Of a stretch of 47,240 nucleotides of DNA, positions 1 through 47,240 are shown piece by piece (position 1 is the stretch's first letter; each line of letters begins with the position of its first letter). This DNA comes from Cyanobacteriota bacterium (GTDB lineage Bacteria > Cyanobacteriota > Cyanobacteriia > PCC-6307 > Cyanobiaceae). The notes beneath the pieces were generated by a model. That model did no database searches. It saw only the letters and a program-made list of their open reading frames with translations, and had not been told where the DNA came from. The DNA is taken from positions 1 through 47,240 of the forward strand of contig JAQCGH010000013.1 of NCBI GenBank assembly GCA_027620015.1, given 5' to 3'. The position numbers and the translations under genes are program-made.

Positions 1-1
1 G

Positions 2-553
2 GCGGCCCGAGGCTTCAGCTTCCGGCTCGAGGGGCCGCTCGACATGCGCATGAACCCGGAGCGCGGCCAGACGGCTGGGGAGCTGCTTGATCGTGCCGGT
101 GAGAGCGAGCTGGCCGATCTGATCTATGGCTACGGAGAGGAGCGCTTGTCGCGGAGGATCGCCCGCAAGATCAAGGAGCAGGGGCCCTGGGCCCAGCGCC
201 ACACCGCCGAGCTGGCCTACCTGGTGGCGGGTTGCTACCCACCGGCGGCGCGCCGCGGCCGCATCCATCCAGCCACACGCACCTTTCAGGCTCTGCGCAT
301 TGCCGTAAACGATGAGTTGGGGGTGTTGGACAAGCTGTTGCACAACGCCCCCGACTGGCTGGAGCCAGGCGGACTTATGGCTGTGATCAGTTTCCATTCC
401 CTTGAAGATCGGCGGGTGAAAACGGCCTTTCTGGCCGATGCTCGGCTGGAGCGGGTAACGCGCAAGGCGATTAAGGCCAGCCCGGAGGAGGCCGAAGCCA
501 ATCCGCGCAGCCGAAGCGCCCGACTGCGGGTGGCACAGCGGCGCAGTGAGTAG
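2..553 (+). CDS. rsmH: 16S rRNA (cytosine-1402-N4)-methyltransferase RsmH, 3' part
   Basis: This is the C-terminal 183 residues of RsmH (MraW), which methylates N4 of C1402 in 16S rRNA using S-adenosylmethionine. The reading frame is open from base 2, so the 5' part lies outside the window. The sequence shows the family hallmarks GPLDMRMNP near its start, then the helical insert with AELAYLVAG and [18 protein letters not shown], and the SAM-fold strand [17 protein letters not shown]. The tail is rich in Arg and Ser, as is usual. It ends in TAG just before a sharp drop in GC content, so it is the last gene of the native GC-rich segment on this side. Confidence 0.95.
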
Positions 554-605
554 CTGGAGGATGAATAGATGCTATGTAAGGGCGTCTGAGGAATTCAATT
601 TGCCC

Positions 606-827
606 ATGCAAGAGAAACAAGCAAATTCGCTGGCGCTTGCAACATTCGTGATTGGATCCGTTATGGGGGGTGCACTCAATGCCACTCTTATGGGCAGTAT
701 TCAGTATGAAGCAGGTATTAACGAGATTTACCACTGCGCGCGAAGCTATCAATCCCAAGCGCTCTCGATGGATCAGCTCGAAGGATGTCGCGCAATTGCT
801 CGCAAGCTGCGCGATCCTGATAGGTAA
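606..827 (+). CDS. small hypothetical membrane protein
   Basis: This is a 73-residue ORF that I do not recognise. Residues about 8-30 are hydrophobic and Gly/Ala-rich and could form one membrane segment. The polar C-terminal half has two Cys (in YHCARSY and EGCRAI) and ends RKLRDPDR. The frame stays open upstream to base 546, but the GGAGG at 556-560 directly abuts the upstream ATG at 561 and cannot serve it. The ATG at 606 has GAGGA at 588-592, a rather long spacing. It lies at the start of the AT-rich island and converges with the PAP2 gene. It could be spurious, since there is no homology support, only an open frame and a plausible membrane segment. Confidence 0.4.
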   Translation: MQEKQANSLALATFVIGSVMGGALNATLMGSIQYEAGINEIYHCARSYQSQALSMDQLEGCRAIARKLRDPDR

Positions 828-859
828 AATATTGAATCTTTTATTGATTTAAAACGCTT

Positions 860-1534
860 TTAATTGCTTTTCCGATTGTGCTTCCATGATTCTCTTCTTA
901 ACCAAAGCCCTGCAAGATAGTTAGCAAAGCAGCCGACCAAGGCTCCAGCTGCTACATCGGTTGGGTAATGGGCGCCGCTGCTGATTCTTGTGAATCCGCA
1001 GCCAATCGCCATCCCCAGTGCGGGCCATCGCAGGGTTGGGAAGATCGTTATCAAGGCGAGACTTCCACCAAAAGCAACTGCGGCATGTGAGCTCGGCAGT
1101 CCTAGTCCACTTGATGACCAGGCTCGTTCGGAGAAGGCCCGGAATACATACACTTCTTGGTCAATCGGACGCTCTCTGCGAATAATCAGTTTCAAACATT
1201 CTGCAATAAGCCCTCCTAGGCCGGCGCTAAGACAGATCGATATGGCAGCAGTTTTTAATGATGCGCTCTCTCCCTTAATCCTAAGCTCTAAGGGAGATGC
1301 AGAATCTGACCGGGGGAATGCTATTGCCATAGAAATTGAAATCAATAACCATGTCCACATACTTCCGCCAATCCTGAAAAGATAATAAAGGTCTCCTTTT
1401 AGGACCCAGGCATTTGACTTGAAGAAAGAAAGGACCTTGAAATCGCTTAGGGCTATAATTATTCCAGCCAATAAGTAGGTAAATAGTATAGTTTTTCGTG
1501 GTATATGACCACGTAAAATACTTGTGAGGGCCAT
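860..1534 (-). CDS. PAP2-family membrane phosphatase
   Basis: This 224-residue polytopic membrane protein carries the complete type-2 phosphatidic acid phosphatase signature: K115-x6-RP (122-123), then PSSH (147-150, with Ser in place of the usual Gly), then R183-x5-H189-x3-D193. The family removes phosphate from lipid substrates such as phosphatidate, undecaprenyl diphosphate or lipid A (LpxE and LpxF are members). Active-site motifs normally face the periplasm. The gene is the last of a minus-strand trio after an ArnT-like glycosyltransferase, about 80 bases downstream of it. ATG at 1534 is the only good start. The substrate cannot be told from sequence; lipid A or a polyprenyl phosphate carrier fits the context. 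Confidence 0.85.
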   Translation of the reverse strand: MALTSILRGHIPRKTILFTYLLAGIIIALSDFKVLSFFKSNAWVLKGDLYYLFRIGGSMWTWLLISISMAIAFPRSDSASPLELRIKGESASLKTAAISICLSAGLGGLIAECLKLIIRRERPIDQEVYVFRAFSERAWSSSGLGLPSSHAAVAFGGSLALITIFPTLRWPALGMAIGCGFTRISSGAHYPTDVAAGALVGCFANYLAGLWLRRESWKHNRKSN

Positions 1535-1613
1535 TTTGATTAAATGAGAGGGTGTTGGTCGTGAGGGGGCGTGGATGGCGTATTTGACTACTGCTGCGGC
1601 TTCGGTCGACTAT

Positions 1614-3359
1614 TTAGCTAGAATTATTTTCTTTGATCCAATCACTTTTTAGGACTGAAAGATTGATAGTCTTCCCTTTGGAATAGTTAAATCCACTATA
1701 CGTACCAAGGATGTATATATTGCTGTAGGACGAAAGTTGCTCTCTTACTTTGCCTACGTCATTTGATTCAACTATTAAAATGGATGTAGGATGTTTTGCA
1801 GCGTGTTGAATTATCCCATGAAGATCAGTTAATGTTGTGTCTGTGCCCAGGTTGAAAACTAAGCTAGGTTCTTGGTATGAAGCAGCGGCGATGGGCAGTG
1901 TGCCAAAATCGTTGGAGTCAATAATTAATTTAATTTGTTTTGCAGGCCAAAGATTATTTAGGTTTGGCAGAAAAGCTTCAAAAATAAGCCCAAAAACAAC
2001 GACCGCAGACAAAGCTGAAGTATATAGCTGTCCTTTGGAGGTCTTGATTGTCTTTAATGCCAACAAGCTGAAGATGCAACCCAGGGCTATTAGGAGTGCG
2101 GCAACGGTTATGCTGCCACTAGCCCAAATGCTTAGTAGGGGTACCCCAATAGCGAGAGCTAAGCCTGAAGCTATCCAGGCAAACATCCCAATTCTTTGGG
2201 GCCATTTAGATAGCCTAAGCAAAGGACCATCTTGAAGTCGATCGGGTTGAAAGATGCCAATGCCTGCCAGAAGGCATAGAGGTGGGATTAGTGGTAATAC
2301 ATAGTGAGGCAGTTTTGTGGGTACTAATTCAAATACAATCCAAGCTGGCACGAGCCAACCGCACAGAAATTGTGTTGTACGACTAAGTGTTTCTGAAGTT
2401 CTCCGTAGTCCTTCCCAAGCCTTGGGAAGCAATAGCCAGGAAGTAGGCCAAAGCAAAAATGGTGTGATTAACAGATATGTTCCTGGTGGGGCACCATGGC
2501 TTTCCTGGCCACTGACAATTTTGCGCAAAAAGTCCTGTTGGATAGAATCTCGTAGAAATTGCCCTTCGCTAAGTGCCTGAATGCTGAAAAGCCATGGGCC
2601 AATTAATATTAAAGGCAGTAGTAGCCAGGGCCACGGTTGTATTTTTATTACTGTTGAGATGCTGCGATCTTTCCAGCAGATCCATGCCAAGGTGAGTAAG
2701 GCAAGAACTGGAGCGACCGGCCCTTTGATCAATAATGCAACACCGAGACCGAGCCAAAAGAACAGGCGTGCGCGCAGAAGCTCATGATCCTTAGGAAAAC
2801 AATAAATTTGAGCAAGGCCTGCCTGCATGGCAACTATGGCAGCTAGTTGCATTGCATCAGTTTTTGCAAGATGAGCCTCAACTCCGATTAAAAGGCTGCA
2901 TGCCAGTAGAACCGCAGAACAAAATGACTGGAGATTGCCGACTATTTTTCTAAATCCCAAATAGAGAAACAAAACAGCGCTTGTTGCTCCAATTGTGGAG
3001 GGCAATCGATAGGGGCTGCGCTCAGTGGGGGCTATTCCTATTTGTTTGGCTATTCTGCTGAAAGTTGCTTGCAGCCAATAAATGCCCACAGGCTTTTTGT
3101 ATCTTGGTTTATCTTGAAAGCTAATATTGACTAGGTTTCCAGTTGCCACCATTTGCTTTGTTGCTTGCATGTATCGGGATTCATCTCGATCTGTGGCTGG
3201 TAGGCTTGAGATGCCTGGAAGGTATAGAAATAAACACAGTAAAGCCAGCAACAATGTCGCGGTAATCTCATCAGTCTGGATTTTGACCCTGATCCAGTTG
3301 TGAAATTTTTGACATAAAATCTTCATCTGTGTTGCCGGCTTATTTGCCTCGGACGGCAT
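1614..3359 (-). CDS. ArnT-like glycosyltransferase (GT83/PMT superfamily)
   Basis: This large integral membrane protein (581 residues from ATG 3359) has about a dozen hydrophobic segments. The first periplasmic loop carries the family core TDRDESRYMQATKQMV followed by KPVGIYWLQATF, matching the DExRY and KPPLYYW-type motifs of ArnT and RgtD-like enzymes. Such enzymes move a sugar from a polyprenyl-phosphate donor to lipid A or LPS core on the periplasmic side. A soluble domain follows from about residue 480. Starts at ATG 3359 (overlapping the upstream PAP2 gene by 20 bases) and ATG 3326 (13 bases after its stop) are both possible; neither has a clear ribosome-binding site. The sugar and acceptor are unknown. 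Two flanking PAP2 phosphatases suggest a shared lipid pathway. Confidence 0.85.
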   Translation of the reverse strand: MPSEANKPATQMKILCQKFHNWIRVKIQTDEITATLLLALLCLFLYLPGISSLPATDRDESRYMQATKQMVATGNLVNISFQDKPRYKKPVGIYWLQATFSRIAKQIGIAPTERSPYRLPSTIGATSAVLFLYLGFRKIVGNLQSFCSAVLLACSLLIGVEAHLAKTDAMQLAAIVAMQAGLAQIYCFPKDHELLRARLFFWLGLGVALLIKGPVAPVLALLTLAWICWKDRSISTVIKIQPWPWLLLPLILIGPWLFSIQALSEGQFLRDSIQQDFLRKIVSGQESHGAPPGTYLLITPFLLWPTSWLLLPKAWEGLRRTSETLSRTTQFLCGWLVPAWIVFELVPTKLPHYVLPLIPPLCLLAGIGIFQPDRLQDGPLLRLSKWPQRIGMFAWIASGLALAIGVPLLSIWASGSITVAALLIALGCIFSLLALKTIKTSKGQLYTSALSAVVVFGLIFEAFLPNLNNLWPAKQIKLIIDSNDFGTLPIAAASYQEPSLVFNLGTDTTLTDLHGIIQHAAKHPTSILIVESNDVGKVREQLSSYSNIYILGTYSGFNYSKGKTINLSVLKSDWIKENNSS

Positions 3360-4068
3360 GATTGGGTTTGGGTGCAAAAACTGCCGCCCCCGCTATTCCT
3401 ATTGCGGCACCTATGCAAATATCGCTCAGGAAATGAGATAGGCTGTTTATTCTCTGAAATGATGCAAGTATCGCAAGGGCTATGAATACTGATCTTCCTC
3501 TTGGGTAAAACCAGCAGAGTGAAACTGCAAGGCCTGCCGCTACTGCCGCATGCCCTGAGGGAAAGCTCATTAGGGCCGATCTGCTAACGGAATCAGATTT
3601 GAGTAATTCTTGACCGAAAGTGTCGAGAAAGCTGGTTTGTAGATTAAGCAGTGCTGAATGGGGCCTTACGCGGTTTATCGTTAACTTTAGAAGGTCAACT
3701 ATTAATGCCCCAAGGTAGCTTCCGGCGATTAGTTGGGAGGCAATTAATCGGTCCCTTTTTTTGCGCCAGTTGATTCGCTTTATCGCTAGCGCCGCAATGA
3801 GAATCATTGCGGCACCAGTGCCGTGGCCTCCTATTTCTGCAAGGCGGAGGATATTGCTAATCTCTTTCGGGAGCGGATGCGTTGAGGTAAACAGGGCAAT
3901 TGGTACGTCAATCGTGAATGCCAAAAGTCCAACGCATATCAGTAGAACGCTGAGCCTTGCTGCTTGTTGACGCAGAAGTGATGAATTAAGGGGAAGTGCC
4001 CTAGGGCTTATTATTAAATAAAAAAAATATTGCGCTTGTGCTTTTAGAGTGCTGGCAATCGGAGGCAC
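3340..4068 (-). CDS. second PAP2-family membrane phosphatase
   Basis: This 242-residue membrane protein has the canonical PAP2 motifs K128-x6-RP (135-136), PSGH (170-173) and R206-x5-H212-x3-D216, all catalytic residues present. It differs clearly from the other PAP2 protein of the island, so the pair is not a recent tandem duplication. It is the first gene of the trio, and its 3' end abuts or overlaps the transferase start, indicating co-transcription. The start is a GTG (4068) without an obvious Shine-Dalgarno; no upstream ATG is in frame nearby. Possible roles are LpxE/LpxF-like lipid A dephosphorylation, recycling of undecaprenyl diphosphate, or phosphatidylglycerophosphate dephosphorylation. 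Confidence 0.85.
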   Translation of the reverse strand: MPPIASTLKAQAQYFFYLIISPRALPLNSSLLRQQAARLSVLLICVGLLAFTIDVPIALFTSTHPLPKEISNILRLAEIGGHGTGAAMILIAALAIKRINWRKKRDRLIASQLIAGSYLGALIVDLLKLTINRVRPHSALLNLQTSFLDTFGQELLKSDSVSRSALMSFPSGHAAVAAGLAVSLCWFYPRGRSVFIALAILASFQRINSLSHFLSDICIGAAIGIAGAAVFAPKPNHAVRGK

Positions 4069-4117
4069 CGATGGATCTATAATTAACCCTTATTATGGTC
4101 GCAGGGGTTTAGTCGGG

Positions 4118-4137
4118 ATTGTGCTGTTGAGCACAAT
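4118..4137. repeat. perfect 8-bp hairpin in the island boundary gap
   Basis: ATTGTGCT (4118-4125), loop GTTG, AGCACAAT (4130-4137) is an exact inverted repeat. It lies in the 143-base gap between the GTG of the PAP2 gene and the end of the membrane protein gene at 4212. It could be a regulatory hairpin in the leader of the PAP2-GT83-PAP2 operon or an operator for a dimeric regulator. Apart from this and the adjacent terminator I see nothing else in the gap. Confidence 0.5.
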
Positions 4138-4170
4138 AGACTTCTTTTAATCTACCCCTAAGGTTGCCTT

Positions 4171-4193
4171 AAAATTGAGTGCTCGATGCACTC
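4171..4193 (-). terminator. probable Rho-independent terminator of the 4212-4979 gene
   Basis: Read on the minus strand, GAGTGC (4193-4188), loop ATCGA, GCACTC (4182-4177) forms a 6-bp stem followed at once by AATTTT. It lies 18 bases after the stop of the upstream membrane protein gene. It would isolate the island operon from readthrough. The U-tract is short, so efficiency may be modest. Confidence 0.5.
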
Positions 4194-4211
4194 TTGCTGA
4201 ATTTTTAAATG

Positions 4212-4979
4212 TCAGCCGATCAGGCCGGTGCGGTCTTCGGCGCTAAACAGCTGTCGGAAGGCGGCAGTAGAGATGCACAGCACCAGCGGCACTACCACCA
4301 GTAGACCGCCGTAGCTGAACAGGGCCCCAATGACGTGGATCACGCCCTCAATTATTGCGAGCCACAGCACCATCCACCAGCTGGGATTCACCACGTTTAA
4401 GCCTGAACCAATAGTGTTTAAGGGATTGGCGGTGCCCAGCAGCGACACCTGGATCAGGAACTTCTGGGTGACAAGCAGCCAGATGTAAAAGATCGCCACC
4501 ACGATCATTGGGATCACGCTGAGAGCTTCGTTGAGCCTGCCTAGACCTGCCCATATCAGGGTGGCGATGGCCCCGGCTACAGCTATGACGACCACGAGGA
4601 GGATGCCTGAACCAAGCAAGCGGACGCTGGCGGGACGGTCCCAGCGGGTGAAGTCTGCGAAGCAGGGCTTGCGGCCCTCCAGGCTCAGCCAGGCGCCGCG
4701 GGTCAGGCCGACCACGGTCCACAGGGCCACAATCACGTAGCCGATAACGCCCACTATGAAGGCAGCCCAGGCGCCGGTGGGGTGTACTGCCATCGCCTCA
4801 TCAATCTTGGCCAGGCGGCCGGCACCTACGGCCGCCAGGGCTGCGAAGGGCAGCAGGATTAGGGCGGAGAGGGCCTGAAAAAGTAGAAAAGACCATGGGG
4901 CTCGGCAAAAAGCACCCCAGCCATCTTCCACGGCCTGGAGCACGCGCAGGCTGTTATCGCTGGAGGGGGTAAGGGCCAT
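4212..4979 (-). CDS. conserved-type multi-pass membrane protein, function unknown
   Basis: This 255-residue protein starts at ATG 4979 (MALTPSSDNS); the frame also opens with a TTG two codons upstream. After a short polar N-terminus with VEDGWGAFCRAPW it has about six hydrophobic segments (roughly residues 33-55, 75-100, 125-155, 158-180, 200-225 and 225-245) and ends with a polar QLFSAEDRTGLIG tail. The layout resembles small bacterial integral membrane proteins of the DUF/BPSS1780 type, with paired Gly/Ala-rich helices and one loop containing a charged RWDRPASVRLLGSG stretch. No catalytic motif is visible. It is GC-rich like the rest of the genome, so it marks the right border of the island. 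It is oriented like the cysteine desulfurase gene upstream but separated by about 90 bases. Confidence 0.7.
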   Translation of the reverse strand: MALTPSSDNSLRVLQAVEDGWGAFCRAPWSFLLFQALSALILLPFAALAAVGAGRLAKIDEAMAVHPTGAWAAFIVGVIGYVIVALWTVVGLTRGAWLSLEGRKPCFADFTRWDRPASVRLLGSGILLVVVIAVAGAIATLIWAGLGRLNEALSVIPMIVVAIFYIWLLVTQKFLIQVSLLGTANPLNTIGSGLNVVNPSWWMVLWLAIIEGVIHVIGALFSYGGLLVVVPLVLCISTAAFRQLFSAEDRTGLIG

Positions 4980-5070
4980 GATCAAGGGCAGTTGTGCCGG
5001 ACAGTAGCGATGGAGACATCAGTGCCCATTCAAGTTGTGAAGCTTTGAATTACTGAGCTGGTCTTTGCCC

Positions 5071-6204
5071 TCAGCGCAATTCCCGCACGGCGGCACCTAC
5101 CGCCGCTGTGGCCAGGGTGATCTCTTCGGCACCGCTGCTTCGTCCCAGTCCGAAGCGAATCGAAGCGGCGGCCTCGGCGCGGCTTCGGCCTAGGGCCGCC
5201 AGCACATGCGAAGGGGAGCCCTGGCTGCAAGCCGAGCCGCTGCTCACGGCCAGTTGGCTGCGTAGGAGTCTGTGAAGTTGGTTGCCATCTACGCCCTTCA
5301 CCGTCACGTTCAGGTTGTGGGCCAGCCGCGGGGCGCCTGCGCCATTTAGCTCCACTCCCCCCAGCTTGCGCAGGTCCTCCCAGAGCTGGTCTCGTAGGCC
5401 ACCCAGTCGCCCAGTCCGCTCCTCCCGATCAGCCTCAGCCCCCAGCAGTGCTTCGCCCAGCCCCACCACCAGGGGCACCGGCAGAGTGCCGGCCCGGCGG
5501 CCGTCTTGCTGGACGCCACCGTGGAGCTGGGCAGCGAGCTGGAGCCTCGGACGCACCAGCAGGGCCCCTACCCCCTTGGGTCCATAGAACTTGTGGCCAC
5601 TGAGGCTGAGCAGGTCAATGCCCATGGCATTCATGGCAAGGGGGATGTGGCCGGCTGCCTGGGCCGCGTCCACATGCAGCAGCACTCCCCATCGCTGGCA
5701 GAGGGCGGCGATGGCGGCCAAGGGCTGAAGTACGCCTATTTCGTTGTTGGCGGCCATCACGCTCAGCAGCAGCACGTCGTCGCCGAGAGCTGCCTCAAGC
5801 TGGGCTAGATCCACTAGGCCATCTGGCTGGATGGGCACCAGGCTCACCGGGAACCCATGGCGTCCCAGATAGGCCAAGGGATCGAGCACGGCCCGGTGTT
5901 CGCTCACCAAGCTCACCAGCCTTCGCCTGGGTTTGCCAGCTGCCATGGCTGCTTCGCACACTCCCTTTATGGCCAGGTTGTTGGCTTCGGTGGCGCCGCT
6001 GGTGAAGATCACGGTTTCGGCGCTGCTGCCGAGTACTCGGGCTAGCTGGTCTCGGGCCCGCTCCACGGCGGCGGCAGCTTCCAGTGCTGGGCGATAGAGG
6101 CGGCTGGCTGGATTGGCGCAGTGCTCGCTCCACCAGGGCGCCATCGCCGCCACCACTGCCGGATCGCATGGAGTGGTGGCATGGTGGTCGAGGTAGGCGA
6201 GCAT
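5071..6204 (-). CDS. cysteine desulfurase (NifS/IscS-like, class V aminotransferase fold)
   Basis: This 377-residue PLP enzyme releases sulfur from L-cysteine as a persulfide for Fe-S cluster and thio-cofactor assembly. The N-terminus YLDHHATTPCDP is the classic NifS/IscS start. TSGATEANNLAIKG binds the PLP phosphate, a DAAQAAGH segment precedes SGHKFYGPKGVGAL with the Schiff-base Lys, and SSGSACSQGSPSH near residue 325 carries the persulfide Cys. I chose ATG 6204; an ATG at 6225 would add seven residues and overlap the divergent gene. The longer open frame upstream has no family similarity. The start is back to back with that of an exported protein, leaving almost no intergenic space. Confidence 0.93.
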   Translation of the reverse strand: MLAYLDHHATTPCDPAVVAAMAPWWSEHCANPASRLYRPALEAAAAVERARDQLARVLGSSAETVIFTSGATEANNLAIKGVCEAAMAAGKPRRRLVSLVSEHRAVLDPLAYLGRHGFPVSLVPIQPDGLVDLAQLEAALGDDVLLLSVMAANNEIGVLQPLAAIAALCQRWGVLLHVDAAQAAGHIPLAMNAMGIDLLSLSGHKFYGPKGVGALLVRPRLQLAAQLHGGVQQDGRRAGTLPVPLVVGLGEALLGAEADREERTGRLGGLRDQLWEDLRKLGGVELNGAGAPRLAHNLNVTVKGVDGNQLHRLLRSQLAVSSGSACSQGSPSHVLAALGRSRAEAAASIRFGLGRSSGAEEITLATAAVGAAVRELR

Positions 6205-6223
6205 GGGGTGCTTGCAAGCTTCC

Positions 6224-6724
6224 ATGTTGCCAACCAGAACCCTATTGCTGGCGCTTCTTGCATCACTGCTAGCGCCACCCTGCTGGGCCGAGGGTGGCGG
6301 GGTGCGGCCCCAGGATGTCCGGCCGCCGGGACTGCTGCTGCTGCAGGAGCGCCCTGGTCTGGGCGGCAAGCAGGCGATTGGCATTTATGGGGCCGTTGCC
6401 GATACCGAGACACCTGGCCTGTGGCGCATCAAACTTTGGGATGAGCAGCCCAACGACGTCAAGGTGCGCAGCGAAACGATCCGCTGCACGCCTTCAGCGC
6501 CGATGAGGGTCACCAGCGATGGCGCCAACTTCTTCGTCCGTGAACTAAACCCCGGCGGAGAGATCACGATCGCCAATCGCATCGACCACCTGGTGTGGTG
6601 GGCCACCTGCTTCTCGGAGCAAGCCGGTAAGGATCCAGCTGGTTTGGGCGCCTTGGCCCGCCAGCTCGGCTACAGCGGCAGCTTGCGGGAATCCGAGCAG
6701 ATCGTGCCTGGACGCCCCCGCTGA
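6224..6724 (+). CDS. small exported protein, function unknown
   Basis: This 166-residue protein has a textbook signal peptide: MLPTR, then a Leu/Ala-rich core (TLLLALLASLLA), then PPCWA followed by EG as the likely cleavage site. A lipobox is not evident. The mature part is small and soluble, with one motif-like stretch (GIYGAVADTETPGLWRIKLWDEQ) and two Cys (in TIRCTPS and WWATCFSEQ) that could form a disulfide in the periplasm or lumen. An ATG at 6203 would add seven residues but overlap the cysteine desulfurase start. I do not recognise the family. It is followed 34 bases later by a response regulator on the same strand, possibly co-transcribed. Confidence 0.7.
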   Translation: MLPTRTLLLALLASLLAPPCWAEGGGVRPQDVRPPGLLLLQERPGLGGKQAIGIYGAVADTETPGLWRIKLWDEQPNDVKVRSETIRCTPSAPMRVTSDGANFFVRELNPGGEITIANRIDHLVWWATCFSEQAGKDPAGLGALARQLGYSGSLRESEQIVPGRPR

Positions 6725-6758
6725 ACGCCTGCAGACTGACATCTGCAAAGTGGCCGCT

Positions 6759-7487
6759 ATGAACCAAGAGCTCACCCCGGCCCAGGAACCAGAGGTAACG
6801 CCTGTGCGCTTGCTGCTGGTCGACGATGAACCCGGCCTGCGAACGGCTGTAAAGGCCTATTTGGAAGATGAGGGCTTCGCGGTGACTACCGCCAATGACG
6901 GCGAAGAGGGCTGGACCGTGGCCCAGGAGATGCTGCCCGATGTAATCCTTAGCGACGTGATGATGCCCCGCCTCGATGGCTATGGGCTGCTCCAGAAGTT
7001 GCGCGCTGATGAGCGGCTCGGCGGCACTCCGGTGATTTTCCTCACCGCCAAGGGCATGACGGCTGATCGCGTCACAGGCTTCCAGGCCGGCTGCGACGAC
7101 TACATCCCTAAACCCTTCGATCCCGATGAGTTGGTGGCCCGGGTCAACAACGTCGTCAAGCGCCAGCAGCGCCTGCTGGCGGAGGCGGCCCGCTTCGCCG
7201 ATGCCGACATCGGCCAGTTGTCTAAGCAGATCACCGAAATCCGTTCCCTACTCGCTACCGGTGGCACCAAAAAGCAAACCACCTCAACCGAGCATGTATT
7301 CACCCCACGGGAGGCCAGTGTGTTGCAGCTGGTGGCTGAGGGGATGATGAATAAAGAGATCGCCCGGCGCCTGGAAACCTCGATCCGCAATGTCGAGAAA
7401 TACGTCAGCCGGCTATTCATCAAAACCGGCACCGCCAGCCGCACTGAACTGGTGCGCTATGCCCTTGAGCACGGGCTTGTTGACTGA
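6759..7487 (+). CDS. LuxR/NarL-family two-component response regulator (Ycf29-like)
   Basis: This 242-residue regulator has a receiver domain at about residues 15-130: LLLVDDEPGLR with the acidic pair, VILSDVMMPRLDGYG with the phospho-accepting Asp, VIFLTAKG, and DDYIPKPF with the conserved Lys. A linker follows, then a C-terminal LuxR helix-turn-helix (FTPREASVLQLVAEGMMNKEIARRL and RNVEKYVSRLFIKTG). The architecture resembles the cyanobacterial/plastid Ycf29-type regulators, but this is a tentative match. ATG 6759 is preferred over the GTG three codons upstream. Its 3' end overlaps the RluA-family gene by 29 bases, so the two are likely co-transcribed. No cognate kinase is in the window. Confidence 0.88.
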   Translation: MNQELTPAQEPEVTPVRLLLVDDEPGLRTAVKAYLEDEGFAVTTANDGEEGWTVAQEMLPDVILSDVMMPRLDGYGLLQKLRADERLGGTPVIFLTAKGMTADRVTGFQAGCDDYIPKPFDPDELVARVNNVVKRQQRLLAEAARFADADIGQLSKQITEIRSLLATGGTKKQTTSTEHVFTPREASVLQLVAEGMMNKEIARRLETSIRNVEKYVSRLFIKTGTASRTELVRYALEHGLVD

Positions 7488-8466
7488 AACAGGCTTGTTG
7501 CCTGAACCAGCCTGGTTGGCGCCTGCCCTCAATAGCGGCTTCGCTTACAGCGATCGCATCGCCTCCAGGGCCGCCGGCCAGAGCGTCAGCGCTTTTTATG
7601 CCGATTGCTATCGCCATTCAACGCCTATCGATTGGCTGCAGCGCCTCGCCGCCGGCGAGATCTACAGGAACGGCCAGCAGCTCCTGGCCGATGTGGCCCT
7701 AGCAGCCGGAGATGGGCTGGTCTGGCATCGGCCCCCTTGGCACGAGGCGGCCGTGCCGGTGTTGCCCAGCCCCCTGTTCGACAACGGCGACCTGCTGGTG
7801 TTCAACAAGCCCAGCGGCTTGCCGGTGCTGCCGGCCGGCGGCTTCCTGGAGCACACCTTGCTGGCCCAACTGCAGGCCCGCTGCCCTGAGGCCCGGCCCG
7901 TGCACCGCCTGGGCCGCTTCACCTCCGGCCTGCTGGTGTGTGCCCGCCTTCCCGCCAGCCGCGCCTGGCTTAGTGCCTTGCTGCGAGAAAGCACGGCGCA
8001 ACGCCGCTGCATTAAGACCTACCGGGCCCTGCTGCAACATCCGGCACCGGAATCCCCCTTGCTGGCGCTGCAGCTCGACCAACAGCTCAGCCTCACCACG
8101 CCGATTGGTTGCTGTCCTCATCAGCGCCTAGGACGTATATGGGCCGCGGCCCCGACAGATGCTTCTGCCTTGCCGGCTTCAAGTGAGCTGCGCCTGCTGG
8201 AGAAAGGTGAGCGCGGCTGGCTGGTGGAGGTCACAATCGCCACGGGCCGGCCCCACCAGATCCGCATCCACACAGCCGCCGCCGGGGCGCCTCTGCTGGG
8301 TGATCCGCTCTACGGGCCGGGCGGTGTGGCCTGCGACCAAGCCCTGCCAGGCGATGGTGGCTACCACCTGCACGCCCACAGGCTGCAAGTGGTCTGCCCC
8401 GATGGCGGCCTGCTTGCGCTGGAGGCGCCGTTGCCCGAGGCACTGCGCGGAGCTGACGATGACTGA
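7459..8466 (+). CDS. RluA-family pseudouridine synthase with Gly at the catalytic Asp position
   Basis: This 335-residue protein matches RluA/RluD-type pseudouridine synthases: an S4-like N-terminal region, DLLVFNKPSGLPVLP (111-125), the signature region PVHRLGRFTSGLLV (147-160), KTYRALL, and the C-terminal TGRPHQIRIHTAAAGAPLLGDPLYG. In the canonical motif HRLDxxTSG the Asp is the catalytic nucleophile; here residue 152 is Gly (codon ggc, 7912-7914). I recall that a plant and cyanobacterial subgroup also has HRLG, so this may be a real subfamily rather than an error. Whether it is catalytically active is unclear. The start ATG 7459 lies inside the response regulator gene, and its stop overlaps the AlkB-like gene by 8 bases. 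Confidence 0.88.
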   Translation: MPLSTGLLTETGLLPEPAWLAPALNSGFAYSDRIASRAAGQSVSAFYADCYRHSTPIDWLQRLAAGEIYRNGQQLLADVALAAGDGLVWHRPPWHEAAVPVLPSPLFDNGDLLVFNKPSGLPVLPAGGFLEHTLLAQLQARCPEARPVHRLGRFTSGLLVCARLPASRAWLSALLRESTAQRRCIKTYRALLQHPAPESPLLALQLDQQLSLTTPIGCCPHQRLGRIWAAAPTDASALPASSELRLLEKGERGWLVEVTIATGRPHQIRIHTAAAGAPLLGDPLYGPGGVACDQALPGDGGYHLHAHRLQVVCPDGGLLALEAPLPEALRGADDD

Positions 8467-9103
8467 AGTGCAAGCGCCGGGTTTGCACCTGCGTCACTGG
8501 CCAGCCTGGTTGGCGCCCAGCACCGCTGCTGAGCTACTTGAGCGCTTGCAGCTCGAAGTGCCCTGGAAGCAGGAGTCGGTCACGATTTACGGCCGTCGCC
8601 ACCTGCTGCCGCGACTCACCTGCTGGATGGCTGATCCCGGCTGCGGATACAGCTATAGCGGCCTGGCCAATGTGATTGAGCCCTGGTCGCCAGCTGCCGC
8701 CGAGCTGCGCGAAGCCTTGCAAGTGCTCACGGGCTGGCGTTTCAACTCCCTGCTGCTCAATCGCTACCGCGATGGCCGCGACGCCATGGGCTGGCATGCG
8801 GATGATGAACCCGAGCTCGATCCCACCGCTCCGATCGCCTCTCTCAGCCTCGGAGCCCCCCGTGATTTCCGCCTGCGGCCCCATCCCAGCCCGCGCCATC
8901 GCTCCGCTGTCGTCTCCGGTGCCTGCCAGGTGCCTGCAGGTTTTGGCGACTGCGCCCCATTCAACATGCAGTTGCACAACGGCGACTTACTGTTGATGGA
9001 GCCTCCAACCCAGCTGTGGTGGCAGCATGCCCTGCCGCGCCGGCTGCGGCTGCAGCAGCAGCGCCTCAACCTGACGTTTCGGGTGGTGCGCACCGTTGCA
9101 TAA
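8459..9103 (+). CDS. AlkB-like 2-oxoglutarate/Fe(II) dioxygenase
   Basis: This 214-residue protein has the AlkB core: LLLNRYRDGRDAMGWHADDEPEL with the Fe ligands H113 and D115, IASLSLGAPRDFRLR, then HNGDLLLMEPPTQLWWQH with the distal ligand H190, and RLNLTFR (202-208) with the 2-oxoglutarate-binding Arg. AlkB enzymes demethylate alkylated bases in DNA or RNA by oxidation. The start ATG 8459 lies within the last codons of the RluA-family gene (ATGACTGA overlap), so translational coupling is likely. This size is typical of ALKBH2/3-like bacterial members. Substrate preference cannot be read from sequence. Confidence 0.92.
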   Translation: MTEVQAPGLHLRHWPAWLAPSTAAELLERLQLEVPWKQESVTIYGRRHLLPRLTCWMADPGCGYSYSGLANVIEPWSPAAAELREALQVLTGWRFNSLLLNRYRDGRDAMGWHADDEPELDPTAPIASLSLGAPRDFRLRPHPSPRHRSAVVSGACQVPAGFGDCAPFNMQLHNGDLLLMEPPTQLWWQHALPRRLRLQQQRLNLTFRVVRTVA

Positions 9104-9109
9104 GGCCGC

Positions 9110-9823
9110 TCAAACCCGCTCGAAGGCAATCAGGCGGGAGAAGTAAAATGGCGCCTGATTAAGGCTGCGGCGCATGGGCTTGAAGCCGACTTCGGCAGCG
9201 GCGGCCACGATGCCCGCCTCACGCAGGGTGTAGGCGCGGGTGGCTTTGCTGGGGCCGGGGAAAAGCTGGCCGATGCTTTTGAGCAGGGCCAGAAGCGGCG
9301 TGTAAGGGGCGAAGCTCACGATCAGGTGGCGCTCGGCCATCGAAGCCAGGTGGCGCACCATCTCTTCGGCCGGTGCCTGGGGATAGTGGATGAACACATC
9401 CAGGCAGATCACCGTGTTGTAGCGGCCCTCCAGACTTTCGAGATCGGAGGCTAGGAAGCTGATCTGGCCGGGCTTGACGCCAAGTTCACTAGCGCGGCGC
9501 TGCGCCTCCTGCACCATCGCGGCGGAGAGGTCGGAGGCGGCGATTGAGCCCGCACCCAGCTGGGCCAAAGGCAGGGTCAAGCTGCCTACACCGCAGCCGG
9601 CATCACAGAAGTTGCGGCTCTCCAAGCCGCCCTGCTCTTGCAGCCAGGCCAGCACGTTATCGACTGTTTTTTGGTGGCCGATGCGGATGTTGCGCTGCAC
9701 CCGATTGACGTCGGCGGATTCGCTGTAAATGCGATTCCAGCGCTCAAAGCCGGTGGTTTCGAAGTAGCCCTTCACCTCCAGTTTTTCTGCCTGTTTGGAT
9801 TCCAGTAGCTGTTCGGGGGGCAT
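9110..9823 (-). CDS. chlM: Mg-protoporphyrin IX O-methyltransferase
   Basis: This 237-residue enzyme uses S-adenosylmethionine to methylate the 13-propionate of Mg-protoporphyrin IX, a step of chlorophyll synthesis in the cytoplasm or at the thylakoid. The N-terminus VKGYFETTGFERWNRIYS is characteristic of ChlM/BchM. SAM motif I is NFCDAGCGVGSLTLPLA, motif II is YNTVICLDVFIHYPQ, and VSFAPYTPLLALLKSIGQLFPG follows. Length is as expected for the family. ATG 9823 was chosen; the next gene upstream on this strand, nagA, ends 26 bases away, so the two may be co-transcribed. It converges with the AlkB-like gene, leaving only 6 bases between stops. Confidence 0.95.
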   Translation of the reverse strand: MPPEQLLESKQAEKLEVKGYFETTGFERWNRIYSESADVNRVQRNIRIGHQKTVDNVLAWLQEQGGLESRNFCDAGCGVGSLTLPLAQLGAGSIAASDLSAAMVQEAQRRASELGVKPGQISFLASDLESLEGRYNTVICLDVFIHYPQAPAEEMVRHLASMAERHLIVSFAPYTPLLALLKSIGQLFPGPSKATRAYTLREAGIVAAAAEVGFKPMRRSLNQAPFYFSRLIAFERV

Positions 9824-9849
9824 GGGGATATCCGGTCGTGGCGCGGATC

Positions 9850-11052
9850 CTAGGGAGTGACTTCTGCTTCGGGCCGCTGCCAGCTGAGCCCGGCGGCCCC
9901 CTCCTGCCAGCGCAGGGTTTCTGCCATAGGCATGCCCAGCAGCATTTGGTCGATGCTGCGGTCATCGCCAAGCACCCTCCTGGGCAGCACGGTGGCCGAG
10001 GCGATGGCACGGGCTGGCTCACCGGTCCACTGGGCCAGGCGATGTACGCCCTCCAGTAGCGGCAGGGTGACGCCGGCAAGTGTGCCGTCTTCCAGCCGGC
10101 AGCTGCCGTTGGCCACGATCAGCAAGCGCTCATCCCAGCGGTACTGGCCTTCGCCGAGTCCGTAGGGGGATAGGGCATCGCTCACCAAAACCACTTGCTC
10201 TGGCGCCAGACGCTGCAGCAGCACCGCCATGCTGGGGGCCACGTGCACCCCATCGGCGATCAGGCCTATTGCCACATCCCCCCGCAGGGCGGCAGCCGCA
10301 ATTGGCCCCGGTGCTCGGTGGTGCATGCCTGGCATGGCGTTGAAGGAGTGGGTGAGCATGGTCACCCCATGCTCAAAGGCTGCTTCGGCTTGGGTTTCGT
10401 TAGCGGCGCTGTGGCCCAGGCTCACAACGATTCCACGCTCTGCCAGGGCGGTGATCACGGGGCCTGCTCCTTCAAGTTCCGGGGCCAGGGTCACTAAGTC
10501 AATGTCGCTCTCAAAGCCGTCAATGCGCTCCAGCAGGGCGGACAGGCTTGGGGCGGCCAGGTGCTGGGCCGGATGGGCGCCCCGTCGACTGGGTTCAAGG
10601 AAGGGACCCTCCAGGTGGGCGCCCAGCAGCTGGCAGCGGCCCGGTCGGTGATTTGCTCGCGCTGCGGCCAGCACCGCCAGGGCCTGGCGCAGGGGTGCAA
10701 CGCCGCAAGTCACCAGGGTGGGGCAGATCGCTTCGACACCATCGCGCCAGAACAGCTCCAGCAGTGCCTCGAGTTGCGGAAGATCGGCCTGCGTGAGCTC
10801 CGGAAAAGTCAGGCCCAGCCCACCGTTGACTTGCAGATCCACCCCGCCCGGGCTGAGCCAGTCGCCCTGCCAGTCATTACCGGCGGCCCGGCTACCGGGG
10901 GGCAAAGGCTCCACCAGGCTGATCAGATTGTCGGCATCGAGGCCGATGCGCCAGCGCTGGTTCGAGTCATCACTGCAGCGCTGGGCCTGGGGCAGTCGCA
11001 CATTGCTGAGCCAGCGCATGGGCAGAAGGGACGCCAGACGGGACAATGCCAT
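9850..11052 (-). CDS. nagA: N-acetylglucosamine-6-phosphate deacetylase
   Basis: This 400-residue amidohydrolase converts GlcNAc-6-phosphate to glucosamine-6-phosphate and acetate, in amino-sugar recycling. Visible motifs include DLQVNGGLGLTF, the metal-binding GAHLEGPFLEPSRRGAHP, VSLGHSAANETQAEAAFEHG and LTHSFNAMPGMHHRAPG with conserved His residues, and LVSDALSPYGLGEGQY with the catalytic Asp. The start ATG 11052 (MALSRLASLLP) leaves 17 bases before the divergent purE start; the longer frame would run into purE and has no similarity to the family. The N-terminal beta-strand region is present. Confidence 0.92.
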   Translation of the reverse strand: MALSRLASLLPMRWLSNVRLPQAQRCSDDSNQRWRIGLDADNLISLVEPLPPGSRAAGNDWQGDWLSPGGVDLQVNGGLGLTFPELTQADLPQLEALLELFWRDGVEAICPTLVTCGVAPLRQALAVLAAARANHRPGRCQLLGAHLEGPFLEPSRRGAHPAQHLAAPSLSALLERIDGFESDIDLVTLAPELEGAGPVITALAERGIVVSLGHSAANETQAEAAFEHGVTMLTHSFNAMPGMHHRAPGPIAAAALRGDVAIGLIADGVHVAPSMAVLLQRLAPEQVVLVSDALSPYGLGEGQYRWDERLLIVANGSCRLEDGTLAGVTLPLLEGVHRLAQWTGEPARAIASATVLPRRVLGDDRSIDQMLLGMPMAETLRWQEGAAGLSWQRPEAEVTP

Positions 11053-11069
11053 TCTCCGCCTGAGGCTGC

Positions 11070-11639
11070 GTGGTTGCCTTTTCTTCTGCCGGACCGTTAT
11101 CGGGATCGTTCCAAGCTGCCCCTGCACCCCAGGTAGCAGTGGTGATGGGCAGCGACTCAGACCTGCCCACAATGCAGCCGGCGGTGCAGGTGCTGGAGCA
11201 GTTTGGGGTGGCAGTTGAGGTGCGGGTGCTCTCGGCCCATCGCACTCCTTTGGAGATGGTGGATTTTGCCCAGATGGCCCGCGAGCGGGGCTTCAAGGTG
11301 ATCATCGCCGGTGCCGGCGGCGCCGCCCACCTTCCCGGGATGGTGGCCTCGTTCACCACCTTGCCGGTAATCGGCGTGCCAGTTCAAAGCCAGGCCCTAT
11401 CAGGTGTGGATTCTCTCCATTCGATCGTGCAGATGCCTGCTGGTATCCCGGTGGCCACGGTCGCGATCGGAAATGGACTCAACGCTGGCCTGCTGGCGGC
11501 GCAGATCCTGGCCATCGTCGATCCTCGCCTCGCCCAGGAGATTTCGGACTACCGCGATGGGTTGCACGGCCAGGTAATCGCCAAGGACAACCGGCTCCAG
11601 CAGATTGGCAGCCGGGCCTACCTGGAGCAGATGGGCTGA
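11070..11639 (+). CDS. purE: N5-carboxyaminoimidazole ribonucleotide mutase
   Basis: This 189-residue enzyme rearranges N5-CAIR to CAIR in purine synthesis. It shows the strongly conserved [73 protein letters not shown] and the C-terminal [10 protein letters not shown]. The GTG start at 11070 has GAGG at 11062-11065, a plausible ribosome-binding site, and gives an N-terminal extension of about 22 residues compared with minimal PurE. It diverges from nagA with only 17 bases between starts. The stop overlaps the next gene as TGATG. Confidence 0.95.
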
Positions 11640-12748
11640 TGCTGGAACGACTTGTTCTGCCCCCCTGGCTTAAGGCCGGCCTGGCTCTGCCCCTGCTGGT
11701 GCTCAACCTCTGGGTGCTGCGTCAGCTGCTTTTGCCATTGGCGCCCTTCCCGGCAGTGTTTGTGGGGGCGGCCCTAATCGCCTTTTTGCTTGATCTGCCC
11801 AGCCGCTGGCTGATTGGCCGCGGCCTACCGCGCTGGCTTGCATACGCGCTGGTGGTGGGGATCACCCTGGGTTTGATGGCCCTAGCCGCCATCTGGCTGG
11901 TTCCCCGCCTGATCGAGCAGTTGGGTGAGTTGATCACAGCTTTGCCGGGCTGGCTGGCCCAAGGGGAAATCCTGCTGCAGGAGCTGCAGGCCTGGGCTGG
12001 CGCCAGGGGTTTGCCTGGCGATTTTGGCGACCTCAGCAGCGAGTTGCTCACCCGCACCAGCCAGCTGGCCCGTCAGTTCAGCCAGCAGCTGCTCAGCTTG
12101 CTTGGCGCCACCGTGGGCATCACGGTCAACACCGTGATAGTGCTCGTGCTGGCGGTGTTCCTGCTGCTAGGAGGCGAAGGCATCAGCGCTGGCCTTGCCC
12201 AGTGGTTGCCGCCGAGGGCGCGCAGCTTGGTGGTCACGACCTTGAACCGCACCTTCCGTGGCTATTTCGCTGGCCAGGTGTTGTTGGCCCTGATCCTCAG
12301 CGTTGCCCAAATCTTGGTGTTCACCCTGCTGGGAATTCCTTACGGAGTGCTGTTTGCGGTGGCGATTGGTTTCACCACCTTGGTGCCTTACGCCAGTGCC
12401 CTCACGATCCTGCTGGTGAGCTTGTTGCTTGCCCTGGATGATCCCCGCACCGGCCTTGAGGTGCTAGCTGCGGCGATCGCCGTGGGCCAGGTGGTGGATC
12501 AGGTGATCCAGCCGCGCTTGATGGGCCGGATTGTGGGCTTACAGCCTGCCTGGCTGCTGATCAGCCTGCCGGTGGGAGCACGACTGGGGAGCCTGCTGGG
12601 GTTGGGCGATTTGCTGGGTTTGCTGCTGGCGGTGCCGGTGGCCAGCTGTGCCAAAACATTCCTTGATAGTTGGGGCGAGCAATTGCGAGCCGCTGAGCGC
12701 AGCGAGGTCGAACCCATCCCAGCCCCACTCAGCTCGCGGGTGCCGTGA
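11639..12748 (+). CDS. AI-2E/PerM-family membrane transporter
   Basis: This 369-residue membrane protein starts inside the purE stop (TGATG). It has N-terminal helix pairs, a soluble amphipathic middle region (about 100-150, LGELITALPGWLAQG onward), then hydrophobic blocks with VNTVIVLVLAVFLLLGG, FTLLGIPYGVLFAVAIGFTTLVPYAS and VVDQVIQPRLMGRIVGLQPAWLLISLPVG. The last motif is diagnostic of the AI-2E/YhhT/PerM family, whose members export diverse small molecules or exchange ions; substrate predictions are unreliable. It overlaps the convergent cysC gene by 20 bases. Confidence 0.9.
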   Translation: MLERLVLPPWLKAGLALPLLVLNLWVLRQLLLPLAPFPAVFVGAALIAFLLDLPSRWLIGRGLPRWLAYALVVGITLGLMALAAIWLVPRLIEQLGELITALPGWLAQGEILLQELQAWAGARGLPGDFGDLSSELLTRTSQLARQFSQQLLSLLGATVGITVNTVIVLVLAVFLLLGGEGISAGLAQWLPPRARSLVVTTLNRTFRGYFAGQVLLALILSVAQILVFTLLGIPYGVLFAVAIGFTTLVPYASALTILLVSLLLALDDPRTGLEVLAAAIAVGQVVDQVIQPRLMGRIVGLQPAWLLISLPVGARLGSLLGLGDLLGLLLAVPVASCAKTFLDSWGEQLRAAERSEVEPIPAPLSSRVP

Positions 12749-13388
12749 TAATTCCGTGAATTTCAAGGTAGGCAACCACTGTTGCCACGCTTTCCTCCAG
12801 GTTTTGGCTGCCGGTATGCACCAGCAGCTCGGGGCTGGCCGGGGCCTCGTAGGGGCTGGAGATGCCTGTGAACTCCTTGATTTCGCCAGTCCGAGCTTTG
12901 GCGTAAAGGCCTTTGGTGTCCCGCTCCTCGCACACCGCCAGGTCTGCGGCACAGTGGATCTCAATGAAGTCGCCGGCCTCCACTAGGGCGCGAGCTTTGT
13001 CGCGGTCGGCCTTGAAGGGCGACACAAAGGCGGTGAGCACCACCACCCCCGCATCCAGAAAAAGCTTGCTTACCTCGCCAATGCGGCGAATGTTTTCCTC
13101 GCGGGCGGTATCGGAGAATCCCAAGTCCTTGCAGAGGCCGTGGCGGACGTTGTCGCCATCGAGCACGTAACAGGAGAGCCCTCGTTCAAACAGTGCCGAA
13201 TTCACTGCGTTGGCCAGCGTGCTCTTGCCCGAGCCGCTCAGCCCGGTGAACCAAAGGATGGCGCTGCGGTGACCGCGCTGTAATGCCCGAGCAGCCCGAT
13301 CCACCGAGGCTTGATGCCAGGCGATGTTGGTTGAGGCCCCTTGGTTGGTGACTTCGCCGTAGGTGGGGGTGGAGGGAGCGGCGGACAT
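12729..13388 (-). CDS. cysC: adenylylsulfate (APS) kinase
   Basis: This 219-residue kinase phosphorylates APS to PAPS in sulfate assimilation. It has the P-loop WFTGLSGSGKSTLANAV near residue 50, the APS-binding LDGDNVRHGLCKDLGFSDTAREENIRRIGEV, FVSPFKADRDKAR with the conserved Ser, and KGLYAKARTGEIKEFTGISSPYEAP near the C-terminus. These are all complete, so it should be active. ATG 13388 fits the usual cyanobacterial N-terminus that includes TNIAWHQASVDR. The upstream 164 bases to the SUI1-like gene hold no evident gene. Confidence 0.95.
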   Translation of the reverse strand: MSAAPSTPTYGEVTNQGASTNIAWHQASVDRAARALQRGHRSAILWFTGLSGSGKSTLANAVNSALFERGLSCYVLDGDNVRHGLCKDLGFSDTAREENIRRIGEVSKLFLDAGVVVLTAFVSPFKADRDKARALVEAGDFIEIHCAADLAVCEERDTKGLYAKARTGEIKEFTGISSPYEAPASPELLVHTGSQNLEESVATVVAYLEIHGIITAPAS

Positions 13389-13552
13389 CGGCGCAGGGCG
13401 TTGGGGCGGATGGAGTCATTGTCTCCTGAGCCCCGCATCAAGCCCATGAGAGGTCCAGCTCAACTTTGGGAGTTGTTTTGCGGCGGCACTGGCTGAACGT
13501 GATCAATTAACCATCAGTAAGCCGCTTGGGTGAGCCTTGTGGCGCTTGCTTT

Positions 13553-13897
13553 TCAGCCTCCAGCCTGCTTGGCCCGGTAGCCCGCCTGTTCCAGGGCTGC
13601 GAGAGCTGGGGCCACCTGGTCTCCCTGCAGCTCGATCACGCCGTCCTTGACGGTGCCGCCTGTGCCGGCGGCGGCCTTGAGCTGTTTTAAAAGCATTTTT
13701 AGCTCTGCTTCCGGTGCTTTTAGGCCCGTGATGGCTGTAACGAGCTTTCCTCCCTTGCCCGCTTTGGTGCGCTGCACCCGCACCTGCTGCTGGGCCTTCG
13801 GGTTGGGTGCGTCCGCCGGGCCTGATCCAGAGTTGGTGGGCCTGGCCATGCTTGAGGAGTTGCTACCGAATTCCTGCCAGCCCCCTTTCCTTGTCAT
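13553..13897 (-). CDS. SUI1/eIF1-like translation factor (YciH type)
   Basis: This 114-residue protein has a short disordered N-terminus followed by a SUI1 domain: VRVQRTKAGKGGKLVTAITGLKAPEAELKMLLKQLKAAAGTGGTVKDGVIELQGD, ending in LEQAGYRAK. Bacterial YciH-type proteins are thought to influence start-codon fidelity, similar to eIF1, but their role in bacteria is not settled. The start ATG 13897 has AGGG six bases upstream. It is divergent from trpB with 124 bases between. Confidence 0.93.
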   Translation of the reverse strand: MTRKGGWQEFGSNSSSMARPTNSGSGPADAPNPKAQQQVRVQRTKAGKGGKLVTAITGLKAPEAELKMLLKQLKAAAGTGGTVKDGVIELQGDQVAPALAALEQAGYRAKQAGG

Positions 13898-14021
13898 GAC
13901 GAACCCTGCGCCTTTTCCCCAATTCTGATCGGCGCCTATGCCCTTCTGGAGTCAACAGAACAGCTCATCAAGAATGAGTGCAGTTATCTCCCTAGGCTGG
14001 CCTCACTGCGCTTAGCCACCG
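13898..14021. other. SUI1-trpB intergenic region with a short Trp-containing ORF
   Basis: This divergent gap must hold promoters for both flanking genes, though no clear -10/-35 pair stood out. It contains a 13-codon ORF at 13974-14015 (MSAVISLGWPHCA) that ends seven bases before the trpB GTG. With only one Trp codon it is a weak leader-peptide candidate. No attenuator hairpin with a T-tract was seen. Confidence 0.3.
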
Positions 14022-15293
14022 GTGACAAGCACCGTTCCTCCCATCTCCGCTGCCAGCGGGGTCGATCCGGCATCCCTTGAGCTTGCGGCCCGCCCCAACA
14101 ATTTGGGTCGCTTCGGCCAATTCGGCGGTCAGTACGTGCCGGAAACTTTGATCCCCGCCCTAGCGGAGCTGGAGCAGGCGGCGGCTGAGGCTTGGGCTGA
14201 TCCTGCTTTCACCGACCGACTCAACCACCTGTTACGAACCTATGTGGGGCGCCCTAATCCCCTTTACGAGGCTGAGCGGCTCAGCGAGCACTACCGCCGG
14301 CCCGAGGGCGGCCCGCGCATCTGGCTGAAGCGCGAAGACCTTAACCACACCGGTGCCCACAAGATCAATAACGCCCTAGGGCAGGCGCTGCTTGCCCTGC
14401 GCATGGGCAAAAAGCGGATCATTGCCGAAACCGGCGCTGGCCAGCACGGCGTGGCTACCGCCACCGTGTGCGCCCGCTTCGGGCTGGAGTGTGTCGTTTA
14501 CATGGGCGCTGAAGATATGCGCCGTCAAGCCCTCAACGTTTTCCGTATGCGGCTGCTGGGGGCAACGGTGTCCCCCGTCACCGCCGGTACGGCCACCCTC
14601 AAGGACGCCACCAGCGAAGCAATCCGCGACTGGGTTACCAACGTGGAGAGCACTCACTACATCCTCGGCTCGGTAGCTGGGCCCCATCCCTACCCGATGC
14701 TGGTGCGTGATTTCCACGCCGTGATTGGTGAGGAGACAAAGCGCCAGTGCCACGAGGCTTTTGGCCGCAATCCTGATGTGCTGGTGGCCTGCGTGGGAGG
14801 GGGGTCTAACGCCATGGGCCTTTTCCATCCTTTCGTGCAGGACACGGCCGTGCGGTTAGTGGGAGTGGAGGCCGCTGGCGATGGCGTGGCCACCGGCCGC
14901 CATGCCGCCACGATCACCGAGGGCCGCGTGGGTGTGTTGCACGGCGCTATGAGCCTGCTGCTGCAGGACGAAGAGGGCCAGGTGCAGGAGGCCCACTCGA
15001 TCAGCGCCGGCCTGGATTACCCCGGCGTCGGCCCCGAGCACAGCTACCTGAAAACTATCGGCCGAGCCGAATACGGCGCCGTAACCGACATGGAGGCCCT
15101 AGACGCCCTGAAGCTGCTCTGCCGCCTAGAAGGCATCATCCCTGCCCTGGAAACGGCCCACGCCTTCGCCTGGCTGGAGAAGCTCTGCCCCACTTTGGCC
15201 CCCGGCACCGAGGTGGTGCTCAATTTGTCGGGCCGCGGAGACAAGGACGTCAACACTGTGGCCGAGAAGCTCGGCGACAAGATGGGTGGCTGA
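14022..15293 (+). CDS. trpB: tryptophan synthase beta subunit
   Basis: This 423-residue PLP enzyme condenses indole with serine. It shows [15 protein letters not shown] near the N-terminus, [19 protein letters not shown] with the PLP-binding Lys, [36 protein letters not shown] for phosphate binding, [19 protein letters not shown] and NLSGRGDKD at the end. It is full length. The start is a GTG at 14022 with no strong Shine-Dalgarno. No trpA or other trp gene is adjacent, as is common in cyanobacteria where trp genes are scattered. The stop codon lies in a 12-base perfect palindrome (15289-15300), just before the convergent hrcA end. Confidence 0.97.
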
Positions 15294-15304
15294 GCTCAGC
15301 TGCT

Positions 15305-16294
15305 CTAACGCAAAAGCCTTTCCAGCGCTTGGGCTACCGAGCCCACGGCGGCTCGGGCCGTGGCGTAAGCCATACGCATTGGCCCCACTAGGGCTATCTG
15401 GCCGACGCCACCGTCACCTGTGTGGTAGTTGGCCTGCACCACGGCGCACTGGTGCAGGGCCCGGTGGGGATGCTCAGCACCGATCCAAATGCCCGGCTGG
15501 GGTAGGAGCTGTTTGGGCGCATCCTCCACTAGCTCCACTAGAGGGCGCAGGCTGAGGGTCTGGCTGAATTCCGGCTGGGCAAGCAGGCCAGCCAGACCCA
15601 TGGCTACAGCGCCTTCTCCCTCCAATTGCCGCGACTGCCTATGGCTAGCGATGGCTTGGCGCAATACCGAACCGCTGCTGTTGAGGTGGGACGGCAGTGA
15701 TGCCCAGTCGATGCTGCCGCCATCCAGCTGGGCAGCGACCCAGCGCTCCAGGGATGCCAGTTCTGCTTGAGCAAGGCAGGGCAGCCGCAGGTTGAGGCTG
15801 CTGGCGGTGGCGCCCCCCTCCACCAGGAACACCAGTAGGCGTTCGCCACTAGCAACCATCCTTAGAGCCTGCAGCTGGGAACGCTGCCTTTGGGGCCTGG
15901 TGATCAGGCTCAGTAGACCAGTGAGATCTGCCAGCCGCCGGCTCAGATGCAGCAGCAGATCGTCGAGGGCTGACCACTGCAGGCTGAGTTCGGTGAGTTC
16001 GCGCTCCAGCTGCAGGGCGGCAGCTCCTGGCGCGGGCAGCAGCTGATCAACGTAGGCCCGGTAGCCCTGCTGGCTGGGGATTCGGCCTGAGGAGGGATGG
16101 GGCTGGGTGAGCAGGCCGCGTTGCTCCAGGGCACCCATGGCGGAACGCACCGTCGCCGGGCTGGCCTGCAGGCCAAAACGGCGCACCAGGGTCTGGCTGC
16201 CCACCGGCTCCATAGTGTCGACGTAGTGGCGCACGGCGAGCTGCAGTACTTCCTGCTGCCTGGCGGGCAAGGGCCTGGGGGAGGCGGACTGCAA
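15305..16294 (-). CDS. hrcA: heat-inducible transcription repressor HrcA
   Basis: This 329-residue repressor normally binds CIRCE operators upstream of groESL and dnaK. The N-terminal winged-helix region reads PARQQEVLQLAVRHYVDTMEPVGSQTL then SPATVRSAMGALEQRGLLTQPHPSSGRIPSQQGYRAYVD, the family signature. The C-terminal GAF-like portion ends GGVGQIALVGPMRMAYATARAAV. The only plausible start is TTG 16294, which has no strong ribosome-binding site. I found no CIRCE element nearby, so autoregulation through CIRCE is not supported here. Confidence 0.95.
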   Translation of the reverse strand: MQSASPRPLPARQQEVLQLAVRHYVDTMEPVGSQTLVRRFGLQASPATVRSAMGALEQRGLLTQPHPSSGRIPSQQGYRAYVDQLLPAPGAAALQLERELTELSLQWSALDDLLLHLSRRLADLTGLLSLITRPQRQRSQLQALRMVASGERLLVFLVEGGATASSLNLRLPCLAQAELASLERWVAAQLDGGSIDWASLPSHLNSSGSVLRQAIASHRQSRQLEGEGAVAMGLAGLLAQPEFSQTLSLRPLVELVEDAPKQLLPQPGIWIGAEHPHRALHQCAVVQANYHTGDGGVGQIALVGPMRMAYATARAAVGSVAQALERLLR

Positions 16295-16339
16295 GCGGGC
16301 GCCGCTGGAATGACGTGATCGTACGCAGCCCTGCAGGTT

Positions 16340-16696
16340 TCAATAGCGGGGTACGGCCGGATCCACCTCCATGCTCCAGGCGTCGATGCCCCCTTGCACG
16401 TTCCAGACAGCACTAAAGCCTTGTTCTTGCATCAGCCAGCAGCCCAGCTGCCAGCTGCGCACACCGGCGTGGCACAGCACGGCTATTGGGCGGTCGCGGT
16501 CGAGCAGCTGGTTGAGCTGGCCTATCCATTCGTGAGATCGCCCCAAGGGCAGATGCACCACGGCATGGGGCAAGCGGGCCAATTCCAGTTCGGAATCTTC
16601 GCGCACATCCACTAGCTGGATCGCCTCGCCCCGCTCCAGCCGCTCTTGCAGGTCGCGGGCCCGAATTGTCTGCGGTGTCGTCTCGATGGGTGCCAT
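16340..16696 (-). CDS. rhodanese-like sulfurtransferase
   Basis: This single rhodanese domain protein has about 118 residues. It shows LQERLERGEAIQLVDVREDSEL, LPHAVVHLPLG, and the active-site loop VLCHAGVRSWQLG with the persulfide-carrying Cys, then VWNVQGGIDAW. All core motifs are intact. ATG 16696 gives a normal N-terminus (MAPIETTPQTI); an ATG at 16705 is also possible. It sits upstream of hrcA on the same strand with 45 bases between and is divergent from the DUF3352 gene. It may act as a persulfide carrier; the partner is unknown. Confidence 0.92.
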   Translation of the reverse strand: MAPIETTPQTIRARDLQERLERGEAIQLVDVREDSELELARLPHAVVHLPLGRSHEWIGQLNQLLDRDRPIAVLCHAGVRSWQLGCWLMQEQGFSAVWNVQGGIDAWSMEVDPAVPRY

Positions 16697-16750
16697 GGCG
16701 GGCATACGGGGAGGCTTGGGGTCAAGATGGTCCCATCCTGCGTTGGGCGC

Positions 16751-18358
16751 ATGAAGGCCCGCCCGTTTTTGGCAGTCGTGCTGGCGGTGGCATTGCTGTT
16801 GCTGAGCCTGGCGGCTGGCGGCTGGTGGCTGGTGCTGCAGCGCTCTCCCCTGCAGCTGCAGCATCAGCAGCTGGTGTCGCCTCGGGCGGCCAGCTTTGTG
16901 CCTCGCCAGGCCGCCCTGAGCATCTATTTGCTAAGTGATGGCGAGCAGCCGGTGGGCTATGCCCGGGCGGTGGCTCCTCCCCGCCAGCGGCGCCAGGCGG
17001 CTGAGGCGGTCGCAGGCCTTAGGGATGGCGCTTTCGCCGCCGCTGGCCTCGATTACCCCGCGGAGCTGGCTCCTTGGTTGGGTCGCGAACTTGGCTTTGC
17101 CCTACTGGCCTCCGAGCCGGGGGCAGCGCCCGATGGCTGGTTGCTGGCCCTGCGCAGTCGAGATGCCGATGGCGCCCGCCGCTTCCTGCAGCGCTTCTGG
17201 CAGACCCGCAGTCTGGCGGGCACCGACCTGCAGATCAGCAGCTACCGCGGCATGGGCTTGATCAGTGGCCGTGGTGCCCTGGTGGGCACCACCCCGGTGC
17301 CGATCGCTACGGCGCTGATCGACGACGACCTGGTGTTGATTGCGTCGGGCCGGGGGGTGCTGGAGCAGGCCCTCGATGTGTCCCAGATTGATGAGCTCAA
17401 CCAAGCGGCCAGCCCCCGCTTTAAACAGGCGGTGCAACGCCTTGAGCAGGGGGCGCTGCTGCTAACAGCCCGGCCAGAAACCCTGGGGCCTTGGTTGGGG
17501 TTGCCGGGTGAGTTCACTGCGCCGGGGGTAGTGCAGGAGCTGGTGGCCAGCCTGCGCCCCGACAACCGCTCCTTGGAGCTGGATGCCCTGCTGCAGTTAG
17601 CGGCAGATGCTGCAGTGCCGGCTCCCTCGGCTGATGCCACTGGGGAAATTGACCCCATAGGAGCAGCTTTGTTAGGGGCCCTTCAGGGCCCCTCAGAGAG
17701 CTTGGCCCTGATCCAGCGCCCCGCCGCTTGGCCGGCCTACTGGCAGCCCCTGCTGGCGGCATTGCTGCAGACCGAGCCGGGATCGTTCCCGGCCCTGGTA
17801 ACCGCCGCCGCCGATGGCCCGCTTCTGCGCAGTGAGGCAAGTCAGGGCTGGCTGCTAGGCACTGGCGCCAACCAACCGCAGCCGGACGCCCTCGCTGGGG
17901 TGCTGGCCGCCGAGGGATTGATCTCCGCGCCGCTGCCGGTGGAAGGGGACCCCGATCTGCAGGTGTGGACCAGGCTCGAGGCTGGTCAGGCTGGTCGCCG
18001 GTTTGCTCGGGGCGATTCCAACCAGCTGCAGGCAAGCTTGGAGGGCGCCCGTTCAAGCCAGGGCAGCCTGGCTTGGTGGGGTCAGACCCTTGCGGTGCTG
18101 CAGCAGCAGCGTGAATCTCACCAGCCTCCCCGACTACGCCTGGAGCAGCTCGCCGGTCTTGATCTACCCCAGGCTCCCCTGCAGTTGGCTATGGCGGCGG
18201 GCAGGGCCCAGGCCTTGCTGCAGCGCTGGAGCACATGGCAGCTGTTGTCTGCCATGGCCGGCCAGCCGCTCGCCCCGGCCGTTCAGGGCCTGAGCTTGGG
18301 CTGGGAAGCGCAGCCTGACGCAAGCATGCACCTGAAGGCTCGCCTTCAATTTGGTTGA
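16751..18358 (+). CDS. DUF3352-family anchored protein
   Basis: This 535-residue protein starts MKARPFLAVV and has a single N-terminal membrane segment (about residues 5-27, rich in Leu and Ala) followed by a long soluble region, presumably outside the cytoplasm. The segment FVPRQAALSIYLLSDG, the repeat-like GRELGFALLASEPG and GLISGRGALVGTTPVPIATALIDDDLVLIASG fit the cyanobacterial DUF3352 family, whose function is unknown. It is rich in Leu, Ala and Gln. The start ATG 16751 was chosen because the signal-anchor begins there. Its stop overlaps the sixA start as TGATG. A strong hairpin is encoded at 17674-17693. Confidence 0.8.
   Translation: MKARPFLAVVLAVALLLLSLAAGGWWLVLQRSPLQLQHQQLVSPRAASFVPRQAALSIYLLSDGEQPVGYARAVAPPRQRRQAAEAVAGLRDGAFAAAGLDYPAELAPWLGRELGFALLASEPGAAPDGWLLALRSRDADGARRFLQRFWQTRSLAGTDLQISSYRGMGLISGRGALVGTTPVPIATALIDDDLVLIASGRGVLEQALDVSQIDELNQAASPRFKQAVQRLEQGALLLTARPETLGPWLGLPGEFTAPGVVQELVASLRPDNRSLELDALLQLAADAAVPAPSADATGEIDPIGAALLGALQGPSESLALIQRPAAWPAYWQPLLAALLQTEPGSFPALVTAAADGPLLRSEASQGWLLGTGANQPQPDALAGVLAAEGLISAPLPVEGDPDLQVWTRLEAGQAGRRFARGDSNQLQASLEGARSSQGSLAWWGQTLAVLQQQRESHQPPRLRLEQLAGLDLPQAPLQLAMAAGRAQALLQRWSTWQLLSAMAGQPLAPAVQGLSLGWEAQPDASMHLKARLQFG
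17674..17693. repeat. strong intragenic hairpin in the DUF3352 gene
   Basis: AGGGGCCC, loop TTCA, GGGCCCCT is a perfect 8-bp, nearly all-GC stem inside the coding sequence. No T-tract follows, so it is not a standard terminator. It may only reflect GC-rich codons (LLGALQGPSES). Confidence 0.6.
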
Positions 18359-18858
18359 TGGCTAGGGCTGAGCGTGAACCGGCTGAGCGCGAACTGCTTT
18401 TGTGGCGCCATGGAATTGCCGAGGATCACCATCCTGATCTCCCTGATCAGGAGCGTGCCCTTACGGATGAAGGCCGTCAGCGAACTGCGGCCGTGGCGGC
18501 GGAATTGTGCCGCTTACAGCTTCAATGTGATTGCCTGCTGAGCAGCCCCCTGCGGCGGGCGCTTCAGACCGCCGAAATTGGCGTGGAGGCCGGTCTTGCG
18601 CCGGAGCTGGTATTGGAAGATCTCCTGGTGCCCGGCGGTGATCCGCGGCCGCTGCTGCAGGCGGGTAGTTGGCGGCGCCTTTGCCTGGTGGGCCATGAGC
18701 CAGACCTGGGCGAGCTGGCCTCGAGCCTGCTGGGGGTGCCGGCGGGCACAATCTCGGTGCGCAAGGCCGGCATCGTGCTTTTGCGTATAGCCACAACCGG
18801 CGCAAGCCTGGAGGCCTTGATCGGCCCACGGTTGCTGCGGCTACGGCGGGATGGCTAG
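18358..18858 (+). CDS. sixA: phosphohistidine phosphatase SixA-like
   Basis: This 166-residue histidine-phosphatase superfamily protein has the catalytic RHG motif in ELLLWRHGIAEDHHPD, then ALTDEGRQRTAAVAAEL, LLSSPLRRALQTAEIG, and the second-His motif LVGHEPDLGELASSLLG. SixA removes phosphate from histidine of phosphorelay or PTS proteins in E. coli; the cyanobacterial substrate is unknown. The ATG overlaps the DUF3352 stop by one base, so the two are translationally coupled. Citrate synthase follows 26 bases later. Confidence 0.92.
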   Translation: MARAEREPAERELLLWRHGIAEDHHPDLPDQERALTDEGRQRTAAVAAELCRLQLQCDCLLSSPLRRALQTAEIGVEAGLAPELVLEDLLVPGGDPRPLLQAGSWRRLCLVGHEPDLGELASSLLGVPAGTISVRKAGIVLLRIATTGASLEALIGPRLLRLRRDG

Positions 18859-18884
18859 CGGCAGCCGTAAGTTCGCCTTAGTGA

Positions 18885-20054
18885 GTGCGGTGGAGAAGCT
18901 TGGTAGTAACAGGAGCGGCGACGCCAGCCCCATATCGGCCGGGTTTGGAAGGGGTGCCTGCTACCCAGTCTTCGATCTGCGACATCGATGGCCAGCGGGG
19001 GGTGCTCACCTATCGCGGCTATCCCGTAGACCAGCTGGCATCTAAAAGCTCCTTCCTGGAGACGGCCTACTTGCTGATCTGGGGCGAGCTACCCACCGCA
19101 GAGCAGCTGCAGGGGTTCGAGCAGGAGGTGCAGATGCACCGCCGCGTCAGCTTCCGCATTCGGGACATGATGAAGTGCTTTCCCTACGGAGGGCATCCGA
19201 TGGATGCGCTGCAGAGCAGTGCCGCCTCCCTGGGACTTTTTTATTCCCGTCGAGCCCTAGATAACCCCGAGTACATCGTTTCGGCGGCCGTGCGGCTGAT
19301 CGCCAAGATCCCCACGATGGTGGCGGCCTTCCAGTTGATCAGAAAGGGTCAAGATCCGATCCAGCCCCGCGACGATTTGGCCTATGCCGCCAATTTTCTC
19401 TACATGCTCACTGAGCGGGAGCCAGATCCGCTCGCAGCCCGCATCTTCGATGCCTGTCTGATCCTGCACGCAGAGCACAGCCTCAACGCAAGCACCTTCA
19501 GCGCCCGGGTGACAGCAAGCACCCTCACCGACCCCTACGCCGTTGTGGCGTCAGCGGTGGGCACCTTGGCGGGCCCCCTGCACGGCGGAGCCAATGAGGA
19601 TGTGCTGGAGATGCTCGGCCAGATCGGCAGCCCAGATCAGGTGGAGCCCTGGCTGGATCGGGCGATTGCCGGCAAGCAAAAAATCATGGGTTTTGGCCAT
19701 CGGGAATACAAGGTCAAGGACCCTCGTGCTGTGATCCTTCAGCGCCTCGCAGAGCAGCTTTTCGATCGCTTCGGTCACGATCCGATGTATGACCTGGCCC
19801 GCAAGCTGGAGGAGGTCGCAGCTGAGCGGCTCGGGCCCAAGGGCATTTTCCCCAACGTCGACTTTTATTCAGGTTTGGTTTACCGCAAGCTCGGCATCCC
19901 TGAAGACCTCTTCACACCCATTTTTGCTATCGCCCGCACGGCCGGCTGGCTTGCCCACTGGAAGGAGCAGCTGGGGGCTAATCGCATCTACCGACCCTCC
20001 CAGATCTATACCGGTCAGCCCGCCCGTGACTGGCAGCCCGTAGGGGCCCGCTAA
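18885..20054 (+). CDS. gltA: citrate synthase
   Basis: This 389-residue enzyme joins acetyl-CoA and oxaloacetate. Motifs include GLEGVPATQSSICDIDGQRGVLTYRGYP near the N-terminus, ILHAEHSLNASTFSARV, GPLHGGANEDVLEML with a catalytic His, GFGHREYKVKDPRA with the second His, and NVDFYSGLVYRKLGIP with the catalytic Asp. The GTG at 18885 is the most upstream start; a TTG at 18900 is possible. Adjacent 2-methylcitrate genes are absent, so plain citrate synthase is favoured. It is followed 24 bases later by the ndhA operon. Confidence 0.95.
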   Translation: MRWRSLVVTGAATPAPYRPGLEGVPATQSSICDIDGQRGVLTYRGYPVDQLASKSSFLETAYLLIWGELPTAEQLQGFEQEVQMHRRVSFRIRDMMKCFPYGGHPMDALQSSAASLGLFYSRRALDNPEYIVSAAVRLIAKIPTMVAAFQLIRKGQDPIQPRDDLAYAANFLYMLTEREPDPLAARIFDACLILHAEHSLNASTFSARVTASTLTDPYAVVASAVGTLAGPLHGGANEDVLEMLGQIGSPDQVEPWLDRAIAGKQKIMGFGHREYKVKDPRAVILQRLAEQLFDRFGHDPMYDLARKLEEVAAERLGPKGIFPNVDFYSGLVYRKLGIPEDLFTPIFAIARTAGWLAHWKEQLGANRIYRPSQIYTGQPARDWQPVGAR

Positions 20055-20078
20055 GTTGCCCCCATCTGAGCTGCTGCC

Positions 20079-21209
20079 ATGCTGACCACCACAGCTCCAG
20101 GCCTGGATCTAGAGGCCAGTTTTGAGCAGGCCCTGCAGGGCTTTGGCCTGAGCCCTGCAGCTGCACACCTTTTGTGGTTACCCCTGCCAATGGTGCTTGT
20201 GCTGGTCGCGGCCGTGGTGGGCGTGTTGGTCAACGTCTGGCTGGAGCGCAAGATCTCAGCAGCGGTGCAGCAGCGCATTGGACCTGAATATGCCGGCGCT
20301 TTAGGGGTACTGCAGCCACTGGCCGATGGCCTCAAGTTGGTGTTCAAGGAAGACATCGTTCCGGCCCGGGCTGACGGCCTGCTTTTCACCCTTGGCCCGG
20401 TGCTGGTGCTGATTCCGGTGATTCTTAGCTGGTTGGTGGTGCCCTTCGGTCAGCACCTGCTAATTAGCAACGTTGGCATCGGTATTTTTCTTTGGATCTC
20501 GCTGAGCAGCATCCAGCCCATTGGCCTGCTGATGAGTGGCTACGCCTCCAACAACAAGTATTCGCTGCTGGGCGGTCTGCGAGCGGCGGCCCAGTCGATC
20601 AGCTACGAGATCCCCCTGGCGTTGGCTGTACTGGCGGTTGTGATGATGAGCAACTCCCTCAGCACCGTTGACATCGTCAACCAGCAGACCGGTGCTGGCA
20701 TCCTCAGCTGGAACATCTGGCGGCAGCCAGTGGGCTTCGTGATTTTCTGGATCTGTGCCCTAGCTGAATGCGAGCGTTTGCCTTTCGACTTACCCGAGGC
20801 CGAAGAGGAGCTGGTGGCTGGTTACCAGACCGAATATTCCGGCATGAAGTTCGCCCTTTTCTATCTGGGCAGTTACATAAACCTGGTGCTCTCGGCCCTG
20901 CTGGTGTCGGTGCTTTACCTAGGAGGTTGGGGTTTCCCCATTCCAGTGGAGTGGCTGGCCAGCTGGCTGCACCAGCCGATCGATGCACCCTTGGTGCAGC
21001 TGATCACAGGCTCTGTAGGCATCGTTATGACGGTGCTGAAGGCCTACCTGCTTGTTTTTCTGGCGATCCTGCTGCGGTGGACCACGCCGAGAGTTCGCAT
21101 CGACCAGCTGCTCGATCTGGGCTGGAAGTTTCTGCTGCCGATTGCCTTAGTCAATCTGCTAATCACAGCAGCTCTCAAGCTGGCCTTCCCTTCTGTATTT
21201 GGCGGCTGA
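20079..21209 (+). CDS. ndhA: NAD(P)H-quinone oxidoreductase subunit 1 (NDH-1 NdhA)
   Basis: This 376-residue membrane subunit is part of NDH-1, which takes electrons from ferredoxin to plastoquinone in respiration and cyclic electron flow. It shows [76 protein letters not shown] and [29 protein letters not shown], the NuoH/NdhA hallmarks lining the quinone site. Eight or so membrane segments follow the expected pattern. It is the first gene of a four-gene ndhA-I-G-E cluster, the usual cyanobacterial order. Confidence 0.97.
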
Positions 21210-21291
21210 CCGCCCCAGCAACTCCCGCTTTTCTCAAGACCAGCCATCATGGGCTGAGACATTCAGACCGCCTCCCCCCAGCGCCAACTCC

Positions 21292-21888
21292 ATGTTCGGG
21301 TTTCTCAAGAAAGTCGGTGACTACACCCGCGATGCGGTGGGTGCGGCCAACTACCTGACCCAGGGTCTGGCGGTGACCTTTGATCATTTGCGGCGCCGGC
21401 CGATCACAGTTCAGTACCCCTACGAGAAGCTCATCCCCTCGGAGCGCTATCGGGGCCGCATCCACTACGAATTTGACAAGTGCATCGCATGTGAGGTGTG
21501 TGTGCGGGTCTGCCCGATCAACCTGCCAGTGGTTGATTGGGTTATGAATAAAGCCACCAAGAAAAAAGAGCTGCGCAACTACTCGATTGACTTTGGCGTG
21601 TGCATTTTTTGTGGAAACTGCGTGGAGTATTGCCCAACCAACTGCCTGTCGATGACAGAGGAATACGAACTTGCGACTTTTGATCGCCATAATCTCAATT
21701 TCGACAACATCGCTCTTGGTCGTCTGCCTACAAGTGTCACTAGCGATCCAGCAGTAGTCCCACTGCGGGAGTTGGTCTACCTGCCCAAGGGTGTACTCGA
21801 TCCTCACGATGTGCCGGATACTGCTCCGCGTGTGGGCAAACTGCCAGAGCAGGTGCTCGAATCCCTGCCAACCGGAGACGCTTCATGA
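21292..21888 (+). CDS. ndhI: NAD(P)H-quinone oxidoreductase subunit I (2x4Fe-4S)
   Basis: This 198-residue iron-sulfur subunit carries two ferredoxin-type motifs, [12 protein letters not shown] and [12 protein letters not shown], for two 4Fe-4S clusters that pass electrons toward plastoquinone. ATG 21292 ([16 protein letters not shown]) is the natural start; the longer frame reaching back into ndhA is unlike the family. Its TGA overlaps the ndhG ATG by four bases (ATGA). Confidence 0.97.
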
Positions 21889-22487
21889 ATATCGCTTCAA
21901 TTACTCAGTTGATCTGCTTTGTGGCTCTCTCAGCCACCTTGGTGCTGGGAGCGCTAGGGGTAGTATTGCTGCCCAACATTGTTTATTCGGCCTTCCTGCT
22001 GGGAGGAGTATTTCTTTCGGTGGCAGGGCTCTACCTGCTGCTAAATGCCAGTTTCGTGGCCGCGGCCCAAGTGCTCGTCTACGTGGGTGCTGTCAACGTG
22101 TTGATCCTCTTTGCGATCATGCTTGTCAATAAGAAAGAAAATCTGGCTGCCATTCCTGGGCTTGGTCTTCGGCGCCTGCTTTCAGGAGCTGTCTGCGGTG
22201 GATTGTTTCTGCTCCTGATTCGGGTGGCCTTCACAACTCCCTGGGCCCTGCCTGGCCCAGAAGCTGTTGGCGAGGAGGCCACGATTCGTATTGGCGAGCA
22301 TCTGTTCAGCGACTATCTGTTGCCATTTGAGCTGGCTTCGGTGCTGCTGCTGATGTCAATGATCGGAGCAATAGTTTTGGCTCGCCGCGACGTGCTTAGC
22401 AGCGATGTGATCACAGGTGAATTGGTTGACCAGGGCCTAATTGAGAAGGAGCGCACCCCCCTGTTACTGGAAAACTCTCCTCGCTAG
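21885..22487 (+). CDS. ndhG: NAD(P)H-quinone oxidoreductase subunit 6
   Basis: This 200-residue membrane subunit has five hydrophobic helices. It includes [33 protein letters not shown], the NuoJ/NdhG signature containing the pi-bulge region of transmembrane helix 3, and [22 protein letters not shown]. It overlaps ndhI by four bases and precedes ndhE by about 67 bases, so it is translated from the same operon mRNA. Confidence 0.96.
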
Positions 22488-22554
22488 CAATAGTTTCTTC
22501 GCCCCAAGCCCTTCATCAAATTTTCCTCCCCCTCGCAGCATCATTGCCACCGCC

Positions 22555-22884
22555 ATGGAGTTAACCATCCCCAGCACTATTCCCCTGCAGGCCTACCTGG
22601 CCCTGGCAGCGGTGTTGTTTTGTACTGGCGTCTGGGGATTAATCAATAGCCGCAATGCGGTGCGGGTGCTCATGAGCATTGAGCTGATGCTTAATGGCGT
22701 CAACATCAATCTGATGGCTTTTTCCAACTATCTTGATGGCCAGTTGATTCGCGGCCAGGTGTTTGCCATATTCGTGATCACCGTCGCTGCGGCAGAGGCG
22801 GCCGTTGGTCTGGCGATCCTGCTCTCCCTTTATCGCAACCGGGAAACGGTCGATATGGAGCGCTTCAATCTCTTGCGCTGGTAG
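22555..22884 (+). CDS. ndhE: NAD(P)H-quinone oxidoreductase subunit 4L
   Basis: This 109-residue three-helix subunit (NuoK type) reads [25 protein letters not shown], with the proton-channel Glu in the second helix and a second Glu in [23 protein letters not shown]. The start ATG 22555 gives the standard length; the longer open frame is not family-like. It ends the ndhA-I-G-E set and is followed 14 bases later by nadK, the conserved neighbour in many cyanobacteria. Confidence 0.97.
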
Positions 22885-22898
22885 CCGGTCCTTTAGCG

Positions 22899-23834
22899 AT
22901 GCGGCTTGAGCGGGTCTGGCTGATTTCACGGTCTGGCAGCCAGGCGGCGCTCCGCCAGTCAAAGCGCTGCGCTGAAGACCTGGTGGCCCAGGGGGTGAAT
23001 GTGGTGGTGGCCTCCAGTGGCCTGGCCCGTAATCCCTTTCCTGGCTTGCTGGCTACTGAAGCCGAGCTGCCGGATCTAGCCCTAGTCCTGGGGGGTGATG
23101 GCACCGTGCTGGGGGCGGCCCGCCATCTAGCCCCACTCGACGTGCCGATCCTTAGTTTCAATGTGGGCGGTCACCTCGGCTTTCTCACCCACGATCGCCG
23201 CTTGCTGCGCTTAAGCACCGACGCTCTCAAGAGCGAGGAGGAGAGCCTCTGGGATCGCCTTCGTCAAGACCGCTTTGCCTTGGAGCGGCGCATGATGTTG
23301 CAGGCTCATATCGACCGGGGTGACGGCGTTGATGGTTCAGAAATCGCCCATCTTGCTCTCAATGATTTCTATTTCCGTCCCTGTCTCGATGATGTATCTC
23401 CCACCTGTGTGCTGGAGCTGGAGATCGATGGTGAGGTAGTGGATCAATACCGCGGCGACGGGCTGATCATCGCCACTCCCACAGGGTCTACGGGATACGC
23501 CATGGCTGCCGGTGGACCAATCCTGCACCCTGGCATCGAAGCGATCGTGGTCAATCCGATCTGCCCGATGAGTCTTTCTAGCCGGGCTGTAGTGGTGCCG
23601 CCTAGGGCCCAGCTTTCTGTGTGGCCCCTAGGCGAATCCAGTCGCCGGGTCAAGCTTTGGAAAGATGGCGCCCACGCCACCGTGCTGGAACCAGGAGATC
23701 GGGCCTTGGTGGAGCGCAGCCCCCACCCAGCACTACAGGTGCTGCTGGAGCAAAGCCCCTCCTACTACCGCACGCTCACCCACAAGCTGCATTGGGCCGG
23801 CAGCCTCACTGCTACCGAGCACTCCCACAACTGA
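22899..23834 (+). CDS. nadK: NAD kinase
   Basis: This 311-residue kinase makes NADP from NAD and ATP. Motifs are [18 protein letters not shown] (GGDG), [21 protein letters not shown] and the conserved [20 protein letters not shown], followed by [17 protein letters not shown]. All catalytic features are complete. Its position directly after ndhE couples NADP supply with NDH-1 expression, although NDH-1 in cyanobacteria uses ferredoxin. The CYTH gene follows 10 bases later. Confidence 0.95.
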
Positions 23835-23844
23835 ACCGCACGCC

Positions 23845-24411
23845 ATGGGCCTAGAAATTGAGCGCCGCTTCCTGGTCCATGGGTGCGACTGGCGACGCCA
23901 TGTCTGTTGGCAAGCCAATCTGCAGCAGGGCTATCTAGTGGCGAGCGCCGATGGTTTTACTGTGCGGGTCCGCCGCGCCAGCGGCGATAAAGCCGTTGCC
24001 GGTGCCTGGCTCACTCTCAAGGCCCGCTCCGAGCAATGCCTTGAAGCCGTAGATCTCCTGCCGGAGGGATTGGTGCGTCAGGAATTTGAATACACCATTC
24101 CAGAGGCGGATGCAGACGCCCTGCTGGCATTGGCGCCCCAGCGTCTTTGCAAAGTGCGCTACGGCCTTGATCTGCCAGGCGGGGAGTGGGTGCTCGACGT
24201 CTTTGAGGGTGCGAATGCACCGCTGCTGGTAGCCGAGGTGGAACTGGAGCCTCAGGACCTAAAGCAAGGCCTAGCCCTCAAGCCTCCTGCCTGGTGCGGG
24301 CGTGAGCTCACTGGGCGCCATGAACTAAGCAATCTGGCCCTGGCCCGCCGGCCCCTGGCTCTCTGGCCAGAAGCGGAGCGCTTGGCCCTCTTCGAGCCTG
24401 CAGATATCTAA
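23845..24411 (+). CDS. CYTH-domain (triphosphate tunnel metalloenzyme) protein
   Basis: This 188-residue protein begins MGLEIERRFLV, the ExExR form of the CYTH signature ExExK, and shows the alternating charged strands of the tunnel fold (QGYLVASADGFTVRVRR, WLTLKARS, EFEYTIPEADA, CKVRYGLDLPGGEWVLDVFEG, VAEVELEP). Bacterial members hydrolyse inorganic triphosphate or act as adenylate cyclases or thiamine triphosphatases; tripolyphosphatase is the most likely role here. ATG 23845 was selected because the motif requires it at the N-terminus. It overlaps convergent pedR by four bases. Confidence 0.9.
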   Translation: MGLEIERRFLVHGCDWRRHVCWQANLQQGYLVASADGFTVRVRRASGDKAVAGAWLTLKARSEQCLEAVDLLPEGLVRQEFEYTIPEADADALLALAPQRLCKVRYGLDLPGGEWVLDVFEGANAPLLVAEVELEPQDLKQGLALKPPAWCGRELTGRHELSNLALARRPLALWPEAERLALFEPADI

Positions 24412-24704
24412 GACTTGCCGAACTCAATCGAGCAGCAGTTGAAGCCATCACGGCAGATCTTGCCATGGTCCATTGCCCAATTCAGCAGTGCTACCCGGTT
24501 CTTGGCACCTGTTTTGGTGAAGATGTTGCTCACGTGGTTGTCCACTGTGCGCTTGCTGATTGTCAGCGATTCGGCGATCTCCTGGTTGGTTAGGCCCTTG
24601 GCCACAAATTCGATGATCTCGATTTCCCTCTCCGAGAGCTCATGGCGCACCTGGCCTAAAGAGTCTCCCCTGACGTGAATGGTATCCATGGGCTTCTGCC
24701 TCAT
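24408..24704 (-). CDS. pedR: PedR, small LuxR-type redox-responsive transcription regulator
   Basis: This 98-residue protein consists almost only of a LuxR helix-turn-helix: LSEREIEIIEFVAKGLTNQEIAESL and ISKRTVDNHVSNIFTKTGAKNRVALLNWAMD, without a receiver domain. The C-terminus KICRDGFNCC carries three Cys. This is the layout of cyanobacterial PedR (Ssl0564 in Synechocystis), reported to sense photosynthetic electron transport through thioredoxin and to control photosynthesis-related genes. The match rests on architecture and the Cys tail. ATG 24704 was chosen; ATG 24689 (MDTIHVRGDS) is also possible. It diverges from metF with about 32 bases between starts. Confidence 0.88.
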   Translation of the reverse strand: MRQKPMDTIHVRGDSLGQVRHELSEREIEIIEFVAKGLTNQEIAESLTISKRTVDNHVSNIFTKTGAKNRVALLNWAMDHGKICRDGFNCCSIEFGKS

Positions 24705-24736
24705 GATTGCAAGCACTGTAAGCAGTGCGCTGTCCC

Positions 24737-25654
24737 ATGATGCGCATAAGTGGCACGATTAGTTTGTTGCTTCAACAAGCCCTTGCCAGCGGGCAGCCAG
24801 CGCTCACCGCAGAGGTGATGCCACCGCGGGGAGGAGACCCCTCGCACGCTTTGGCAGCTGCAGGGGCCCTACGGGGCTGGGTCCACGCAGTGAACGTCAC
24901 AGATGGAAGCCGAGCTGTTATGCGGATGAGCAGCCTGGCCCTATGCCGGCTTTTGCTTGACGCCGGCATCGAGCCTGTGCTGCAGCTGGCCTGCCGCGAT
25001 CGCAACCGCATTGCCCTGCAGGCCGAACTACTTGGTGCCCATGCCCTGGGCGTGCGCAACCTGCTTTGCCTTACCGGCGATCCGGTGCGGGCCGGCGACC
25101 AGCCCGGGGCTCGGCCGGTGAATGAGCTGGAGTCGGTGCGGTTGCTGCAGCTTGTGCAGCAGTTCAACGGTGGTAAGGATCCGGTGCAAGGTGAGCTGCC
25201 AGATGGACCCACCGACCTATTTGCCGGTGCCGCTGCCGATCCCCAGTCTGGAAGTTGGAGTGGTCTTAGGAGCCGGTTGTTGCGCAAGAAGCAGGCCGGC
25301 GCACGCTTCGTGCAAACCCAGATGGTGATGGACACAGAAGCTCTCAAGCGCTTTGTTGGTGACCTCGCAGCACCGCTTGATCTGCCCGTGCTCGCAGGTG
25401 TGTTTTTGCTCAAATCGGCGCGTAACGCCGCCTTTATCAACCGGGTGGTGCCCGGTGCCAACATTCCCCAGACCGTGATCGACCGGCTGGCCGCAGCACC
25501 AGATCCGGTTGTCGAGGGGGTAGCCATCGCCGCGGAACAGGTGGGCGCCTATCTGCAAATAGCTCAGGGGGTGCACCTAATGGCCATTAAGGCGGAAGAG
25601 CGAATTCCGGAGATCCTGCAGCAAGCCGGGCTGGAGCCCCTGGCGCCGGGCTAG
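24737..25654 (+). CDS. metF: methylenetetrahydrofolate reductase
   Basis: This 305-residue FAD-dependent TIM-barrel protein reduces 5,10-methylene-THF to 5-methyl-THF for methionine synthesis. Visible are LTAEVMPPRGGDPSHAL (catalytic Glu region), VHAVNVTDGSRAVMRMS, EPVLQLACRDRNRIALQAELLGAHALGVRNLLCLTGDPV, the usual motif for the folate/flavin site, and FVQTQMVMDTEALKRF. Two ATG codons (24737 and 24740) begin the gene. It lies back to back with pedR, so the control region is very compact and may be shared. Confidence 0.9.
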   Translation: MMRISGTISLLLQQALASGQPALTAEVMPPRGGDPSHALAAAGALRGWVHAVNVTDGSRAVMRMSSLALCRLLLDAGIEPVLQLACRDRNRIALQAELLGAHALGVRNLLCLTGDPVRAGDQPGARPVNELESVRLLQLVQQFNGGKDPVQGELPDGPTDLFAGAAADPQSGSWSGLRSRLLRKKQAGARFVQTQMVMDTEALKRFVGDLAAPLDLPVLAGVFLLKSARNAAFINRVVPGANIPQTVIDRLAAAPDPVVEGVAIAAEQVGAYLQIAQGVHLMAIKAEERIPEILQQAGLEPLAPG

Positions 25655-26832
25655 TTGGCGTTGCTCAGGGCCAGGTCGGTGCCAAGCAGTTCGGCCATCG
25701 CTTTTTGCTGCGGAGATGGCGACAACACGTCCTGCCGGCGCACATCGGTGATCAGCCAGTCGAGGGCCGCCTCCTGCAGGTCGAAGTGGTCGCCGTTGCG
25801 ATCAACGCAGTAGCGACCAAAGACCAGCTTCTCAACTAGGCGCACTCCAGCTCCGATGCGGGAGTAATCAAAGATGATCGAGTTGTCGATCGTTGCTCCT
25901 TCGCAAATGTGGCAATTGGGGCCAATCATCGCCGGGCCAATAATTGTGGCTCCATTCTCAATGCGAGTCATCCCCCCTACATAAATGGGGCCGGTGATGT
26001 TGATCTGATCCCAGTTGGCGGCCACGTTGAGACCGGCAAATACCCCTGGCCGCACTTCTTTGCCAGGGATCTGCACCTGGCGCACCTGGCCCTGCAGAAC
26101 GCTGCGGATCGCTTGCCAATAATCGGGCACCTTGCCGATATCAACCCATTCAAATTCCATCGGCAGCGCATAGAAGGCTGCCCCACCTTCCACCAGTTTT
26201 GGGAATAGGTCGGCGCCGATATCGAAGGGCTGGTCGCTTGGCACAAAGTCGAGCACCTCTGGCTCGAAAATATAAATGCCGGTATTAATCATATTGCTGG
26301 CGGCCTCATTCACCGCCGGCTTTTCCTGGAAGGAGCGCACCCGGCCGTCTTCGTCTGTGACGACCACGCCGTAGCTGCTCACCTGATCCATGGGCACCCG
26401 CTTGGTGATCATGCTGGCCATGGCGCCCTTTGCCTTATGGCGACGCACCGCTTCGCTCAGGTCAAGGTCGACGAGAGCGTCACCGCAAAGCACCACAAAG
26501 GTGTCGTCAAAGAAGCGCTGAAAATTCTGGATTTTTTTTAGCCCTCCTGCCGATCCCATCGCGTCGCCGATCAGCTCACCGTCTTCGATGCGGCCTTCGA
26601 AGCTGTATGCGATTTCAACGCCGAAGCGCTGACCATCGCGGAAGTAGTTCTCGATCTCCTCAGCTAGGTGGGAAACGTTCACCATGATTTCGGTGAAGCC
26701 GTGCTCTCGTAGCAGCTCCAGCAGAAACTCCATGACGGGTTTCTGCAGGATGGGGATCATCGGCTTGGGGATCGTGTGCGTGATGGGTCGCACCCGTGTT
26801 CCCTTGCCAGCAGCCAGAATCATCGCCTTCAT
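25651..26832 (-). CDS. sugar-phosphate nucleotidyltransferase (mannose-1-P guanylyltransferase-like)
   Basis: This 393-residue protein has the N-terminal nucleotidyltransferase signature MKAMILAAGKGTRVRPITHTIPKPMIPI, VLCGDALVDLDL with the metal-binding Asp, FQEKPA, and FEWVDIGKVPDYWQAI. A C-terminal left-handed beta-helix of hexapeptide-like repeats (IYVGGMTRIENGATIIGPAMIGPNCHICEGATIDNSI, split here) follows. Enzymes of this type activate mannose, glucose or other sugars for surface polysaccharide or glycolipid synthesis; the nucleotide and sugar cannot be fixed from sequence. It overlaps the metF stop by four bases in convergent orientation and follows scpA by 23 bases in the opposite direction of gene order on the same strand. 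Confidence 0.88.
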   Translation of the reverse strand: MKAMILAAGKGTRVRPITHTIPKPMIPILQKPVMEFLLELLREHGFTEIMVNVSHLAEEIENYFRDGQRFGVEIAYSFEGRIEDGELIGDAMGSAGGLKKIQNFQRFFDDTFVVLCGDALVDLDLSEAVRRHKAKGAMASMITKRVPMDQVSSYGVVVTDEDGRVRSFQEKPAVNEAASNMINTGIYIFEPEVLDFVPSDQPFDIGADLFPKLVEGGAAFYALPMEFEWVDIGKVPDYWQAIRSVLQGQVRQVQIPGKEVRPGVFAGLNVAANWDQINITGPIYVGGMTRIENGATIIGPAMIGPNCHICEGATIDNSIIFDYSRIGAGVRLVEKLVFGRYCVDRNGDHFDLQEAALDWLITDVRRQDVLSPSPQQKAMAELLGTDLALSNAN

Positions 26833-26855
26833 GGGCGGAAGCCTAGACGCACCGC

Positions 26856-27725
26856 TTAAGCCGCCAGCGCCTGCTCCGTCGTAACGATGGTTGGCACTAG
26901 TGGCAGTTGGCGGGTCTCGCCAGCGTGAAGCAGGCGCCGCAAGTGCAGAGGGCCAAACAGCCCGCCCTGCTGGTCGAGTTCAACCTTGCCCTGGTGGCAG
27001 AGAAACAACAGGGCCCAGAACACCCCCACCCGGTCACGGTCCAGCTCGGCGTCAGCATCCTTGGCTTCCACGTTGGCAGCCCAGTCATGCACCAGGTCGT
27101 TGAAGCCCGCCCAGGCGTGGGCAGGATCCCAGCTGAGTAAAAACTGGCTCAGGGCGGCGGTGGTTTCCGGTAACTTCTCGCGGTGCGCTAGAGCCGCTAC
27201 CTGCTCAATCGCGGCTCTTTCGCTGTAACGCTTGGGGCGGTGGCGCGGCCGAATCCGACCCTCATCCGCTTCGAGTCGCTCAGCGATATCTTCGAGCTGG
27301 CGGATCAATTCGCCCAGGGTCACCGGGCGTTGCAGAGGTGGCGGAGCTACGGGCCGGCGCAATAGGTGCCTTTCTGGTCGCTGCGGTAGGGCCAGGCTGG
27401 GGTTCACTAGCCAGCCTTGGCCATCGGCATCGAAATCAAAGCCGATGTCGTCTTGGTCTGGGGTTTCTTGCGCAAAGGTGGCTGCTTCCAGCACCTCGGC
27501 CTTGAGGCTCACCAATACCGATGCAGCTAAAAAGGCCTCACTGGTTTCGGCCAGGTCTTGTTCGTAGCTGCCACCCCGGCTCGGTGCGTTCGCCACCACC
27601 AGGCGGGGAACCTCAATGCGCTGGCGCAGCTGGTCGAGAAAACCATCCACCACGGCGATCACGTCGACATCCCACGGGTCGAGATCACCCCGCTCCGCCG
27701 CGTCCTGGAGCAGGCGTATGGCCAA
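26856..27725 (-). CDS. scpA: segregation and condensation protein A
   Basis: This 289-residue kleisin of the SMC-ScpAB condensin complex shows AIRLLQDAAERGDLDPWDVDVIAVVDGFLDQL at the N-terminus, AETSEAFLAASVLVSLKAEVL, and a C-terminal winged-helix region ending VGVFWALLFLCHQGKVELDQQGGLFGPLHL. An AAGGAGG-type ribosome-binding site (minus strand, 27739-27731) lies just before TTG 27725, so this TTG is the likely start rather than the TTG seven codons upstream. Bacterial scpA is often short of similarity outside the ends, as seen here. Confidence 0.9.
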   Translation of the reverse strand: MAIRLLQDAAERGDLDPWDVDVIAVVDGFLDQLRQRIEVPRLVVANAPSRGGSYEQDLAETSEAFLAASVLVSLKAEVLEAATFAQETPDQDDIGFDFDADGQGWLVNPSLALPQRPERHLLRRPVAPPPLQRPVTLGELIRQLEDIAERLEADEGRIRPRHRPKRYSERAAIEQVAALAHREKLPETTAALSQFLLSWDPAHAWAGFNDLVHDWAANVEAKDADAELDRDRVGVFWALLFLCHQGKVELDQQGGLFGPLHLRRLLHAGETRQLPLVPTIVTTEQALAA

Positions 27726-27730
27726 TCTTG

Positions 27731-27739
27731 CTCCTCCTT
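27731..27739 (-). promoter_or_regulatory. strong ribosome-binding site of scpA
   Basis: The minus strand reads AAGGAGGAG followed five bases later by TTG at 27725. It is one of the clearest Shine-Dalgarno sequences in the window and decides the scpA start. Most other genes here have no such site. Confidence 0.75.
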
Positions 27740-27838
27740 CAGCCAATCGCGCCCCGCGGCTTCCGCTGAGTAATTAATCCACGCTACCGGTGTTGGCCGT
27801 TCTGCACCAGCACCCCTGCTCAGGCACCATCGCTGGAG

Positions 27839-28228
27839 TCAGCCAACTGACACGGCCATGGCATCTGCGACATCGGGATTGGTGGGAGCCGAGCTTTGCC
27901 CGGCTGCTGGCAGCAGCCCCAGCTGGGCATCCACCGTGGCTCGGTAGCGCTGCAGGTCGTTTTCCAGCTCCTGGATGCGCACCTGTTGGGCTGCGAATTC
28001 CCCCTGGCTTTGCACCGCTTCGACCTTGCGCACCACACCTGTCCACACCGCAAACACCCAGGCAGCGGTAGCGCCGATGCCGCCCACTACTAGCAGTAGA
28101 GCAGCTAGGGGCAGGGTTCCGCTCAGGCCTGGCAGGAAGTGGACCGTGGTGGGCGCTGTGTTCTCCAGGGTGAACATCACCATGGCTAGGCCGAAGCTGA
28201 AGATCAGCAGAAAGTTCAGCTGTTTCAT
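27839..28228 (-). CDS. LapA-domain (DUF1049) membrane protein
   Basis: This 129-residue protein has two membrane segments: MKQLNFLLIFSFGLAMVMF region (2-20) and LPLAALLLVVGGIGATAAWVF (about 38-60), with LENTAPTTVHFLPG between them, the pattern of the LapA/DUF1049 family. A coiled-coil-like stretch (QGEFAAQQVRIQELENDLQRY) follows in the cytoplasm. In E. coli LapA works with LapB in controlling LPS synthesis, but cyanobacterial relatives are uncharacterised. Its ATG 28228 is 80 bases before the ndhD end on the same strand. Confidence 0.85.
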   Translation of the reverse strand: MKQLNFLLIFSFGLAMVMFTLENTAPTTVHFLPGLSGTLPLAALLLVVGGIGATAAWVFAVWTGVVRKVEAVQSQGEFAAQQVRIQELENDLQRYRATVDAQLGLLPAAGQSSAPTNPDVADAMAVSVG

Positions 28229-28307
28229 CTCAGGAGCGTAAGTAGGGCACCCCGGAGGTGAACTGACCGCAGGCTATCTGCACAGTTTTGTTACCCAGTG
28301 CTGTGGA

Positions 28308-29888
28308 TCAGGCCGGCAGGGCAGGTGCTGAAAGCAGGGGTTGGCGGATCAGGTCACCTGGCGGCGGCTGAATCACCTTGGCAAGGGCGGTGGTCTCCCG
28401 TTGCACTAGAGCTTCGATGGAGGCCCGGTAGGTGTCAGTCATCACACGGGGATAGAGGCCGATGCCCACGATCGGCACGAGCAGGCAGCTGATCACGTAG
28501 ATCTCCCGCGGCTCCGCATCCACCAGGTGGGTGTGGGAGGTGAGCTCGGTGTTTTCCTTGCCGAAGAAGATCTCCCGAAGCATTGATAGCAGGTACACCG
28601 GGGTGAGGATTACGCCAACCGCCGCCAGGGCCGCCATGACGATGCGGAAGCTGAGCGAGTAAGCCTCGCTGGTCACGAAACCGGTGAACACCATCAGCTC
28701 GGACACGAAGCCGCTCATGCCTGGCAGGGCAAGCGAGGCCAGGCAGCAGATGGTCCAAAGGGCAAACATCTTGCGCATTTTTTGACCGACCCCGCCCATG
28801 TCATCTAGCTGCAGGGTGTGGGTGCGGTCGTAGGTAGCGCCCACCAGGAAGAAGAGGCTGGCGCCGATCAGGCCGTGACTAATCATTTGCAACATGGCGC
28901 CGCTTGTGCCTAGGGCGCTGAAGCTGCCGATGCCGATTAGCACGAAGCCCATGTGGCTGATTGAGCTGTAGGCGATCTTGCGCTTGAGGTTGCGCTGGGC
29001 AAACGAGGTGAGGGCGGCGTAAATGATGTTCACGACCCCCAATACCACCAGCAGCGGCGCAAATTGGGCATGCCCCTCAGGGAGCAACTGCACGTTGAAG
29101 CGCAGCAAGGCGTAGCCGCCCATCTTGAGCAAAATGCCTGCCAGCAGCATGTGCACCGGAGCTGTGGCCTCGCCGTGGGCATCGGGCAGCCAGGTGTGCA
29201 GCGGCACGATCGGCAGCTTGACGCCGAAGGCAATCAGCAGGCCGGCGTAGGCGAAGAGCTGGAACTTCGTTGAAAAGTCCTTGGCCATCAGATCCGTGTA
29301 CTCAAAGCTGGGGGTGCCACCGCCGTAAAAGGCCATGGCCAGGCCCACCACCAAAATGAATAGGGAGCTACCAGCTGTGTAAAGGATGAATTTGGTGGCG
29401 GCGTACTGACGCTTTTTGCCACCCCAGATAGCCAGCAGCAGATACACCGGCAGCAGTTCCAGCTCCCAGGCCAGGAAGAACAGCAACATGTCCTGCACGG
29501 CGAACACGGCGATCTGGCCGCCATCCATAGCCAGCAGCAGGAAATAGAAAAGCTTGGGTTTGAAGGTAACTGGCCAGGCCGCCAGAGCCGCCAAAGAGGT
29601 GATGAAGCTGGTGAGCAGGATTAGGGGCATCGAGATGCCGTCCGCTCCCACCGACCAGGCCAACCCCAGGCTGGGCAGCCACTCCACCCGCTCCACCAGC
29701 TGCAGTCCTTCAACCGCCGGGTCATAGCCGTTGAGGTAGGCCCCCACGGTGATCAAAAAGGTAATCAGGGTGATGCCAAGGGCATACCAGCGAATCCGTT
29801 TGCCGTCGCCGGCATCGGGAATGAAAGGAATTGCCAGGGCCGCGGCGATCGGGAACAGGATCGACGCGCTCAACCATGGGAAGGGCAC
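28308..29888 (-). CDS. ndhD: NAD(P)H-quinone oxidoreductase chain 4 (NdhD, NDH-1)
   Basis: This 526-residue antiporter-like subunit belongs to the proton-pumping arm of NDH-1. It shows [49 protein letters not shown] with the conserved Glu, [42 protein letters not shown], and [18 protein letters not shown]. About 14 hydrophobic segments fit. The sequence resembles NdhD1 of the respiratory/cyclic NDH-1L complex more than the CO2-uptake forms, but this needs a phylogeny. The start is GTG 29888; no in-frame ATG exists just upstream. ndhF lies immediately upstream on the same strand. Confidence 0.95.
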
Positions 29889-29990
29889 GAACCAGGCCTC
29901 GCCGTTTGAAAAGAGTGTAGAAATGCAGTCGGGCCCGGCACTCTGCTGATGGGGGATGTCACACAGAGTTGTGCTTGCGCGGCGTGAGGG

Positions 29991-30026
29991 TCTCTGGGCT
30001 TAACGGCCGAACGCTCAGCCCAGAGA
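29991..30026. repeat. 10-bp perfect inverted repeat spanning the ndhF stop
   Basis: TCTCTGGGCT (29991-30000) and AGCCCAGAGA (30017-30026) are exact reverse complements separated by 16 bases that include the ndhF TGA (30015-30017). No T-tract follows on the minus strand, so it is not a classical terminator. It could stabilise the upstream mRNA or tune ndhF-ndhD readthrough. Confidence 0.7.
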
Positions 30027-32033
30027 GCCGAACAGAAGAACCAGGGCGATGACGCCGCCGAACACGATCAGGGCATAGAACTGGGCTCGGCCGGTTTCGA
30101 GATATTTGAGACCCTCGCCGCTGCCCAGGGTCACTAGGCCGGTGAGGTTAACGACCCCATCAACAACCTTGGAATCAACCTCCAGCACCTGTCGGGCCAG
30201 CTTGCGGCTGCCCTGAACAAACAATTTGTCGTTGATTACGTCGAGGTACCACTTGTTGGCCAGGAAGGCATTAAGCGCAGGGAAACGGGCGGCTACTGCT
30301 TGGGCGAGATCGATTTTGTGCAGCGCGTAGGCCAGCACAGCCACAGTTATTCCGGCGATGGATATGCCCACCGAGGCTCCAGCTAGTGGAAGGAACTCAC
30401 TCCAGCTGAAGTGTTCCGCTACCTCGGCAGCCTCCTTGGGGTCGAGAAGGTTGCCAAAGCGGCTGTTCCAGGGAGTGCCCAGAAGGCCTACCAAAACAGA
30501 GGGCACGGCCAGAACTGCAAGGGGCATGGCCATCTGCCAGCCGGATTCGTGGGGATGGCTGGCGTGGCCATGGGCGTCGCCGTGGCTATCGCTCTGGTCA
30601 TCAGTCGGTTTCCCTGCTTCAGCCAGTAGATGGGCACGTATGGCCTGATCATTGCCGCGAAACTCCCCCTCAAAAGTGAGGAAGTAGAGGCGGAACATAT
30701 AAAAGGCGGTCATGCCCGCGGTGATGAAGCCAGCCACCCAAAGCAAGGGGAAGGAACCAAATGCAACGCCGAGGATTTCGTCCTTGCTCCAGAAGCCAGC
30801 CAGAGGCGGAATGCCGGCGATGGCAACGCAGCCGATCAAAAAGGTGGTGCTGGTGATCGGCATGTGTTTGCGCAGCCCGCCCATCAAGCGCATGTCTTGG
30901 GCGAGCACGGGCTCATGGCCCACCACCTCTTCCATGGCGTGGATCACTGAGCCGGATCCCAAAAACAACATCGCCTTAAAAAAGGCGTGGGTAACGAGGT
31001 GGAACATGCCGGCCACCGGAGCGCCGCAGCCCATGGCCAGCATCATGTAACCGAGCTGGGAAACGGTGCTGTAGGCCAGACCTTTCTTTAGATCCATTTG
31101 GGTGAGGGCAATCGAAGCCCCCAGCACCAGGGTGATGGTTCCCACTACGGCGATCGTGGCCTGCACTGCCGGGAAGGGTTCGTAAACAGGCTGCAGCCGG
31201 GCTACCAGGAACACACCGGCGGCCACCATGGTTGCAGCGTGGATCAATGCGGAAATTGGGGTCGGGCCCTCCATGGCATCCGGCAACCAGACGTGCAGTG
31301 GAAATTGGGCCGATTTGGCCATCGGTCCCATGAACACCAGCAGGCACAGCAAGATCGCCGCTGCATTGGAAACGCTGCCTCCGGCCACGGCCTCCTGCAG
31401 CCGGCTGCCAATTTCCTCAAAACCAAAGCTGCCGGTGGCCCAGAACAGACCCAGGATTCCCAGCAGCAGTCCGAAGTCGCCAACCCTGTTCACCACAAAG
31501 GCTTTTTGGGCGGCATTGGCAGCACCATCGCGGTCGTACCAGAAGCCCACAAGCAGGTAGGAGCACATCCCCACCAGCTCCCAGAACACATAAATCTCCA
31601 GCAGGTTGGGGCTGATCACCAGGCCCAGCATCGAGCTGCTGAAGAGGGCTAGGTAGGTGAAAAATCGTACATAGCCTTTGTCATGGGCCATGTAGCCGTC
31701 GGAATAAACCATCACCAGTACGGCGATGGTGGTCACCAATGACAGCATCACGGCGCCGAGGGCATCCACTCGGAAGCCCATCTGAAGGTTGAAGGTGCCT
31801 GCGCTGGCCCAGTTGAACAGAACTTCAGTAGCTGGGGCGCCCGCCAATTGCTGGGCCAATACGGCATAGCTGAGAACTGCAGCTGCCCCCACACAGCTAA
31901 TCAGCAACCAGGCCACTGGTTTGCGCAGTCGATTGACGGTGCGGTTGAAACTGATCAGCCCCAGCCCGGTAATACAAGCCCCAGCTAGGGGAAGCACCGG
32001 AATCAACCAGGCGAGTTCTGCGGCTGACGGCAT
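30015..32033 (-). CDS. ndhF: NAD(P)H-quinone oxidoreductase chain 5 (NdhF, NDH-1)
   Basis: This 672-residue antiporter-like subunit is the distal proton pump of NDH-1. Visible are DALGAVMLSLVTTIAVLVMVYSDGYM, YVFWELVGMCSYLLVGFWYDRDGAANAAQKAFVVNRVGDFG, AKSAQFPLHVWLPDAMEGPTPISALIHAATMVAAGVFLVARL and DLKKGLAYSTVSQLGYMMLAMG, split across helices. A His-rich loop (QSDSHGDAHGHASHPHESGW) sits between helices near residue 525. ATG 32033 (MPSAAELAWLIPVLPL) gives the normal N-terminus; the longer frame upstream has no similarity. It forms an ndhF-ndhD pair with 126 bases between, which contain a strong hairpin. Confidence 0.96.
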   Translation of the reverse strand: MPSAAELAWLIPVLPLAGACITGLGLISFNRTVNRLRKPVAWLLISCVGAAAVLSYAVLAQQLAGAPATEVLFNWASAGTFNLQMGFRVDALGAVMLSLVTTIAVLVMVYSDGYMAHDKGYVRFFTYLALFSSSMLGLVISPNLLEIYVFWELVGMCSYLLVGFWYDRDGAANAAQKAFVVNRVGDFGLLLGILGLFWATGSFGFEEIGSRLQEAVAGGSVSNAAAILLCLLVFMGPMAKSAQFPLHVWLPDAMEGPTPISALIHAATMVAAGVFLVARLQPVYEPFPAVQATIAVVGTITLVLGASIALTQMDLKKGLAYSTVSQLGYMMLAMGCGAPVAGMFHLVTHAFFKAMLFLGSGSVIHAMEEVVGHEPVLAQDMRLMGGLRKHMPITSTTFLIGCVAIAGIPPLAGFWSKDEILGVAFGSFPLLWVAGFITAGMTAFYMFRLYFLTFEGEFRGNDQAIRAHLLAEAGKPTDDQSDSHGDAHGHASHPHESGWQMAMPLAVLAVPSVLVGLLGTPWNSRFGNLLDPKEAAEVAEHFSWSEFLPLAGASVGISIAGITVAVLAYALHKIDLAQAVAARFPALNAFLANKWYLDVINDKLFVQGSRKLARQVLEVDSKVVDGVVNLTGLVTLGSGEGLKYLETGRAQFYALIVFGGVIALVLLFGSLG

Positions 32034-32134
32034 GCGCTGCAAGCTGGTTAAAGCAAGTGTAGGCAGCCAAACAGATGCTTCCCCTGGCCTGTGAGGGCTC
32101 GCCCATGGGCGGGGAACTTTGCGGAGAGCAGCGT

Positions 32135-32872
32135 TTAGCCCAGCAGATGGGCCAAGCCTGTGCGAGCGAAGCTCGTAGCTCCGAGGCCGATGAAGCGATG
32201 GGCCCACCAAAACACCCCTACGGCAACGGCAATGCCCAGCTGGGCTGGCCGTAGAAATTCGCTGGGCACCAGCTGCTGACGCCCAGTCAATATCGCCCTA
32301 AACGGAAGTATCGATGTGCTGACCCGCAGCTCCTCAAAGGCGCTACCGAATCGCTTGGCCAGGCGCCGGTCGCCATTCCAGATGGCGAAAAGATGGTGGG
32401 CGATCAGGCCGGCGCAGGTGGCCACCATGAAACTGCTGCCGATCCAGAGCAGGTGGGTTGCGCACCAGAGGACCTGGCCTACTGCCTGGGGATGGCGGCT
32501 GATGCGGATGATGCCGGTGGCATAAAGCCGCACCTGGGGCTTGAGAACCGCTGGGATTTCCAGCAGGTTGTAGGTGGCTGGATAAAGAAATAGAAAGCTG
32601 ATGGCGGTGCCGGTCCACACCACAGGCACGATCCAGGGCTGGTCCTGGAGATTCCAGAGGCGCACCCCGTCGTAGCGATGGGCCAGGAAATAACCGATCA
32701 CAAGCACGGCTGAGGGGATGCTTACCGCGGCAAACAACAGCCGCCAGGCCCGCTCGCCGATTTTTGCCGCTCCCCACACCCGCAGGGATGCTCCGCCGCT
32801 GTGAACTACGGCGAAAGCCAACAGGAGGGCGAGCATTACCCAGCTGCTGTGGTGCAAAGAGCTGGGGAGCAC
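32135..32872 (-). CDS. Z-ISO: 15-cis-zeta-carotene isomerase Z-ISO (NnrU domain)
   Basis: This membrane protein of about 245 residues contains an NnrU domain and matches plant Z-ISO, the heme-dependent enzyme that isomerises the central 15-cis bond of zeta-carotene between phytoene desaturase and zeta-carotene desaturase. Shared segments include MLALLLAFAVVHSGGASLR, KIGERAWRLLFAAVSIP, FLAHRYDGVRLWNLQ, IRISRHPQAVGQVLWC, and LIAHHLFAIWNGDRRLAKRFG. The conserved His residues in VVHSG, RHPQ and AHHLF are candidate heme ligands. The start is uncertain: GTG 32872 is used here, TTG 32857 or ATG 32836 are possible. The pathway neighbours crtP and crtB lie 2-4 kb away, which supports the call. Confidence 0.85.
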   Translation of the reverse strand: MLPSSLHHSSWVMLALLLAFAVVHSGGASLRVWGAAKIGERAWRLLFAAVSIPSAVLVIGYFLAHRYDGVRLWNLQDQPWIVPVVWTGTAISFLFLYPATYNLLEIPAVLKPQVRLYATGIIRISRHPQAVGQVLWCATHLLWIGSSFMVATCAGLIAHHLFAIWNGDRRLAKRFGSAFEELRVSTSILPFRAILTGRQQLVPSEFLRPAQLGIAVAVGVFWWAHRFIGLGATSFARTGLAHLLG

Positions 32873-32976
32873 AGGCCGGATGGGGAGTTGTGAAGTTGTT
32901 GATTCTCGCTGCCAGACTTCCCCCTTAGAGTTTTGGACTCGCCAGCTGGCAGGCTCAGGCCGATCTAGGCAACCCA

Positions 32977-33951
32977 ATGGCAGATCTGCCTTTCACCCTT
33001 GATCAGCTCCGCATCCTGCGGGCCATCGCTTCTGAGGGGAGCTTCAAGAAGGCCGCAGACAGCCTTTATGTAACTCAGCCGGCGGTGAGCCTGCAGATTC
33101 AGAATCTGGAGAAGCAACTCAGTGTCAGCTTGTTTGATCGTGGTGGGCGCAAGGCTCAGCTCACCGAGGCCGGCCACCTGCTGCTGAGCTATTGCGACCG
33201 AATTCTGAGCCAGTGCCAGGAAGCCTGCCGTGCTCTTGAAGACCTGCACAACCTGCGCGGCGGCTCTCTCATCGTTGGCGCCAGCCAAACCACCGGCACT
33301 TACTTAATGCCGCGAATGATCGGTCTATTTCGGCAGAAGTACCCCGAAGTGGCGGTGCAGTTGCAGGTGCACAGCACCCGCCGTACTGGCTGGAGCGTGG
33401 CTAACGGCCAGGTGGATTTGGCGATCATCGGCGGTGAGCTCCCTACTGAGCTGGGTGAGCTGCTGCAGGTGGTGCCCTATGCCAGCGATGAGCTGGCACT
33501 GGTGCTGCCGGTGAAGCATCCGCTGGCCCGCTTGCCCGAGCTCACGAAAGACGACCTATACCGGCTGGGCTTTGTCTGCCTTGATGCGCAGTCGACCACC
33601 CGCAAAATGGTTGATCAGCTGCTGGCTCGCTCCGGGCTGGATGTGGGCCGTCTCAAGATCGAGATGGAGCTCAATTCTTTTGAGGCGATCAAAAACGCAG
33701 TCCAGTCTGGGCTTGGGGCCGCCTTCCTGCCGGTGGTGTCAATTGAGCGGGAGCTTTCGGCTGGCAGCCTGCATCGCCCCCAGGTAGCCGATCTGCTTGT
33801 GCGCCGACAGCTAAAGCTAATCACCCATCCAGCTCGCTATTGCTCCCGGGCTGCCGATGCCTTCCGCAAGGAGGTGCTGCCCGTATTTGCCAGCCCCGAT
33901 AGCCCCCTGCGCCGGCCGCTGCAGCAGCAGGAGGCTCTCACTCAGAACTGA
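32977..33951 (+). CDS. rbcR: LysR-type regulator RbcR (Ycf30-like)
   Basis: This 324-residue regulator has an N-terminal winged helix ([41 protein letters not shown]) and a periplasmic-binding-like effector domain ([29 protein letters not shown], split here). It matches the cyanobacterial/plastid RbcR group of CbbR-like LysR proteins that control RuBisCO and carbon-fixation genes; CmpR or NdhR are the alternatives. It diverges from Z-ISO, a normal arrangement for LysR proteins that regulate a divergent target, and converges with the DUF3172 gene with a 10-base overlap. Confidence 0.88.
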
Positions 33952-34580
33952 TCGGCTTCGGGGGTAACTCCCACCGTGTCATCAGCCACGCCCTTGGTTA
34001 GGAACTTGTTTTGACTGGTATCGGTTTGGTAGACGCAGCGCACGATTGGCTTGTCTTTGACTGAGCCGGTGTAGGCGAAGGTGTTCATGCGCTGTTTGCA
34101 CTGGCGCATCTGTTCGTTGGTTACGGCTCCTTCCTTTTGCAATACGCTCCAGTTTTCCCTGCGGATCACGCAACCGGCTTTGAGCTCCGGCTGGGTCACG
34201 AAGCTAGAGCTGGGGTTCATGGTGGTGTAGAGCTCCACGTCCATCACGAAGGCACTGGCGCCCCATTGGCGGCAAAACTCCGGATCGGGCACCGCCATGT
34301 CGAGCTGCTGGCTGCTGGCGATGTTGCCCTGGTTGCCCTGGGTGGTGCTGGAGATGGCGGTGCCCAGGCCGATGCCCACCACCAGCACCCCAGCCAGGAT
34401 CGCCAGGGTGCCCACGTTGAACTGAAAGGGCCCAGTGCCCGTGCCGCCGGCAGACCGTCGGGGTTCATTGCGGCGATCGCCACGGTCATAGGCATCCTCT
34501 GCATAACGGCCGCCGGGTGAGCGCCCCTCTCTTGGGCGATCACCGGAGTAGCGATCTGAGTTGTAGCGGGAGGGGCTCAC
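33942..34580 (-). CDS. DUF3172 single-pass membrane protein
   Basis: This 212-residue protein has an Arg/Gly/Asp-rich, disordered N-terminus (about 1-48, with repeated RYS, GDRP, GRYAED and DRGDRR), one membrane helix (about 53-75, [21 protein letters not shown]) and a small C-terminal domain with four Cys (in [27 protein letters not shown] and VRCVYQ). This is the cyanobacteria-wide DUF3172 family of unknown function. The GTG start overlaps the ndhM stop by four bases, indicating translational coupling with an NDH-1 subunit. The Cys residues could form disulfides if the domain is lumenal. Confidence 0.85.
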
Positions 34581-34954
34581 AGTTTTTCAGTGCTGCGGGG
34601 CAGGCCCATTGAGTAGTTGAGTACTCGGGCATCGGGGTTGTAGCGGAGCTCGCCGGCCTGGAGCAGTTGGCGGATTAGCCCTTCAAGCTCCGAACCGATC
34701 TGGCGCAGGTTGTATTCAGTGAGGTCGGCGCCGGCTTGGGCCGCCACTAGCTCGCGGAAGTGGTCTTGCACCTTGGCCAGCACCGGTGCATCCCATAGGA
34801 ACTCATTGTCGGGATCCACATCCATAGTTAGTTGGCTGGCATCAGCCAGCAGGTTGCCGTCCTCCACTCGGGCGGTGAACAACCGCACGTGGCGGGTGGT
34901 GGATTTCAGCAAGATCTCTGCAGGGCGGGATTCAGCAGGGAGTGAGTCGGCCAT
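34577..34954 (-). CDS. ndhM: NAD(P)H-quinone oxidoreductase subunit M
   Basis: This 125-residue subunit is specific to cyanobacterial and plastid NDH-1 and is part of the peripheral arm region. It has [40 protein letters not shown], split by the family layout, then [26 protein letters not shown] and [20 protein letters not shown] 34954 gives the normal length; the longer frame is a spurious extension. It is divergent from crtP with about 108 bases between. Confidence 0.95.
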
Positions 34955-34993
34955 GAGGGAGGGAATTATGGGCACCCAATTCACCAACTCTAG

Positions 34994-36436
<1,443 letters not shown>

Positions 36437-36438
36437 TC

Positions 36439-37350
36439 GTGGTGGTGACCTCGCTCCCTAATTTGGAGGAGGCCTACGAGGCCTGCCGGCAGGAGACTGC
36501 TGAGTGGGCTAAGACCTTTTATCTAGGAACTTTGCTCATGCCTCCGGCCAAGCGCCGGGCGATTTGGGCGATTTATGTGTGGTGCCGCCGCACAGATGAG
36601 CTGATGGATAGTGCGGAGGCCCAGGCCCGCCCTGTGGCCGAGCTGGCAGATCGCCTAGATGCCTGGGAGGCACGCACTAGGGCCTTGTTTGCTGGCGAGG
36701 TTTGCGATGGTCTCGATCTAGTTATGCGGGACACGATGGAGCGTTATCCCCAGCCCATGCAGGCTTACTTAGACATGATCGATGGGCAGAGGATGGATCT
36801 TCACTTGCATCGTTATCCCACCTTTGAAGATCTAGAGCTCTACTGCTATCGCGTGGCTGGCACTGTTGGCCTTATGACTCAAGAGGTGATGGGACTTGAC
36901 CTTGCCTACACAACTGCCCCTTGGAGTGATCGGCCAGACACCTCACAGGCTGCCGTAGCCCTCGGCATCGCTAATCAGCTCACTAACATTCTCCGCGATG
37001 TGGGGGAAGATCGTTCCAGAGGGCGTATCTACCTTCCTCAGGAAGATCTGGAGCGGTTTGGCTATAGCGAAGCTGAATTGATTGCGGGCACGGTGAATGA
37101 AAACTGGCGTGCTCTGATGCGATTTCAGCTTGAAAGAGCCCGAACATGGTTCGCCCGTTCAGAGGCTGGAGTGCGCTGGCTTGCTCCCGACGCTCGCTGG
37201 CCTGTTTGGGCTTCGTTGCGACTTTACAGAGGCATCCTTAATGTAATTGAGGAGCACCACTACGATGTTTTCAATAAGCGAGCCTTTGTTCCTAGGGCTG
37301 GCAAGCTATTCGATCTCCCTTTCTCTTATTTGGTTGCTCAGGTGCGCTGA
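36439..37350 (+). CDS. crtB: phytoene synthase
   Basis: This protein of about 303 residues condenses two geranylgeranyl diphosphates to phytoene. It has AIWAIYVWCRRTDELMDS with the first Asp-rich DELMD motif and ANQLTNILRDVGEDRSRGRIYLPQEDLERFG with the second, plus YCYRVAGTVGLM. Three consecutive GTG codons (36439, 36442, 36445) follow the crtP stop and all could start the gene; I chose the first. It forms a crtP-crtB operon, the standard cyanobacterial pair. The 3' end overlaps the convergent hydrolase gene by 13 bases. Confidence 0.95.
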   Translation: MVVTSLPNLEEAYEACRQETAEWAKTFYLGTLLMPPAKRRAIWAIYVWCRRTDELMDSAEAQARPVAELADRLDAWEARTRALFAGEVCDGLDLVMRDTMERYPQPMQAYLDMIDGQRMDLHLHRYPTFEDLELYCYRVAGTVGLMTQEVMGLDLAYTTAPWSDRPDTSQAAVALGIANQLTNILRDVGEDRSRGRIYLPQEDLERFGYSEAELIAGTVNENWRALMRFQLERARTWFARSEAGVRWLAPDARWPVWASLRLYRGILNVIEEHHYDVFNKRAFVPRAGKLFDLPFSYLVAQVR

Positions 37351-38300
37351 GTAGCGTCGCCCTGAATCCACTCCAGCAGAATTGAATTCACCAGCTCAGG
37401 GGCTTCGTCATGGGGGCAATGTCCCAGCCCAGGGAGCACTCGTAGATCCTTGATGCAGGAGTATTCCTCGGCCCAACGGCGTGCTTCAGCAGGATCCTCC
37501 CAAGGATCGGCTTCTCCCCAGATCATGCGCACTGGCAGCGGCGTGGTGGAGGCGCATAGGTCGCCCAGCAATTCGGGTGCCAGGTGATCGTTAAATAGGT
37601 TTACGAAGCCACGAAAGCTTTCTGTGGCACCTGGATCTGTGCTGGGCCGGTGCAGCAGAGCTACCAGCTCGTCGTCGATGTGAGCTCCACTTGGGTAGGC
37701 CCGAGCCAGCACGCTGCGAATGAAGGCGGGCTGGGCCAGTAGGCGAAACAGGGGTGCGATCACCCAGCGCTGCCTCACCAGCTGCTTCACCAGTGGTCTG
37801 CTAACACGTTCCCAGCCCGGCAGTTGGGCAGCCCGTTTGTCGTCGAGGGTGCGCTGGGCACAGTCGATCAAGATCACTTGAAAGGGTGAGTAACCCTCTT
37901 CCAGTAGCAGCCTGGCGGCGGTGAGGGCCACCATGGCTCCGATGGAGTTACCGACTAGGTGTATGCGGGATGGTTCTGGGCCGCTAATAGGTTCATCTAG
38001 TAGTAATTGCCGCACCGCGTCAGCTACCTGGCGGCCCCAGAGGTCGAAGCAGTACTGAACAGCGCTCTGTCTTTGTGGCTCTTGATCTAATCGGGAAACA
38101 GGTTTGTCACTTGCTCCAAAGCCCAGTAGGTCTAGAGCGAGTACCCGGGCATGGGGAGCGAGGGCTTTCAGGTTGTGGCGCCAATGGCCCACAGACGCCC
38201 CAAATCCATGTATGAGCACAATCCGGTCAGCGCTGCTGGGCGCCCCAGCTGTAAGCAAGTGGATCCGATGACCCTGCCAGTTCCAGTTGCTGGAGATCAA
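37338..38300 (-). CDS. alpha/beta-hydrolase fold protein
   Basis: This 320-residue protein shows the hydrolase core: IVLIHGFGASVGHWRHN (oxyanion region), VLALDLLGFGASDKP, the nucleophile elbow HLVGNSIGAMVAL (GNSIG, Ser), WGEADPWED with the acid, and GLGHCPHDEAPE with the catalytic His. The whole triad is present. Cyanobacterial relatives often sit beside pigment genes and are sometimes annotated as chlorophyllase- or pheophytinase-like, but the substrate is unknown. The start is TTG 38300; no ATG in frame was found upstream. Confidence 0.85.
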   Translation of the reverse strand: MISSNWNWQGHRIHLLTAGAPSSADRIVLIHGFGASVGHWRHNLKALAPHARVLALDLLGFGASDKPVSRLDQEPQRQSAVQYCFDLWGRQVADAVRQLLLDEPISGPEPSRIHLVGNSIGAMVALTAARLLLEEGYSPFQVILIDCAQRTLDDKRAAQLPGWERVSRPLVKQLVRQRWVIAPLFRLLAQPAFIRSVLARAYPSGAHIDDELVALLHRPSTDPGATESFRGFVNLFNDHLAPELLGDLCASTTPLPVRMIWGEADPWEDPAEARRWAEEYSCIKDLRVLPGLGHCPHDEAPELVNSILLEWIQGDATQRT

Positions 38301-38323
38301 ATCGGTCTCAGTAGATGCTTGGC

Positions 38324-38752
38324 TCAGACAGCAGCCTTCTGATTAGCCAGCAGGTCCTTGAGCTTGGCCAGTTCGCCGGCCCAGCGAGGATCGGGAGCTT
38401 CGCTATCGACGTTGTCCGTGTGCACAACCTTGTTGACGGACTTGCGTGCAGCGGTGGGAGCGGCGCCACCGGGGCGACGCTCGCCGGGGGCAGGGCTGCG
38501 GCTGTCCTTGCGCTCGGAGATTTCGATGCGCATGGCGTTTCCACCAAAATCCTTACCGTTCAGTTGCTCGATCACCGTTTCGGCAGTCTTTTGATCTTCC
38601 ACGTTGGCAAAGCCGAAGCCTCGGCAAGCGCCGGTATCCCGGTCATTGACGGCCTTGAAGCGAACTCCTTCACCTACGGCACTGAACAGAGCCTCGAGCT
38701 CTTTGGCATCAAAGGTCTGCGGCAGGTTGCCGACGTAGAGGCGAATGCTCAT
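38324..38752 (-). CDS. RRM-domain RNA-binding protein (Rbp type)
   Basis: This 142-residue protein has a single N-terminal RNA recognition motif with RNP2 RLYVGNLPQ (about 4-12) and RNP1 CRGFGFANVE (about 43-52), then a Gly/Arg/Pro-rich linker and a C-terminal tail ending LLANQKAAV. Cyanobacterial Rbp proteins bind mRNA, are often cold-induced and help localise photosynthesis mRNAs to membranes. The 3' end is 23 bases from the hydrolase start. The leader before ATG 38752 is pyrimidine-rich (TTTTTCTTCCCCC) and has no Shine-Dalgarno. Confidence 0.92.
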   Translation of the reverse strand: MSIRLYVGNLPQTFDAKELEALFSAVGEGVRFKAVNDRDTGACRGFGFANVEDQKTAETVIEQLNGKDFGGNAMRIEISERKDSRSPAPGERRPGGAAPTAARKSVNKVVHTDNVDSEAPDPRWAGELAKLKDLLANQKAAV

Positions 38753-38841
38753 GGGGGAAGAAAAAGAACTTTCTGCAGGCGAGGAGAAGCCTCTCTATGC
38801 GCCTAACTATCTGAAAGTTAATCACGCCGCCGGCCCTTTCC

Positions 38842-40080
38842 TCATTCCCGCCCGTTCTGCTGCCACCAGCTTTGTGCTGCAGACAGAACTTCCGCTCGGG
38901 CCTCAGGCCCTGCTGCTAGGCGCCCAAAAGCTCGTTCGAGGGTGAGGTGTTCGAGCAGGCGCCCGAGTAGGCGCCCTGGGGGTATCGCAAGCTCCTGCTG
39001 CAGGGTGCGGCCATCTAGGGGCGGCGCTGGATGGAAGAGGGGGTCGTTCGGAAGGCGCCAGCGCTCCAGCAGGCCTGCTGCCGACTCTGGCAGCAGCAAC
39101 AGCAGGGCGGGTAGATCGGCCTCCAACTCGCTGCATAGGGCCAGGCGTTCAGCCTCCGGCAGCCCATCCCATCCACGCGCCAAACCCAGCTCCTGGCGCC
39201 AGTGGCGTAGGGCCCGGCAGCGTTCTTGCAGGCGCCGGCTGCTGCGCAGGCCTGCCAGGGCTTCTGGTGGCAGCAGGGCGGTTAGCCGCGCCAGCGGCAG
39301 AGCCCAAGAGATTTCTTCGGCTTGCAGGCCTCGATCTTGGGCTTGATCCATGCTCAGCGCGCTCAGGTCAGGGGCAGGATCGGCGCCCCAATTGCGTAGA
39401 AGGCCGCATCCCAGGGCCAGGGCCAGGCCTGTTTCTCCGTAGGCATCGCTGGCCAATTTTTCCAGCTCCATCAGCACCCTTTCCCCGGCTACCTGGGCGA
39501 GCTGGCTGGCATGGCATTCAATCCAGCGGCGGCTGGTGGGCTCTAGTTCAAAGTTCAGGCAGCAGGCGAGGCGAATACCACGAAGTAGACGCAGGGGGTC
39601 GGCGAGCAGGTTTGCTTCGCTCACCGCCACCAGCTGGCGGCTGGCCAAGTGGCTGATACCGCCGGTGGGGTCCACCAGGGCTGCCGCAGCGGCGCCGGCG
39701 GAGGGGAGGGGCAGGGCGATGGCGTTGATTGTGTAATCCCGCCGCCTCAGGTCTGCTTCCAGACCTAAACCCTCCTGCCTGGCCAGGTCTAGGCTCCAGC
39801 CCCCCAGCACCACTCGGGCGATGCTGCGATCGGCATCCAGCACCACACAAGTGCCGCCATGGTCCCTGGCGAGCTGGCGGGCCAGGACTAGGGCATCTCC
39901 AGTCACTACTACGTCCAGGTCCGGCTGGCGCTCGAGGCGCCCCAGCAGACCATCGCGTACGGCGCCGCCCACCAGGACCGTCCCCGGCGGCAGGGCTTCT
40001 CGAGGAAGCGGCCAGGGCTCGGCCAGCAGGCGCTGCCACAGCTCTTCTGCCACCTCGCCAGCGGGGCGGTGAGCCGTCAC
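38842..40080 (-). CDS. cca: CCA-adding tRNA nucleotidyltransferase / poly(A) polymerase family
   Basis: This 412-residue class II nucleotidyltransferase shows TVLVGGAVRDGLLGR, LDVVVTGDALVLARQL with the metal-binding Asp residues, the nucleotide-binding LRRRDYTINAIALPL, and LLRGIRLACCLNFELE. It adds or repairs the CCA end of tRNA, or in some cyanobacteria adds only part of CCA. A GTG at 40080 keeps it clear of the divergent ycf34 start at 40109; the frame continues further upstream to an ATG at 40116. No HD domain was evident. Confidence 0.88.
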   Translation of the reverse strand: MTAHRPAGEVAEELWQRLLAEPWPLPREALPPGTVLVGGAVRDGLLGRLERQPDLDVVVTGDALVLARQLARDHGGTCVVLDADRSIARVVLGGWSLDLARQEGLGLEADLRRRDYTINAIALPLPSAGAAAAALVDPTGGISHLASRQLVAVSEANLLADPLRLLRGIRLACCLNFELEPTSRRWIECHASQLAQVAGERVLMELEKLASDAYGETGLALALGCGLLRNWGADPAPDLSALSMDQAQDRGLQAEEISWALPLARLTALLPPEALAGLRSSRRLQERCRALRHWRQELGLARGWDGLPEAERLALCSELEADLPALLLLLPESAAGLLERWRLPNDPLFHPAPPLDGRTLQQELAIPPGRLLGRLLEHLTLERAFGRLAAGPEARAEVLSAAQSWWQQNGRE

Positions 40081-40108
40081 AATGGGTTTCTGGCTACGCC
40101 TGGGCAGC

Positions 40109-40360
40109 ATGTGCATCTGCGTGGATTGCCACTGGGTCGACCGCTGTCAGGCCTACCACGCGGTGGAGCGGCAGCACGGCGCACCCCACCTCTGCCTGGC
40201 TCCCGATCTCAGCCCGACCGAGCCACGCATTCATGTGCAGGTGCAGGATCTCCCCGCAGGTGGGGTCGGAGTGGAGTGGGATGTGCGCGCCTGCGGCAGT
40301 TTTCAGCTGGATGCCGGCCGCTGGCAGCGTCTCTGCCCGGGCGCAACCCTGCCGCGATGA
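40109..40360 (+). CDS. ycf34: Ycf34-family Fe-S protein
   Basis: This 83-residue protein begins MCICVDCHWVDRC with Cys at 2, 4, 7 and 13, followed by YHAVERQHGAPHL and a C-terminal VEWDVRACGSFQLD. This matches Ycf34, conserved in cyanobacteria and red-algal plastids and reported to bind an iron-sulfur cluster and influence photosynthetic electron transport in Synechocystis. ATG 40109 is fixed by the conserved MCIC start. It is followed 10 bases later by tsaB, so they are probably in one operon. Confidence 0.9.
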   Translation: MCICVDCHWVDRCQAYHAVERQHGAPHLCLAPDLSPTEPRIHVQVQDLPAGGVGVEWDVRACGSFQLDAGRWQRLCPGATLPR

Positions 40361-40370
40361 GAACAATCTG

Positions 40371-40985
40371 ATGGCTGCTGTTTTGGCCTTGCATAGCTCC
40401 AGTGAGGTACTCGGTGTCGGAGTCCGCTGGTTGGAGGGGCCAAGCGCTCTGGCGAACTCCACTGTGGTGCGCGCCTTTCCCCTCGGCCGAGATTTATCTA
40501 ATCAGCTTTTCAGCTGCATTGAGCAGCTATTGCCCGCTGAGCAGTGGCCCCAGATCAGCCGTTTGGCCGTGGCCACTGGTCCGGGTGGGTTCACTGGTAC
40601 CCGGCTCACGGTGGTGCTGGCCCGCACCCTTGCCCAGCAGCTGCAGTTGCCCCTTGATGGAGTGGGCAGCTTTTTGCTGGTGGCCAGGCGGCTGGGGATT
40701 GGCGAGCCAACATGGCTGGTTCAGGAGCTGCCGCGCCGTGGCGTGGTGGCAGGGCTTTATGCCCCTGCAGGCCCAGATAGCGGCATCATCGAGCTGCAGG
40801 CGCCCCGGCTGTTTGGCCCAGACACTTCCTTACCGCCTGGCCCTCAACTTTCAGCAGCGGCCCTGTTGCCGGAGGATGTTGAGCAATTGCTGGAGCTGAG
40901 TTTGCAGGCGGCAGATCAGGGTTTGGCAGCTCCCTGGCAGCCCGTGTTGCCTTCCTACCCCACCTCGCCGGTGGCCCATCTCTGA
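40371..40985 (+). CDS. tsaB: tRNA N6-threonylcarbamoyladenosine protein TsaB
   Basis: This 204-residue ASKHA-fold protein is the partner of TsaD in t6A37 formation on ANN-decoding tRNAs. It shows LALHSSSEVLGVGV at the N-terminus and AVATGPGGFTGTRLTVVLARTLAQQL, the TsaB signature. The C-terminal half is divergent, as usual. It starts at ATG 40371. The stop overlaps the next gene as TGATG. Confidence 0.9.
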   Translation: MAAVLALHSSSEVLGVGVRWLEGPSALANSTVVRAFPLGRDLSNQLFSCIEQLLPAEQWPQISRLAVATGPGGFTGTRLTVVLARTLAQQLQLPLDGVGSFLLVARRLGIGEPTWLVQELPRRGVVAGLYAPAGPDSGIIELQAPRLFGPDTSLPPGPQLSAAALLPEDVEQLLELSLQAADQGLAAPWQPVLPSYPTSPVAHL

Positions 40986-41581
40986 TGGTGTTCCCAGCGG
41001 GTCCGGTGCGGCGCCGCCGGCGTCGATCTAGCCCCTGGGGGTTGGTGGCGCTGCTGCTAGCGGGTGGCCTGCTTTGGCTATCGCGTGGCTGGTGGTGGCC
41101 GGCGCCCCCGCCTGCCCAGATGATCCTTGTGCTGGGCGGCGATGTGGCGCGGGAGCGGGAGGCTGCGGCTTTGGCGGCCCGCCAGGGTCTGCCTGTGGTG
41201 GTGAGTGGAGGCAGCAATCCTGAATATGCCCACTGGTTGTTTGAGGAACGCCAGGGATTGCCGCCCCACCAGGTGCAGCTCGACTACCGAGCTCGGGACA
41301 CCCTCTCCAATTTCACTTCCCTGGTGGACGATCTACGCCAGGCCCGCATCCGCCACGCACTGCTGGTTACCAGCAGTGATCACATGGACCGGGCACTGCT
41401 GGTGGGGCGGATCGTGGCCGGCAGTCGCGGCATTCACCTCACGCCGGTGCCTGTTTCCTGTGGTGATCGCTGTCAGCCGGAGGGGCGGCGCAAGCAGTGG
41501 GGAGATGGTCTCCGAGCTGCTGTGTGGGTGCTGAGTGGTCGAGACCTCAGGGGCTGGGCGGGCCCAGCTGGCGGCCACTGA
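40985..41581 (+). CDS. DUF218 (YdcF/ElyC/SanA-like) membrane-anchored protein
   Basis: This 198-residue protein has an Arg-rich N-terminus (PVRRRRRRSSPWG), one membrane segment (about 17-35) and a DUF218 domain: MILVLGGDVAREREAAALAARQGLPVVVSGG, LDYRARDTLSNFTSLVDDL, ALLVTSSDHMDRALLVGRIV. The family is linked to envelope integrity and peptidoglycan precursor metabolism (ElyC, SanA), but enzymatic activity is not established. It starts within the tsaB stop and converges with plsC, overlapping it by 35 bases. Confidence 0.85.
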   Translation: MVFPAGPVRRRRRRSSPWGLVALLLAGGLLWLSRGWWWPAPPPAQMILVLGGDVAREREAAALAARQGLPVVVSGGSNPEYAHWLFEERQGLPPHQVQLDYRARDTLSNFTSLVDDLRQARIRHALLVTSSDHMDRALLVGRIVAGSRGIHLTPVPVSCGDRCQPEGRRKQWGDGLRAAVWVLSGRDLRGWAGPAGGH

Positions 41582-42236
41582 TCAAGCCCTGGTCGAGCAG
41601 GGCATTGATCTGGGCCTGACAGGCCGCCGTGGCGATGTCGAGGTCGGCGCGCCGCCGCGAGGCCGGCGCTGGAATAGGTGTGCCAATGCGGATGTGAATG
41701 GGCAGTAGCCGTGCCCCCTCTTGCCCAGGCCCCAGGGCTCGGTGGCTGTTGATGATCGCCACCGGCAGCAGGGGCGCGCCGGCTCGAGCGGCCAGCAGGG
41801 CGGCGCCAGCCTGGGGATCATTGACCCTGCCATTTGCCTGGCGGGTGCCGTCGATAAATACGCCAGTGGCCCAACCCTCCAGGAGTCGTTCTGTGGCGGT
41901 GCGGATGGCCTCGCGGTCGCTGGCGCCACGGGAAACTGGGTAGGCGCCGCAGGCTCGGATGATGGCGCCGAGAATCGGCACTCTGAACAGTTCGGCCTTA
42001 GCCATGAAGGCCACTGGCCGGCCAAGGGCATGGCCTAGTAGGGGGGGGTCAAGGTGAGAGCCGTGGTTGGCTACCACTACTAAACACCCTTGCGATGGCA
42101 CGTTGCCGTTGCCGGCGGTGCGGCCGCGAAACAAAAACCGGTAAATCGGAAACACCAGCAAGTAGCTGATCATCCGGTAGGTGAGGCTCGGCCGTGGTGT
42201 GCGGATCAGGTTCGGTGGCTGGCTGGATTGGCTCAT
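41547..42236 (-). CDS. plsC: 1-acyl-sn-glycerol-3-phosphate acyltransferase (PlsC family)
   Basis: This 229-residue membrane-associated enzyme acylates lysophosphatidate to phosphatidate. It shows the acyltransferase block I NHGSHLDPPLLG (HX4D), block II FMAKAELFRVPILGAIIRACGAYPVSRG, and block III GVFIDGTRQANG (in place of the more usual FPEGTRS). One N-terminal hydrophobic stretch (about 20-40) anchors it. The start overlaps the fabD stop as ATGA. It is the last gene of the rpaB-plsX-fabH-fabD-plsC run. Confidence 0.88.
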   Translation of the reverse strand: MSQSSQPPNLIRTPRPSLTYRMISYLLVFPIYRFLFRGRTAGNGNVPSQGCLVVVANHGSHLDPPLLGHALGRPVAFMAKAELFRVPILGAIIRACGAYPVSRGASDREAIRTATERLLEGWATGVFIDGTRQANGRVNDPQAGAALLAARAGAPLLPVAIINSHRALGPGQEGARLLPIHIRIGTPIPAPASRRRADLDIATAACQAQINALLDQGLISGRQLGPPSP

Positions 42237-43126
42237 AAGGCCAGGTCAGCGGTGCTGCTGATCTGGGCGGTGTGTACGCCCGTGCAGCTGCGTTTAATTA
42301 GGCCGCTGAGCACTGCTCCAGGACCAATTTCCACGGTGGTGTCGATGCCCAGAACCTCGAATTGCGCCATGGTCTCTCGCCAGCGCACGCCGGTGGTCAT
42401 TTGATCCACCAGGCGGGCCTTGAGCGCCGCTGCGTTGGTTTCGGGGCTGGGATCAGTGTTGCTGAGCACTGGTATAGCCGCATCGGCGAAGGCCACCGCC
42501 TCCAGCTCGCTGGCAAAGGCGGCTGCGGCCTCAGCCATGAAGGGGGAGTGGAATGCACCGCTAACGGCAAGGGGAATCGCCCGTTTGCATTTCAAATTGC
42601 TGCTGACGGCGGCCACCGCCTCGGGGGTTCCAGAGATAACCACCTGGGCGTCGCTGTTGTCGTTGGCAATTACCACCCCTTCGGTGGCTGCCACAAGGGC
42701 ATTCAGCTCGCTGCGCTCAAAGCCCATCACCGCCGTCATGGCGCCGCCGCCGGAAGCTGCCATCAGGGTGCTGCGGCTTTTCATCAGCTGCAGTCCGGTG
42801 GCGAAGTCGAACACCCCCGCTATGTGCAAGGCGACCAGCTCGCCCAGGCTGTGGCCAGCTACTAGATGGGGAGCGCGGCCCTGGTCCTGAAGGGCTGCTG
42901 CTAGCAGGCTTTCAATCACAAATAGGGCAGGTTGGGTGTTGCGGGTGTCGTTGAGATCGCTTAGATCGCCGCCACCTCCAGTGCCTAAGCAGATCGCCAG
43001 CAGGTCACGGCCCAGCAGGGCTGAGGCTTGGTCGAAACGCTCCCGAGCTCCAGGTAGCTCCAGCACCGGCTCTGCCATGCCCACTTTTTGTGAGCCCTGG
43101 CCAGGAAACACCCAGGCAATGCCCAT
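42233..43126 (-). CDS. fabD: malonyl-CoA:ACP transacylase
   Basis: This 297-residue enzyme loads malonyl groups onto acyl carrier protein for fatty acid synthesis. It shows WVFPGQGSQKVGMA, VAGHSLGELVALHIAGVFDF with the nucleophile Ser, a conserved Arg in LMKSRSTLM, and AIPLAVSGAFHSPFMAEA with the catalytic His. All catalytic residues are intact. ATG 43126 fits the family. fabH ends 39 bases upstream. Confidence 0.96.
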   Translation of the reverse strand: MGIAWVFPGQGSQKVGMAEPVLELPGARERFDQASALLGRDLLAICLGTGGGGDLSDLNDTRNTQPALFVIESLLAAALQDQGRAPHLVAGHSLGELVALHIAGVFDFATGLQLMKSRSTLMAASGGGAMTAVMGFERSELNALVAATEGVVIANDNSDAQVVISGTPEAVAAVSSNLKCKRAIPLAVSGAFHSPFMAEAAAAFASELEAVAFADAAIPVLSNTDPSPETNAAALKARLVDQMTTGVRWRETMAQFEVLGIDTTVEIGPGAVLSGLIKRSCTGVHTAQISSTADLAL

Positions 43127-43164
43127 GCCGCCACCCTTTGACGAAGTCGGCTGGAGATTAGGGC

Positions 43165-44172
43165 TCAGCCGGCGGGGCCCTGCCAGCGAAGGAGTGCTGC
43201 ACCCCAGCTAAGGCCTGCGCCAAAGCCGCTGCTGGCTAGCAGATGGCCAGGCTGCACTCGGCCGTCTTTGACAGCCTCATCCAGCATCAATGGAATCGTG
43301 GCGGCGGAGGTGTTGCCATAGAGGGCCAGATTGCTCAACACCTGGCTGTGATCTATGGCGAAGCGGTCCGCAACGGCGTCGAGAATGCGTTGGTTGGCCT
43401 GGTGCAGCAGCAGCCAGTCGAGTTGCTCGGGGGAGGTGCCGGTGGCTGCCAGCAACTCGCTGAGGATTGCTGGCACCTCTCGAACCGCAAATTTGTAGAC
43501 CTCCTGGCCGTTCATCTGGATCGGTGCAAAGCCGCCCTGCTGCGCCGTGAGTTCCCCGAGTAGTGGTGCGTATTTATCCAGCTGGGCAAGTGTTAGGCAG
43601 CCGTTGCGGCTGCCGTCGGAGCGCATGCGGAAACCCAGTAGGCCGTTGTCTTGCGCTCCGCAAGCCTCCACCGCAACGGCGCCGGCACCATCGCCGAACA
43701 GCACGCAGGTGCTGCGGTCGTCCCAGTCGACCCAGCGACTGAGCTGGTCGGCGCCGATCACCAGGGCCCGCTTAAAAGCGCCGCTGCCTAGATATTGGCT
43801 GGCCGTGATCAAGGCAAACAAGAAGCCGCTGCAGGCCGCGGTGAGATCGAAGGCCACCGCCTGCCTGGCCCCTAAGGCCCCCTGCACCCGCGGCGCTGTG
43901 CCGAATAAATCGTCGGGGCTAGAGGTCGCCAGCAGGATCAGGTCGACATCCTCTGAGCCCCAGCCGGCATGGTCGAGGGCGGCCTGAGCGGCGCGGCTGG
44001 CCAGGCAGGTGAGGGATTCGCTGGGGCCGGCGATCCGGCGGGCGCCAATGCCAGTGCGGGAGCGGATCCACTCGTCATTGGTGTCAACCCTCTCGCTGAG
44101 TTGCTGATTGGTGATGCTGGCTGCTGGCACTGCGCTGCCACATCCAACTAAAGCCATGCCAAGCAGGCCCAT
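43165..44172 (-). CDS. fabH: 3-oxoacyl-ACP synthase III
   Basis: This condensing enzyme of about 335 residues starts fatty acid synthesis by joining acetyl-CoA and malonyl-ACP. Visible are NDEWIRSRTGIGARRIA, AFDLTAACSGFLFALITA with the nucleophile Cys, LLLHQANQRILDAV with the catalytic His, and LYGNTSAATIPLML with the Asn. ATG 44172 (MGLLGMALVGCGSAVP) was chosen; ATG 44157 and an upstream ATG are also possible. It sits between plsX and fabD. Confidence 0.94.
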   Translation of the reverse strand: MGLLGMALVGCGSAVPAASITNQQLSERVDTNDEWIRSRTGIGARRIAGPSESLTCLASRAAQAALDHAGWGSEDVDLILLATSSPDDLFGTAPRVQGALGARQAVAFDLTAACSGFLFALITASQYLGSGAFKRALVIGADQLSRWVDWDDRSTCVLFGDGAGAVAVEACGAQDNGLLGFRMRSDGSRNGCLTLAQLDKYAPLLGELTAQQGGFAPIQMNGQEVYKFAVREVPAILSELLAATGTSPEQLDWLLLHQANQRILDAVADRFAIDHSQVLSNLALYGNTSAATIPLMLDEAVKDGRVQPGHLLASSGFGAGLSWGAALLRWQGPAG

Positions 44173-44236
44173 TGCTTTTAGTTCTGATGTTTTATTTCCG
44201 CCGAGCGACACCGCGAACGGTCCACAATTGACTCAG

Positions 44237-45577
44237 TCAATCACAGGTAACTGGCACCTCGGCACTGTTCGTTTCGCTCAGGGCGTGGAGGTTTGCCATC
44301 ACACCGCGGCTGGCGGCGGAGTGGGCCAAGCGCAGGGCGCTGAGCACCGAGAGGGCCTTACTGCTGCCGTGGCCGATTACGCATACCCCGTCAACGCCAA
44401 GCAGTAGGGCACCGCCATGTTCGGCATGGTCGAGGCGTTTTTTGATGCGGCGTAGGTTGTTGATCAAAAAGGCCGAGCCCACCTTGCCGCGGCGGCCCCT
44501 GGGCAATTCCTCTTTGATTACATCCAGCAGCACGCTGCCCACGGATTCAAGGAACTTCAACAGCACGTTGCCGGTGAAGCCGTCGCACACCACAACGTCG
44601 AACTCCCCCGAAAGGATGTCGCGCCCCTCGCAGTTTCCGGCGAATACAAAGCGCCCCTCTTCTGCAAGGAGGGGGTAGGTGCGGAGGCAGAGCTCGTTGC
44701 CCTTGCACTCCTCTTCGCCGATATTCACCAGCCCGATACGGGGATGAGTCACCTGCAGCACATCGCGGCTGTAGATGTGACCAAGTAGCGCCCACTGGTG
44801 CAGGTAAGCGGGCTTGCAATCCATGTTGGCGCCCACATCCAGCACCAGCACCTGCTGTTCTGTGTCCTTAGTGGGGAACAGGGCCCCGATGGCGGGGCGA
44901 TCGATACTTTTGAGTCGGCCCAGCCGGAAGATCGCCGAGGCCATCACGGCGCCGGAGTTGCCTGCGGAATACACCGCCGTGGCCTCCCCCTGCTTCACCA
45001 GGTCCATGGCCTTATTGATGCTTGCGTCGCGCTTCTTGCGAACCACCGTGGCCTCTTCGTTCATGCCCACCGAGGGGCCGCTGGCCACAAGCTCGATCAG
45101 GCCGCTGGATACGGCTTCGTTGAGTTCGTCCTGGAGGTCCAGGGCGGCCACGGCGGCCTGTAGCAAGGCCGTTTCGGCCACGAATCGCACCCGCAGGGGC
45201 AACAGCTCCACTGCCCGCAGGCAGCCTTCCAAGATCGGCCCAGGGGCGTGGTCCCCACCCATGCCATCCACGGCTACCCAAAGGCGGTCGGAGTCGTTGA
45301 TCGGGGTGTCTTCGCCTGGGCCGCCCAGGCCCCGTTGCAGGCGGCGCAGGGGGTCGAACACAAGCGGCTGCAGCACCGTATTGGCCATGCTGCCGGCAAC
45401 GCTGGTGGCGGTGCCAGCCACATTTCCAGCCGTATTAGCGGCAGAGCTGGCAGCAGAAGTGGCGCTATCCACCAGGCTGGTCACCGCCGCATTGCGGCGA
45501 TACCAAATAACCAGCCGGCGGATGGCCCGACTGGGCTTGGGGCGCTTGTCAGGTCCCTTCGGAGGCAACGGAGTCAA
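44237..45577 (-). CDS. plsX: phosphate acyltransferase PlsX with a long N-terminal extension
   Basis: This 446-residue protein makes acyl-phosphate from acyl-ACP for phospholipid synthesis. The PlsX core starts at about residue 97 with LWVAVDGMGGDHAPGPILEG and includes VASGPSVGMNEEATVVRKKRDASINKAMDLV, YSAGNSGAVMASAIFRLG, PTKDTEQQVLVLDVGANMDCKP and DVVVCDGFTGNVLLKFLE (split). The preceding ~95 residues comprise a basic RRLVIWYRRN patch and an Ala/Ser/Thr/Gly stretch (SATSAASSAANTAGNVAG region), a possible membrane-binding or linker helix. The start TTG 45577 overlaps the rpaB stop by 29 bases; a shorter start at an inner codon cannot be excluded. Confidence 0.9.
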   Translation of the reverse strand: MTPLPPKGPDKRPKPSRAIRRLVIWYRRNAAVTSLVDSATSAASSAANTAGNVAGTATSVAGSMANTVLQPLVFDPLRRLQRGLGGPGEDTPINDSDRLWVAVDGMGGDHAPGPILEGCLRAVELLPLRVRFVAETALLQAAVAALDLQDELNEAVSSGLIELVASGPSVGMNEEATVVRKKRDASINKAMDLVKQGEATAVYSAGNSGAVMASAIFRLGRLKSIDRPAIGALFPTKDTEQQVLVLDVGANMDCKPAYLHQWALLGHIYSRDVLQVTHPRIGLVNIGEEECKGNELCLRTYPLLAEEGRFVFAGNCEGRDILSGEFDVVVCDGFTGNVLLKFLESVGSVLLDVIKEELPRGRRGKVGSAFLINNLRRIKKRLDHAEHGGALLLGVDGVCVIGHGSSKALSVLSALRLAHSAASRGVMANLHALSETNSAEVPVTCD

Positions 45578-46319
45578 CGATGCGTTGGAACAAATAACCG
45601 GTGCCGCGAGCAGTGAGAATCAGCTCGGGATTGGCCGGATCATCCTCCAGTTTGGAGCGCAGCCTTGAAATGTGGACATCTACCACCCGGGTGTCCACGT
45701 GACGCTCCGGGGTGTAGCCCCATACATCCTTGAGAATTTCACCTCGGCTGAAGGGTTCGCCGCTGCGGCCCACCAGCAGCTCCAGCAGGCTGAATTCCAT
45801 GCCGGTGAGGCGGATGCGCTCATCACCTCGATACACCTGCCGCTTGTTGGTGTCTATGCGCAGATCGCCCACCGTGATCAACCCGGAATTGGGAGAACCA
45901 GCGATGGACTCCTTTTCCACCCGGCGAAGCACGCAGCGGATGCGGGCTTCAAGCTCCTTGGGGCTGAATGGTTTCACGACGTAGTCGTCGGCGCCGAGCT
46001 CCAGGCCAGTGATGCGATCCGCCACATCACCAAGGGCCGTGAGCATCACGATCGGTACGTCCGATTCCTTGCGCAGCTCTTGGCAGACGCCGTAGCCGTC
46101 CAGCTTCGGCATCATTACGTCGAGCACCACCAGATCAGGCTGAATGGTCTTGAACAACTCCAGGGCCTCGATGCCGTCGCAGGCCGTGACCACTTGGTAG
46201 CCGATCATCGATAGGCGGGTATCCAGAATGCGCCGGATGCTTGCTTCGTCGTCAACGACCAGGATGATTTCCTTGTCGCGATTGTTGCCGAGGGTGGTGG
46301 TGGGGGCGGAGGCCGTCAT
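45549..46319 (-). CDS. rpaB: OmpR-type response regulator RpaB (Ycf27)
   Basis: This 256-residue regulator has a receiver domain (ILVVDDEASIRRIL, LVVLDVMMPKLDGYG with the phospho-Asp, MLTALGD, DDYVVKPFSPKELEAR) and a winged-helix DNA-binding domain (RLTGMEFSLLELLVGRSGEPFSRGEIL, ERHVDTRVVDVHISRLRSKLEDDP, TARGTGYLF). RpaB binds HLR1 sites in high-light and photosystem genes of cyanobacteria and is controlled by the NblS kinase. ATG 46319 is preferred to the adjacent GTG. It overlaps plsX by 29 bases, so it heads the lipid synthesis operon. Confidence 0.95.
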   Translation of the reverse strand: MTASAPTTTLGNNRDKEIILVVDDEASIRRILDTRLSMIGYQVVTACDGIEALELFKTIQPDLVVLDVMMPKLDGYGVCQELRKESDVPIVMLTALGDVADRITGLELGADDYVVKPFSPKELEARIRCVLRRVEKESIAGSPNSGLITVGDLRIDTNKRQVYRGDERIRLTGMEFSLLELLVGRSGEPFSRGEILKDVWGYTPERHVDTRVVDVHISRLRSKLEDDPANPELILTARGTGYLFQRIVDSVASEGT

Positions 46320-46431
46320 CACTGCAGCCGGGCTGCTACATCAGACAAACCCCACTGAAAAGGGGCAAGGGGTGAAATTTCATTCAATGCCACCTTTCTT
46401 CATACAGCCTTCACTCATCAGCCCTTAGGTC
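46320..46431. promoter_or_regulatory. divergent rpaB-radA control region
   Basis: This gap of 112 bases must drive both rpaB (leftward) and radA (rightward). It contains a weak CCCC...GGGG hairpin and an AT-rich stretch (GAAATTTCATTC) but no clear HLR1 repeat that would indicate RpaB autoregulation, and no obvious -10/-35 pair. Confidence 0.4.
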
Positions 46432-47240
46432 GTGGCCAAGCCCAGCACTTTTTTTGTTTGCACCAGCTGTGGAGCCCAGACCCGCCAGTTTTTTGGCAAG
46501 TGCGCCAGCTGCGGCAGCTGGAACACATTGGTTGAGCAAAAAGCTGCTCCTGCAGCTGACAGTCGGCGCCGGCGGCCGGTGGGAGAGCCTGCAGCAGCCA
46601 AAGACGTTGTGGCTGGCCAGCCGCGACGTTCCGAGCCCATCCAAACTGTGGGCGAGCGTGCTTTGCAGCGGCTCAGCAGCGGCTACGGCGAATTCGATCG
46701 GGTGCTGGGCGGCGGCCTGGTTCCCGGCTCCCTAGTGCTGGTGGGGGGCGATCCGGGAATTGGAAAAAGCACCTTGCTGTTGCAAAGCGCCCGCGCCATG
46801 GCGGGTCGGGCGTCGGTGCTCTATGTGAGTGCGGAGGAGTCCGCCCAGCAGGTGAAGCTGCGCTGGCGCCGATTGGCCGAGGCCACCCCTGGCGAAACCG
46901 AAGTTGGGGCTGATTTTCAGCTGCTCGCCGAAACCGATTTGGAGCTGGTGCTGCAGGAGCTGGAGGCGTTGCGGCCAGCGGTGGCAATTATTGATTCGAT
47001 TCAGGCTCTCCATGACGCCGAACTTGGTAGCGCCCCAGGTTCGGTGTCCCAGGTGCGGGAATGTGCCGCCGCGCTGGCCCGCATCGCCAAGCGCCAGGAC
47101 ACCGCCCTGCTGCTGGTGGGCCATGTGACCAAGGAGGGCGCCCTGGCGGGCCCGAAGGTGCTCGAGCACTTAGTTGATGCGGTGCTGACGTTTGAGGGTG
47201 ATCGCTTTGCCAGCCACCGGCTGCTGCGAGCGGTGAAAAA
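46432..47240 (+). CDS. radA: DNA repair protein RadA, 5' part
   Basis: The first 269 codons of RadA/Sms, a DnaB-like branch-migration ATPase in recombination, run off the window edge. The N-terminal zinc finger (FVCTSCGAQTRQFFGKCASCG) has four Cys, followed by the Walker A motif LVGGDPGIGKSTLLLQ, LYVSAEESAQQVKLR, and Walker B region AIIDSIQALHDAELG, then LLVGHVTKEGALAGPKVLEHLVDAVLTFEGDR. The start is GTG 46432, inferred from the conserved KPSTFFVCTSCG beginning. The C-terminal Lon-like domain is outside. Confidence 0.96.
   Translation, partial: MAKPSTFFVCTSCGAQTRQFFGKCASCGSWNTLVEQKAAPAADSRRRRPVGEPAAAKDVVAGQPRRSEPIQTVGERALQRLSSGYGEFDRVLGGGLVPGSLVLVGGDPGIGKSTLLLQSARAMAGRASVLYVSAEESAQQVKLRWRRLAEATPGETEVGADFQLLAETDLELVLQELEALRPAVAIIDSIQALHDAELGSAPGSVSQVRECAAALARIAKRQDTALLLVGHVTKEGALAGPKVLEHLVDAVLTFEGDRFASHRLLRAVK

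Follow-up and report, generated by a model that had tools for sequence, protein, structure and literature searches.

An AT-rich PAP2–GT83/GT39–PAP2 gene trio as a candidate lipid A dephosphorylation and glycosylation cassette in LpxK-bearing picocyanobacteria

What would a cyanobacterium do with two PAP2 phosphatases placed on each side of a sugar transferase, all encoded in a short segment much richer in AT than the DNA around it? This question is raised by contig JAQCGH010000013.1 of the assembly GCA_027620015.1 (Cyanobacteriota bacterium, Cyanobiaceae), of which positions 1 to 47,240 were analysed (the window, 47,240 nucleotides). The initial annotation had described a minus-strand PAP2–GT83–PAP2 run and proposed that it exchanges phosphate for a sugar on lipid A. 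The run itself is present, with open reading frames at 860-1534, 1614-3377 and 3340-4068, and the features of the locus are as follows.

546..827, plus strand: flanking 93-aa ORF beside rsmH, outside the cassette; neighbour conserved in Cyanobium usitatum
860..4068, minus strand: AT-rich island with the trio (GC content), its order and flanks as in C. usitatum Tous (synteny with G126, locus L132)
860..1534, minus strand: PAPa, PAP2 phosphatase, candidate lipid A phosphatase (Pfam PAP2, 65.5 bits; motifs)
1614..3326 (ORF 1614-3377), minus strand: GT83/GT39-type polyprenyl-phosphate sugar transferase, RgtF-like candidate (PMT_2; tree)
3340..4068, minus strand: PAPb, PAP2 phosphatase, candidate lipid A phosphatase, N-terminus uncertain (Pfam PAP2, 60.9 bits; motifs)
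4212..4985, minus strand: flanking 257-aa membrane protein with no Pfam match, outside the cassette (C. usitatum neighbour, 89% identity by BLAST)

The island is far poorer in GC than its surroundings, as had been noticed at first sight, with 45.6% at 860-4068 compared to 62.1% elsewhere (z = -5.9); the lowest segment of the same length sampled downstream of it has 56.7%, and the GC3 of the trio genes is 0.40-0.43 against approximately 0.75 in their neighbours. No insertion footprint emerged from the surrounding repeats, which are short and chance-like, and scans for promoters and terminators around the trio gave no excess over shuffled sequences. The nearest named genome is that of C. usitatum str. 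Tous, where the trio and its flanking genes are the same, with identities of 88% for the transferase and 89% and 94% for the PAP2 proteins. This is a freshwater species, and the shared trio and flanks thus place the locus in a freshwater picocyanobacterial lineage of the Cyanobium type, not in marine Synechococcus. The probable start of the transferase is the ATG at 3326, the position matching the start of its orthologue in C. usitatum Tous; in each genome, 13 nt separate this start from the PAPb stop upstream of it. With that start, the apparent overlap with PAPb (3340-3377) would not be real.

Both PAP2 proteins belong to the PAP2 lipid phosphatase/phosphotransferase superfamily, with profile scores above the cut-off and the catalytic residues in place, and they are the only PAP2 genes in the whole genome (99.7% complete). 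The motifs of PAPa are KLIIRRERP, PSSH and TRISSGAHYPTD (pattern KX6RP, PSSH, TRX5HX3D) and those of PAPb are KLTINRVRP, PSGH and QRINSLSHFLSD (pattern KX6RP, PSGH, QRX5HX3D). Compared to the reference pattern KX6RP–PSGH–SRX5HX3D, PAPa has a serine for the glycine of the second motif, and the serine before the third-motif arginine is a threonine in PAPa and a glutamine in PAPb; hence, the description of both as motif-complete holds for the catalytic residues but not for these positions. Among solved structures, the PAPa profile has as its top match LpxE from Aquifex (6ebu, E 7.9e-6), while that of PAPb matches YodM (5jki, E 3.4e-5) and LpxE (6ebu, E 6.3e-5). Even for characterised LpxE proteins, the identity to Aquifex LpxE is only about 14-17% (PMC6581854). 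In searches of plasmids, the matches were PAP2 proteins without an assigned function only.

In the PAP2 tree, the PAPa group, made of PAPa and a PAPa2 subgroup, is monophyletic (100/99), as is PAPb (100/99), and the two join (97/92) apart from E. coli PgpB, YbjG and LpxT, whose rows are long-branched, and from the other cyanobacterial PAP2 groups. Membership of PgpB, YbjG or LpxT was rejected on this separate clade and on scores of 14-24 bits against cut-offs of 229-261 (YbjG, PgpB). The initial annotation had named a grouping with PgpB/YeiU phosphatases, without co-occurrence of the transferase, as the outcome that would speak against its proposal; instead, the E. coli proteins stand apart and the transferase does co-occur. 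The two proteins could also be auxiliary undecaprenyl-diphosphate or phospholipid phosphatases, with the transferase working on another surface glycan and the genes travelling together as an envelope island. PAP2 phosphatases are promiscuous, their substrate is not fixed by sequence, and such enzymes often act on C55-PP, including LpxE itself (PMC6581854); moreover, weak NCBIfam matches are to the undecaprenyl-diphosphatases SepP and YbjG, and the matches of PAPb include YodM besides LpxE. However, those NCBIfam scores, at 22-26 bits, fall short of the cut-offs of 229-250, and the genome carries an ordinary UppP/BacA apart from the PAP2 genes, so they are not needed as the sole undecaprenyl-diphosphate phosphatases. 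This explanation, the main alternative to a lipid A role but one that we consider unlikely, would also leave unexplained the restriction of the pair to genera with LpxK and the acylation genes beside one of the transferases, both described below.

A role in lipid A modification depends on which lipid A is made, and the genome encodes LpxK (283 bits; TIGR00682, 197.6 bits against a cut-off of 92), so that a 4'-phosphate should be there for an LpxF-type enzyme to remove. The gene is part of a contiguous cluster, DUF374–WaaA–LpxK–LpxB–MsbA-like (L094:7888-13701, on contig C32 of the same genome), found also at the loci L179, L180 and L181. The MsbA-like gene has a GC3 of 0.41, well below the 0.59-0.65 of its cluster neighbours. 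LpxK was found in 11 of the 151 family genomes, in two genera only, and in 15 of the 16 genomes of the own genus, one of them by a partial match; in a sample of 386 genomes from the phylum, it occurs elsewhere only in families outside the class of the window, bar one weak match, and these families presumably represent non-photosynthetic lineages. According to a published survey, cyanobacteria have no more than four of the nine genes for Kdo2-lipid A, namely lpxA, C, D and B (PMC3087551). The parallel drawn in the initial annotation with marine Synechococcus does not fit, because LpxK is reported to be missing from those strains, an absence given as the reason for their phosphate-free lipid A (PMC4515613), whereas it is present in this lineage.

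Among the genomes examined, the PAP2 pair is restricted to these two genera. Orthologues of PAPb (46-94% identity) are present in eight genomes, all of them in the two LpxK genera, and a pattern-limited scan across 84,980 species genomes gave none outside them. The survey of co-occurrence that had been called for gives a PAPa-type partner in all eight and a close transferase (46-88% identity to that of the window) in six, with a contig-edge fragment in one other genome; the absence of PAPa from genomes lacking LpxK holds for the loci examined, mostly the best 30 PAP2 matches. The pair is missing from six of the 11 LpxK-bearing genomes of the family sample and is consequently dispensable. The two LpxK genera may stand for a single evolutionary event, hence giving few independent points for the association, and the Fisher tests applied to it make no correction for shared ancestry. 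The three genes occur in several layouts: PAPb–transferase–PAPa in the own genome and C. usitatum, PAPb adjacent to the transferase with PAPa elsewhere (G158 and G163), a PAPb–PAPa tandem (G140 and G168) and a convergent PAPa/PAPb pair (G143 and G153). This regrouping of the same genes suggests, at the level of gene order, a functional link among them. PAPa-type genes adjoin dnaE in both genera (L063, L135, L173, L174, L176 and L178), a site that may be the ancestral position of PAPa, as the shared placement suggests.

It can also be considered that only one PAP2 protein is a lipid A 1-phosphatase acting with the transferase, the other acting elsewhere, for instance on undecaprenyl diphosphate, in which case one phosphate stays, as in Mesorhizobium. 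In M. loti, LpxE and RgtF suffice for galacturonic acid (GalA) at C-1, lpxE and rgtF being held responsible for it (PMC7795004), and PAPa-type genes without PAPb are present in three further members of the own genus (G081, G159 and G160). PAPb, however, is always accompanied by a PAPa-type partner, and G143 and G168, which lack a close transferase, still have the pair, suggesting that the two phosphatases work together and making a division of targets quite improbable.

The AT-rich composition and the patchy distribution would likewise suit a recently acquired, decaying passenger without present function, and genome G153 adds traces of mobility and decay: its PAPa/PAPb pair (L170:5619-10310, contig C1) lies between two apparently identical 522-aa DDE transposase genes in a composite-transposon-like arrangement, and a second, frame-shifted PAPb copy stands beside the transferase (C1:1244165-1244704; L171:8176-8750), the intact copy being elsewhere in the same genome. 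However, open frames and catalytic motifs are kept at 88-94% identity between two species and at 44-58% in distant ones, and the PAPa and transferase trees both split along the two genera, a pattern compatible with old co-inheritance and repeated loss. A passenger without function is thus very improbable.

Regarding the transferase, it scores 31.5 bits with PMT_2 (cut-off 26.1), and its best solved-structure match is ArnT (5ezm, E 1.4e-8), with which D65/E66, K95 and D174 align, residues invariant in alignment A3 and matching the aspartates and lysine of the ArnT active site; by this score and these conserved residues, it is a GT83/GT39 polyprenyl-phosphate sugar transferase. The likeness to ArnT, the L-Ara4N transferase, extends to the fold class and these aligned residues, but membership was rejected: the protein reaches 78 bits against the ArnT equivalog PRK13279, whose cut-off is 567, is 23% identical to E. 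coli ArnT and separated from it by a supported branch, and neither arnBCAD nor any other arn gene adjoins it. The label ArnT-like used at first is therefore too loose. Instead, the transferase clade groups at 100/100 with GT39 proteins of Azospirillum, apart from native cyanobacterial GT83 and E. coli ArnT, and the Azospirillum GT39 is the nearest relative found outside the cyanobacteria (33% identity over 92% of the length); no relatives were found in phages. Through these relatives, the enzyme is a candidate RgtF-like rather than ArnT-like transferase. The own genome has a second, distant GT83 (contig C58, L079:6744-9810; approximately 29% identity), of a type widespread in the family, which adjoins a GT4 glycosyltransferase.

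Independent neighbourhoods in other organisms (Azospirillum, Mesorhizobium and G153) point, by analogy, to lipid A. The Azospirillum gene, the closest non-cyanobacterial relative, lies in a GT2–LAB_N–GT39 operon, differing from the trio by the GT2 and LAB_N genes and by the lack of PAP2, and the lipid A of A. lipoferum is phosphate-free, with an alpha-linked GalA at the reducing end (C-1) (PMC4153317). In M. loti, rgtF, lpxE and rgtE are clustered (PMC5644692), a system of 1-dephosphorylation and alpha-(1,1)-GalA transfer that resembles the trio in that a GT83-type gene is clustered with the gene of a PAP2 lipid A phosphatase; compared by description, the trio differs in having two PAP2 proteins, no GT2 and a cyanobacterial host. 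No RgtE-like GT2 donor synthase lies next to the trio in the own genome or in C. usitatum, and the locus is accordingly not of the full rgtE–rgtF–lpxE type. In G153, an ACP, a FabZ-like protein, two ketosynthases and an AcpS–LpxL fusion are encoded in a run (C1, L171:208-5315) with the transferase approximately 1 kb downstream, resembling the rhizobial acpXL–lpxXL cluster for very-long-chain acylation of lipid A. Rhizobium leguminosarum offers, by description, a further counterpart, as two PAP2 enzymes (LpxE and LpxF) and a GT83 (RgtD) replace phosphate by GalA; unlike the trio, those genes are not listed as one cluster (locus numbers, PMC7663294).

Within the family, LpxK-minus members carry a separate GT2(DPMS/GtrA)–GT83–PAP2 cassette (L068:5427-8296 and L069:4900-8450), possibly an ordinary cyanobacterial lipid A module. 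It also pairs a GT83 with a PAP2, but the PAP2 is single, has a threonine for the third-motif arginine, and both proteins fall in other clades; the PAP2 and transferase trees rule out that the trio is this cassette.

Taken as a lipid A cassette, the trio would work as follows. The Kdo-lipid A of this genome would keep the 1-phosphate that LpxB leaves and receive a 4'-phosphate from LpxK. Once flipped by the MsbA-like transporter, it would meet the trio at the periplasmic side of the inner membrane. There, the two PAP2 phosphatases would remove the 1- and 4'-phosphates, and the GT83 enzyme would move a sugar, most likely galacturonic acid, from a polyprenyl-phosphate carrier to a freed position, most likely C-1, as with RgtF. 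From kinship and gene context, we infer the substrate, the sugar, the positions, the order of the reactions and the assignment of each PAP2 protein to a phosphate. The exchange proposed in the initial annotation is borne out in part: the phyletic pattern, the transferase phylogeny and the neighbourhoods argue for it, while the marine Synechococcus parallel and the ArnT label fall away. A role of some kind in lipid A is quite probable for the trio, and dephosphorylation together with glycosylation is given a probability of roughly 0.57, with the sugar and the site held loosely. The full version, in which both phosphates are stripped and replaced by a uronic acid in two freshwater picocyanobacterial genera with a proteobacterium-like Kdo-lipid A pathway, is tentative, with the odds somewhat against it.

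Both the components and their logic have precedents in alphaproteobacteria; the novelty lies in the host, in the arrangement with two phosphatases and in the LpxK context, and a literature search of incomplete coverage found no such cassette described in cyanobacteria. LpxK and WaaA are present in these photosynthetic cyanobacteria, some of which also have a plausible dephosphorylation and glycosylation cassette, and the PAP2 pair was found only in two genera that have LpxK, unlike nearly all other photosynthetic cyanobacteria sampled. As strains with and without the cassette exist in one genus, the origin of the phosphate-free lipid A of cyanobacteria can be tested by strain comparison, for which C. 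usitatum Tous, with the trio, and Synechococcus sp. CS-1331, which has the PAP2 pair but no close transferase, can be set against LpxK-bearing relatives lacking the cassette. If the proposed reading is true, these picocyanobacteria would reach, by a longer enzymatic route, the phosphate-free and GalA-bearing lipid A reported in other cyanobacteria without LpxK.
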